NCBI GenBank assembly: GCA_903840415.1
Contig: CAIMFY010000003.1
Span: 1 to 45,715 of the forward strand
Length of the DNA: 45,715 nucleotides
Source: an uncultured Opitutia bacterium
GTDB taxonomy: Bacteria > Verrucomicrobiota > Verrucomicrobiia > Opitutales > Opitutaceae
Reading direction: 5' to 3'
Shown piece after piece: positions 1 through 45,715 of this stretch. The translations under genes and the position numbers were made by a program. Under the pieces are notes generated by a model, which was not told the DNA's origin, ran no database searches, and saw only the letters and a program-made list of their open reading frames with translations. Position 1 is the first letter of the stretch. The number at the start of each line of letters is the position of its first letter.

Positions 1-220
1 AATCGACCTTTGCCGACAGTTGTTTGGGGATCGAATTGAACTGCCGGGCCGTGATGCGGTGCTCGGTGATGAACCGGCGCTTGGCGTCGGTGAGCTTTTC
101 GCCTCGAGCGTAGAGCGCACTAAAGAGCAGGCGTTCGAGGCGCGAGAACAACGCGGCGCATTGCTCCAACGCCGGATCATTATCCGACGTCGTCAGCTTT
201 GCTTCCACGGTGATTGCCAT
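1..220 (-). CDS. Partial IS605 OrfB/TnpB-like transposon protein (N-terminus only)
   Basis: An open frame reads leftwards from the ATG at 220-218 and leaves the window after 73 residues without a stop, so only the N-terminus is visible. It starts MAITVEAKLT and contains a basic stretch, KRRFITEHRITARQFNSI (about residues 46-63), preceded by the helical segment CAALFSRLERLLFSALY. From memory, this pattern of a short beta lead, a helix with LERLLF, then KR.FI..H.ITARQFN is found at the start of OrfB/TnpB-like proteins of IS200/IS605 elements, whose relatives are RNA-guided nucleases. The catalytic RuvC-like part would lie outside the window, so activity cannot be judged. No neighbour on the same strand is seen. 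The family call rests on a short stretch and is tentative. Confidence 0.5.
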   Translation of the reverse strand, partial: MAITVEAKLTTSDNDPALEQCAALFSRLERLLFSALYARGEKLTDAKRRFITEHRITARQFNSIPKQLSAKVD

Positions 221-388
221 AGTGTTCAATTGCACACATTTAGGCGCAATGGCAAGATTTTCCGCTGTGTTGGACGGCAAAGTTTCGCGTTAAACGCCTA
301 CAAAAGCCCATGAAATCGGCTGCTGCTGGCAACCCTTCCGTCTGATGGGTTGCCTCGGCGCCTCGCTACCGGCAAACTGAATTGCGCT

Positions 389-1111
389 GTGAACCTCATC
401 CTCTTTGAACCCGCCGAGATCGCCGGGCCGCTGTCGCGCCACGACACGCGCGCCGCGCACATCCTCGACGTGTTGCGGCGGAAGCCCGGCGACACGTTTG
501 ATGCCGGTCTCGTCAACGGCCCGCGCGGCAAAGGCACGCTCGCCACTGTCAACGCCGAGTTGCTCACGCTCACTTTCACTTGGGACGCCCTGCCGCCTCC
601 GCCACTCGCACCCATCACGCTCCTCGTCGGACTGCCGCGCCCGCAAACGGTGCGGAAGATTTTGCACGCCGCGACCGAACTCGGCGTCGCGGTGGTGCAT
701 TTCGTTGCCACGGAAAAAAGCGAGCCGGGCTACGCGCAGAGCACGCTCTGGTCGTCCGGCGAATGGCGCCGGCATCTCCTCGAGGCCGCGCAACAAGCGT
801 TCGACACGCGCCTGCCCGAGGTCACCCACGACCGCTCGCTCGCCGCCGCCCTCGCGGCGCTTGCAAAAAATTTCACTCGCTTCGCCCTCGACAACTACGA
901 GGCAACCGCACCCTTCAGCGAGTGTCACCTCATGGGCGACGCTCCTGTCGCGCTCGCCTTCGGCCCCGAACGCGGCTGGTCCCGGCTCGACCGCGAGGCG
1001 CTGCGCGCCCACGGCTTCACCCTCGCCCACCTCGGCGCGCGCGTGCTGCGCACCGAGACGGCCACCGTCGCCGCGATCGCCCTCGTCAAGGCGCGGCTCC
1101 GTCTGCTCTGA
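389..1111 (+). CDS. rsmE: 16S rRNA (uracil-1498-N3)-methyltransferase RsmE
   Basis: This is a SPOUT-fold enzyme that methylates N3 of U1498 in 16S rRNA using S-adenosylmethionine, in the cytoplasm. About 240 residues match the usual family length. The N-terminal PUA-like part begins NLILFEPAEI and includes the typical early segment DTRAAHILDVLR. The knotted C-terminal part shows FGPERGWS and the terminal sequence LGARVLRTETATVAAIAL, the usual RsmE cofactor-binding loop. A TTG at 350 would add 13 residues, but homology starts at the GTG at 389, which is preferred. The gene stands alone, with 109 bp to the next plus-strand gene. There is no clear Shine-Dalgarno sequence. The assignment is firm; the exact start is slightly less so. 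Confidence 0.93.
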   Translation: MNLILFEPAEIAGPLSRHDTRAAHILDVLRRKPGDTFDAGLVNGPRGKGTLATVNAELLTLTFTWDALPPPPLAPITLLVGLPRPQTVRKILHAATELGVAVVHFVATEKSEPGYAQSTLWSSGEWRRHLLEAAQQAFDTRLPEVTHDRSLAAALAALAKNFTRFALDNYEATAPFSECHLMGDAPVALAFGPERGWSRLDREALRAHGFTLAHLGARVLRTETATVAAIALVKARLRLL

Positions 1112-1220
1112 AAACGCGACCTCCCCGCGAGCACTCGCACCAACTACGCAGGCGATTCCGCTTTCGCGACCGGGAGCGTGCGGCTAAAAATCTGCCCGCT
1201 CCCGTTTTCGGCTTTTCTCC

Positions 1221-2570
1221 ATGAGTGATCCCGTGCCCACCCCGCCCGGCGCCGCGCCGGCTCCCACCACACCCCAATTGCGTTTCGCTCGCGCGATCGT
1301 CATCGCCGCGCTTGCGCTGGCGCTGAGCTTTCTTGGATTGCTCAACGCCATCACGAGCGTGCCGTTGATTCGCGACAGCCTTGGCCCGCTCGTGTGGGAG
1401 CACAAAGCCGATTCACCGGCTGCGATCCTCGTGACGCTCGCGGTCGCGGTGCTCGTGCCGATCATCGCACTGATCATTTGCAGCCGCCGCGGCTGGCTGC
1501 GCTGGCCGCAACTCGTGGCCCTCTCGGCGATCGTGTTGGCAACATTCGTTTACCTCAGTTGGGACGAGCCGACCGTGCGCCGACCGTTGACGATGGACGA
1601 ACTTTCCCCGCCGCTGCCCGGCGACGAGGCGACGTTTCAAGTTTTTCTGCGCTACGCCAAAAACTCGCCGGCCGCCAACGCCGTCAAATCGCCCAAAACG
1701 ACCACCCTCGTAGCCGAAAGCAATTTCGCCACCAAGCCGGAACCGTGGGCGCAGTTTCTCCGCGAACACCGCGCCGACGTCGAAGCGGACTGGGCCGCAC
1801 TCGCACCGGTGCGCTCGTGGTGGGACGAGCTCGCCGCGCAGCCCCGCATCGGCGATCTCACCCCGCCCCGCCCCGACGCTCCGATCATCGCGTTTCAAGC
1901 GGTGCGCGCCTACACGCAGATCGCGGTCGCCGTCGCCTGCCTGCAGGCGCTCGATGGGCACGGCGACGAAGCGATGGCCACGGTCACGCGGCTCTACGAT
2001 GTCGCGCGCAAGTTCGAGCCCAACTCCCGCACGCTGGTCCGCACAATGGTCGGCAAAGTCATGCAACGGATGGCCCTGCAGGCCGGCGGCTTCGTGCTCG
2101 ACCATGCCGCGGTCTCACCCGCGAGTCGCGCGACGTTTGCCGCGGAGATTTCAGCCGGCGCCCTCGGAGCCGCCGGCGCACGGAGGCTCATCTTGATCGA
2201 GTATGCGTTTTTTCAGCCGATGTTTTCGCTCTTTATCGGCGGCACCGCGATCGGCGGCCAAGAGGACCAGCGAATTTTTCAACAAGTCGTCCATTACCTT
2301 GGCCACCTCGTTGTCAATCCCATCGCGACACAAAATTTCGTCGGCGACCGCTATTATGCACTTGCCGCGCTCGCTGCGGAACGCCGACTCGGCGAACTCG
2401 AGGTGAACAAAGGCCCGATCGATCGCGATTCTCGTGGCGGTTATCGCGTGAAAAATATCGGCGGCCGGCTCTTCGCCGACGCGGCGATGCCCGCGCTTTC
2501 GAAGGTCACGAAGTCTTACTGGGACATCGAAGACCTGCGCGTCGCGTTGCTCGCGCGACTCAAGTCATAG
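1221..2570 (+). CDS. Uncharacterised membrane protein, three N-terminal helices
   Basis: I do not recognise a family for this 449-residue protein. A Pro/Ala-rich cytoplasmic start (residues 1-22) is followed by three predicted membrane helices at about residues 24-45, 69-88 and 95-112. The rest (about 115-449) is a mostly helical soluble domain with no obvious catalytic motif. That domain contains an Ala-rich helical stretch, AYTQIAVAVACLQALDGHGDEA, reminiscent of TPR-like helical hairpins. It may be a membrane-anchored scaffold exposed to the periplasm or cytoplasm, which is inference only. The ATG at 1221 follows a 109-bp gap after rsmE. The 3' end overlaps the end of the convergent rsmD by 11 bp, so the two genes share a termination region. 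Confidence 0.75.
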   Translation: MSDPVPTPPGAAPAPTTPQLRFARAIVIAALALALSFLGLLNAITSVPLIRDSLGPLVWEHKADSPAAILVTLAVAVLVPIIALIICSRRGWLRWPQLVALSAIVLATFVYLSWDEPTVRRPLTMDELSPPLPGDEATFQVFLRYAKNSPAANAVKSPKTTTLVAESNFATKPEPWAQFLREHRADVEADWAALAPVRSWWDELAAQPRIGDLTPPRPDAPIIAFQAVRAYTQIAVAVACLQALDGHGDEAMATVTRLYDVARKFEPNSRTLVRTMVGKVMQRMALQAGGFVLDHAAVSPASRATFAAEISAGALGAAGARRLILIEYAFFQPMFSLFIGGTAIGGQEDQRIFQQVVHYLGHLVVNPIATQNFVGDRYYALAALAAERRLGELEVNKGPIDRDSRGGYRVKNIGGRLFADAAMPALSKVTKSYWDIEDLRVALLARLKS

Positions 2571-3135
2571 CACTCGCGCGCCGAAAAAACGCCACGGTCG
2601 GCTGCCGGGCGCCCTTGCCGAGGCGTTTCAACAGCGCCCAACCCGGCGGCGCGAGTTCGAGTTCCCCCGGCAGCTCGAAGACGATGATTGCTTCGGGCTT
2701 CGGTGCGAGCGCCTCGGTCAGTCGCACAAAAAGCGCCGGCGCGAGTTCAGGGATGAGCTCATAGGGCGGATCGATGAAGACTAGATCCGGTGCGACGGCA
2801 CTGCCAAGCGGCACGTGGCGGGCGTCGGTTTGCAGCACGGAAAATTCTCGAATGTCGCGGCCGGCGCTCTTGCACACGGCGGCGAGATTTTGGCGCACGC
2901 AAGTCGCAGCCTTCCCATTCTGCTCCACGAACACACCGCCCGCCGAACCGCGGCTCACCGCCTCAAGTCCATAAGCCCCGCTGCCCGCGAACAGATCGAG
3001 AAACTGCGCGCCGACCACACTCGTGCCCAAGCTCGAAAAAACCGCCTGCCGCATGCCGTCGGTCGCCGGCCGCGTCGCATCGCCCTTGGGTGTCACGAGC
3101 GTGATGCCACGCGCGATGCCGCCGCTTATGCGCAT
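2560..3135 (-). CDS. rsmD: 16S rRNA (guanine-966-N2)-methyltransferase RsmD
   Basis: RsmD methylates N2 of G966 of 16S rRNA in the 30S subunit. The 191-residue product has the family start MRISGGIARG and the TRPATDGMRQAVFSSL segment. A class I SAM-binding motif (DLFAGSGAYGLEA, residues 47-59) follows. The catalytic DPPY tetrapeptide of N2-guanine methyltransferases is at residues 122-125. The gene is complete. It converges with the preceding membrane-protein gene and diverges from the metallo-hydrolase gene, with 65 bp between the two starts. A second rRNA methyltransferase, rsmE, lies 1.5 kb away on the other strand. No operon partner is visible. Confidence 0.93.
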   Translation of the reverse strand: MRISGGIARGITLVTPKGDATRPATDGMRQAVFSSLGTSVVGAQFLDLFAGSGAYGLEAVSRGSAGGVFVEQNGKAATCVRQNLAAVCKSAGRDIREFSVLQTDARHVPLGSAVAPDLVFIDPPYELIPELAPALFVRLTEALAPKPEAIIVFELPGELELAPPGWALLKRLGKGARQPTVAFFRRASAMT

Positions 3136-3200
3136 GGTGTGGCCTCCCAGAGGAAAAGTTGCCTTGCGCGGAATTTCTCATTCATAGCGACGTTTCCACG

Positions 3201-4166
3201 ATGACACCGCTGCGTTCCGACCACTTCAACGGGAAAACATTTTTCAGTCGCGGTCACGTCAACCGCAACTGGCTCGAGGTGCTGCGCTGGCGCCTGACCA
3301 GCCGCGGCTCGCGCTGGCCGGCGCGCGTCGAACTCACGCCGCAACCGCCGCCGCCCGCGCCGCGGGGCGACGAAATCGTCGCCACCTGGATCGGTCACGC
3401 GACGTGGCTCGTGCAAACGACGCGCGGAAATTTTCTGTTCGATCCGGTTTTCTCTGAGCGGGCGAGTCCGTTGCAGTGGGCCGGACCGCGGCGGGCGCAT
3501 CCGCCGGGGCTCGCGTTGGCGGAGCTGCCGCGGATCGACACGGTTTTTCTCAGCCACGATCACTACGACCACTGCGATGCGCCGACGTTGCGGCGGCTAG
3601 CCGCCGACCATGCGCCGCTCTTCGTGACGCCGCTGCGAAATGGCGATTTGCTCACCGCCGTAGGCGCGCAACGCGTCGTGGAACTCGACTGGTGGCAAAC
3701 GCTGTCGCCCGCTGCCGGCGTAGAGGTGGCGCTGACACCGACGCGCCATTGGAGCAACCGCCTCGGCGCTCCGCGCAACCACCGGTTGTGGGGCGGATTT
3801 TTTCTCACGCTCGGGGCGGCGGCGAACGCCAAGCGCCTTTGGTTCGCCGGCGACACCGGTTATGACGCCGACTCGTTTCGCGCCATCGCCGCCCGCTGCG
3901 GCGCGCCCGACCTCGCGCTGATTCCGATCGGGGCCTATGAGCCGCGGTGGTTCATGGCGCCGATGCACATGAATCCCGCCGAAGCCGTCGCCGCGCACCG
4001 CGACGTCGGCGCACGACGGAGCGTGGCGATGCATTGGGGCACATTTCAGCTGACGGACGAGGCCCGGGAGGCGCCGGTGGAGGCGCTGGCCGCCGCCCGG
4101 CAGGCGGCGGCCGTGGCGGAGGGTGAATTTGGCGTGCTGGAGCCGGGCGCTAGCATCGTCGCCTGA
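3201..4166 (+). CDS. Metallo-beta-lactamase-fold hydrolase, NAPE-PLD/UlaG-like
   Basis: This 321-residue protein has a complete metal-binding set: the GHATW motif (His66), SHDHYDH (His119, His121, Asp123, His124), His183 in TRHWSNR, Asp218 in FAGDTGYD and His278 in AMHWG. The arrangement is that of the UlaG/NAPE-phospholipase D branch. The start SDHFNGKTFF matches the SDHF.G..F opening common in that branch, so the ATG at 3201 is preferred over the TTG at 3159. The natural substrate cannot be deduced; family members cleave phosphodiesters or lactones. There is no signal peptide, so it is probably cytoplasmic. The gene is monocistronic and followed by a strong inverted repeat. Confidence 0.85.
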   Translation: MTPLRSDHFNGKTFFSRGHVNRNWLEVLRWRLTSRGSRWPARVELTPQPPPPAPRGDEIVATWIGHATWLVQTTRGNFLFDPVFSERASPLQWAGPRRAHPPGLALAELPRIDTVFLSHDHYDHCDAPTLRRLAADHAPLFVTPLRNGDLLTAVGAQRVVELDWWQTLSPAAGVEVALTPTRHWSNRLGAPRNHRLWGGFFLTLGAAANAKRLWFAGDTGYDADSFRAIAARCGAPDLALIPIGAYEPRWFMAPMHMNPAEAVAAHRDVGARRSVAMHWGTFQLTDEAREAPVEALAAARQAAAVAEGEFGVLEPGASIVA

Positions 4167-4191
4167 TCGGCACGCGGCTGGCGGAAACGGA

Positions 4192-4213
4192 GCGAGGTTC
4201 CGAGGAACCTCGC
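4192..4213 (+). terminator. 10-bp perfect inverted repeat, possible terminator
   Basis: Arms 4192-4201 and 4204-4213 are perfectly complementary around a central GA. The repeat lies 26 bp after the stop of the metallo-hydrolase gene. There is no T-run on either side, so it may be a weak terminator, an RNA-stabilising hairpin or a protein-binding palindrome. Confidence 0.4.
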
Positions 4214-4363
4214 CGCCAAATGCAGTTCCACATGAAGCACATAAAATTTGCACCTGCGCACGAACTTGCCACTGTCCGAACCTGTATATCTACGCTTCCG
4301 GGCTGAGCCGACCCAGTCCGGCGGCGGCGGTGCGCTTGGCGTGCCGTTACCACTCGCTGCAGC

Positions 4364-5872
4364 ATGAAACTCAACCGACTAACCGCCCTCCTTGGCCTCG
4401 CCGCCATGGTCGCAGCCGCGCGGGCCGAGGTCGCAGAACGCGAGCAAAACGCCTGGCCGTTTACCGTCACGCGCTCCGATGCGGCCGGCCAACCCGCGGC
4501 GTGGAGCGCCGGCGGTCCGCTGCTGTTTTCCGTGCCGGCTGCGGACGGCGGCAAGCAGTCTGGCTTGCGACCGGTTTGGGTGCAGACGACCGGTATCCGC
4601 GGTGATTTCCGCTCCGCGTATTTTCTTTATCCAGTCTTTTCCTACTCGAGCGACACCGAGTCCTACAAATGGACCGTGCTCAACCTCATCAACCGATCTG
4701 GGCGCGTCGCCGGTGCACCGACACCGCCCAGCGATCTCGAAAGCCACGAAGGCTTCGATGTGTGGCCGTTTTGGTTTTCCCGCGAGAGCAGCGATCCAGC
4801 GGCCAGCTACCACGCGCTGTTCCCGGTCGCGGGCACGATCAAACACCGCCTCGGCTTCGATCGGCTGTCGTGGTTCGCGTGGCCGCTCTACCTCCGATCC
4901 GAGTCGAAAGGCGTGGTGACGACGGCGACCCCGTGGCCGTTCCTGCGCGTGGCGAGTGGCGCGGCGAGCGGCTTCGCGGTCTGGCCACTCTTCGGTTGGC
5001 AGGATCACCCTGGTGTTTCGCGGCACGAATTTTATCTCTGGCCGCTGGGCTACAACAACACCACGGCCCCTGCGGCTGACGCCCCGGCCGGCACGCCGCC
5101 CGTCCGCGAGTATGCCGTGCTGCCGTTTTATGCGCACGCCTCGGGCCCCGGCTATGCCGGCGAGACGTTCCTCTGGCCGTTCTTCGGCTACACCGATCGC
5201 ACCGCACCGGAGCGTTATCACGAGACGCGTTACTTCTGGCCGCTGCTCGTCCAAGGCCACGGCCAAGATCACGACATCAACCGCTGGGCGCCACTCTACA
5301 CCCACTCGAACCTCCACGGCTACGACAAGACGTGGATTGCGTGGCCGCTGCTCAGGCAACTGCGCTGGACGTCGAACGGCGTCGCGGAAACGAAGACGCA
5401 GCTCCTCTATTTTTTCTACTGGTCGCGCGTGCAACGCAGCCCGACGAACCCGAAACTTCCCGCCGCCTCCATCACTCATGTGTGGCCGCTCGTAACGGTG
5501 TGGGACAACGGCGCCGGCCGCCGCCAATGGCAGTTTCCGAGCCCGTTTGAAGTGTTTTTTCCCGGCAACGAAAAAGTCCGCGCCGCGTGGTCGCCGCTCG
5601 TCTCGCTCGTGCGCTACGACCAGCGCACGCCCGGCGACGCCCGCACCTCGGTCCTCTGGGATGCCGTCACCTGGGAGCAACGCGCCACCGACCGATCCAC
5701 CGAATTTCACCTCGGCCCGCTGTTCAGCATGACGACGCACGCCGGTGAGCGCCGCATCGCACTCGGCAACGGCTTGGTGTCGTTCCGGCTCACGCCCACC
5801 GCAGGTTGGCGGCTCTTCTGGTTAGATTTTCGGTCGAAACCGACTACCGTGCCTGCTCCGCCAGCTCCCTGA
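4364..5872 (+). CDS. Secreted Trp-Pro repeat protein in the mla operon
   Basis: I do not recognise a named family for this 502-residue protein. A Sec signal peptide occupies residues 1-21 (MKLNRLTALLGLAAMVAAARA). The mature part contains about a dozen units spaced 15-40 residues apart, each an aromatic/aliphatic strand ending in W-P-[FL] plus aromatics: DVWPFWF, FAWPLYL, TPWPFLR, AVWPLFG, YLWPLGY, FLWPFFG, YFWPLLV, IAWPLLR, HVWPLVT. Alternating hydrophobic and polar residues suggest beta strands, so a beta-barrel or beta-propeller at the outer membrane or in the periplasm is plausible. The stop is one base before the mlaE start, so it is almost certainly co-transcribed with mlaEFD and may serve the same lipid pathway. 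That role is inference from position only. Confidence 0.8.
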   Translation: MKLNRLTALLGLAAMVAAARAEVAEREQNAWPFTVTRSDAAGQPAAWSAGGPLLFSVPAADGGKQSGLRPVWVQTTGIRGDFRSAYFLYPVFSYSSDTESYKWTVLNLINRSGRVAGAPTPPSDLESHEGFDVWPFWFSRESSDPAASYHALFPVAGTIKHRLGFDRLSWFAWPLYLRSESKGVVTTATPWPFLRVASGAASGFAVWPLFGWQDHPGVSRHEFYLWPLGYNNTTAPAADAPAGTPPVREYAVLPFYAHASGPGYAGETFLWPFFGYTDRTAPERYHETRYFWPLLVQGHGQDHDINRWAPLYTHSNLHGYDKTWIAWPLLRQLRWTSNGVAETKTQLLYFFYWSRVQRSPTNPKLPAASITHVWPLVTVWDNGAGRRQWQFPSPFEVFFPGNEKVRAAWSPLVSLVRYDQRTPGDARTSVLWDAVTWEQRATDRSTEFHLGPLFSMTTHAGERRIALGNGLVSFRLTPTAGWRLFWLDFRSKPTTVPAPPAP

Positions 5873-5873
5873 C

Positions 5874-6626
5874 ATGAAACAACTCAACAACATCCTCGAA
5901 GGTTTCGGCAGCACGTGGCTGTTGCTCGTGCGCTCGCTGTCTTACACGGCCACGCTGCCGCGGCAGTTTGGCCGCTTCGTCGAACAATGCTACCTCATCG
6001 GCTACACCACGCTGCCCATCGTCGCGATTCTGAGTTTCTTCATCGGCAGTGTGCTCGCGTTGCAAGCCGGCCGCTCGATGCAGGATTTCGGCACCCAGCA
6101 ATTCATCGGTTCGCTCGTCGGCCTCTCGATGGCCCGCGAACTCGGCCCGGTGATGGTGGCGATCCTGCTCGCCGGCCGCGTGGGCTCGGCCATCGCGGCC
6201 GAACTGGCCTCGATGAAGGTTTACCAGGAAGTCGACGCGCTCGAGACCATGAACATCCCGCCCGCCCGGATGCTCGTGCTGCCGCGGCTTGCCGCCGTGC
6301 TCGTGATGATGCCGGTGCTGACGATCATCGGCGATCTCGTCGGCTGGTTCGGCGGCGCCATCGTCGCGAAATACACCAAGATCATCAGCATTGAGCCGGA
6401 ATCCTACTTCGCGGTGCTGCGGCACTACACGCACTTCAACGACGTGATAAACGGCCTGATGAAAGCCGAACTCTTCGGCTTTGTCGTCGTGCTCGTCTGC
6501 TGCAACATCGGTCTCAACACCCGCGGCGGTCCGCGGGAAATCGGTGCCTCCGTCACGCGCGCCGTCGTCGTCTCGCTCATCCTCATCCTCGTGCTCGACT
6601 ACTTCGTCACGCAGGTCCTCACCTGA
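5874..6626 (+). CDS. mlaE: MlaE-type lipid ABC transporter permease
   Basis: This is the inner-membrane permease of the Mla-type phospholipid transporter, which works as a dimer with MlaF ATPases and MlaD hexamers between the inner and outer membranes. The 250-residue protein has an amphipathic N-terminal helix and about five membrane helices. Family hallmarks are visible: the SFFIGSVLALQ segment, the MARELGPVMVAILLAGRVGSA stretch around residues 84-104, and EVDALETMNI, the coupling region. Its start lies one base after the stop of the Trp-Pro repeat protein and its stop two bases before mlaF. No mlaB, mlaC or mlaA is seen in the window. Confidence 0.93.
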   Translation: MKQLNNILEGFGSTWLLLVRSLSYTATLPRQFGRFVEQCYLIGYTTLPIVAILSFFIGSVLALQAGRSMQDFGTQQFIGSLVGLSMARELGPVMVAILLAGRVGSAIAAELASMKVYQEVDALETMNIPPARMLVLPRLAAVLVMMPVLTIIGDLVGWFGGAIVAKYTKIISIEPESYFAVLRHYTHFNDVINGLMKAELFGFVVVLVCCNIGLNTRGGPREIGASVTRAVVVSLILILVLDYFVTQVLT

Positions 6627-6628
6627 AC

Positions 6629-7453
6629 ATGCCCTCCTCTCCCAGCCCCGCCGGTGCCACGCGCAACCCCTTCACGCAGGTGGAGACGGCCGCCGTCGGC
6701 GTCTCCGTCGAGCACCTGTCGAAAAATTTCGGCAGCCTTCAGGTGCTCAAGGACGTCACGTTCTCCGTCGAGCCCGGAGAAATCTTCGTGCTCATGGGCC
6801 CCAGCGGCTCGGGCAAAAGCGTCCTCCTAAAACACATTGTCGGCCTCGAGCTGCCGACCTCCGGTCGCGTGACCGTGGATGGCAAAGACGCCTCCTCCGA
6901 GGCGACGCGGGAACAGGTCCGCATGGCTCTCGTGTTTCAGTCCGGCGCGCTCTTCAACTCGCTCAGCGTTTACGACAACCTCGCGCTCTACCCGCGCGAG
7001 CACCAGATCACCGACGAAGCCGGCATTCGCGAGAAGGTGATGCACGCGCTGAAAATCCTCTCGCTCGACGGCGTCGACCAAAAGTCCCCGTCCGATCTTT
7101 CCGGCGGCATGAAGAAGCGCGTCGCGATCGCGCGTGCGCTCGTGATGGAGCCGCAGCTTATGCTCTATGACGAGCCCACCAGCGAACTCGACCCCGTGAC
7201 CTCCGCCACGATTAGCGAAATCATCGCGACGCTGAAGCAGGAATATCACGTCACGACCATCGTCGTCTCGCACGACCGCGAACTCGCCCTGAACATCTCC
7301 GACCGTGTCGGCATTCTCATGGACGGCGCGCTCATCAGCCTCGGGCCGCCCTCCGATTTGAAGGCGCCGACCGATCCGCACATTGCCGAATTCCTCTACC
7401 CAAAAATCGATTTGCAGCATCCCCGTTTTAAAAACTTGGAGACCACACCATGA
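6629..7453 (+). CDS. mlaF: MlaF-type lipid ABC transporter ATPase
   Basis: This is the cytoplasmic ATPase of the MlaFED complex. The 274-residue product carries the Walker A motif GPSGSGKS (57-64), the signature LSGGM (157-161), Walker B LMLYDEP (177-183) with Glu182 as the catalytic base, and the H-loop in VVSHD. About 25 extra N-terminal residues precede the ABC domain, compared with typical MlaF. The C-terminal tail (ending KNLETTP) may contact the partner subunit, as the E. coli MlaF tail does; that parallel is from family knowledge. The gene overlaps mlaD by 4 bp (ATGA), indicating translational coupling. Confidence 0.93.
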   Translation: MPSSPSPAGATRNPFTQVETAAVGVSVEHLSKNFGSLQVLKDVTFSVEPGEIFVLMGPSGSGKSVLLKHIVGLELPTSGRVTVDGKDASSEATREQVRMALVFQSGALFNSLSVYDNLALYPREHQITDEAGIREKVMHALKILSLDGVDQKSPSDLSGGMKKRVAIARALVMEPQLMLYDEPTSELDPVTSATISEIIATLKQEYHVTTIVVSHDRELALNISDRVGILMDGALISLGPPSDLKAPTDPHIAEFLYPKIDLQHPRFKNLETTP

Positions 7454-8442
7454 ACAACTCGCAACAAAATGCCCGCGTCGGGCTCTTCTTCCTGCTCGGG
7501 CTCGCGCTCATCTGGGTTACGTTTCAAACCCTCAACGGCGGCAAAATCTTCAAGGACCCCGGCTACACTATCATCGCCGGCTTCGAGAGCGTAAAGGAAC
7601 TCAAGCAAGGCGACGAAGTGCGCATGGCCGGGGTCAAAATCGGCTCCATCGAGCTGACTCGCCTCGCCGGCCGCCGCGCCGAAGCCGTCCTGCGCATCGA
7701 CCCCAAGATCGAAATCCGCAACGACGCCACCGCCTCCATCGTCATGGCCGGCCTGATCGGCACCAACTACATCGGCATCGATCTCGGCACAGCGGGCGCG
7801 CCGCCGCTGCGCGATGGCGCCGAAATCCACACTGAGGTCACCCCCGACCTCAATACCATCATGACCGAAGTCGGCGCACTCGGAAAAAAACTTGAGAGCG
7901 CCCTCGGCAGCATCAGCACCACGATCAACGGCGACGGCAAAACGCCCGGCCTCTTCCAAAAAATCGACAAGCTCGTCAGCGACAACGGCGAGAATGTGAA
8001 CGCTACAGTCTCAAACCTCCGCCAAGTCACCGATAAACTGAACAAAGGCGAAGGCACGCTCGGCAAGCTCATCAACGACTCGACGATGCACGACGAACTG
8101 CTCGCCAGCGTCGGCGAAATCAAGACCGCCGCCACCGACGCGAAAAACTTCATGGCCAACGCCCAGTCCATCATCGACCAAGTGAAGGCCGGCAAAGGCA
8201 CGATCGGCGCTCTGGTGTTCGACCAGAAGGCGGGCGACGACATCAAGCTGTCGATCGCGAACCTCCGCGCCGCCACCGACAAAATCGCGCGCGGCGAAGG
8301 CACGCTCGGCAAGCTGATCTACGACGACGCCATCGCCAAAGACGCTCAGGCCGTGCTGAAGAAAGCCAATTCCGCCCTCGACGGCCTCGACGACTCTGGC
8401 CCCATTACCGCCGTGGGCCTTGTGGCCAAGTCGCTCTTCTGA
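7450..8442 (+). CDS. mlaD: MlaD-type MCE-domain lipid-binding protein
   Basis: This is the membrane-anchored periplasmic subunit of the transporter; MCE domains form hexameric rings with a lipid pore. The 330-residue protein has a short cytoplasmic start, one membrane helix at about residues 10-27 and a single MCE domain at about 35-110. A long helical tail follows. The tail contains three copies of a G-x-G-T-[LI]-G-x-L unit (GEGTLGKLI, GKGTIGALV, GEGTLGKLI), spaced about 40-50 residues apart. This repeat occurs in many MlaD-like proteins of non-proteobacterial phyla and probably lengthens the tunnel or coiled region. The ATG overlaps the mlaF stop. It is the last clearly coupled gene of the operon. 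Confidence 0.92.
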   Translation: MNNSQQNARVGLFFLLGLALIWVTFQTLNGGKIFKDPGYTIIAGFESVKELKQGDEVRMAGVKIGSIELTRLAGRRAEAVLRIDPKIEIRNDATASIVMAGLIGTNYIGIDLGTAGAPPLRDGAEIHTEVTPDLNTIMTEVGALGKKLESALGSISTTINGDGKTPGLFQKIDKLVSDNGENVNATVSNLRQVTDKLNKGEGTLGKLINDSTMHDELLASVGEIKTAATDAKNFMANAQSIIDQVKAGKGTIGALVFDQKAGDDIKLSIANLRAATDKIARGEGTLGKLIYDDAIAKDAQAVLKKANSALDGLDDSGPITAVGLVAKSLF

Positions 8443-8541
8443 CGCGTAACGTTCTCCGCGCCAGCGCGTCTAACCATGGGTCGTCGGGTCGCGGCGAAAA
8501 AACTCCTCGCGCCCGCGCCGGTCTCGGCCAACCACCACGCC

Positions 8542-9045
8542 ATGTCGTCCACCCCGCTTCCCCGCCAGCTTCTGGCCGTGCTCACGGGCTTGGTCGCGCT
8601 CCTCGCCCTCGGCGCCTGCGATCGTCGCGGAAATATCGAAGTGCACCAACCGCCCGGTTTCGCGAAAGACAACAAACTCGATCCGCACGACCTCGCGTTA
8701 CGGATGCGGGTGTTTCACGTCCAGCAAATCTGGGCCGGTGCCGGCTACGAAGCCGACGGCAACGACTACCGCGCCAAGGTCACGATCTGGAGCTACTCGC
8801 AGGGCGAGCCCGCTCTCGCCGAACTCTATTTTCACGACTCCGAAAAGTTCGATCCTTCCGGCCGTCATACCGACTCCGTTCCCCAAACCGATCAGATGGG
8901 ACCGCTCCACATTCACTTTCCGATTACCGCCTTCGGCCCGATTATCGGGCTGATGCGGTCAGCGAACGAACCGGTCTATTTGTTTTATTTCCGAAGTCGC
9001 TGGTGCCTTGGCACCTCGCTCGCCGAAGCCATCGGTTCGGAGTAA
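8542..9045 (+). CDS. Small lipoprotein of unknown function
   Basis: The 167-residue product begins with a lipoprotein signal peptide ending in the lipobox LALGAC, with Cys26 as the predicted lipidated residue. The mature part has alternating hydrophobic and charged residues with many aromatic positions (VTIWSYSQG, LYFHDSEKF, VYLFYFRSRW), suggesting a small beta-sandwich. I see no named domain. An in-frame ATG at 8476 would place 22 residues before the signal peptide, so 8542 is chosen. The gene lies 99 bp after mlaD on the same strand and could be part of the same envelope unit. It is followed by a strong hairpin before the convergent argG. Confidence 0.75.
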   Translation: MSSTPLPRQLLAVLTGLVALLALGACDRRGNIEVHQPPGFAKDNKLDPHDLALRMRVFHVQQIWAGAGYEADGNDYRAKVTIWSYSQGEPALAELYFHDSEKFDPSGRHTDSVPQTDQMGPLHIHFPITAFGPIIGLMRSANEPVYLFYFRSRWCLGTSLAEAIGSE

Positions 9046-9047
9046 AC

Positions 9048-9070
9048 GCGCGCCGCTGATCGCGGCGCGC
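9048..9070. terminator. GC-rich hairpin between convergent genes
   Basis: A 9-bp perfect stem (9048-9056 with 9062-9070) and a 5-base loop lie between the lipoprotein stop (9045) and the argG stop (9078). The position suits a shared terminator for both strands. No T-run follows on either side. Confidence 0.45.
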
Positions 9071-9077
9071 TCTGGCT

Positions 9078-10304
9078 TCACACTTTCGGGCCGCCTTGTG
9101 CGAGGTTGCGCGCGCGGAGCCGCAGCCCGTTCAACCGGATAAAGCCGGTGGCATCAGTCTGGTTATACCAGCTCTTCACGCCCTCCATCGACGCGATGTT
9201 CATGTCGTAGAGCGAGTATTTCGACTTCCGGCCGCAGGTGATGATGTTGCCCTTGTAGAGCTTCAACCGCACGGTGCCCGTCACGTATTTCTGGCTCTCG
9301 TCCACGAGCGCCTGGAGCGCTTCGCGTTCCGGCGCGAACCAGAACCCATAGTAAACCAGCTCGGCGTATTTCGGCACGAGCGAATCGCGCAGATGCATGA
9401 CCTCGCGATCCATCGTGAGCGACTCCACCTGCCGGTGGCCCTGCATCAGAATCGTGCCGCCCGGCGTCTCGTAGACGCCACGCGACTTCATGCCAACAAA
9501 CCGGTTCTCAACCAAATCGACGCGACCGATACCATGTTTGCCGCCGAGCTTGTTCAGCGCCTTCAACACGCCAGCCGGCGAAAGTTTCTTTCCGTTCACC
9601 GCGACGCAGTTGCCCTGCACGAAATCAAGTTCGACGTATTCCGCCTTGTTCGGCGCGTCTTCGGGTGAAACCGAAAGTTTGAACATCCCCTTGTTCTCCT
9701 TCGTCGTCGGATCGAACCACGGATCTTCGAGGATGCCGGCTTCGTAGGAGATATGAAGGAGGTTGCGGTCCATCGAGTAGGGCTTCTTGAGCGAAGCCTC
9801 GACGGGGATCTTGTTCTTCACGCAATACTCGATCATCTCGGCGCGACCGGGAAACTCGTCGCGGAATTTCTCAATCTTCCACGGCGCGAGAATCGCGAGG
9901 CGCGGATTGAGCGCCATGTAGGTGAGCTCGAAGCGGCACTGGTCGTTACCCTTGCCGGTGGCGCCGTGCGCGACGGTGTCGGCGCCTTCCTGCTTGGCGA
10001 TGTCCACCTGCGCCTTCGCAATCAACGGGCGGGCGATCGAGGTGCCGAGGTAATACTGGCTCTCGTAAATCGCGTTGGCGCGAATCATCGGGTAGATGAA
10101 ATCGCGCGCAAACTCCTCCACGAGATCGAGCGTATAGTGTTTCGCCGCACCCGTCGCCCTCGCCTTTTGGGGCAACCCCTTCAGCTCCTCTTCTTGGCCG
10201 ATGTCGGCCGCGAAAGTAACGATCTCCGCGTCGTAGGTTTCGCGGAGCCATTTGACGATGACGGACGTGTCGAGGCCGCCTGAGTATGCGAGGACGATTT
10301 TCAT
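9078..10304 (-). CDS. argG: Argininosuccinate synthase
   Basis: This enzyme condenses citrulline and aspartate with ATP to argininosuccinate, the penultimate step of arginine synthesis. The 408-residue length is normal. The N-type ATP pyrophosphatase P-loop AYSGGLDTS is at residues 6-14. Further family segments are [13 protein letters not shown], the citrulline-binding region [12 protein letters not shown], and YYGFWFAPE near the C-terminus. It is the last gene of the argB-argD-argF-argG minus-strand run, 18 bp after argF. argH, the next enzyme, is not in the window. The call is very secure. Confidence 0.97.
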
Positions 10305-10322
10305 GGGAAAAAATGCCGGGGG

Positions 10323-11267
10323 CTACTTCTGTGCCTTCGTTGCTGCCAGCGACGCCATGATCGCCTTTTGCATGTGGAGCCGGTTCTCCGCCTGATCGAA
10401 AATAATCGAGCGCGGGTCGTCCAAGACCTCTTGCGTGACCTCCTGACCGGCATGCGCCGGCAGGCAGTGCATGAAAACGGCATCGGGTTTCGCCGCCGCA
10501 AAGAGTTTCGGCGTCACCGCAAATGGCGACATCACGCGGATGCGTTCCGCAGTCTCCTCTTCCTTGCCCATGCTCACCCAGACGTCGGTGTAAACCACGT
10601 CGGCGTCGCGCACCGCCTCATAAGGATCGGTCGTGAACTGGTAGCCGCCCGCGAAGCCTTCGCGTGTGAGCAGGGCATCGAATTCCGGCGCCGCATCAAA
10701 GCCCGGCGGACCGGCGAGGGAAATCTTCATGCCCAGGAGATTAGCACCGAGGATCCACGAGTTCGCCACGTTGCAACCGCGATCTCCGACGAACGCGATC
10801 TTGCGGCCCCGCAGCGAGCCCACGAGGTCACCACCCTTGCTCCACCGCTCCGAAAGCGTGAACAAGTCGGCGAAAATCTGGCACGGATGCAGCAAGTCCG
10901 TCAGGGCGTTGATCACCGGGATGGTGCCCAAGTCCGCGAGTTGTTGCACTTCCGCATGATCGTAGGTCCTCACGATCAGGCCATGCACATAACGCGACAG
11001 CACCCGGGCCGTGTCCGCGATGGATTCGCCGCGGCCTAGTTGGATGTCGTTCTTGTTCAGGAAGAGCGGATTGCCGCCGAGTTCATGGATGCCGACCTCG
11101 AACGAGACGCGTGTGCGCGTCGAGGATTTGGAGAAGATCATCGCCCAGGTCTGACCGGCGAGCGGCGTCGCATGATGGCCACGCTGCGCCTTGAACTCGC
11201 GCGCCAAGGCAAAAAGCCCGGGCAATTCGGATGACTTAAAGTCGGTCTCCTTGAGGAAATGCTTCAT
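10323..11267 (-). CDS. argF: Ornithine carbamoyltransferase
   Basis: This enzyme transfers the carbamoyl group from carbamoyl phosphate to ornithine to give citrulline. The 314-residue protein has the carbamoyl-phosphate motif SSTRTR within FSKSSTRTRVSFE, and the ornithine-side HCLPAH motif near the C-terminus. SMGKEEE lies before it, as in the family. The preferred start is the ATG at 11267 (MKHFLKETDF, the usual family opening). An ATG four codons upstream at 11279 is also possible. It sits between argD (60 bp upstream) and argG (18 bp downstream), in the same direction and very likely in the same transcript. Confidence 0.96.
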   Translation of the reverse strand: MKHFLKETDFKSSELPGLFALAREFKAQRGHHATPLAGQTWAMIFSKSSTRTRVSFEVGIHELGGNPLFLNKNDIQLGRGESIADTARVLSRYVHGLIVRTYDHAEVQQLADLGTIPVINALTDLLHPCQIFADLFTLSERWSKGGDLVGSLRGRKIAFVGDRGCNVANSWILGANLLGMKISLAGPPGFDAAPEFDALLTREGFAGGYQFTTDPYEAVRDADVVYTDVWVSMGKEEETAERIRVMSPFAVTPKLFAAAKPDAVFMHCLPAHAGQEVTQEVLDDPRSIIFDQAENRLHMQKAIMASLAATKAQK

Positions 11268-11327
11268 GGAAACGGTCACATATGAGCCCCAGCGGGCCTG
11301 CCCACGAGTGAAAAATGGCGCCGCCGA

Positions 11328-12545
11328 TCAGGCCTTGGCCGCCAGCACGGTGCGAAAGATTTCCACCGACTTGGTCAATTCATCGGCCGACGCGATCAAC
11401 GGCGGCAGAAACCGGATAACGTTGTTGCCCGAGCTGACGGCCAACAGACCACGTTCGCGCATGGCGGTGAGCCAGGGCGTCGTGTCGCCCGTCGTCTGCA
11501 CGCCCACGAGGAATCCCTTGCCGCGCACCGCCGCGATGTGCTGGGAAAAAGTCTGCGCGAGTCCGTGCAGCGCTTCGTGCCACGCAACGCTGACCCGCGT
11601 GACGTGCGCCAACAATTGCTCGCGCTCGATGACATCGAGCGTCGCCAGCGCCGCCGCGCAGGCGAGTGGTGTGCCGCCAAACGTCGTGCCATGGTTCCCC
11701 GGCTGAAAAAGCTCCGCCGCCTTCTCGCCCGCCCACACCGCGCCGATCGGCATTCCGCCGCCGAGGCCTTTCGCCATCGCAATCACATCCGGCCGGACGC
11801 CGGCATACTCGAAGGCGTAGAATTTTCCCGTGCGGCCGATGCCGCACTGCACTTCGTCGAGCATGAGTAGCAGATTCTTTTCGTCGCACAGCTTTCGCAA
11901 TCCGCGCAAAAACTCCGGCGTGCAGGGATTGATGCCGCTCTCGCCCTGAATCGTCTCGACGAGAATCGCCGCCGTCTGGTCGTCAACCAGCGCGGCGAAC
12001 GACTCCAGGTTGTTGAGTTCGCCAAACGAAAACCCCGGCACGAGCGGCCGGAAGCCTTTCTGGATTTTCACCTGCGGCGTCGCGCTCATCCCGCCAAACA
12101 TCCGGCCGTGAAACGCATTCTTCGCGCCGACAACCTTGAAACACTTGCCGTCTTCGCCGCCGGCTTTGCGCACACCGTGCAGTCGCGCGAGCTTGATCAT
12201 CGCCTCGTCAGCCTCGGCGCCGCTGTTGCAGAAAAACACCCGGCCCGGGCCGGCATAGCCGACGAGCCGCCGCGCCAGTTCGCCCTGATTCGGTGTCCGA
12301 AACAGATTGCTGACATGAATCAGCTCACCGGCCTGCCGTTGCACGGTCGCGACCCAGTGCGGGTGACAGTGGCCGAGCGCACTGACCGCGATGCCCGAAG
12401 TGAAGTCGAGGTAGGCGTTGCCTGCGTCGTCCCATACTTGCGCTCCGCGACCGCGCACCAACGTCAGCGCGGGGCGACCGTAATTTTTCATTACGTGCGC
12501 GTCGTAGAGCTCGGCGGTGCTGGTGCGGACGATGGAGGGAATCAT
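11328..12545 (-). CDS. argD: Acetylornithine aminotransferase
   Basis: This is a class III PLP aminotransferase that converts N-acetylglutamate semialdehyde to N2-acetylornithine, using glutamate. The 405-residue product shows GRGAQVWDDAGNAYLDFTSG at the start of the domain, FFCNSGAEADEAMIKLAR for phosphate binding, LMLDEVQCGIGRTG for the PLP aspartate region, and the lysine in AMAKGLGGG. The ATG at 12545 is preferred. An in-frame ATG at 12593 would translate part of an AT-rich inverted repeat and add residues with no homology. The gene follows argB after an 84-bp gap filled by that repeat. Confidence 0.95.
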   Translation of the reverse strand: MIPSIVRTSTAELYDAHVMKNYGRPALTLVRGRGAQVWDDAGNAYLDFTSGIAVSALGHCHPHWVATVQRQAGELIHVSNLFRTPNQGELARRLVGYAGPGRVFFCNSGAEADEAMIKLARLHGVRKAGGEDGKCFKVVGAKNAFHGRMFGGMSATPQVKIQKGFRPLVPGFSFGELNNLESFAALVDDQTAAILVETIQGESGINPCTPEFLRGLRKLCDEKNLLLMLDEVQCGIGRTGKFYAFEYAGVRPDVIAMAKGLGGGMPIGAVWAGEKAAELFQPGNHGTTFGGTPLACAAALATLDVIEREQLLAHVTRVSVAWHEALHGLAQTFSQHIAAVRGKGFLVGVQTTGDTTPWLTAMRERGLLAVSSGNNVIRFLPPLIASADELTKSVEIFRTVLAAKA

Positions 12546-12629
12546 GGAATTTTCGATTTGGGATTTTGGATTTTCGATTTCGGGTAACACCAATCGAAAA
12601 TCGGGAATCGAAAATCAGGAATCCAACTT
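12546..12629. repeat. AT-rich inverted-repeat element between argB and argD
   Basis: The whole argB-argD gap is made of variants of GATTTTCGATT and its complement. A perfect 11-bp pair (12569-12579 with 12592-12602) encloses a 12-base loop. Further copies lie at about 12549-12559 and, inverted, at 12606-12616. The composition is far lower in GC than the surroundings. It would form a large hairpin in the intercistronic mRNA. Similar low-complexity palindromes are, to my recollection, dispersed in several bacterial phyla; copy number in this genome cannot be seen here. Confidence 0.8.
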
Positions 12630-13511
12630 TCAACCCTGCACAATTTCGGTGCCGATGCCCTGGTCGGTGAATATTTCGAGCAACAGCGAATGTGGCAACC
12701 GCCCATCGATAAAATGCACCCGTTGAACGCCCTCCTGCAGCGCGCGCACCGCACTGGCTACTTTCGGACGCATGCCCTTGTCGATCACACCCTTCTTTTT
12801 GAGATCGTCCACCTGCGAAGTCTTCAAAGTGGAAATCAGCGAATCGGGATTCTTCGGATCGGAAAGCAGGCCCGGCACGTCGCTCATGTAAACCAGACGC
12901 CGCGCCCGCAGTGCGCTCGCCACGCGGCCGGCGGCGACATCCGCATTCACGTTGTAGGGTTTGTTATCGAGTCCTTCCGCCACTGGCGAAATCACCGGGA
13001 TAAATCCTTCCGCGATTTCTTTCTTGATGAGCTTCACTTTCACCTCGGTCACGTCGCCAACGTAACCCAAATCGATCGGGTTGCCGTCGTCATCGACGAC
13101 GAGTTTTTCGCACACCAGCACCGTGTCCCCCGGCATGCCCTGCGGCTTGCCCTTCGCCGTCAGGATCGCGCCGCACACGTCCTTGTTGACGATTTCGTCG
13201 AGCGTCTTCTTCACCACCGCAATCGTCGCCTCGTCCGTGACCCGCAGGCCATTCACAAAATTTGCCTTCAAGCCCGACGACTCCATCGCCTTCGTGATCG
13301 CCTTGCCGCCCCCATGCACAACGACGACGTTGATTCCGACCGCGGCGAGAAACGCGAGGTCAAACGCGACCCGCGTGCGCCCCGCCGGATCGGGATCGTC
13401 CATGAAGCTGCCGCCGTATTTCACGACAAAGATGGAGCCGCGAAAATCCTGGATGTAGGGTAGTGCCTCCAGTAGCACCTTGGCCTTGGCGGTGATTTCA
13501 GCGACGTTCAT
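12630..13511 (-). CDS. argB: Acetylglutamate kinase
   Basis: ArgB phosphorylates N-acetylglutamate, the second and often feedback-controlled step of the pathway. The 293-residue protein has an N-terminal helix ([20 protein letters not shown]) before the kinase core, as in arginine-sensitive hexameric ArgB proteins. The core includes [10 protein letters not shown] (ATP/phosphate loop), [11 protein letters not shown], the substrate region [10 protein letters not shown] and [15 protein letters not shown]. Inhibition by arginine is plausible from the N-terminal helix but unproven. It is the first gene of the argB-argD-argF-argG run, with its start divergent from argJ. The divergent gap probably holds both promoters. 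Confidence 0.96.
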
Positions 13512-13719
13512 CGGTGATCAAAGCCAGCGGCGCGCGGCCGCGTGAAAGTGGATGGGAAGAAAATCGGCGCTCACTTTTGTTTCGGAGAAATTGAATAAGG
13601 CACGTGCGCGCTGCATTTCCACAAAAATTTTCAGCAGCACGCCATCATCGTCCGAACTTTTCCGTCTTCGCGCGGAAAAATCTTCTTCACTCCACGCTGT
13701 GGCCTGCCACTTCTCACGC

Positions 13720-15036
13720 GTGCCCAGCACGAATCTCACGTTTTCAGATCGCCAAGCTCACCGCGCGTGGCTGGCGGCGCAGGCGGCATTGCCGGCGGGA
13801 TTTCGCGTCGGCACGACGCGGTTCGACTTCACTCCGCGCGAGGCGCCGAAGCCGGCGAAGATGACGCTCACGCTCATCGCCCTCGATCGCGCGACGCCGC
13901 ACTTCGCGGCGATGTTCACGAAAAATGCGTTTCCTGGCGCGCCGATCATCGTCGGTCGGAAGCGGCTCAAAGAGACGACGCTTGGCGCGATCTTGGTTAA
14001 CAATAAAATCTCGAACGTCTGCGCTCCGCACGGCGTCGAGGCGAGCGAGCGCGTGTGCGCCGAGGTGGCCAAACTGTTGAATCTGTCCTCGACGCAAATT
14101 CTCCCGAGCTCCACCGGCGTGATCGGTTGGGGTTTGCCGGTCGATGCCATGATCAGTGCGCTGCCCCAGGCCGTGAGCGCGCTCGCGGCCGGATCGATTT
14201 TGCCCGCAGCCGAAGGCATCGTGACAACGGATCTTTATCCGAAAATCCGACGCGCAGAAGTTGCCGGCGGCAGTATCGTCGGCATCGCCAAGGGCGCCGG
14301 CATGATCGAACCGAATCTGGCGACGATGCTCGTCTATATCTTCACCGACTTGGCGGTGCCACGCGCGGAACTGCGGGTGATGCTCGCACGCGCCGTCGAT
14401 GCGAGCTTCAACACCATCAGTGTCGACAGCGACACCAGCACTTCGGACACAGTGGCCATTCTGTCGTCGGGCCGCGTGGCCTGCACGGATTTTGGAGCGT
14501 TTGAGCGCGGACTGCACACCGTCTGCCGCGATCTGGCGGAAGATGTCGTGCGCAATGGCGAGGGCGTCCGCCACGTGATTCGCGTCGCAGTGACGAAGGC
14601 CGCCAGCCCGGCGCTCGCGCGCGCCCTCGGCAAAGCCATTGTCAATGCACCACTCTTCAAATGCGCTGTTGCTGGGAACGATCCGAATGTCGGCCGGCTC
14701 GTGCAGGCGATCGGCAAATATGTCGGCGCGCACGCGCACGGAACTGACCTGTCGAAGCTCCGCGCCACGATGGGCGGTGTCGAAATTTTTGCGAACGGAG
14801 TCTTTCAACTAAATCCGGAAAAGGAGATCGCGCTCGTGAAACACCTGCGCGACGCCGAGCTTTACACGAGCGCCGCGCCAAAGGACGGCGTGTTCACCGC
14901 CCCGATCGACTTTCCGCCGCACGAACGCTGCGTCGAACTTGAGATCGAAGTCGGCAACGGCGCGGCGTCAGCCACAGTGCTCGGCGGCGACCTCACGCAC
15001 GAATATGTGAGCGAGAACGCGGACTACCGGAGTTGA
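13720..15036 (+). CDS. argJ: Bifunctional ornithine acetyltransferase/acetylglutamate synthase
   Basis: ArgJ moves the acetyl group from N-acetylornithine to glutamate, regenerating acetylglutamate and releasing ornithine. Members self-cleave before a catalytic threonine. That site is present as KGAGMIEPNLATML with Thr202 in this numbering. LPSSTGVIGWGLP and the C-terminal GGDLTHEYVSENADYRS end are also typical. The start is unsure. The frame is open back to 13552, but the extra N-terminus looks non-coding. GTG 13720 and TTG 13789 are candidates, the latter giving a length nearer the usual 400 residues. It is the only arginine gene on the plus strand here and converges with the decarboxylase. 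Confidence 0.93.
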   Translation: MPSTNLTFSDRQAHRAWLAAQAALPAGFRVGTTRFDFTPREAPKPAKMTLTLIALDRATPHFAAMFTKNAFPGAPIIVGRKRLKETTLGAILVNNKISNVCAPHGVEASERVCAEVAKLLNLSSTQILPSSTGVIGWGLPVDAMISALPQAVSALAAGSILPAAEGIVTTDLYPKIRRAEVAGGSIVGIAKGAGMIEPNLATMLVYIFTDLAVPRAELRVMLARAVDASFNTISVDSDTSTSDTVAILSSGRVACTDFGAFERGLHTVCRDLAEDVVRNGEGVRHVIRVAVTKAASPALARALGKAIVNAPLFKCAVAGNDPNVGRLVQAIGKYVGAHAHGTDLSKLRATMGGVEIFANGVFQLNPEKEIALVKHLRDAELYTSAAPKDGVFTAPIDFPPHERCVELEIEVGNGAASATVLGGDLTHEYVSENADYRS

Positions 15037-15072
15037 GATGGCGCCAGCGTCCAGCCGACCGCATCGAGAAGT

Positions 15073-15087
15073 CCGGCAAGGTGCCGG
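15073..15087. terminator. Short hairpin between convergent argJ and decarboxylase genes
   Basis: A perfect 6-bp stem (15073-15078 with 15082-15087) and a 3-base loop lie in the 53-bp gap between the two stops. There is no T-run, so it is a weak candidate for a shared terminator. Confidence 0.3.
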
Positions 15088-15089
15088 CG

Positions 15090-16229
15090 CTACTGGTTCT
15101 CGTGCACGACCTTCGCAGGCGGGAAGCCGTTGAAGTAGGTCGCGCTCGCGTGGCTGTAGGCGCCGATGTTCACCGAATAGACCAAATCGCCGCGCTCGAG
15201 GTCGGGGAGATTTTCCGCCATCGACACGACGTCGAGCGCATCGCACGTCGGGCCAAACACACAGCAGATTGAAGTCGCGCCCTTCTTGAACGCCTTCACC
15301 GGATATTTGCAGTGATCGAAGATCACTCCGGAGTAAGTGTGATAGACGCCGTCGTTGATGTAGTAACTCGTCTTGCCGTCGCGCACGGCCTTGCCGATTA
15401 CGCTCGCCACCGACGTGCCACACACTGCCGCAAGAAAACGGCCCGGCTCGGCGAGAATCTGGATGTCCTTCGGGAAGAGGCGCTCGAGTTCGTTGTTAAT
15501 GACTTTCGCGAGGACGGGAAACGGTTTCACCGAGTCGTCATACGGCGCGGGAAAACCGCCGCCAATGTCGAGGAGGTTCATCTTCGTGTAGCCGCGGTCG
15601 CGCGCTTCCTGGAAGATGTTCGCCGACAGCGCCAGCGCTTGGACATAATTCTCGAAGTTCGTCGTCTGGCTGCCGACATGGAAGCTGATGCCCTCGACCG
15701 TGAGCCCGAGCTTGTCGGCTGTGAGGATGAGATCGACCGCTTCGCCGGGAAGCGCACCAAACTTCGACGAGAGTTCCACCATCGCTCCCGTGTTCGGCAC
15801 CTTGAGCCGCAGCACGAGCCCGGCGTTGGGCGCGTGTTTTTTGATTTTATATATTTCCTCGACGTTGTCGAACGTGACGAGCGGCTTGTATTGGTTCAGC
15901 TCCTCGAGCGTATCGGTCGGCTTGGTCGGATTCGCGTAGATGATCTTGTCCCAGATCCAGTCCTGCCGCGCCTTTGCGGGCATCGATTTGATGTTTTCGT
16001 AAACGATCTTGAACTCGGGCATCGACGCGACGTCGAAGCTCGCGCCCTCCTTGAACAATGTGCGGACGATCTCCGCATCGGGGTTCGCCTTGACCGCGTA
16101 GTAGGCCTGCACTCGCGGCAGGTGCTTGCGGAAAAGCCGGTAAGCCTTCCGCAACGCATCGTGATCGATCACGAAGAGCGGTGTGCCGTGTTTCTTCGCG
16201 AGCGACTGAAGGCGGGAGAGCGCGATCAT
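15090..16229 (-). CDS. Fold-III ornithine/lysine-type decarboxylase
   Basis: This is a PLP enzyme of the alanine-racemase/eukaryotic ornithine decarboxylase fold, 379 residues. PLP lysine Lys47 lies in YYAVKANPD. HVGSQ, DIGGGFPAPYDD and AEPGRFLA are the usual phosphate and PLP segments. FGPTCDALD carries Cys329, which corresponds to the catalytic cysteine of ornithine decarboxylases. With a homospermidine synthase gene 13 bp upstream, ornithine to putrescine is the likely reaction. Lysine or a carboxy-polyamine as substrate is not excluded. It converges with argJ, the enzyme that releases ornithine. Confidence 0.9.
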   Translation of the reverse strand: MIALSRLQSLAKKHGTPLFVIDHDALRKAYRLFRKHLPRVQAYYAVKANPDAEIVRTLFKEGASFDVASMPEFKIVYENIKSMPAKARQDWIWDKIIYANPTKPTDTLEELNQYKPLVTFDNVEEIYKIKKHAPNAGLVLRLKVPNTGAMVELSSKFGALPGEAVDLILTADKLGLTVEGISFHVGSQTTNFENYVQALALSANIFQEARDRGYTKMNLLDIGGGFPAPYDDSVKPFPVLAKVINNELERLFPKDIQILAEPGRFLAAVCGTSVASVIGKAVRDGKTSYYINDGVYHTYSGVIFDHCKYPVKAFKKGATSICCVFGPTCDALDVVSMAENLPDLERGDLVYSVNIGAYSHASATYFNGFPPAKVVHENQ

Positions 16230-16242
16230 CGGAGGGTGGCGG

Positions 16243-17703
16243 TTAACCCGCGTCGTCCGTGAGTAGGAAGTTCTTGAACTGCCACGGATCCTTGAGATCG
16301 AGGTCGGGCTTGTTGTAGCCCTTGAAGACGGTCTCGCGGTTCTGGAGCGGCGTCCAATCTTTGGCCTTCGAGATCCACCTTCCCATGTAGGGCATCGCAG
16401 TCTTGAGGATGTAGTCGTGCGGCAACTCGTCCGGAACGCGGATGCCCTCGGCGGGATTTTCCATCATCCACATCGATGCGGCGACGACCGAAATCGCGAC
16501 CTGCATCGTCGTGGCGTTCTGGTGCGGGACCAGCTTGCGCGACTGCTCGATGCTGAGATCGGAGCCGACCCACCAAGAGTTGTAATCGTGACCCATGATC
16601 AGCGCGCCGAGGATATCGGCGCCGCCGGTGATCTCGTCGTTCATGATGCGCTGGTTTTCGTTCAGCTTGTAATTGTAGCCGCGCATCTCGTTCAGCGACG
16701 CGATGGCCTCGTCGCAAGGGCAGTAGGCGTAGTGCATCGTCGGGCGGTAAACCGCCTTCTTGCCGTCCCACACCGTGAGCTTGTCGGAAATCGTGAACGC
16801 TTCGCCGTGGCGGACGACCATTCCGTGGATGGTGTAGTCGGGCACCCAGGAGCGAACCCAAGTGTTGATGCCCATCCGCGCAAGGCAGATTTGGTTCCGC
16901 GGGCCATCCTTGTGCTGATAGGCGAGCTTCGGCAACTGCTTCTCGTGCGTGCCCCAGCCCATCTCGGCGGTCGTGGTGCCTTCTTCGCGGAAGCCTTCGA
17001 TCGACCACGTGTTCACGAATTCGTCGACCTGCTTCGGCTGATCGGTGATCTGCGTGTCGCGCTCGGAGCAGTGAATGACCTTTACGCCAAGTTCGCGGGC
17101 GAGGTGATTGAAACTCAGCTCGGCTGAGAGCTGCGCGATCTTCTCGGCCTTGGCACCCTTGACCTTCTTCTCGGCGATCAGGCTCGCGCCGATGTCGAGG
17201 AGGCCCTGTTTCACGAAATGCGAAATGAGGCCGGGGTTCGCGCCGTGCTCGATAACGGCGGTGGCGCCCTTGCCTTCCCACTTCGCAATCATCCGGCGCA
17301 GGTTCATGTGGCGCCAGTAAAGGGTCTTGGTGGTCGGGTGCGCGTTCGGGCCGCTGGCGTAGGGATCCCAGAGTTCGGTGGACGTATTGATGTAGAGCAC
17401 GCCGTGGTCGCGGCACCACTGGAGAATTTCGAGCGCGTCGATGTTCCATGCCAGATCGATGAGAAGGTCACCGGCACCGACATGCTTCGCGAGGAGCGTG
17501 CCCATGTTTTCCTCGGTCACGCGGTCGCGAACGAAACGCACGCCCTTCGACGTCCACTGCTTCAGCTTGGCGGCACGGTTTTCAAAATCCATCACCGTAA
17601 CGTTTTTTGCCGGCACCTTGATGTGCTTGAAAAGAATCGGCAGCGTGCATTCGGCGACGGCACCGTAGCCGACGAAGAGGATTTTGTTTTTGAATTCGAT
17701 CAT
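16243..17703 (-). CDS. hss: Homospermidine synthase
   Basis: This NAD-dependent enzyme joins aminobutyl groups from putrescine to make sym-homospermidine. The 486-residue product belongs to the saccharopine-dehydrogenase-like bacterial homospermidine synthase family. It has the N-terminal dinucleotide-binding motif GYGAVAECTLPIL, the conserved IEHGANPGLISHFVKQGL, LNENQRIMNDEITGG, and the Trp-rich segment NSWWVGSDLS in the substrate tunnel. It is transcribed towards the decarboxylase, 13 bp apart, and the two form a clear pathway pair. argC lies 97 bp upstream on the same strand. A carboxynorspermidine or saccharopine dehydrogenase is the alternative but fits less well. Confidence 0.9.
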   Translation of the reverse strand: MIEFKNKILFVGYGAVAECTLPILFKHIKVPAKNVTVMDFENRAAKLKQWTSKGVRFVRDRVTEENMGTLLAKHVGAGDLLIDLAWNIDALEILQWCRDHGVLYINTSTELWDPYASGPNAHPTTKTLYWRHMNLRRMIAKWEGKGATAVIEHGANPGLISHFVKQGLLDIGASLIAEKKVKGAKAEKIAQLSAELSFNHLARELGVKVIHCSERDTQITDQPKQVDEFVNTWSIEGFREEGTTTAEMGWGTHEKQLPKLAYQHKDGPRNQICLARMGINTWVRSWVPDYTIHGMVVRHGEAFTISDKLTVWDGKKAVYRPTMHYAYCPCDEAIASLNEMRGYNYKLNENQRIMNDEITGGADILGALIMGHDYNSWWVGSDLSIEQSRKLVPHQNATTMQVAISVVAASMWMMENPAEGIRVPDELPHDYILKTAMPYMGRWISKAKDWTPLQNRETVFKGYNKPDLDLKDPWQFKNFLLTDDAG

Positions 17704-17800
17704 GGTTGCTGGAGTGAGCGATCACTGTGCGCGAGCGGCGCGCGGAGTGACAAGAAATTTCCCGAGGAGAAAACGCAGCAGAGGGCGCCGCGCCCCCAAT

Positions 17801-18826
17801 TCAAACGAGGCCAGCCGTCTCGTCGAAGTCGCACCAGAGATTCATAATCTGCACGGCCTGACCGCTGGCGCCCTTCACAAGATTATCTTCAGCGGATGTA
17901 AGAATGAAATTTCCGGTGCGCGGATCGTGGACGGCGGAAATGTCGATGCGGTTCGTGCCGACGACGTGCGCGGTGTCGGGCGTTTCACCAGCCAGGAGCA
18001 ATTGCACGAACGGTTTGCCGGCGTAAGCGGCGCGCCACGCGGCGTAAACCTGCTCGATCGTGCCGCCGGGCGTCGCCGGCACGGTGATCGTCGTCGCGAT
18101 GCCGCGGCGCATCGGCGCGAGGTGCGGGTTGAACTGAATGATCGAGGGTGCGCCGGTGTGCAGCGCGAGTTGCTCCTCGACCTCGGCGAGGTGGCGGTGT
18201 TTCACGAGGCCGTAGGCTTTCGCGCTCTCGGCGCGTTCGCAAAAGAGATAGGCTTCCTCGACTTTCTTGCCGGCGCCGCTGACGCCGCTAAAGGAATTGA
18301 CGACGATGTGCTCGCGCGTGACGACGGCGGCCCGGAGAAGCGGCACGAGCGGCACGAGGATGCTCGTCGGATAGCAGCCGGGCGCGGCAATAAGTTTCGC
18401 CTCGGTCTTCCAGCCCGGCGGTGTGAGCTCAGGCAAGACGAAGCGCGCCGACGGCAGCAGTTCGGGAGCGCGGTGCTCGCCGTAATATTTTGTGTAAGTG
18501 GCGAGATCAGCGATGCGGAAGTCCGCGCTGAGATCGATCACGCGTTTGCCGGCGGCAACGAGAGCCTTGGCGTAGGTCGCAGCCGCGCCGTGCGGGAGTG
18601 CGAGGAAAAACAGATCGATGTCGGTGGCGGCGAGCGAGGCCGGATCGGAGTCGGAAAACTTCAGGTCGCGATCGATGCCACGGACGGCGGGCATCACCGT
18701 CGCCAGGGACTTGCCGGCGTGCGTGCGCGAGGTGACCACCGCGAGCGTGACGCGCGGATGACCGAGGAGGAGTTTGACCAGGACTTCGCCCGAGTAACCG
18801 GACGCGCCGACGATGCCGACTTTCAT
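17801..18826 (-). CDS. argC: N-acetyl-gamma-glutamyl-phosphate reductase
   Basis: ArgC reduces acetylglutamyl phosphate to the semialdehyde with NADPH, the third step of arginine synthesis. The 341-residue protein has the dinucleotide-binding start VGIVGASGYSGEVLV, LALPHGAAA and LSADFR. The active-site GCYPTS carries Cys151, and HRHLAEVEEQL follows. It is separated from the other arginine genes by the two polyamine genes and argJ. Its upstream space is unusually small: a dispersed repeat begins 14 bp before the ATG, and the terminator of the porin gene lies just beyond it. Confidence 0.95.
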   Translation of the reverse strand: MKVGIVGASGYSGEVLVKLLLGHPRVTLAVVTSRTHAGKSLATVMPAVRGIDRDLKFSDSDPASLAATDIDLFFLALPHGAAATYAKALVAAGKRVIDLSADFRIADLATYTKYYGEHRAPELLPSARFVLPELTPPGWKTEAKLIAAPGCYPTSILVPLVPLLRAAVVTREHIVVNSFSGVSGAGKKVEEAYLFCERAESAKAYGLVKHRHLAEVEEQLALHTGAPSIIQFNPHLAPMRRGIATTITVPATPGGTIEQVYAAWRAAYAGKPFVQLLLAGETPDTAHVVGTNRIDISAVHDPRTGNFILTSAEDNLVKGASGQAVQIMNLWCDFDETAGLV

Positions 18827-18840
18827 AGTGAGTTGGTTAC

Positions 18841-18875
18841 ATGGATTGCTTCGTCGCTACGCTCCTCGCAATGAC
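18841..18875. repeat. Dispersed repeat of the GTCATTGCGAGG...GCAATCC type
   Basis: On the minus strand this reads GTCATTGCGAGGAGCGTAGC followed by GACGAAGCAATCCAT. To my recollection nearly the same 30-35 bp string recurs in intergenic regions of very distant bacteria and yields spurious peptides such as VIARSVATKQS. The ends ATTGC and GCAAT are complementary, so it can form an imperfect hairpin. It lies just upstream of argC. Confidence 0.75.
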
Positions 18876-18885
18876 AAACGCAAAA

Positions 18886-18911
18886 CAGCCCGCGCGAAAT
18901 CGCGCGGGCTG
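18886..18911 (-). terminator. Rho-independent terminator of the porin gene
   Basis: An 11-bp perfect GC-rich stem (18886-18896 with 18901-18911) has a 4-base loop. On the minus strand it is followed by TTTTGCGTTTG. It lies 44 bp after the porin stop at 18955. Confidence 0.85.
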
Positions 18912-18954
18912 CTGTAGCTCGGTCCGTCGCCGGGAACGGAGGCCGAAAAATAAA

Positions 18955-19794
18955 TCAGAAGGTAATCGCGTAGCTGATGGTGACGACGCCACGGCCGATG
19001 GCACCCGAGTTGCTGGCTTTCGGCGTGTTGCCCAGTTTAAGGTAGTTATCGGAGCCCTTCGTGTAGGCAAAGCCGACGCTGAGTTTCTGGGTATCCTTCA
19101 CAATTTGGTAGGGCACCGTGACGCCGAGCAGCCAGTAGTTGCCATAGTTCTTCACGTCCGCGCCCTGATCGGGAGCCGCCGAAGTCCACTTGTAGGATCC
19201 GACCGTGGCAGCGAAATCAAGTTCAGTGCCGGCATCTTTCAACGGCACAGCGTAGGCAGCATTGAGTTCCACCGTCGGGCCTTTCAGCACCATGTCGTAG
19301 TAAAGCTTCGGCGTGAGCGTGAACGCGCCGGCAGTGTAATTGGCCGCGATGTTGGGCTCGAAAGTGTCTTTGTAGAAACCGTTACTCCTGTTCGCGCGCG
19401 GATAGGTGTAGAAGGTGAAGCCGGGTTGGAGATTCAGGGTGTCCTTCACCACGTCAAATTTGTAGGAACCGTAGAAATCGAACTCGGGATTGGACTGGCC
19501 GGGCACCTTACTCGGATCGAAGGGAAAGTTGCTCCAAACGCCGATCGCGAGGACATCGTAATCGTATTCGAGCGTGGGTTGGAAGCCGGCGCCGCCGAGC
19601 TTCACGCCACGGAACATGTATTGCGACGCGAACGCAGGCGTAAACGTCCATGACGCTGTCGGTGCCGCGGGAGCAGCGACCGGTGCGGCGGCTGGGGGCG
19701 CCGCGGGTGTGGCAGGCGCTGCGGTTTGAGCGCGAAGGGAAAGTGCGCCAAGCGTGAGCGCGCTGAGGAGGAGTGCAGTGGTTTTTTGGTTCAT
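18955..19794 (-). CDS. TorF-family putative outer-membrane porin
   Basis: The 279-residue product starts with a Sec signal peptide (about residues 1-22, ending LSLRAQ), then an Ala/Pro-rich linker (about 24-45). The rest is rich in alternating hydrophobic/polar strands ending in a C-terminal phenylalanine (VVTISYAITF), as expected for an outer-membrane beta-barrel recognised by the Bam complex. The segment ASQYMFRGVKLGGAGFQPTLEY is the hallmark opening of the TorF (Gcw_chp) family of putative porins. The transported solute is unknown. The gene is monocistronic, with a strong terminator after it and a 196-bp upstream region containing palindromes before the rpsI terminator. Confidence 0.8.
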   Translation of the reverse strand: MNQKTTALLLSALTLGALSLRAQTAAPATPAAPPAAAPVAAPAAPTASWTFTPAFASQYMFRGVKLGGAGFQPTLEYDYDVLAIGVWSNFPFDPSKVPGQSNPEFDFYGSYKFDVVKDTLNLQPGFTFYTYPRANRSNGFYKDTFEPNIAANYTAGAFTLTPKLYYDMVLKGPTVELNAAYAVPLKDAGTELDFAATVGSYKWTSAAPDQGADVKNYGNYWLLGVTVPYQIVKDTQKLSVGFAYTKGSDNYLKLGNTPKASNSGAIGRGVVTISYAITF

Positions 19795-19908
19795 TTGGTT
19801 GCGTTAGGTTGCGGCAGATGCGACCGGAAAATTACTACCGGCGGATGCAAGGATAGCAGGTGCCTTGCCAAGTTCCGTAGTGCATCTGTCATCGCGATCA
19901 TAGCGATG

Positions 19909-19920
19909 GCTCGCGCGAGC
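19909..19920. promoter_or_regulatory. 12-bp palindrome upstream of the porin gene
   Basis: GCTCGCGCGAGC is a perfect palindrome about 115 bp upstream of the porin start. It follows another dyad, ATCGC and GCGAT separated by seven bases, at about 19892-19908. It could be an operator or simply a GC-rich coincidence. Between the porin gene and the rpsI terminator I see no other gene. Confidence 0.25.
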
Positions 19921-19990
19921 ACCTAATCAATAAGCATGGAGAATGTGTTAAGAAAACATCAGGAGCCGCCGGGTCTATGACACAAAAAAA

Positions 19991-20012
19991 CGCCGACGGA
20001 AATCCGTCGGCG
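19991..20012 (-). terminator. Rho-independent terminator of rplM-rpsI
   Basis: A 9-bp perfect stem (19991-19999 with 20004-20012) has a 4-base loop. On the minus strand it is followed by seven T residues (plus-strand A-run 19984-19990). It lies 38 bp after the rpsI stop. Confidence 0.95.
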
Positions 20013-20050
20013 GTCGAAGAAACATCCCGGTAAGTCCGGGCTGGGTGCAC

Positions 20051-20455
<405 letters not shown>

Positions 20456-20472
20456 GGTGCGGGTCTCTAAAA

Positions 20473-20901
20473 TCAGACGGCGATCTTCACCGGGTTGTTC
20501 GCTTCGTGCGTGTGCTTCGGGCCGGCGAACACGCGCAGCTTGGTCAGCATCTTCGCGGCGATGCGGTTCTTCGGGAGCATGCCTTTTACCGCGTGCTCGA
20601 TGATGAACTCGGGGTGGCGCTCGCGCTGCTCGGAAAGCTTGCGGTAGCTCTCACCACCGACGAAGCCGGAGAAGAACATATACTTGTTCTGGACTTCCTT
20701 CTTGCCGGTGAGGGCGACCTTCTCGGCATTGATCACGACCACATAGTCGCCGGCGTCGACCTGCGGGGTGTAGGAGGCCTTGTGACGACCACGGATGAGG
20801 TTGGCGGCTTTGACGGCGAGACGGCCAAGCACAACACCCTCGGCATCGATCAGATGCCACTTCGGTTGCACTGTCTCCTTGCTGGCGAGGAAAGTCTTCA
20901 T
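20473..20901 (-). CDS. rplM: 50S ribosomal protein L13
   Basis: L13 is an early-assembly large-subunit protein. From the ATG at 20901 the product is 142 residues, the usual length. An ATG five codons upstream (20916) is less likely because it would lie at or before the probable transcription start. Typical segments are [53 protein letters not shown] and [24 protein letters not shown]. It is the first gene of the rplM-rpsI operon. A promoter-like sequence sits immediately upstream, suggesting a very short leader. In E. coli L13 represses its own mRNA; whether that holds here is unknown. Confidence 0.97.
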
Positions 20902-20916
20902 GGGAAAAGGGGTCAA

Positions 20917-20944
20917 CAGCTAGGGTTTCGCACAGGGCTGTCAA
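20917..20944 (-). promoter_or_regulatory. Probable promoter of rplM-rpsI
   Basis: A consensus -35 box TTGACA (20944-20939 on minus) is followed after 16 bp by the weak -10 TAGCTG (20922-20917). Transcription would begin only about 8-10 bases before the rplM ATG at 20901. The same region contains an imperfect dyad (20909-20920 with 20937-20948). Confidence 0.45.
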
Positions 20945-21045
20945 CCCCTGTTTTCTGCAGGACAAAAACCCTTCGCCAGACGGAGTTTGGCGCGACCCCA
21001 AGCTCGGTCTTGTTTCGCCGCGCCGTTGTGCAAACGTGGGTCATC

Positions 21046-21444
21046 ATGTCAAATCACCACCGCTTTCCGCTCCTCGCCGCCGGCTTGTTTGGTGCGATGG
21101 GCGTGGCGCTCGGGGCTTTTGGAGCGCATGGGCTCCAGTCGTTTCTAGCCGAACACGGCACCGCGCAGACCTGGGAGACCGCGGCGCGCTACCAACTCCT
21201 GCACACCGTCGCCCTACTCGGCGTCGCAGCGTGGTTGCGCGCCGGAGATGGTGTGGGCACGGTGCGTCTGCTCTGGGCCGCGCGCTGCTGGAGCGCCGGG
21301 ATCGTGCTATTTTCCGGCTCGCTCTATCTTTTCGCCGTCGGCGGGCCGCACTTCCTCGTTTACCTCACGCCCATCGGCGGGTTGGCGTTGATCGCCGGTT
21401 GGGTGTTTGTCATCACCGCCGCTCTCGGTGCGAAGGAAGCATGA
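21046..21444 (+). CDS. DUF423 family small membrane protein
   Basis: This is a 132-residue integral membrane protein with about four helices. The family segments are clear: AAGLFGAMGVALGAFGAHGL near the N-terminus, WETAARYQLLHTVALLGVA in the middle, and GIVLFSGSLYLFAV with LTPIGGLALIAGW towards the end. DUF423 (YgdD-like) proteins are widespread in the inner membrane and their function is not established. The ATG at 21046 is chosen because homology starts at once, although the frame is open further upstream. The stop overlaps the start of the tRNA nucleotidyltransferase gene by ATGA, so the two are translationally coupled. Confidence 0.88.
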   Translation: MSNHHRFPLLAAGLFGAMGVALGAFGAHGLQSFLAEHGTAQTWETAARYQLLHTVALLGVAAWLRAGDGVGTVRLLWAARCWSAGIVLFSGSLYLFAVGGPHFLVYLTPIGGLALIAGWVFVITAALGAKEA

Positions 21445-22847
21445 TCGGGGAACTCAAACTCCCCGCCGATCTGCGTGCGATGCTCGACGCGGTGCGGCGC
21501 GTCGGCCGGCCGCGGCTGGTCGGCGGGGGCGTGCGCGACTGGCTGCTCGGCCTCGAACCGAAGGATTTCGATCTGGAGGTAGCGGGCGTAGATTTCGAAA
21601 CACTCCATCGCGCGCTAGCGCGGTTCGGCGCGACCGATGTCGTCGGCCGCAGCTTTGGCGTGATCAAAGTCCGCAGCGCCGCCACCGGCGCGGAATACGA
21701 TTTCTCACTCCCACGCCGCGAATCGAAAACCGGCGCCGGCCACTGCGGCTTCGCCGTGGCGCCCGATCCGGCGTTGAGCGACGCCGATGCGGCGGCGCGA
21801 CGCGATTTCACCGTCAACGCCATCGCGTGCGATCCGTTCACAGGCACGCTCATCGATCCGCACGGCGGGCAGCGCGACTTGGCGGCGCGGGTTTTACGGC
21901 ACACAAGCGCCGCCTTCACCGAAGATCCGCTCCGAGTGCTGCGCGCGATGCAACTCGCGGCGCGGTTCGATTTTTCGCTCGCGCCGGAAACCGCGGCGCT
22001 CTGTCGCAGCATCGCGGACACGTTCGCCGAATTGCCCGTCGAACGCGTGTGGCACGAGTGGGAAAAGTGGGCGGAAAAATCCGCGAAGCCGTCGCGTGGA
22101 CTCACCGTGCTCGAAGAGAGCGGCTGGCTGAGACATTTCCCCGAAGTCGCCGCCCTGCGCGGCACGCCGCAGGAGCCGGAGTGGCACCCCGAGGGTGACG
22201 TGTTCACGCACACGCAGCTCTGCCTCGACGCCCTCGTCGCCCTCGACGACTGGAAAAATTCCTCCGCACCGCGCCGCCGCCTGCTCGCCTTCGCCGTGCT
22301 CGCGCACGACTTCGGCAAACCCGCCACAACGCAGCGTGCCGATCGTCACGGCGTGCTCCGCTGGATCAGCCCAGGTCACGAAGCGGCGGGCGGACCGCTA
22401 GCGGAAAACTTTCTCCGCCGGATTGGCGCTCCGCTCGAAACCGATCCGCCGATCCGTGCGCTGGTCGTCGATCACCTCGCGCATCACCACGGGCAGGCGC
22501 ATTTCTCGGATACCGCCGTGCGCCGGCTCGCGCGTAAACTCGCCCCTGCGACAATCGACGATCTGGCGGCGGTCATGCGCGCCGACAGCAACGGCCGACC
22601 ACCCCTCACCTCGCCCGGCACGCACGCCCGGATCGACGAACTCGTGGCGAAGGCCCACGCGCTCGCGCTCTCCGCCTCCGCGCCGAAACCGCTGATGCGC
22701 GGCCGTCATCTGCTCGCGCTTGGACTAAAGCCCGATCCGAAATTTACGCCAGTGCTCGACGCCGCATTCGAGGCGCAGCTCGATGGCGCGTTCTCCGACG
22801 AAGCCGGCGGCCTCGCGTGGCTGCGCGACTTCCTGCAAGATTCATAA
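21441..22847 (+). CDS. cca: CCA-adding tRNA nucleotidyltransferase/poly(A) polymerase-family protein with HD domain
   Basis: The 468-residue protein has a class II nucleotidyltransferase head: LVGGGVRDWLLGL, then the metal-binding DFDLE. The RRDFTVNAIACDP motif and the DPLRVLRAMQLAARF helix follow, as in CCA-adding enzymes. An HD phosphohydrolase-like domain with VLAHDFGKP and a downstream DHLAHHHG region follows at about residues 245-360, as in bacterial multifunctional Cca proteins. The likely role is adding or repairing the 3' CCA of tRNA. Poly(A) polymerase activity is the alternative, since the two are hard to separate by eye. It overlaps the DUF423 gene by 4 bp. Confidence 0.88.
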   Translation: MIGELKLPADLRAMLDAVRRVGRPRLVGGGVRDWLLGLEPKDFDLEVAGVDFETLHRALARFGATDVVGRSFGVIKVRSAATGAEYDFSLPRRESKTGAGHCGFAVAPDPALSDADAAARRDFTVNAIACDPFTGTLIDPHGGQRDLAARVLRHTSAAFTEDPLRVLRAMQLAARFDFSLAPETAALCRSIADTFAELPVERVWHEWEKWAEKSAKPSRGLTVLEESGWLRHFPEVAALRGTPQEPEWHPEGDVFTHTQLCLDALVALDDWKNSSAPRRRLLAFAVLAHDFGKPATTQRADRHGVLRWISPGHEAAGGPLAENFLRRIGAPLETDPPIRALVVDHLAHHHGQAHFSDTAVRRLARKLAPATIDDLAAVMRADSNGRPPLTSPGTHARIDELVAKAHALALSASAPKPLMRGRHLLALGLKPDPKFTPVLDAAFEAQLDGAFSDEAGGLAWLRDFLQDS

Positions 22848-22971
22848 TTTGGCCCAGTCAACGCGAAGTTCGGCGTCGCTCATGAGTCTTGCGCGCAATC
22901 GCGCTCCACCGGTTCACGGCGGGTGCCCGAACCATCGATCCGCCGGTTGCCGACGCACCAGCCAAACAAAA

Positions 22972-22995
22972 AGAGCCGCCCTTGCGGGCGGCTCT
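22972..22995 (-). terminator. Rho-independent terminator of the TonB-receptor gene
   Basis: A 10-bp perfect stem (22972-22981 with 22986-22995) has a 4-base loop. On the minus strand it is followed by TTTTTGTTTGG. It lies 41 bp after the receptor stop. The rest of the gap to the upstream plus-strand gene (22848-22971) shows no gene. Confidence 0.9.
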
Positions 22996-23035
22996 CAATT
23001 GGGTTTGCCGGCGTGAGCGCTCGGCACCCCTGTGC

Positions 23036-25798
23036 TTAGAACTTGTAGCTGAAGCTGCCGTAAATACGGCGGCCCAGCGCACCATAGAGACCAGTGTCGA
23101 TGTGGGCGTCCGTGTTGCTCGGCGACGTCGGGCCGAACTTGTTGAATACGTCGTCCATGCCGAGGGTCACCGTCAGACCGGTGAGATACTTGACCTCACT
23201 GCCGAAGATGTAGGCCGCCTGCAGGTCATACTGCGTGTAGTCGTTGACGTGGGTGTTCACGCCTTCGACGCCGCTGTAATCATAGAGCGACGGCACATAG
23301 GTGTGGGCGATCTGGGCGGAGAACTTGCCACGAGTGTAGCCGAACGTCGTGTAGGTGCGCCAGTCGGGGATCGTGTTGAAGTTGCCGCTGACGTAGTTCG
23401 AGTATTCGGTGAAGCCGTTGGTCGGCAGCGAGCGAATGCTCCAGTGGCGGTAGGCGGTGAGCGTGTTGTTGATGGTGAACTTGCCCACCTTCTCAACGTT
23501 GAACGTGTATTTGATGTTCATGTCCGCACCACTGACCTTCACGGCACCGAGATTGATGGTCTGATCGTTGACGTAAACGTGATCGAGACCGGCGCCCGTG
23601 ACCTGGCCGGGCGCCGTGATCGGGTTGCCGGTGTCGAAGTAGGCGGAAGAATTGCCGCCGGGGCCGATCTTCACGTGGGAAGCGTAAAGGGAAGCCGCTC
23701 CCAGTTTTTCGACGTCACGCAGGATGGTCGTCGCACCAATGCCGCTGTAGATGACGCCGTAGCGGTTAACCCGGAAGTAATCGATCGCGATGGAGAAGCC
23801 TTTGAGCTTCTTTGGCGAGTAAACGAAACCGGCGGTGGTGTTTTCCGAGGTCTCGGGCGTCAGGTTGAGATTCGACCCACCCCGGCTGTTGGCTTGACCC
23901 GAAGCCGTCACGCCGGTGGCGACACCGGACGAATTGTAACCCGGGACCGTCAGCACGGACGTGAAGCCGAGGCTGCTCGGGCCATAGAGGCTGTAGAGGC
24001 TGGGCGCCGCGAAGGACTTCGAGAACGTGCCGCGCACGACGAGTTCATCGCCAAAGGGCTGCCAGCGGATGCTATACTTCGGCACGGTGGATTTCTTCTG
24101 CACGCGTGAGTAATCGTCGTGGCGCACCGCACCGTCGAAATCGAGCTGGTTGACGACCGGAACGGACATCGACTTGCTGATGAGTGGCACCTGGAGTTCG
24201 AGCACTTCGGAGTAAACGTTGCGGCCCATCGCCGACGGCGTGATGGACACACCGCTATCCCAACCGAAGGTGTTGACGTTGGAGTTGCGGTCCGAATTCA
24301 ACGAGAGGGACTCGCGCTGAACTTGGAGGCTACCCGCCATATTGACGTTGCCGGCGGGCAATTCGAACAGCTTGCCGCGGACGAGCACGTCGTAAGTGGC
24401 CAGCTTGCTGAGATAGTTGACATACGCACTGCCCACGACGGCCTGCAGGGCTGCATCCGAGTTGATTCGGGCCGTCAAATCGAGCAGACCGGAGGCGACC
24501 GCCGTGATGCGCGCGCTGGTGGCGATGAGGCCAGGGTTGACTGAGTTCTGGCGATTCTCGCCGTAATTGGCCGCCGCTTCCCAAGACCAGTTGGAGTCAA
24601 TGGTGCCCTTCAGCCCGATGACGCCGCGCAGGGCGTTGGTGTCGAAGAAATACATGCGGGGCACATTGATGAAGCGATTGGCAGCGACGATGGTCCCATC
24701 GGTCGGATTGTTCGGATCCGTCGCCGCGAGGGTAGCGGAGATCGGCTGGCCATTGAGCTGGCTGAAATTGCTCGTGGACGAGGCGATGAAATCACCGAAC
24801 GCCGTGAGTTTGTCATTAATTTTGTGGCTGAAGGCGAGCGTCGCGGACTTGCGCTCGTTGCGCCCCAGCAGCGTAGGCTTGTTGGCCAGATTGAAGAACG
24901 GCTGAATCGTCGTGCTGGTATACGGACCGGCGTAAACGCCGTTTGCCACGAGCGTCGCGATCGGCAAGTGCCCAGCGGGCGGAGCGTTGAGCGACGGGTT
25001 CAGCAGATAGTAGCTCGAGCCGACCACGATGACACCCGCAAAGGTCGAGGTGCCGTAGATCGGATTGCTATACGCCCGCTCGAATTGGAAAAGCGGATCC
25101 GAGCGATACCAGTCACCGGAGACGCTGATGCTGGTCTTGCCGTTGGACACACCGGCCACGAGGTGGCCATGGCGCTCAGCCCAGTTGCCTTGATTCGGGG
25201 AGTAGCCGTAACCACCGCCGACTTCGAGGCCCTGATAGTCGGTCTTCATGACGATGTTGACGACGCCGGAAACGGCATCGGAACCGTAGAGGGCGGATGC
25301 GCCGTCGGTGACGACTTCCACGCGCTCGATCGCCGCAAGCGGGATCAGATTGAGATCGACGAACTCGTAACCACCACGGGCGGCGACGCCTGCGAACGGA
25401 GCGCGGCGACCATTGATGAGGACGAGGGTCGGGAGATTGCGCAGCTCAACCTGCGCGCCGCCGTTGGTCGAGCCGGAGCCGACGTTGGCGTTGTTAGTGC
25501 CGAGGTTGGTGTTACCAGCCAACTGGGGCATGGTCTTCTTCAGCACTTCGAGAAGATTGCTGTTCACGCCCGTGGCCTCGATGTCCTTGGCGGAAAGAAC
25601 CGTCACCGGGACGGTCGGAGCCAAGGCGGCTTGTGGGAGGTAGGAACCGGTAACCTCGAATTTTTCGAGGGTCGTCACATCGGTGGTCGATGCCGCCGGT
25701 GCCGTTTGAGCGCTGGCGGAGGTCAGGAAAAGGCCGGCGGACGCCGCAGAAAGCGACGCAAGCACGGCCGCAAACTTTAGCAGTTTGGGTGTGGTCAT
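23036..25798 (-). CDS. TonB-dependent outer-membrane receptor
   Basis: This is a 920-residue outer-membrane receptor. It has a signal peptide (about 1-30, ending SASAQ), then a short region LEKFEVTGSYLP that may serve as the TonB box. The plug domain (about 55-190) contains VELRNLPTLVLINGRRAPF, and IERVEVVTDGASALYGSDAVSGVVNI, the hallmark end of the plug. A long barrel rich in aromatic beta strands ends in YGSFSYKF with a terminal Phe. The ligand is unknown. Divergent neighbours are a small secreted protein and an S9 peptidase, compatible with peptide scavenging but not proof. It has its own strong terminator. Confidence 0.93.
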   Translation of the reverse strand: MTTPKLLKFAAVLASLSAASAGLFLTSASAQTAPAASTTDVTTLEKFEVTGSYLPQAALAPTVPVTVLSAKDIEATGVNSNLLEVLKKTMPQLAGNTNLGTNNANVGSGSTNGGAQVELRNLPTLVLINGRRAPFAGVAARGGYEFVDLNLIPLAAIERVEVVTDGASALYGSDAVSGVVNIVMKTDYQGLEVGGGYGYSPNQGNWAERHGHLVAGVSNGKTSISVSGDWYRSDPLFQFERAYSNPIYGTSTFAGVIVVGSSYYLLNPSLNAPPAGHLPIATLVANGVYAGPYTSTTIQPFFNLANKPTLLGRNERKSATLAFSHKINDKLTAFGDFIASSTSNFSQLNGQPISATLAATDPNNPTDGTIVAANRFINVPRMYFFDTNALRGVIGLKGTIDSNWSWEAAANYGENRQNSVNPGLIATSARITAVASGLLDLTARINSDAALQAVVGSAYVNYLSKLATYDVLVRGKLFELPAGNVNMAGSLQVQRESLSLNSDRNSNVNTFGWDSGVSITPSAMGRNVYSEVLELQVPLISKSMSVPVVNQLDFDGAVRHDDYSRVQKKSTVPKYSIRWQPFGDELVVRGTFSKSFAAPSLYSLYGPSSLGFTSVLTVPGYNSSGVATGVTASGQANSRGGSNLNLTPETSENTTAGFVYSPKKLKGFSIAIDYFRVNRYGVIYSGIGATTILRDVEKLGAASLYASHVKIGPGGNSSAYFDTGNPITAPGQVTGAGLDHVYVNDQTINLGAVKVSGADMNIKYTFNVEKVGKFTINNTLTAYRHWSIRSLPTNGFTEYSNYVSGNFNTIPDWRTYTTFGYTRGKFSAQIAHTYVPSLYDYSGVEGVNTHVNDYTQYDLQAAYIFGSEVKYLTGLTVTLGMDDVFNKFGPTSPSNTDAHIDTGLYGALGRRIYGSFSYKF

Positions 25799-25830
25799 AG
25801 TGTGTAGTTTGTCTGTGGTAGGTGGCTACC

Positions 25831-25845
25831 GCGGCTTGCAGCCGC
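25831..25845 (-). promoter_or_regulatory. Hairpin in the TonB-receptor 5' region
   Basis: A perfect 6-bp stem with a 3-base loop (GCGGCT/AGCCGC) lies 32 bp upstream of the receptor start, in the 188-bp divergent gap. It may be an operator or a leader hairpin. I see no convincing promoter boxes nearby. Confidence 0.25.
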
Positions 25846-25986
25846 ATTAGCGGTTGGCGTTACATTTCTGCTACATTCCGGTCTCGCAACCTTTTTTTGC
25901 GCCAGAATGCTATGTCCCGCGCCGCAATGCACTTGAAACGCGCCAAAGGACTAACAACACGCGTTCATGCACTTGCGCTTTACTCC

Positions 25987-26535
25987 ATGAACCGCGTAAT
26001 ATCAGCCGTCATGCGACTCCCGTTACTCCTGCCAGCGATGCTACTTTTTGCCTCGGCAACCTTGGCCGCTCCAACTGACGGACTCCTCAGCCGCCTCCTG
26101 ACTCCCGAGGAGTTTGCCCGTGCGGGCTTGGCCAAACTGAGTCCGGCTGAACTGTCGGCACTTGAAGCTGCGCTCTCCACTCACTCGTTGCCCTTGGCCG
26201 TGAAGGCGGTGCCGCCGCCAGCCAAGCCGGCGCCCGCGGCCGTTCGTCAACCCGCCGCCCCAGATCTCGGCGCCGAACAAGTCGCGACCACCGCTGCAGC
26301 CGTCGACACCGCGGCTGAAGTCCGCACTAATATTGAAGGCACGCTCGAGGGATACTCCGGCCGCGCCATCTTCCGACTCGCCAACGGCCAAATCTGGCAG
26401 CTCCGAAACTCCGAAACCGCGTCGTTCGCGACTAAGCTCGTCAACCCCGAGGTCGTCATCACCCGCGGTTTTGCCGGCTACAAGATGCTCATCGTTGCCG
26501 CCGATCGCATCGCTTACGTCAAACGCCTCCAGTAA
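25987..26535 (+). CDS. Small secreted protein of unknown function
   Basis: The 182-residue product begins with a signal peptide (MNRVISAVMRLPLLLPAMLLFASATLAAP, cleavage near residue 28). A helical segment with LTPEEFARAGLAKLSPAEL follows, then a Pro/Ala-rich linker. The C-terminal domain (about 110-182) begins NIEGTLEGYSG and contains RLANGQIWQLRNSE and a RGFAGYKMLI segment, which looks like a small beta-barrel. This architecture, a SPAEL helix plus a QxWxQ-type beta domain, recurs in secreted proteins of unknown function. The start is probably 25987; the ATG at 26011 is an alternative. The S9 peptidase gene follows 34 bp downstream and may be co-transcribed. Confidence 0.75.
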   Translation: MNRVISAVMRLPLLLPAMLLFASATLAAPTDGLLSRLLTPEEFARAGLAKLSPAELSALEAALSTHSLPLAVKAVPPPAKPAPAAVRQPAAPDLGAEQVATTAAAVDTAAEVRTNIEGTLEGYSGRAIFRLANGQIWQLRNSETASFATKLVNPEVVITRGFAGYKMLIVAADRIAYVKRLQ

Positions 26536-26569
26536 TAGATCTGGGGCTCTCCCGTCTTTCCGCCTCACC

Positions 26570-28564
26570 ATGCTCCCGATCCGCACCCTGCTTTCGTTTT
26601 CCTGCGCCCTCCTCGCAGTTACGCTTCGTGCCTCCGAACCAGGTGGCCCGCTGATCCCGCTGGAGGATTTCTTCGCCGATGCAGAAATCAAATCGGTGCA
26701 GGTCGCACCCGATGGCCGGCACATCGCCTGGCTCTCGCCGGTGCAAGGCATCACGTCGCTCATGTTGTTCGACCTCGACACCGGCAAACCCGATCTGCTG
26801 GCGCGGCCCAACGACGAAAACATCGCTCAGTTCTTCTGGAAGGGCAGCGACCGAATCGTTTACGGCGGCGACCTAGGCGGCAACGAGTCTCAGGCGCTCG
26901 TCGCGGTTGACATCAAGACCAAGAAGTTCACCCACCTCGCCGATTCCTACAAGGAGGGCGTCAACGAAGACGCCGCCACCGCCCGGATCGTCGACAGCCT
27001 CAGGTTTGATCCCAATCACCTGCTCATCGAGGGACGCAGCAGCCGGCGCGGACTGCATTTCGAGCTGGCGCTGCTCGACGTGCGCAACGGTGAACGTGTC
27101 AGCGTCGGCGGCGCGGATAAGGACACGAAGGATTGGGTCACCGACGCTACCGGCGTCGTGCGGGCCCGCGCGCGCGTCAGCGGCGACGAGGAATTTCTCG
27201 AAGCGCGCCCTGACGGCCGGAGCGGTTTCGTCAGGATCGCTGAGACGCCTCTGCAGTTCGTCGTCTACGGAAAATCGGCGCTGTTTGAGCCGCTGTCCTT
27301 CAACGCCAATCTGGAAACACTCTATATTGTCCGGCATTTCGCCGACAAACCTGGCTCTGCGCTCTTTGCATTCAACACCCACACGATGGCTTGGGGCGAA
27401 CCGCTGTTCCAAACCGACGAAGGCGAAATCTCGAGCGTCATTCTTTCGTGGGACCGGACCAAACTGCTTGGGATCAGTTGCGACGGCGAAAAGGAGCCGC
27501 GCGTCCAATGGCTCGATGCCGGCCGCGAAAAACTCGAGCGACAAATCAAAGCCACTTTGCCGCCGGGCCTCTTCACCCGGATCGTCAGCACCTCGCAGGA
27601 TGAAAAAATCTTCGTGGTGAGCGCGCGCAGCGACGTGAACCCCGGCATCTATTTCCTGCTCGATCTGCGTGGCAAACCCCAGTTCGTGCAGCTCGGCCGC
27701 GTCAACGGCCATGTCGATCCCGCGGCGCTGCAGCCCATGCAACCGATCAGTTACACCGCCCGCGACGGTCAGGCGATCCACGGTTACCTCACGCTGCCGA
27801 AGAACGCCGAAGGCCACCGCGTGCCCCTGATCCTTCATCCTCACGGTGGCCCCTTCGGTATTCGTGACGACTGGCGTTTCGATCCCGAAGTCCAGTTTCT
27901 CGCGAGTCGCGGCTATGCGGTTCTCCAGCCGAACTATCGCGGCTCGGGCGGTTACGGTGTGCCGTTCCTCTGGGCCGGCCACCACGAGTATGGCGGCAAG
28001 ATGCAGGATGATCTCACCGACGCGGTGAAGTGGGCGATCGATCGCGGCATCGCGGATCCCGCGCGGGTTTGCATCTCGGGCGCGAGCTACGGCGGCTACG
28101 CGGCGCTCGCGGGCGTCACGTTCACGCCCGACCTCTATTGCTGCGCGGTGAACTACGTCGGCGTCTCGGACCTCGCTATCGTCACCAGCCCCGGTCGCTT
28201 CGGCGGCAACCTCAACGATAATTTCATCCGCACGTGGATCGGCGCCGATCACGACACGCTCTTTAACCATTCGCCCGTCAACTTCGTCGAACGCATCCGC
28301 GTGCCGACGCTCCATGCCTATGGCGAAAACGATCCGCGCGTCGTCATGAAAAACTGGACCGAACTGGAGGCCGAACTCAAACGCTTCAACAAGCCCTACG
28401 AATCCGTCCGCGAAGAGAACGAAGGCCACGGCTTCCAGCACGAGAGTGCGCGCATCGCGTTCTACCGTAAAATGGAGCAGTTCCTCGCCGCCAACCTCGC
28501 GCCCAAGACAGTAGAACGCGTCGAGGTCGGCCCGCTCAAGACGTTGGATCTGCCCGCGAAATAG
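26570..28564 (+). CDS. S9 family (prolyl oligopeptidase-like) exported peptidase
   Basis: This is a 664-residue serine peptidase with a Sec signal peptide (about 1-21, MLPIRTLLSFSCALLAVTLR) and an N-terminal seven-blade beta-propeller region (about 30-390). An alpha/beta hydrolase catalytic domain follows. The triad is complete: Ser506 in GASYGGY, Asp588 in ENDPRV and His620 in EGHGF. HPHGGPFG and YRGSGGYGVPF are the usual oxyanion and substrate segments. Family members release dipeptides or oligopeptides, so a role in periplasmic peptide degradation is likely. The start ATG at 26570 gives the signal peptide. The TonB receptor is divergent nearby. Confidence 0.92.
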   Translation: MLPIRTLLSFSCALLAVTLRASEPGGPLIPLEDFFADAEIKSVQVAPDGRHIAWLSPVQGITSLMLFDLDTGKPDLLARPNDENIAQFFWKGSDRIVYGGDLGGNESQALVAVDIKTKKFTHLADSYKEGVNEDAATARIVDSLRFDPNHLLIEGRSSRRGLHFELALLDVRNGERVSVGGADKDTKDWVTDATGVVRARARVSGDEEFLEARPDGRSGFVRIAETPLQFVVYGKSALFEPLSFNANLETLYIVRHFADKPGSALFAFNTHTMAWGEPLFQTDEGEISSVILSWDRTKLLGISCDGEKEPRVQWLDAGREKLERQIKATLPPGLFTRIVSTSQDEKIFVVSARSDVNPGIYFLLDLRGKPQFVQLGRVNGHVDPAALQPMQPISYTARDGQAIHGYLTLPKNAEGHRVPLILHPHGGPFGIRDDWRFDPEVQFLASRGYAVLQPNYRGSGGYGVPFLWAGHHEYGGKMQDDLTDAVKWAIDRGIADPARVCISGASYGGYAALAGVTFTPDLYCCAVNYVGVSDLAIVTSPGRFGGNLNDNFIRTWIGADHDTLFNHSPVNFVERIRVPTLHAYGENDPRVVMKNWTELEAELKRFNKPYESVREENEGHGFQHESARIAFYRKMEQFLAANLAPKTVERVEVGPLKTLDLPAK

Positions 28565-28660
28565 CACGGGTTATTCGGCTGGCAGCGCATCGCCCCGCCA
28601 AGCTCGTGGTAACAGTTGCACCGCGCGCAACTCGTCAGCCATAGTCTCCGCCGACGTCCC

Positions 28661-29662
28661 ATGAAAGAGCTGCAAGCTATCGTCCGCGCCCTCCTCGCCC
28701 CCACGACCGGCAAAACGGTCCTCGCCACGCTCGTTACGGTCGAAGGCTCCTCCTATCGCCGACCAGGTGCACGATTGTTGATTGCTGCCGGCGGACTCAC
28801 CTTTGGTTCGATCAGCGGAGGGTGCTTGGAGGAGGACGTGCTGGCGCGGGCCAAGCGGGTCATGGCGACCGGCCAGGCCGAGACGGTCGTCTATGATACC
28901 ACCAGAGAAAACGATCTCGTTTGGGGCGTCGGGTTGGGGTGTCACGGCGTCGTCAACGTCGTGATCGAGAGACTGCCGCCCCGGCCGGCGTGGGCCGTCG
29001 CACTCGATGAAAATATCACCGTCCGCCGCTCCACCGCCCTCGCCATCGTGCACACGGCGAGCACGACGGTTCCGCTCGGCACGCGGCTCGCGGCTGAACT
29101 TCCCGCCGACGCCATCCCCGTGACCGGAGTGTTTCTCAACATCGTCCCGCCCCTCACCGCGCTCGTCATCTTCGGGGCCGGCGACGACGCGCAACCCCTT
29201 GCTCGGCTGGCGCACGAACTCGGCTGGCACGTCACCGTCGCCGATCCGCGACCGGCCTTCGCGACCTCGCCGCGGTTTCCAACCGCCGAGCGGCTCGTCG
29301 TCGCACCCGCCGCCGAGCTCGCCGGACGCAGCTCGCTCGATCCCGGCACGCTCGCCGTGGTAATGACGCACCATTACGTGCACGATGTGCCACTCCTCCG
29401 CACGTTGTTGCCGCAGCCCCTCGCCTACCTCGGTCTGCTCGGTCCGAAGAAACGCGCCGCCAAAATCCTCGCCGATCTCGCGGGCGAAGGCGTGGTCCTG
29501 ACACCCGCGCAACACGCTCGACTCCACGCCCCGGTCGGCCTCGATCTTGGCGCCGACTCGCCGGCACAGGTGGCGCTCGCCATCATTGCCGAGATGCAAG
29601 CCTCCCTCTCCGGTCGCGATGCCCGTCCGCTGCGTCAGCGCACCAGGCCCATCCATTCATGA
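28661..29662 (+). CDS. XdhC/CoxI family molybdenum-cofactor maturation factor
   Basis: XdhC-type proteins bind the molybdenum cofactor and aid its sulfuration and insertion into xanthine-dehydrogenase-family enzymes. The 333-residue protein has the XdhC/CoxI N-terminal domain with SYRRPGARLLI and GSISGGCLEEDV (conserved Cys). The C-terminal Rossmann domain carries LVIFGAGDDAQPLARLA, MTHHYVHD and YLGLLGPKKRA. The ATG at 28661 is chosen as the start of homology. It overlaps the next gene, a MocA-like cytidylyltransferase, by ATGA. No molybdenum hydroxylase subunits lie in the window, so the client enzyme is elsewhere. Confidence 0.9.
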   Translation: MKELQAIVRALLAPTTGKTVLATLVTVEGSSYRRPGARLLIAAGGLTFGSISGGCLEEDVLARAKRVMATGQAETVVYDTTRENDLVWGVGLGCHGVVNVVIERLPPRPAWAVALDENITVRRSTALAIVHTASTTVPLGTRLAAELPADAIPVTGVFLNIVPPLTALVIFGAGDDAQPLARLAHELGWHVTVADPRPAFATSPRFPTAERLVVAPAAELAGRSSLDPGTLAVVMTHHYVHDVPLLRTLLPQPLAYLGLLGPKKRAAKILADLAGEGVVLTPAQHARLHAPVGLDLGADSPAQVALAIIAEMQASLSGRDARPLRQRTRPIHS

Positions 29663-30273
29663 GTGAATCGCAGCCCCCGTTTCATTTCGGCGCCGTCATC
29701 CTCGCGGCGGGCGAATCCACGCGCATGGGCACTCCAAAACAACTGCTTCCACTCGATGGCCAGCCGCTGGTCGTCCGCGCCGTCGAAGCCGCGCTCGACT
29801 CGTCCGCCTGGCCGGTCGTGGTCGTCCTCGGTGCTCACGCGGAAAAAATCCGCCCTCTCTTCGCCCGTCTGCCCGTGCTCATGGCGGAAAACTCTGCCTG
29901 GAACGAAGGCATGGCCGCCTCGATTCGCACTGGCGTCACGACCCTTCGCCAGTTTTCCCGCCAGCTCGATGCCGCGCTCGTGGCGCTCTGCGATCAACCC
30001 GCATTTTCCGCCGACATCATTGCGCAACTCGTCGCCGCCCAGCGGACAACCGGCCGCAGCATCGTGGCCGCCCGCTATTCAGGTCGGCACGGTGCGCCCG
30101 CGTTGTTTCTCCGCGAACACTTCGAAACCCTCACCCATTTGACCGGCGAGGAAGGCGCCCGCGTGCTCCTCAATGGCGACGTCTCGCGGGTTGCCTCGGT
30201 CGATCTCCCCGCCCTCACCTTCGATCTCGACACGCCCGCCGACTACGCCGCCGCGGAAAAAGGCACCCCATGA
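29659..30273 (+). CDS. MocA-like molybdenum cofactor cytidylyltransferase
   Basis: This is a 204-residue nucleotidyltransferase of the MobA-like NTP-transferase fold. It has the signature AVILAAGESTRMGTPKQLLPL (residues 11-31), LVALCDQPAF for metal binding and SGRHGAPALF, typical of MocA-type enzymes that convert molybdopterin to the cytosine dinucleotide form. The coupled xdhC-like gene supports cofactor work for a xanthine-dehydrogenase or aldehyde-oxidase-type enzyme. A generic NTP transferase remains possible. It is linked by 4-bp overlaps at both ends, so it is the middle gene of a three-gene operon. Confidence 0.87.
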   Translation: MSESQPPFHFGAVILAAGESTRMGTPKQLLPLDGQPLVVRAVEAALDSSAWPVVVVLGAHAEKIRPLFARLPVLMAENSAWNEGMAASIRTGVTTLRQFSRQLDAALVALCDQPAFSADIIAQLVAAQRTTGRSIVAARYSGRHGAPALFLREHFETLTHLTGEEGARVLLNGDVSRVASVDLPALTFDLDTPADYAAAEKGTP

Positions 30274-30758
30274 AAACGATTATCTTCCTTCTCGCGCTCC
30301 TCGCTCCCCTCGCGCTCTCAGCCGCGCCGGACAAAGAAAAAATCAAAAAGGAAGTCGCTGCACTGGAGGAGGCGTTCTGCGCAATGGCGCAGGATCAAGG
30401 CCTGCTCGCCGCGTTTTCGCATTTTGCCGCGCCCGACGTCGCGTTCATCGACACCGACCCGCGGAAATTCCGCGGCCTCGACGCTGTCCGCGAACGCCTC
30501 GGCCCCGATCAGCCCGGCGTGAAACTCACTTGGTCCGCCACGTTCACCGACGTCTCCAACGACGGCACGCTCGGCTACAACTACGGCCGCTACGAATCTC
30601 GCCGCTTCGGCGCCGACGGCAAAGAAATTGTCCGCGGCGGCTGGTTCCTCACCATCTGGAAACGCCAGCCCGACGGCACGTGGCGCTATGTGATGGATAA
30701 CGGCGCGCCTGATCGTCCGCCCGCGCCGCCGACTTCCGAAGGAGTGAAGAAAAACTAG
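30270..30758 (+). CDS. Secreted NTF2-like (DUF4440/SnoaL-type) protein
   Basis: The 162-residue product has a signal peptide (MKTIIFLLALLAPLALSAAP) and a single NTF2-like alpha+beta-cone domain (about 25-148). The opening helix (KEVAALEEAFCAMAQDQG) and HFAAPDVAFIDTDPRKFRGLDAVRE are typical of DUF4440/SnoaL-like proteins. WFLTIWKRQPDGTWRYVMDNG forms the usual last strands. No enzymatic function can be assigned; such folds bind small ligands or act as isomerase-like enzymes. It overlaps the MocA-like gene by ATGA, which is a curious operon partner for cofactor biosynthesis. Confidence 0.82.
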   Translation: MKTIIFLLALLAPLALSAAPDKEKIKKEVAALEEAFCAMAQDQGLLAAFSHFAAPDVAFIDTDPRKFRGLDAVRERLGPDQPGVKLTWSATFTDVSNDGTLGYNYGRYESRRFGADGKEIVRGGWFLTIWKRQPDGTWRYVMDNGAPDRPPAPPTSEGVKKN

Positions 30759-30765
30759 CGGCCCA

Positions 30766-31251
30766 CTACGGCAACTTCGCCTCGGCCACCGTCTTCGTCT
30801 GCGCCGCGCGAAAATCGTCCAGCGCCTTTTTGATCGTCGCGTCGCTGAGCGCGAGGATCGCGGCGGCAAACAGCGCCGCGTTGATCGCGCCGGGTTTGCC
30901 GATCGCGAAGGTGCCGACGGGAATCCCACCCGGCATCTGCACCATCGAGAGCAACGAATCGAGGCCCTTGAGCGCCGCGCTTTCCATCGGCACCCCGAGC
31001 ACCGGCAACGGTGTGACGGCCGCCGCGACGCCGGCGAGATGCGCCGCGCCGCCCGCGGCCGCGATGATGACCTTGAGCCCGCGTGCCTCCGCACCGCTGC
31101 ACCACTCGATCGCGAGGTGCGGCGTGCGGTGCGCGCTCAGAGCGCGGCGTTCACACGCGATGCCGAGTCGCTCGAGCGTTTTCACGCAATGCTGCATCAC
31201 TTCCCAATCCGAGGTGCTGCCCATAATGACTCCGACGAGTGGTTGCGCCAT
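30766..31251 (-). CDS. purE: N5-carboxyaminoimidazole ribonucleotide mutase
   Basis: PurE rearranges N5-CAIR to CAIR in purine synthesis. The 161-residue protein has [14 protein letters not shown] at the N-terminus, the SAHRTP loop carrying the catalytic histidine, [15 protein letters not shown] and [33 protein letters not shown]. All are diagnostic of class I PurE. purK is not adjacent, so it lies elsewhere or is absent. The gene is convergent with the NTF2-like gene, 7 bp between the stops, and divergent from the cyclophilin gene. Confidence 0.95.
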
Positions 31252-31344
31252 GCCCGACGTTTTCGAGGACGGTGGCGCGCATGTCAGCCTCGAAATGCGT
31301 CACACGCGCCTTGACTCCACCCTGCTGGGCGCGAGACGTGATTC

Positions 31345-32010
31345 ATGCTCACGCCCATTCTGGTGCAACCCGCGCGTAGTCCGAACCTGTGGCCGCGCGC
31401 CGCCCTCATCGTCGCCATCGCGTTGTTCGCCAGTTGCGGCCGCTCGGAGAACGCCGCGCCGGCCGCGCCAAAGCCACCGCCCATTTTCGCGGTGCTCGAC
31501 ACAGAGAAGGGCGCGATCGAAATCGAACTGCTGCCCGGCGATGCGCCGAAGACCGTCGAGAATTTCCGGCTGCTCGCCGAACGCGGCTACTTCGACGGCC
31601 TGAAATTCCACCGCATCGTGAAGGACTTCATGCTCCAAACCGGCGATCCGCTCGGTACCGGCAAGGGTGGCGCCAGTGTTTGGGGTAAGCCGTTCGACGA
31701 TGAGATTCGGAAAAATTCGCCGCTCTACCGACTCGGTGCGGGCTACGTGCGCGGCATTGTTGCGATGGCCAATGCCGGTCCCAACACCAACGGCAGTCAG
31801 TTCTTCATCTTGCAACGGGATTATCCGCTCCCGCCGAATTACACCATTTTCGGCCGCGTCAGCCAGGGCCTCGCTGTCGTCGACGCGCTCGCCGAGACTC
31901 CGACAAAGCGCGGGCTCGATGGCATGATGAGCGTGCCCATCACGCCGCCGGTGCTCCGAAAAGTCACGATCCGCCAGCCGGCCACCCCAATGGTGCCGGC
32001 GAAACCTTAG
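31345..32010 (+). CDS. Lipoprotein cyclophilin-type peptidyl-prolyl isomerase
   Basis: Cyclophilins catalyse cis-trans isomerisation at proline bonds. The 221-residue product has a lipoprotein-like signal ending ALFASC with predicted lipidated Cys31, then a Pro-rich linker. The cyclophilin domain (about 47-212) has FHRIVKDFMLQTGDP with the active-site Arg, GIVAMANAGPNTNGSQFFI and YTIFGRVSQGL. It should act on periplasmic or outer-membrane proteins. The domain is compact, as usual in bacterial single-domain forms. It converges with the RDD-domain gene, overlapping it by 4 bp at the 3' ends. Confidence 0.9.
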   Translation: MLTPILVQPARSPNLWPRAALIVAIALFASCGRSENAAPAAPKPPPIFAVLDTEKGAIEIELLPGDAPKTVENFRLLAERGYFDGLKFHRIVKDFMLQTGDPLGTGKGGASVWGKPFDDEIRKNSPLYRLGAGYVRGIVAMANAGPNTNGSQFFILQRDYPLPPNYTIFGRVSQGLAVVDALAETPTKRGLDGMMSVPITPPVLRKVTIRQPATPMVPAKP

Positions 32011-33872
32011 AGCAACGACACGCCCTTCGGCACGCGCACGACCGTCGTGCCGGCGATCTTGTCGTGCCACGACTGCTTGTCGTCGTCGATGGCAACCCAG
32101 AGGAAACCGAGACCGACCACCGCAAGCGAGAGGAAGCAGCCGAGGGCACGCACAATCGCGGTCGCCCAATCGATCTCGCGGTCGTCGAGGCGCACGACTT
32201 TCAGGCCGCACACGATTCCGCCGATCGTCGTGCCTTTGAGTTTCCACATGACGGCACCGTAGGCGGCCAACGCGAGGAGGATGAGCTTCCCGTCGTGGAA
32301 CACCATCGCGCTGACGATGCCGATAAGGATGAAGTCGAGCAGGAGCGCCGCCGTGCGAATCAGGAAACCGGCGCGCGGATGCGTCGCCGCAGAGATGGCC
32401 GGTGCCGCCACCAGCGCCGCCATCACCGGAGGGATCGCAACTGGCGCTGGCACGACGGGCGGCGTGGTCGGAGCCATCGCGGAAACGGCAGGCTCGCTCG
32501 CGACCACGCCCACCGCACCGAATCCGGGGGACGTCATCGGCATCGCAGCCGGAGCCGACGGCACGACCGGAACAAACGCCGCGGGGGCAACGGGTGCCGG
32601 AGCGGCGGGCGCGGGCGGCGTTGGCGTGGATTTCTCACGCTTGTTGGCGAGCATGAGCGTGAAGATCACGACGCCGAGCCCAAGCAGGTTGAACGATTGT
32701 TGGACAAGAGTGCCGACGAGCGGCACGCAATAGAGGAGCAGCACAATCACGCCACCGATCAACACGGCAAAGACGGCGTGCTGGAACAGGCCCTCACCAA
32801 AAAACTTGGTGATGCGCCGGCCGACCCAGGCGAGCATGACGGTCTTGCCGAGGAATCCCGCAGCGATCAGCCCAAGCATGAGGAAGGGCACGGCCGCGAT
32901 GCCGATGATCGTGATGCAGAGCAAGACGATCAGCACCGGGATGAGCAGCGTGCTCAAGACCGCGGCGAGAATCGAGGCGCCGGGGCGCGTCTCGAGCGTC
33001 GTCAGGCATTTGTCCACGCCGCGGGGAAAAATGAGCGCGATGAGTGCGTAGAGTGCGAAGAACGCCAGCGCGAAGGCCCACGCAAACTGGACCTCGGGTG
33101 AAAACGAGAGTGGTCGGCCCAGCATCGCGCACTCGCGAAACCAGGTCTGGAGGCCGGCGAAGTGCGGCACTCCGTGGCCAATCGAGACATTCTGCACGTG
33201 ACCGTGGATGATCGCTTTCGGGTCGCGTTTCACCGTGCCACCGACGGAGACGACATCTCCGCCGACTTCAGCGTCGGGCCCGAGCTCGACGTCGCCCATG
33301 ACGGCGACGACGGCATCGCCGACTTTGCTGTTCACATAATTATTCCCGAGCACCGCGACCGCCGCGTTGCCGACAGGACCGGTCACGTGGGTGTTGCCGA
33401 GGATTGAGACGACTGCATCGGCGACTTCGCCTTCACTGGTGGACGAGCCGACAATCGAAACGACCGCGTCGGCCTTCTGGTCTTTGGCGAGGAAGGAATC
33501 GTGCGCGATAGAGACGACGGCGTTGTCGCCATCGCGGGTGAGGTTAAGGCCTTCCATGCGGGCGCGGCCGGGGCGACGCGGACTATTGGGCGCCGCGGGT
33601 GGAGCGTCGGGAGCGGGAGTCGCGTCGAGCCGGCGAAGATCGGGCGCCTTCTGATCGGCAGCGGGCGTGGTGGCAGTCGGTGCTGCGGCGGGCGAAGCTT
33701 CAGCCGCAGAAGTCGCGGGGGTGATTGTGGGTGCGGGTGCGACGGCGGGCGAAGGCTGAGCAACCGGTTCGGCGACGGGCGCGGGCTTTTCTAGCGCGAG
33801 CGCGGCGAAGGTCAGAGTGAAAAATAGCGCGACGGTGGCGCCAAGGAAATGTTTTGGGGTGAAGATTTTCAT
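32007..33872 (-). CDS. Beta-repeat membrane protein with RDD domain
   Basis: This is a 621-residue three-part protein. Residues 1-27 are a signal-like helix, followed by an Ala/Pro-rich linker to about 105. Residues 112-232 contain five or more units of the pattern [DN]-A-[VA]-V-[SA]-[IV]-x-G, reminiscent of the beta-solenoids of polymer-forming (bactofilin-like) proteins. Several membrane helices follow at about 262-283, 300-345 and 363-410. After a second Ala/Pro linker comes an RDD domain (498-616) with AGFLIRTAALLLDFILIG and SWHDKIAGTTVVRV. The ATG at 33872 gives the signal helix. It lies downstream of a sigma factor and a probable anti-sigma gene, so it may be their co-regulated output. 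Function unknown. Confidence 0.8.
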   Translation of the reverse strand: MKIFTPKHFLGATVALFFTLTFAALALEKPAPVAEPVAQPSPAVAPAPTITPATSAAEASPAAAPTATTPAADQKAPDLRRLDATPAPDAPPAAPNSPRRPGRARMEGLNLTRDGDNAVVSIAHDSFLAKDQKADAVVSIVGSSTSEGEVADAVVSILGNTHVTGPVGNAAVAVLGNNYVNSKVGDAVVAVMGDVELGPDAEVGGDVVSVGGTVKRDPKAIIHGHVQNVSIGHGVPHFAGLQTWFRECAMLGRPLSFSPEVQFAWAFALAFFALYALIALIFPRGVDKCLTTLETRPGASILAAVLSTLLIPVLIVLLCITIIGIAAVPFLMLGLIAAGFLGKTVMLAWVGRRITKFFGEGLFQHAVFAVLIGGVIVLLLYCVPLVGTLVQQSFNLLGLGVVIFTLMLANKREKSTPTPPAPAAPAPVAPAAFVPVVPSAPAAMPMTSPGFGAVGVVASEPAVSAMAPTTPPVVPAPVAIPPVMAALVAAPAISAATHPRAGFLIRTAALLLDFILIGIVSAMVFHDGKLILLALAAYGAVMWKLKGTTIGGIVCGLKVVRLDDREIDWATAIVRALGCFLSLAVVGLGFLWVAIDDDKQSWHDKIAGTTVVRVPKGVSLL

Positions 33873-33891
33873 GACATAGAGAAGGTGAATT

Positions 33892-34362
33892 TTAACGATT
33901 GGCGTAGAGCGTGCGGTAGGCGGCGGTGCCGAGTCCGAAGAGCGTGGCGTAAAGTGCGATGAAGAGCGCGGCGCCGCCGTAGAGCCAAATCGACGGGATG
34001 CCGTGGAGCAGAGTCGCGCCGAAGTCGGCTGCGCTGTGCCCGAGGTTTCGGGCGATTTCCATCCAGGCGACTTGCGGCGCGAACGCCTCGGCGAGTTGCA
34101 CGCGGTCGAAGCCCGCCATGACCCAGACGACGGCCATGAGTGCGACTTTCGCGAGGCCGGCGGAGACCACGATAAACGCGCCACGGGCCGCCACGGGCCA
34201 GTGTGCGAACGATTGCCGCCACCACGGGAGCGCGGCCCGGCGGGCGAGTTCGGCAAACACCCGCGATTCCAGCGAGCGCGGCGCGCGGCGGGCCGGCAAA
34301 TCGCGGAGGGCGGTGCTGACGAAACGCTCAAGGTGTTTTTCGGATTCGGGAGAGGGTTTCAT
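33892..34362 (-). CDS. Probable membrane-bound anti-sigma or sigma-partner protein
   Basis: The 156-residue product has a soluble N-terminal part (about 1-50) with a helical RFVSTALRDLPARRAPRSLES region. Hydrophobic segments at about 58-82 and 125-148 are predicted membrane helices. No zinc-binding HxxxCxxC motif is present, so it is not a classic ZAS anti-sigma factor. Its start overlaps the stop of the ECF sigma gene by ATGA, the usual arrangement of sigma/anti-sigma pairs, and the call rests mainly on that. The following gene is the beta-repeat/RDD protein, 19 bp downstream. Confidence 0.65.
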   Translation of the reverse strand: MKPSPESEKHLERFVSTALRDLPARRAPRSLESRVFAELARRAALPWWRQSFAHWPVAARGAFIVVSAGLAKVALMAVVWVMAGFDRVQLAEAFAPQVAWMEIARNLGHSAADFGATLLHGIPSIWLYGGAALFIALYATLFGLGTAAYRTLYANR

Positions 34363-34952
34363 AGCGAGATTTTTTCGTGCGCGGTGCCGGCGCGTTGGAG
34401 AATTTTGGCGAGCGCGGCGCGGGCACGCAGGATGTCGGTCTTCACCTTGGCGAGGGAGACGCCGAGTTTTTTGGCAATGTCTTCGTAGGGCAGATCTTCG
34501 AAATGGTAGAGCACGAGCGGTACGCGCTGGTGAGCGGGAAGTTCGTCGAGCGCGCGTTCGATGAGGGCGCGGCGTTCCTCGGCATCGACGTCGGAGAAAA
34601 AAGTTTCGGGCGCGGCAAACTCCACGTCCACTTCATCACTCGCAGCGTCGTCGCGGCGAAACTCCGAGAAAAATTTCCAGCGGTTGCGGTAGCGCGAGAG
34701 GTGGTTGAGGGAGAGGTTGGTGGCGACGGTCTTGAGCCAGCCGCCCGCAGTCGGGCTGGTGCGCAACTGTTCAAAATGCTCGTGGGCTTTCAGAAACACA
34801 TCCTGCGCGATGTCCTCGGCCTGCGCCTCATTGCCGGTGAGGCGGGCGGCGGTCGAGAAAACCATGTCCTGATAGGCGCGCATGAAGGTAGTGAAGTCGG
34901 CCGGGGGGATCAGCCCCGAGGGTGTGGTTTGCACTGGAGGTTCATCGTTCAT
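34359..34952 (-). CDS. ECF-type RNA polymerase sigma factor
   Basis: This is a 197-residue sigma-70-family protein with only regions 2 and 4. Region 2 (about 20-90) reads AYQDMVFSTAARLTGNEAQAEDIAQDVFLKA, followed by WLKTVATNLSLNHLSRYRNR. Region 4 (about 135-190) has DELPAHQRVPLVLYHFEDLPYEDIAKKLGVSLAKVKTDILRARAAL, with the helix-turn-helix. An acidic linker separates them. The ATG at 34952 is chosen over an upstream extension. It heads a three-gene operon with the membrane partner and the RDD protein, so ECF-regulated envelope function is a reasonable inference. The promoter target cannot be read with confidence. Confidence 0.92.
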   Translation of the reverse strand: MNDEPPVQTTPSGLIPPADFTTFMRAYQDMVFSTAARLTGNEAQAEDIAQDVFLKAHEHFEQLRTSPTAGGWLKTVATNLSLNHLSRYRNRWKFFSEFRRDDAASDEVDVEFAAPETFFSDVDAEERRALIERALDELPAHQRVPLVLYHFEDLPYEDIAKKLGVSLAKVKTDILRARAALAKILQRAGTAHEKISL

Positions 34953-35104
34953 GTCCAGAACACGGCCCGTGCCGAAAAGTCGCAGGAAAATCTCTGGCAC
35001 CCGGCCGCGACGGCGGCGAGCGCGAACCGGGCGGCGCAACCTGATCTCCGAAAAGATACCCAGCCGCTCAGCGCCAGAATCGGCCGCAGGATCGGGACCA
35101 AGCC

Positions 35105-35905
35105 CTACCGTTTCGCGGCACGCCGCACCTGTTTCTTGACAGCTGGCGCCGCCGGGGTCTTCGCCACCGCGTCATGGGCGCTGCGCCGGCCCGCGTCCGG
35201 GCCCAACGCCCAGCGCACCGCGGCCAGTGCGTGGATTTCCGTGCTGTCAAACAGCGGCAGCGCGAAATCGTCCGCATGCAGCAGCAACGCCAGCTCCGAC
35301 GAGCCCAGCATGATCGCCTGCGCTCCGCGCAGGCGCAGATCCTTCGCGAGCCGCAGCAGCACCTCGCGCGATTCCTCGCGCACAATCCCGCGACACAGTT
35401 CGTTGTAGATGATGCGGTCGATCTCGTCGAAGTCCGCCGGGGCCGGCACGAGGAATTCCAGCGGCAGCCGCCGGTGTCCGGCGCGGGCCGCGGGCCGTTC
35501 GAGGAGAAAGTCATGCTCCAACGTGAAGCGCGTGCCGATGAGCCCGAGGCGGTTGACACGCGCGGTGCGCGCTTCCGCGAGCACGGCGTCGCCGATGTGC
35601 AGCACCGGAATCGTCACCGCCGCAGTGATCGCCTCGAACACATAGTGCATGAGGTTCGAGCACAGCACCACCGCATCGGCGCCGGCGCGCTCGAGCATCT
35701 GCGCGGCCTCGGCGAGCGCCGCGCCGGCATCGTTCCAGCGATTGGCTTTCACCAGTGAATCGATCGTCTGGAACTCGAGGCTGTTGATCACCAGCCGCGC
35801 GGAATGCAGGCTGCCGTAGCGGTTGCGCACCTCCTCGTTAATGAGCCGGTAATAGAGGGCGGTCGATTCCCAGCCGATGCCGCCGATGAGACCGAGGCAT
35901 TTCAT
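35105..35905 (-). CDS. Aspartate/glutamate racemase-family protein
   Basis: This is a 266-residue protein of the cofactor-independent Asp/Glu racemase fold, starting MKCLGLIGGIGWESTALYY. The first catalytic cysteine is present (Cys82 in VVLCSNLMHY). At the second site, where GCTE is usual, the sequence is GSSE (Ser202-Ser203), so the second cysteine is missing. Two-base racemases need both cysteines, although some relatives with one replaced are active with altered stereospecificity. The substrate is therefore uncertain. A Lys/Arg-rich tail of about 25 residues follows the domain. It is divergent from putA. Confidence 0.85.
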   Translation of the reverse strand: MKCLGLIGGIGWESTALYYRLINEEVRNRYGSLHSARLVINSLEFQTIDSLVKANRWNDAGAALAEAAQMLERAGADAVVLCSNLMHYVFEAITAAVTIPVLHIGDAVLAEARTARVNRLGLIGTRFTLEHDFLLERPAARAGHRRLPLEFLVPAPADFDEIDRIIYNELCRGIVREESREVLLRLAKDLRLRGAQAIMLGSSELALLLHADDFALPLFDSTEIHALAAVRWALGPDAGRRSAHDAVAKTPAAPAVKKQVRRAAKR

Positions 35906-36061
35906 GCGCAGCGGTGAAAGCAGGATTCACCGCAATCGGCAATCTCGCGCTCGCGCACCATAGAACGCCCCGCTATGCTCGACATAAGATACGGTTCAAC
36001 GCCTCCGGCCCACGGCCTCGTCCGTTGCGCCGGCGCCCGCGGGCCCCGCAATCAAAGACTC

Positions 36062-39000
36062 ATGAGCACTCCTCCCTCCACCCCAGCCGCCGGCTTTCTG
36101 CCCGCCGATCCCGTCCTCGAAGCCCGCGTCCGCGCCATCGGCGAAAAACTTTTCACCCTGATGGATGCTCATCCCGCGCCCGGCATCTTTTCCAAAAAAG
36201 GCGCCTATGCCCGCGTGATGGACTGGGCGATGAAAGACCCGGCGTTCAAGGCGCAACTCTTCCGTTTCGTCGACGTGCTGCCGACGCTGAAATCGTCCGC
36301 CGAAATCGTCCGCCACCTCCAGGAATACCTCGGCGACAAAGCCGTCGAGCTCAACCCCGCGATGAAGGTCGGCCTCGCCGCGTCATCGTTCGCGCCGGGT
36401 CTCGTTGCCGGCCCGGTCAAGGCCAACGTCGTCTCGATGGCCGCGCAATTCGTTGCCGGCGCGACACCCGAAGATCTCGTCAAGCAGCTCCGCAAAAACA
36501 CCCAACTCGGCCTCGCCACCACGATCGATCTCCTCGGCGAGACCGTCGTGAGCGAGCAGGAGGCCGACGTGTTTCTCCAGCGCAACCTCGACGTGCTCGA
36601 TACCGTCGCCGCCGCGTTCGCGAAAGAGCCAGCTCCCGGCTTTAGCGACGTCGGCCCCGGCGGCCCGCTGCCACGCCTGAATCTCTCGGTGAAAATCTCC
36701 GCGCTCACGCCCGACGTTCACCCCGCCGATCCGGAAAACTCCACCGCGGCGCTGAAGAAACGCCTCCGCCCGATCCTCCGCCGCGCCGCCGCCGTCGGCG
36801 CATTCGTCAACTTCGACATGGAGAGCTACAAGCTGAAAGACCTCACGCTTGCGCTCTTCAAATCGATCCTCGAGGAACCCGAGTTTCGCACGCAGCCCGC
36901 GATCGGCATCGCGCTGCAAGCCTACCTGCGCGACTGCGAACACGATCTCCGCGACCTCATCGCGTGGGCCCGTCACAACCAACGCCTGCTCGGCATCCGC
37001 CTCGTGAAAGGCGCCTACTGGGACTACGAAACCATCCTCGCCCAACAGCGCGAATGGCCGAGTCCCGTGTGGTCGAAAAAACCGGAAAGCGACGCAAACT
37101 ACGAAAAACTTTCGCTCCTCCTCCTCGAAAACATCGACGTCGTCTCGCCCGCCTTCGCCTCGCACAACGTCCGCTCCTGCGCCCACGTCATCGCTCAAGC
37201 CGAGCGCCTGAAGATTGATCCGCGCGCCTACGAATTTCAGGCGCTCTACGGCATGGCCGACGAATTGAAGAGCGCGCTGCTCGGCAGCGGTCACCGTGTC
37301 CGCGAGTATTGCGCCATCGGCGAACTGCTCCCCGGCATGGCCTACCTTGTCCGCCGTCTCCTCGAGAACACGAGCAACGAAGGTTTCCTCCGCCAAAAAA
37401 ATCTCGGCGAAGCCTCGAAGGATCAACTCCTCGGCAACCCGGTCGAAAAAATCGCGTCAGCCCCCGCGCCCCTCGCGCCTCATCCGCGCGCCGCTGGCGA
37501 ATTCGTCAACGCGCCCAACACCGACTACACGCTCGCCGCCAGTCGCGAAAAGCAACTCGCCGCGCTGAAAAACTTCGAGGCGACGCAGCTCGGAAAAAAA
37601 TGGCCCTGCATCATCAACGGCAAAAAGATCACCGACCGGCCGTTCTTGCCCTCCGTGAATCCCGCCCGGCCCGCGCAGATCGTCGGCTACTGGGCGAAGG
37701 GCACAGTGCAGGACGCTGAGGACGCCGTCGCCGCGTCCGTCGCGTTTTTCCCGAAATGGCGCGCCACACCCGTCGACGACCGCGCGAAAATGCTCGAACG
37801 CGCCGCCGACCTCATGGAGTCGCGCCGCATGGAGATCAATTCGCTCCTCATCCTCGAAGCCGCGAAACCGTGGATCGAGGCCGACGGCGACACCTCCGAG
37901 GCGATCGATTTTCTGCGCTTCTACGCGGTCGAGATGCGCCGCATGGCGAAGCCCGTCGTCACCCAGCGCATCCCCGGCGAACGCTGCGTCCAAACATGGA
38001 CGCCCCGCGGCGTCGGCGTCGCCGTGGCACCATGGAATTTTCCGCTCGCGATCCTGACGGGCCTCACGGTCGCACCGCTCGTCGCGGGCAATTGCGTCAT
38101 CATCAAGCCAGCGCGCCAGACCTCGATCATTGGCGCGTTCCTGATGAACATCCTCGTTGAGTCCGGCGTGCCGGCGGGTGCGCTGCACTATCTCCCCTGC
38201 TCCGGCGCCGACGCCGGCGCGCACCTCGTCGCGCACCCGAAGGTGGATTTCATCGCGTTCACCGGCTCGCGCGAAACCGGCTGCGGCATCTGGGCGGAAG
38301 CCGGCAAGACGCGTCCCGGCCAACTCAACCTGAAAAAAGTCGTGTGCGAAATGGGCGGCAAGAATGCCATGATCGTCGACAACGACGCCGACCTCGACGA
38401 GGCGATCCCGGCCGCAATTTACAGCGCGTTCGGATTTGCGGGGCAAAAATGCTCCGCGCTCTCGCGGCTCATCGTGCTCGAGGAGGTTTACGACGAATTC
38501 ATCGCACGTTTTCTTTCCGCGTGCCCGTCGCTCCCCGTCGGCGATCCGTCGCTCCCTGGCACGATCGTCAATCCGGTCATCGACGAGGCCGCGCAGAAAT
38601 CCATCCTCGGCTACATCGAGGCCGGCAAACAGGAATCGAAACTCGCGTGGCAGGCCACGCTCTCGCCCGAGGCCGTCGCCAGCCAAGGTTACTACGTGCC
38701 GCCAACCGTGTTCACCGGCTGCAAGGTCGAACACAAAATCGTCCGCGAGGAAATCTTCGGCCCCGTGCTCGCCGTCCTCAAGGCCCGCGATCTCGACGAG
38801 GCATTTGCGATGGCCAACGCCTGCGACTACGCACTCACCGGCGGATTTTTCTCACGCAGCCCGAAGGCGCTCGAACGCGCCCAGCAGGAATTTCTCGTCG
38901 GCAACCTCTACCTCAACCGCGGCTGCACCGGCGCGGTCGTGCAGCGGCATCCGTTCGGCGGATTCAAGATGAGCGGCGGCGGCACGAAGGCCGGCGGCCG

Positions 39001-39082
39001 CGAGTACCTGGAGAACTTCCTCTTCCCGCGCCTCATTGCCGAAAACGTGATGCGCCGCGGCTTCACGCCGCCGGAAGAGTAA
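36062..39082 (+). CDS. putA: Bifunctional proline dehydrogenase/glutamate-semialdehyde dehydrogenase
   Basis: PutA oxidises proline to P5C with an FAD domain, then to glutamate with an NAD aldehyde dehydrogenase domain, channelling the intermediate. The 1006-residue protein lacks the N-terminal ribbon-helix-helix DNA-binding domain of the longest PutA forms. The proline dehydrogenase half runs to about 470 (AIGIALQAYLRDCEHDLRDL, RLVKGAYWDYE, HNVRS). The aldehyde dehydrogenase half (about 520-1000) shows PWNFPLAILTGL, FTGSRETG, CEMGGKNA with the general-base Glu, and GQKCSALSR with the catalytic Cys797. The ATG at 36062 is preferred over one 29 codons upstream. It is complete and probably monocistronic. 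Confidence 0.95.
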   Translation: MSTPPSTPAAGFLPADPVLEARVRAIGEKLFTLMDAHPAPGIFSKKGAYARVMDWAMKDPAFKAQLFRFVDVLPTLKSSAEIVRHLQEYLGDKAVELNPAMKVGLAASSFAPGLVAGPVKANVVSMAAQFVAGATPEDLVKQLRKNTQLGLATTIDLLGETVVSEQEADVFLQRNLDVLDTVAAAFAKEPAPGFSDVGPGGPLPRLNLSVKISALTPDVHPADPENSTAALKKRLRPILRRAAAVGAFVNFDMESYKLKDLTLALFKSILEEPEFRTQPAIGIALQAYLRDCEHDLRDLIAWARHNQRLLGIRLVKGAYWDYETILAQQREWPSPVWSKKPESDANYEKLSLLLLENIDVVSPAFASHNVRSCAHVIAQAERLKIDPRAYEFQALYGMADELKSALLGSGHRVREYCAIGELLPGMAYLVRRLLENTSNEGFLRQKNLGEASKDQLLGNPVEKIASAPAPLAPHPRAAGEFVNAPNTDYTLAASREKQLAALKNFEATQLGKKWPCIINGKKITDRPFLPSVNPARPAQIVGYWAKGTVQDAEDAVAASVAFFPKWRATPVDDRAKMLERAADLMESRRMEINSLLILEAAKPWIEADGDTSEAIDFLRFYAVEMRRMAKPVVTQRIPGERCVQTWTPRGVGVAVAPWNFPLAILTGLTVAPLVAGNCVIIKPARQTSIIGAFLMNILVESGVPAGALHYLPCSGADAGAHLVAHPKVDFIAFTGSRETGCGIWAEAGKTRPGQLNLKKVVCEMGGKNAMIVDNDADLDEAIPAAIYSAFGFAGQKCSALSRLIVLEEVYDEFIARFLSACPSLPVGDPSLPGTIVNPVIDEAAQKSILGYIEAGKQESKLAWQATLSPEAVASQGYYVPPTVFTGCKVEHKIVREEIFGPVLAVLKARDLDEAFAMANACDYALTGGFFSRSPKALERAQQEFLVGNLYLNRGCTGAVVQRHPFGGFKMSGGGTKAGGREYLENFLFPRLIAENVMRRGFTPPEE

Positions 39083-39097
39083 TTCGAAAAAACGATC

Positions 39098-39928
39098 TCA
39101 CACCGCCTGCGCGCAAAGCAGCACGTAGTGCGCCCGCGCCCGATCTGCACATTCCTCCAGATCGGTTTCGGTGACGCCGGCGAGCGTGAGCTTCGCGGGC
39201 GTCGCCTCCCAGTGGCCCGTCTCGCCGGGCAAATCGAGGCCGAAGCGGGCGGCGACGCCGCACGCGAGATTCAGCACGCACGCGCCGACGTTCGAATCGA
39301 CATCCGCCAGCGGATCGAAATGGCCGCGCACGGAATCGGAAAGTTCGGCTGGAAACCGCCAGTGTTCGAGCAACGTCGTCGTCACTTCGGCAGATGTGAC
39401 GCCGAAAGTTTTCTTTTCCCACTCGGCGACCGATGGCCACTCCGCTTCACCGGGATACACTTTGCCTTGGCCCGAGCCTTCGAGGATGACGCGACCGAGC
39501 GTGCGCAACAGACCAGCGGTGTAGGCGAGCCCGGGCTCGCGGCCCGCCCGGCGCGCGAGCACCTCGGCGGCGGCGGCTGTCGCGACCGAGTTTTCCCAAA
39601 GCCGACTCGCCTTGAGCCGATAGGTGAAAAGGTCCTCTTGGCACACCTGTTGGATCGCGGCGAGCGCGACGAGCCTGTGGATTTCGTTGAAGCCGACGTG
39701 CTGCACGGCGGATTCGAGCGATTCGTTGCGCACGCGGATGCCGAAGAGCACGCTGTTGCTCATCCGGACGACGTGAAACGTGAGCGCCGGATCGAGCCGG
39801 ATGATCTGCACGATGTCCTTCAGATCGGTCTCGTCGTTGGCGAGCATTTCGCGGAGTCGGGCAAACGTTACCGTCGCCGGGGCGAGGGTGTTGCCCAAGT
39901 TGATAATGGATTCGCGAGTGATGGACAT
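39098..39928 (-). CDS. HDOD domain protein
   Basis: HDOD domains are helical regulatory modules related to HD phosphohydrolases but usually lacking the metal ligands. The 276-residue product has ETDLKDIVQIIRLDPALTFHVVRMSNSVLFG and the following helices SLESAVQHVGFNEIHRLVALAAI, which are the typical HDOD core. No HD metal pair is seen. There is no attached GGDEF, EAL or receiver domain, so its partner is unknown; such proteins act in signalling or cell-cycle control. The start ATG at 39928 gives the normal domain opening, with an alternative at 39964. It converges with putA. Confidence 0.85.
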   Translation of the reverse strand: MSITRESIINLGNTLAPATVTFARLREMLANDETDLKDIVQIIRLDPALTFHVVRMSNSVLFGIRVRNESLESAVQHVGFNEIHRLVALAAIQQVCQEDLFTYRLKASRLWENSVATAAAAEVLARRAGREPGLAYTAGLLRTLGRVILEGSGQGKVYPGEAEWPSVAEWEKKTFGVTSAEVTTTLLEHWRFPAELSDSVRGHFDPLADVDSNVGACVLNLACGVAARFGLDLPGETGHWEATPAKLTLAGVTETDLEECADRARAHYVLLCAQAV

Positions 39929-39999
39929 AGGTTTGCGGAAGAAGCGCATCCCTTCACTCGGCACGATCGGCCCGCCGCCTGAGCGATTTCTTTCGGGGC

Positions 40000-40812
40000 C
40001 TAAAAATCCAATGCCTTCATGGGCCCTATCTTCACGCCGAAGCGCTCGCTGTAGGGCTTCACCCGCAGGAAATCCGTCCGTTTCAGATCGATGCTGCCGC
40101 CAAACTTCAGGAACAACACCGAGGCCGTCCCCGCGCCAGAGATCGACGTCATTACCGGGACAAACTTCGGGTCAACGACGCCGAAGTCGACGTTGGCCGC
40201 TCCGCCTTGGATCTTGATGACCAGTTTCACCCGAAACGAGTCGCGCAGGCGCAGCGTTACATTTTCGAAGGCGCGGCGTTCCTTGTTCACGCGCGCCAGC
40301 AGCTCGAATTTTTCCACCGGCAGCGTGCTCTTGGCATCGTTGCGCAGCGGGACGTTGAAGGTGATGCTCGAGTCAGTCTCGTTCGCGACCACCGCGTGCG
40401 CGGGATCAATCGCGGCATTGTCGCCGTTGAGCCGAAATCGCGCCGTCTCGCCGCTGCCGGGTTCGTTGCCCGCGGCTTCCTCGCGAGTCAGGCGTTCACC
40501 ACGACGCTCACCGCGTTTCTGGTAGTCCTTCAGTTGCCGCTCCGTCGGGGTCTGACCGTCGATTTTCAATGGCAGGTATTGCTCCGCATACGGTTTCGAC
40601 GGATCGAACCGGATAACGGTTTCGCCGCGGGGCTTTCCGTCCGGATCGGCGCGGTGGCGCGTCTCCGTGTAGGCCCAGTGATCGAAATCCTGCGAAAGCT
40701 TCGTCAGGGCATCGAGCAGCAACGGCGGCACCGGCGGTGGCGTTGACTCTAATGCTGGCGCGCTAGGCACCAGCAAAGACAGCAGGACTAAGAGGAAAAA
40801 CCAGCGGCGCAT
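40000..40812 (-). CDS. Secreted protein of unknown function
   Basis: The 270-residue product has a signal peptide (MRRWFFLLVLLSLLVPSAPALE) and a mature part rich in charged residues in its first half (around LKDYQKRGERRGERLTREEA). A beta-rich C-terminal half follows with ITFNVPLRN, LLARVNKERRAFENVTLRLRDSFRVKLV and DFLRVKPYSERFGVKIG. I see no named domain or catalytic motif. The layout suggests a periplasmic or outer-membrane-associated lipid- or cell-wall-linked protein, which is a guess. It lies on the same strand as pckG upstream and the HDOD gene downstream, each separated by 50 bp or more. Confidence 0.7.
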   Translation of the reverse strand: MRRWFFLLVLLSLLVPSAPALESTPPPVPPLLLDALTKLSQDFDHWAYTETRHRADPDGKPRGETVIRFDPSKPYAEQYLPLKIDGQTPTERQLKDYQKRGERRGERLTREEAAGNEPGSGETARFRLNGDNAAIDPAHAVVANETDSSITFNVPLRNDAKSTLPVEKFELLARVNKERRAFENVTLRLRDSFRVKLVIKIQGGAANVDFGVVDPKFVPVMTSISGAGTASVLFLKFGGSIDLKRTDFLRVKPYSERFGVKIGPMKALDF

Positions 40813-40862
40813 CAGTCTCTGAACCGTGCGCCGCGGGTTTCGTTCCGCAAGATTTTCCCGCC

Positions 40863-42686
40863 CTACATCCGGCAGATCAGCAGCTCGCGTTCGTAAACCA
40901 TTTCCTTCGGCAAGCGGTCATGGAGATCGAGGAAGAGTTCCTCGTGGCCCATGACCTCGGCGCGCCAGGCGATGCGATCGAAGGCTTGGAGGGCATCGAA
41001 CTTTTCCCGGGGAAAATCGCTCTCGGTCCAGTCGATGTCGTCGTAGTTCGGCATCCAGCCGATCGGCGTTTCGCGGCCGAGGGCCCGGCCGCGGGAGCGG
41101 TCGACGATCCATTTGAGGACCCGCATGTTTTCCGAGAAGCCGGGCCAAAGAAATTTGCCCTCGGCGTCCTTGCGGAACCAGTTCACGTGAAAAATGCGCG
41201 GCGTTTCGCTCAGCTTTTTCTGCATCGAGATCCAGTGGCGGAAATAATCGCCCATGTGGTAGCCGCAGAACGGAAGCATCGCCATCGGGTCGCGGCGCAC
41301 CTTGCCGATCGTGCCGGCGGCGGCGGCGGTCATTTCGCTGCCCATCGTCGCGCCGGTATAGACGCCAGCGCTCCAATTAAACGCCTGGTAGACGAGCGGC
41401 ATCGTGGTCGCGCGGCGACCGCCGAAGATGAACGCACTGATCGGCACGCCCTCAGGCTTTTCCCACGCGGGATCGATCGTAGGGCATTGCACGGCGGGCG
41501 CGGTGAAGCGCGAGTTCGGGTGCGCGGCTTTGGCGCCAGTCTGCAGCGCGATCTCGGGCGTCCATTTCTTGCCCTGCCAGTCGAGGCACTCGGAGGGTTC
41601 GCCCGCCATGCCTTCCCACCAGACGCCGCCCTCGGGGGTGAGCGCGACATTGGTGAAGATCGTGTTCTTCGCGAGCGCGGCCATCGCGTTGGGGTTGGTC
41701 TTATGCGAGGTGCCGGGCGCGACGCCGAAGAAGCCGGCTTCGGGGTTGATCGCGTGGAGACGGCCATTGGCGTCGGGCTTGATCCAAGCAATGTCGTCGC
41801 CGACGGTCCAGATTTTCCAGCCCTTCTTCTTGAAATGGGGCGGCGGGATGAGCATCGCAAAATTCGTTTTTCCACAGGCGCTGGGGAACGCCGCCGCCAC
41901 GTAGGTCTTTTCGCCGTGCGGATCTTCGACGCCGAGGATGAGCATGTGCTCGGCCATCCAACCCTCGTCGCGCGCCATGTTGGAGGCGATGCGGAGCGCG
42001 AAGCATTTTTTGCCAAGGAGCGCGTTGCCGCCGTAGCCGGAGCCGAAGCTCCAGATTTCGCGCGTCTCCGGGAAATGGACGATGTATTTTTCCTTGTTGC
42101 AGGGCCACGGCACATCCTGCTGGCCCTTGGCAAGCGGGGCGCCGATCGAGTGAATGCATGGCACGACTCGCTTCTCTCCCTTGTCGATCTCGGCGTAAAC
42201 GGGGAGGCCGATGCGCGCCATGATGCGCATGTTGGTCACGACGTAGGGCGAATCGGTCAGCTGCACGCCGATTTGCGACATTGGTCCGCCCACCGGGCCC
42301 ATGCTGTAGGGCAGCACATACATCGTGCGACCGGCCATGCAGCCGTGGAAAAGACCGCGGAGCTTTTTCCGCATGTCGAACGGGTTGACCCAGTTGTTCG
42401 TCGGCCCCGCGCCCTCCTTGGAATGCGAGCAGATGAACGTGCGGTCCTCGACGCGCGCCACATCGCTGGCATCGCTGCGGGCATAGTAGCAGCCGGGCCA
42501 GAGCTTTTCGTTGAGCTTGATGAACGTGCCGCTCGCGACGAGCTGCGCGCAGAGTTCGTCATATTCGTCCTGTGAGCCGTCAACCCAGTGAATCGCCTTG
42601 GGTTTGCAGAGCTCGACCATTTTTTCGACCCAGCGAAGAAGATGTTTGTTTTCGCTAAGGGGTTTATCGGGAGTGGGCTTTTTCAT
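40863..42686 (-). CDS. pckG: Phosphoenolpyruvate carboxykinase (GTP)
   Basis: This enzyme decarboxylates and phosphorylates oxaloacetate to phosphoenolpyruvate with GTP, the entry step of gluconeogenesis. The 607-residue length is typical of the GTP type. [12 protein letters not shown] (268-278) is the phosphate-binding loop with reactive Cys271. Other family parts are [41 protein letters not shown] and NWFRKD. The sequence is complete and ordinary. It is transcribed alone as far as can be seen, with a small membrane protein gene divergent from it. With PutA nearby, the region has several amino-acid and C4-acid metabolic genes. Confidence 0.96.
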
Positions 42687-42796
42687 GCAGCGCCCACGGT
42701 AGCGGCGAAGATCGCTGAGTAAACCGCAAAGCCCCGCCGCGCGCGGGAGATTAGGTTAAGAAGTAAATTTCTGTTCAGCATTAGGGAGTCGCCTTT

Positions 42797-42994
42797 GTGG
42801 CGGCGTTCACGCAACTTCCGCCCGTGACCAAGCTTTGCATCTTTGTTGGCACGTCGGTCTTTGGCATTGGTGGCGGTTTGCTCGCCAGTGCATTCGGCAT
42901 GGACAATTTTTCGCTGGGCTCGTTCGTGCTCAGCGGTGTCGGCAGCATCGTGGGTGTTTTCGTCGGCTGGAAAGTCGCGCAAAAACTGAGCTGA
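42797..42994 (+). CDS. Small two-helix membrane protein
   Basis: This is a 65-residue protein starting at a GTG, with two hydrophobic segments (about residues 11-31 and 42-58) rich in Gly and Val, and a short basic end (KVAQKLS). The pattern SVFGIGGGLLASAFGM followed by SFVLSGVGSIVGVFVGWKV suggests a hairpin in the inner membrane. I do not recognise a family. It is divergent from pckG and convergent with the CDF transporter gene, 24 bp apart. The clean membrane pattern makes it more likely a real gene than chance, but it is small. Confidence 0.6.
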   Translation: MAAFTQLPPVTKLCIFVGTSVFGIGGGLLASAFGMDNFSLGSFVLSGVGSIVGVFVGWKVAQKLS

Positions 42995-43018
42995 GCCAGC
43001 GCGCGCTTCGCCTCGCGT

Positions 43019-43927
43019 TCACTTCATTGGCTCGATATGCACCGTCACATCGGTGATCGCGTGTGGCGTGGAGGCCAGCAGCGCGTCCTTCACCGCATGG
43101 GCGATGGCGTGGCCGGCGCGCACGGAGAGTTCGCCGTCGACGCGCACCTGAATGTCGACGAGATGGCTGAGACCGCTCTTGCGCACGCGCACCTTGTCGA
43201 GCGCCCGCACTCCGGGCACCACGAGCGCGACGGCGCGCACCTCGTTTGCAAACTCCGCCGTGACGGCCGTGTCCATCACGTCGCCGAGGGCCCGCAGGAA
43301 CATCCCGACGCCGTTGAACGCGATCACGATGCACGCAAAGAGCGCCGCCCAACCATCGGCCGTTTCCCAACCCCGGCCACCCACCAGCGCCACCGAGATG
43401 CCGACGAACGCCGCCGCGCTCGTCACCGCATCGGACCAATGGTGCAACGCCTCGATGCTAAGCGCCGTGCTGCGCGCCGTCCGGCCCGCCGCCCCGATTT
43501 TGCGCGAGAACCACACCTTCGCCGCCACGATCACCGCCAGCAACGGCAGCGTCCACCACTCCGGTCCCGCGTGCGGCGTGAGGATCGACTGCACCGCGTG
43601 AACCGCCACCCAACCCGCCATCGCGAAAACGAACACCGCCACCGCCAGACCCGCCACCGACTCCGCCTTGCCGTGCCCGAATGGATGGTCTGCATCCGGC
43701 GGTTGGCCGGCCCATTTGAATCCAGCCCACACCACGATCGAAGTCACGACATCAAGCAACGACTCCGCCCCGTCCGCGATCAACGCGTAAGTGTGCCCGA
43801 AAATTCCGCCCGCCAGCTTCGCGATCGCCAGCATCAGGTTCAGCCCGATCCCGCGCACGACCAGCCGCGCGCTGTCCTCAGCACGCTGCTGCGTGGCCGC
43901 GTGATGACGGGCGAGTTCGGTGGGCAC
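43019..43927 (-). CDS. Cation diffusion facilitator family transporter
   Basis: CDF proteins export divalent metals such as Zn, Fe, Co or Mn in exchange for protons. The product has the six-helix membrane domain: GLNLMLAIAKLAGGIFG, ALIADGAESLLDV with the metal-site Asp, HPFGHGKAE and ALHHWSDAVTSAAAF with HxxxD. The cytoplasmic C-terminal domain follows. The HPFGHGKAE and HHWSD motifs are the usual ones; the metal cannot be told. The start is unsure. GTG 43927 gives 302 residues and leaves room for a divergent promoter. ATG 44011 would overlap the ACT gene's start by two bases. Confidence 0.9.
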   Translation of the reverse strand: MPTELARHHAATQQRAEDSARLVVRGIGLNLMLAIAKLAGGIFGHTYALIADGAESLLDVVTSIVVWAGFKWAGQPPDADHPFGHGKAESVAGLAVAVFVFAMAGWVAVHAVQSILTPHAGPEWWTLPLLAVIVAAKVWFSRKIGAAGRTARSTALSIEALHHWSDAVTSAAAFVGISVALVGGRGWETADGWAALFACIVIAFNGVGMFLRALGDVMDTAVTAEFANEVRAVALVVPGVRALDKVRVRKSGLSHLVDIQVRVDGELSVRAGHAIAHAVKDALLASTPHAITDVTVHIEPMK

Positions 43928-44009
43928 GCTGCCCAACGTGTCACGATCGTGCACCGCCGCCAGCCCGCAATTGACCCCATGCCTCCGCCGCGCCACGCTC
44001 TCCGCCGTC

Positions 44010-44465
44010 ATGGCCGCGCAAATCAGCTCCTCCTCCCTCGATCCGGTGAAACAGTTCTCGGTCTTCGCCGAGAACCGCGTCGGTCGCCTCCACGATCTAA
44101 TCGCACTGCTGAAGACGCACGACGTGCACGTGATGGCGCTCACCGTCCTCGACACCACCGACAGCGCCATCGTCCGCATGGTCCTCGATGATCCGGACAA
44201 GGCGCGCGAGCTGATGATCAACAACGATTTTCCCTACACCGAATGCGATGTCCTCGTGATCGAGATCTCCGACGAGTCCCAACTCAATGGCGTGCTCGGC
44301 GCCCTGTTGGAGGCCGAGATCAACATCCACTACGTCTACAGCTTCATCAAACGGCCCGAGGGCCGGACCGCGCTCGCGATCAACGCCGAAGACACCGAGA
44401 TCGCCGCGCAGGCGCTCGGTCAACGCGGCTTCCGCGTGCTAACGCAACGCGACATCTCGAGGTAA
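44010..44465 (+). CDS. Tandem ACT-domain protein
   Basis: ACT domains are small-ligand sensors, often for amino acids. The 151-residue protein carries two: FSVFAENRVGRLHDLIALLKTHDVHVMALTVLDTTD (about 17-52) and LVIEISDESQLNGVLGALLEAEINIHYVYSFIKRPEGRTALAIN (about 85-128). The second part has the N-I-x-x-x-Y pattern typical of stand-alone ACT regulators. No catalytic or DNA-binding domain is attached. Its target is unknown; it may sense an amino acid for a partner protein elsewhere. It is divergent from the CDF gene. The gap to the DUF3299 gene (44466-44605) shows no gene, only a 5-bp dyad near 44520-44533. Confidence 0.85.
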   Translation: MAAQISSSSLDPVKQFSVFAENRVGRLHDLIALLKTHDVHVMALTVLDTTDSAIVRMVLDDPDKARELMINNDFPYTECDVLVIEISDESQLNGVLGALLEAEINIHYVYSFIKRPEGRTALAINAEDTEIAAQALGQRGFRVLTQRDISR

Positions 44466-44605
44466 AGACAAAGCAGAAACTTGGGGAAAATAAGAAAATA
44501 GAAACGTCGGAAAGAAGAATACCGGTGAGCCGGTTCGACCGCGGACTATCTCAGGTTTCGGCGGTTTCTTCTTCCTTCTTTTCCGCCAGTTCTGCTTTTC
44601 CGCCC

Positions 44606-45163
44606 TCAGCCCTGCACTTCGCCCATCCGCTCGCCCTCGAGTTCGTAGAGCCCGGTCATATAGCCGTTCTCAAACATCGCGCCGACCTTCAGCTCACCGA
44701 AAAACTGCACCGGCACATCCATCAGCGGCGCCACACCTTTCTTCATCTTCACGATCACCCACTCGTTCATGTTCGGCACTGCACCGTAGCAGCAGGCCAT
44801 CGTGTTGCGCATCAGCAGAAATTCCGTGACGAGACCCTTCTCCATTTTCACCGGCACCATGAAGCCGGTGATGACCGCCTTCTTGCCGTTCCACTCTTTC
44901 ACGCCCGCGGGGATTTGCTCCTCGCCGGTCGGTGGCTTCGCGGTCGGAGCCGCCGTCGGATCGAACGCCGGCGGGACAAAATTGTAGGACGCGAGCTGCT
45001 CGAAACCTAGTTTCAGGTAGCCATTGTCGAATTGGGCGCTCGCCGCCGGCGCCGCTACCACGCCAGTCGGTGTGCCGGCCGGCGGCACGACATCCGCGGC
45101 GCGCATAGCGACACCTAGCACTGCAACAAGTGAAACCAACCCAAGCGCGCGAAAAATTTTCAT
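44606..45163 (-). CDS. DUF3299 family secreted protein
   Basis: The 185-residue product has a signal peptide (MKIFRALGLVSLVAVLGVAMRAAD) and a DUF3299 domain (about 50-180). The domain shows PAGVKEWNGKKAVITGFMVPVKMEKG and LMRNTMACCYGAVPNMNEWVIVKMKKG, where the adjacent cysteines in CCYG are the family hallmark. VQFFGELKVGAMFENGYMTGLYELEGE closes the domain. The family is small, periplasmic and without known function; its cysteine pair hints at metal or redox binding. It is on the minus strand, divergent from the truncated hydrolase, with 137 bp between the starts. Confidence 0.85.
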   Translation of the reverse strand: MKIFRALGLVSLVAVLGVAMRAADVVPPAGTPTGVVAAPAASAQFDNGYLKLGFEQLASYNFVPPAFDPTAAPTAKPPTGEEQIPAGVKEWNGKKAVITGFMVPVKMEKGLVTEFLLMRNTMACCYGAVPNMNEWVIVKMKKGVAPLMDVPVQFFGELKVGAMFENGYMTGLYELEGERMGEVQG

Positions 45164-45300
45164 GGCGCTGGCACGTTACTCACGCGACGCCATTCGTCAA
45201 AGCGCGATTTTGTGTGCAACTCACGCCAGGAACGTGCGGCAAAACGCACGCTAGGACGTTGCCTTGTGCATCGCGCGGCACTTCGCTCACGGCACCCACC

Positions 45301-45594
45301 ATGCGAGGAATTAAAAAGCGCTGGCTCACTCTGCCAGTGTCGCTGCTTGCGCTCGGCGTGTTTTGGTTCTGGCGGTCAACACGTTTTCAGGTCGAACGCG
45401 TGGTGATCGACGGCCACGCGATTGAGTTCGCGCGCCACGGCTCCGGCAGCCCGACCGTAGTTTTTCTCCACGGCGGTTTCGGCGGCGGGCCTAAACTAAG
45501 CTCGTGGTCTTCGCTCCAGCTGCGCATCGGCACTTCCTTGTTCAATTACACCCGACCCGGACAGGGCGGCTCGGAACCGTTCGAAAAACCATAG
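45301..45594 (+). pseudogene. Truncated alpha/beta hydrolase N-terminal fragment
   Basis: The 97-residue product begins with a membrane-anchor-like helix (MRGIKKRWLTLPVSLLALGVFWFW), then the opening of an alpha/beta hydrolase: VVIDGHAIEFARHGSGSPTVVFLHGGFGG with the oxyanion HGG. It continues FNYTRPGQGGSEPFEKP and stops. Normal members continue for about 200 more residues through the nucleophile elbow (GxSxG) and the histidine, none of which is present. The stop at 45592-45594 comes where homology ends, and hairpin-rich sequence unlike the gene begins within a few bases. I read this as a gene interrupted by an inserted element. A sequencing or annotation artefact is possible only if the rest is elsewhere. 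Confidence 0.7.
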
Positions 45595-45601
45595 GCTTTT
45601 A

Positions 45602-45694
45602 TCACAGCGAGCCTGTGAAGGCGGTTTGAGATAAAGAGCGAATGAGGCCGCGCGAACAGCGAGTGCGGCCGTTAATCTCCGGGTTTGCACCGGA
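45602..45694 (+). ncRNA. Candidate structured RNA, HEARO/omega-RNA-like, at the window edge
   Basis: Four stems lie in 93 bases. The first is a 6-bp hairpin (45602-45607 with 45613-45618). The second is a 5-bp closing stem (45628-45632 with 45675-45679). Nested inside it is a 6-bp stem (45646-45651 with 45665-45670) around GAACA. A 5-bp hairpin (45678-45682 with 45690-45694) follows; its first two bases are also needed by the closing stem, so the two compete or shift slightly. The run starts just after the truncated hydrolase. The spacing and unpaired GAGATAAAG and GAACAGC motifs recall, from memory, HEARO RNAs upstream of IscB genes. No gene follows within the window, and the family call is unproven. 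Confidence 0.35.
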
Positions 45695-45715
45695 CACAAT
45701 GATCGCCGCGTCGGT

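What the first reader, a model, noticed from the sequence alone, without database searches (positions are those of the whole stretch)
45575..45715. Hydrolase gene cut at the boundary of a multi-hairpin sequence resembling a mobile-element guide RNA
The alpha/beta hydrolase reading frame loses its homology at about 45590, and from 45602 the sequence becomes a dense run of hairpins with no coding pattern. This is what an IS200/IS605-type insertion bringing its own RNA would look like. In IscB elements the HEARO/omega RNA precedes the nuclease gene and takes its guide from the flank just 5' of the element, so here the guide would be roughly the last 15-20 bases of the hydrolase fragment. A nuclease gene would then start beyond 45715. 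The sequence shows the hairpins and truncation; the element identity is inference.
Basis: partly seen in the sequence, partly recalled or inferred. Interest (0 to 1): 0.62.

Follow-up and report, generated by a model that had tools for sequence, protein, structure and literature searches.

The report
Jumping gene ending inside a hydrolase
The hydrolase gene is split by one of about twenty copies of an IS607-type mobile element that carries an RNA-guided TnpB protein and, overlapping the end of that gene, its guide RNA; the element type is known, but this branch of TnpB is unusual.

Summary
The window is one whole contig, and both its ends lie inside copies of one mobile element. The hydrolase is interrupted at 45576/45577. 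Its other half is the end of contig C63; joined, the halves read in frame and align to a homologue with no gap at the joint. The sequence beyond is the right end of an IS607-type element read on the minus strand: the last 37 codons of tnpB and, overlapping them, the 3' half of a structured reRNA (about 250 nt in the aligned region). It is not IscB/HEARO. The fold has covariation support: 17 of 58 pairs change on both sides across 5 sequences. The predicted guide is the minus strand of 45575-45556.

This genome holds 22 right ends and 20 left ends, all at G-GG-T. In 19 of 20 left ends the tnpB start codon follows 115-116 nt in. No IS607 transposase exceeded its cut-off. No CxxC pair (zinc finger) was seen in 12 TnpBs read, and His stands at the RuvC-III Asp position in 9 of them. 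This is a new variant of a known kind. Activity is untested, and the one nearly complete tnpB found here has a frame break.

The parts
45301..45576 (+). 5' part of an alpha/beta hydrolase gene, 92 codons, cut by the insertion
   Evidence: joined to the flank of the left-end copy on contig C63 it reads through in frame and aligns over residues 15-163, with no gap at the joint, to a homologue in G005 (45.8% identity, E 1e-32; this half alone 33.7%, E 6e-5).
45577..45715 (-). right end of an IS607-type tnpB element, to the contig end
   Evidence: 22 places in the genome; uninterrupted relative G095:C13 with tnpA-tnpB; 22 of 22 right ends finish ...GAACGG followed by T.
45577..45578 (.). GG (CC on +) crossover dinucleotide shared by the two element ends (inferred)
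   Evidence: GG cannot be fully told from GT because G-GGT-T is common to both ends; G095 ends GG|C, which favours GG.
45602..45715 (-). 3' end of tnpB: 37 codons and the stop (45604-45602)
   Evidence: homologous to the C-terminal tail of the G095 TnpB.
45577..45715 (-). 3' half of the reRNA scaffold (aligned region about 250 nt), overlapping the tnpB end
   Evidence: covariation. In this half, columns 132/152, 135/149, 163/177 and 164/176 change on both sides.
45576..45576 (-). right-flanking nucleotide, T on the minus strand, probably read as part of the scaffold
   Evidence: T in 22 of 22 right ends here; role shown for ISXfa1 in PMC10711439.
45556..45575 (-). predicted 20-nt guide of this copy's reRNA, complementary to the hydrolase flank
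   Evidence: Position follows from the element boundary and known IS607 reRNA architecture; inference, no transcript data.
1..334 (-). second copy: left end of the element and start of tnpB (ATG at 220-218), running off the other contig end

Best explanation
The feature is the right end of an IS607-type mobile element that carries tnpB but no tnpA and has inserted into an alpha/beta hydrolase gene. Shown: both ends, the split gene, the target G-GG-T, the copy number, and a conserved RNA fold overlapping the end of tnpB. Inferred: the minus-strand transcript is trimmed to a reRNA of about 250 nt whose last 16-20 nt come from the hydrolase flank. TnpB bound to it recognises the uninterrupted hydrolase allele next to a (A)GGGT motif and cuts or holds it, so that copies lost by excision or met as empty alleles are restored or selected against. 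Movement itself needs an IS607 serine transposase supplied in trans, or lost since the expansion.
For: An uninterrupted relative (G095) has an IS607 TnpA at 183 bits against a cut-off of 110, followed by a TnpB-family protein. All 8 proteins of alignment A2 match the NCBIfam guided_TnpB and TIGR01766 models at E <= 0.001. This genome has 22 right ends and 20 left ends; the tnpB ATG lies 115-116 nt from the left end in 19 of 20. The base before GG is G in 20 of 20 left ends and the base after it is T in 22 of 22 right ends; published IS607 insertions go to GG with (G)GG preferred and no duplication (PMC6188088, passages). Of the two joints of the hydrolase halves tried, only the one that makes the empty site GGGT keeps the frame, and it aligns to a homologue with no gap at the joint. 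RNA fold: 94.6% of cells paired against 34-41% for slid controls; 17 pairs changed on both sides against 0-4 in the slid controls and a mean of 10.6 in shuffles, none of 500 of which reached 17.
Against: No transcript or activity data. The fold was derived from the alignment on which it was counted, and one of five measures (number of further pair types) is reached by 223 of 500 shuffles. The only nearly complete tnpB found in this assembly (C64) has a break in its frame; other copies run off contig ends or are truncated, so an intact copy is not shown. The usual RuvC-III Asp is His and no zinc finger is seen. P0001 scores far below the guided_TnpB cut-off (43 against 100 bits). No IS607 TnpA above cut-off is in the assembly. 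An AlphaFold run on one sequence was useless (pLDDT 38).
Confidence: 0.82

Rival explanations
1. IS200/IS605-type IscB element whose HEARO/omega RNA precedes the nuclease gene.
For: Insertion and hairpin-rich sequence at the edge of a broken gene.
Against: No HEARO match at Rfam's gathering score in the window, none at E<=10 in the stretch, none at E<=1 in the genome, none at E<=5 in three longer loci. No RRXRR domain above cut-off in the genome. The open frame runs towards the junction and is tnpB.
Confidence: 0.01
2. Same element, but its TnpB no longer cuts DNA: with His for the third catalytic Asp it acts as an RNA-guided DNA-binding protein that blocks or represses the sites its copies target, like TldR or Cas12m2.
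For: His at the RuvC-III position in 9 of 12 family members read, from Verrucomicrobia, Bacillota and Pseudomonadota. Cas12m2 with an HDD site binds without cutting (PMC10442227, passages). TldR seen only in a search listing with the start of an abstract.
Against: The first Asp and the Glu are kept in all 8 and all 9 proteins of the two alignments. In Cas12m2 it is the first Asp and the Glu that changed, and the third Asp was kept. The protein stays inside a multi-copy mobile element, which fits a retention nuclease better than a domesticated regulator. From recall, RuvC resolvases can use His at a comparable place.
Confidence: 0.25
3. A decayed, formerly mobile repeat: the copies are relics, the reRNA is no longer made, and nothing is guided.
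For: No tnpA above cut-off, a frame break in the C64 tnpB, a degenerate copy on C39 and a truncated one on C67.
Against: 13 of the 22 right ends (the window's included) are at least 97% identical to it over 140 nt, which suggests recent spread, and the fold is kept by paired changes between relatives.
Confidence: 0.2

Closest known systems
ISXfa1 (IS607, Xylella) TnpB and reRNA, PMC10711439
   Same: GG crossover, fixed right-flanking nucleotide, reRNA at the 3' end running past the element boundary, G-rich TAM (passages and section 25).
   Different: Here there is no tnpA in the element, the target is (A)GGGT, no zinc finger is seen in the TnpB, and the third catalytic position is His. ISXfa1 TnpB itself was not compared by sequence.
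ISFba1-type IS607 TnpB with RAGATH-18 reRNA, PMC11061315
   Same: IS607 TnpB guided by a structured 3' RNA with a 20-nt guide (sections 6 and 10).
   Different: No RAGATH-18 match here. The ISFba1 reRNA begins 13 nt downstream of tnpB; here about 225 nt of the aligned RNA overlap the reading frame. Published TAMs AGGAG and GAGGG, D-E-D site, about 390 aa on average, against 543 and 523 aa here (P0001, P0003).
IS607 of Helicobacter pylori, PMC6188088
   Same: GG target with (G)GG preferred and no target duplication (passages).
   Different: That element carries its own serine transposase gene.
tnpA-less tnpB elements (IS1341 group; definition recalled)
   Same: tnpB without a transposase gene, flanked by transposition ends.
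   Different: PMC9956272 treats IS1341 as a group beside IS605 and IS607, most with hairpins at the ends (passages); here the ends and target are IS607-type.
Thermus and cyanobacterial plasmid TnpB-related proteins (L150, L152, L153)
   Same: No zinc finger seen, same TS.IG...AAA..I.RR tail.
   Different: They keep Asp at the RuvC-III position, and no IS607 transposase is annotated in the stretches fetched around them.

Membership tests
IS607 family | TnpA serine recombinase in the element | tested here: not met
   None over cut-off in G000 (best 50 bits, cut-off 110); G001:C28 at 180 bits served as positive control. Relatives G095 and G001:C28 carry it. This copy is therefore called IS607-type or derived, not an autonomous IS607.
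IS607 family | Insertion at GG, no target duplication | tested here: met
   one junction pair resolved by the hydrolase frame, fixed flanking bases in 20 of 20 left and 22 of 22 right ends. A GT core is not strictly excluded.
TnpB (RNA-guided nuclease family) | Profile match and RuvC I/II residues | tested here: met
   TIGR01766 35.9 bits (cut-off 32) for P0001, but P0003 is below it at 22.8; both below the guided_TnpB cut-off of 100; 8 of 8 at E<=0.001. Asp and Glu conserved.
TnpB (RNA-guided nuclease family) | RuvC-III Asp and zinc finger | tested here: not met
   His in 9 of 12 and Asp in 3 of 12; at most one CxxC, none paired, in 12 of 12, of which two (C64, L145) are pieces of broken genes. 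The position is assigned by alignment within the family.
TnpB reRNA | Conserved structured RNA at the 3' end of tnpB, ending at the right end | tested here: met
TnpB reRNA | Transcribed, processed and bound by TnpB | not testable with these tools
   No RNA data; the balance of G-U and A-C cells (9 against 7 in the table) does not decide the strand.
RAGATH-18 reRNA | Match to the Rfam model | tested here: not met
   No Rfam family at E<=5 in L028, L081 and L054.
IscB / HEARO | HEARO RNA and RRXRR-bearing IscB | tested here: not met

The most novel reading that the evidence does not exclude
A distinct lineage of IS607 TnpB without a zinc finger and with an Asp-Glu-His RuvC site uses a long reRNA largely encoded inside its own reading frame. 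In this genus a derivative without tnpA spread to about twenty copies at (A)GGGT sites, so that RNA-guided retention is uncoupled from the element's own transposase.
Probability: 0.35. Interest if true: 0.62.

Novelty: new variant of a known kind. Interest (0 to 1): 0.45.

Why it matters
If the His-type site cuts DNA, it widens what a TnpB/Cas12 active site can be; if it only binds, it is another route from nuclease to RNA-guided repressor, still inside a mobile element. About twenty natural guides in one genome, each next to the same (A)GGGT motif, would make TAM, guide register and retention directly testable. The overlap of the scaffold with tnpB codons is a clean case of one stretch of DNA under protein and RNA constraint. 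It is also a warning that contig ends can be buried copies of one element.

Tried and rejected
HEARO/IscB: no match. RAGATH-18 or any other Rfam family: no match at E<=5 in three longer loci; the trpB, ceN22 and PK-BYV matches (E 5-10) are taken as chance. Energy of folding as evidence: weak. Structure prediction from one sequence: pLDDT 38, not used for a fold search. Scan of GTDB contigs with one protein: found only the G095 contig itself. Search of the order at E<=1e-40: 2 of 372 genomes; the strict limit excludes distant relatives, so this is a floor. Viral contigs: 70 stretches matched a pattern, none encoded a relative. Phages: 4 Thermus phage records at 27-28% identity. PDB by sequence: one match at E 0.22, not credible. 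Hydrolase orthologue in the sister species G001 for a true empty site: none at E<=0.001, so the junction rests on the reading frame and a distant homologue. RNA strand from G-U pairs: indecisive. A terminal helix was drawn by hand after seeing the sequences and is not counted. In print: the TnpB classification paper (doi 10.1073/pnas.2308224120, recalled) is not held, so I cannot say that this lineage is undescribed; searches listed no paper that I recognised as describing it, judged from listings, abstract starts and, for PMC10711439, PMC11061315, PMC9956272, PMC6188088 and PMC10442227, passages or sections only.

Full report
What the stretch is. The window is the whole of contig C3 of a 4.91-Mb, 124-contig genome. 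From 45576 to the contig end the sequence is a repeat: 22 places at 91-100% identity over 140 nt (the window's own included), each within about 175 nt of a contig end, with unique flank on the same side; a 23rd, on C39, is 74% identical over part of the query. The sister species G001 has 8 matching places. A search of 100 family genomes found matches in 6, one of them, G095:C13, across an uninterrupted element.

What the element is. In G095 (whose C13 corresponds to the MAG contig CAJCBL010000013.1, an uncultured Verrucomicrobia bacterium, by identical protein and contig length) the repeat is the end of a two-gene unit: an IS607-family serine transposase (NCBIfam NF033518, 183 bits, cut-off 110) followed by a TnpB-family protein of 543 aa. 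G001:C28 has the same pair, and G100 has it by sequence resemblance. The window's repeat is the 3' end of tnpB and the right end, on the minus strand. The frame stays open from the contig end to a stop at 45604-45602; in the longer C69 copy it is open for 95 codons.

The form in this genome lacks tnpA. Twenty left ends were found; in 19 of 20 the tnpB start codon follows 115-116 nt in, and in the twentieth the motif for the start was not matched. A G095 TnpA query found nothing (the tool notes that an empty answer alone shows little). The IS607 profile gave five matches in G000, all below cut-off (best 50 bits), while the same search found G001:C28 at 180 bits. One copy, on C64, carries tnpB almost to its end but with a break in the reading frame. 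The other copies run off contig ends, or are truncated as on C67, so the state of their tnpB is unknown. The window's own other end (1-334) is also such a left end.

The hydrolase is split. Among the 20 left-end flanks, one (C63, locus L104) continues the hydrolase when read in reverse complement. Joined with GG and the fixed G, the protein runs through the junction, and residues 15-163 align with no gap at the joint to a homologue in G005 (45.8% identity, E 1e-32; the window half alone 33.7%, E 6e-5; the C63 half alone 60%, E 8e-25). With only GG between, the frame is wrong. The joined frame itself ends at 236 aa, and the part after residue 163 has no significant match, so the C63 side may carry further damage or an assembly error. 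No orthologue was found in G001 at E<=0.001.

Target and guide. Left flanks: G before the GG in 20 of 20, and A before that in 14 of 20 (G in 4, C in 2). Right flanks: T after the GG in 22 of 22 here, in 8 of 8 G001 copies fetched, in G001:C28, G100 and the C39 copy, but C in G095. Further out the flanks look unrelated. Published IS607 insertions use GG with (G)GG preferred and no duplication (PMC6188088, passages). In ISXfa1 the fixed right-flanking base belongs to the RNA scaffold and a GGG motif is depleted (PMC10711439, section 25 and passages). By analogy I predict a TAM of (A)GGGT and a guide on the minus strand of 45575-45556.

The RNA. Five sequences (two divergent copies here, G095, G001:C28, G100) were aligned over about 250 nt before the right end, from a conserved motif that I chose as the start; the true 5' end is not known. 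RNAalifold gives 58 pairs. Counted on the alignment, 94.6% of cells pair, against 34-41% when partners are slid by 1-3 columns; 17 pairs change on both sides against 0-4; 0 of 500 shuffles reach the observed values of four measures, and 223 of 500 reach the fifth (number of further pair types). The structure came from the same alignment, which favours it. Four of the 17 lie in the part inside the window (columns 132/152, 135/149, 163/177, 164/176; the last is unpaired in this genome's copies). About 225 nt of the aligned RNA overlap tnpB. Single-sequence energies are not remarkable, and G-U against A-C cells (9 to 7) do not fix the strand; the strand is inferred from tnpB.

The protein. Relatives occur on plasmids: 63 of 72,556 records, 34 of them Thermus, 4 covering at least 80% of the query; the best are from Thermaerobacter, Pseudomonas, Rhizobium, Paraburkholderia, Brasilonema and Photobacterium. 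IS607 transposases are annotated next to the Pseudomonas FeN3W and Photobacterium copies. In 12 proteins read, none shows a pair of CxxC motifs; the place of the RuvC-III Asp holds His in 9 and Asp in 3 (Brasilonema, Calothrix, Thermus). Two of the 12 (C64 and Thermaerobacter) are pieces of broken genes. One fetched locus, Paraburkholderia L149, was left out because its frame is broken; 54 of the 63 plasmid records were not fetched. Whether His supports cleavage is open. In Cas12m2, a different change (HDD) goes with binding without cleavage (PMC10442227, passages).

Verdict. The kind is known; the tnpA-less expansion, the His-type site and the reRNA largely inside the gene make it a variant worth a test.

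Noticed in passing
L056 3237-3716 (G019): A tnpB whose 5' end is joined in one frame to its 3' part, the middle being deleted; much of the RNA-coding part is kept, but the right end itself appears lost.
   Followed up: partly
L054 624-1145 (G095) and L056 2069-2662 (G019): A further open frame directly upstream of and overlapping tnpA in two relatives; the two proteins do not look alike by eye.
   Followed up: no
L027 3523-3672 (G000:C39): A degenerate right end (74% over part of the query) that changes abruptly into what looks, from recall and by eye, like the end of a PIN-domain toxin gene.
   Followed up: partly
L082 (G000:C67): A copy truncated inside the contig: left end and the first ~100 codons of tnpB, then unrelated sequence.
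   Followed up: no
L058 1-141 (G001:C91): A fragment of the reRNA region, with the rest of the element missing on the tnpB side.
   Followed up: no
Left ends (e.g. window 218-334): The left end shares the motif TAGGCGTTTAACGC with the reverse complement of the right end of G095, a possible transposase-binding repeat.
   Followed up: no
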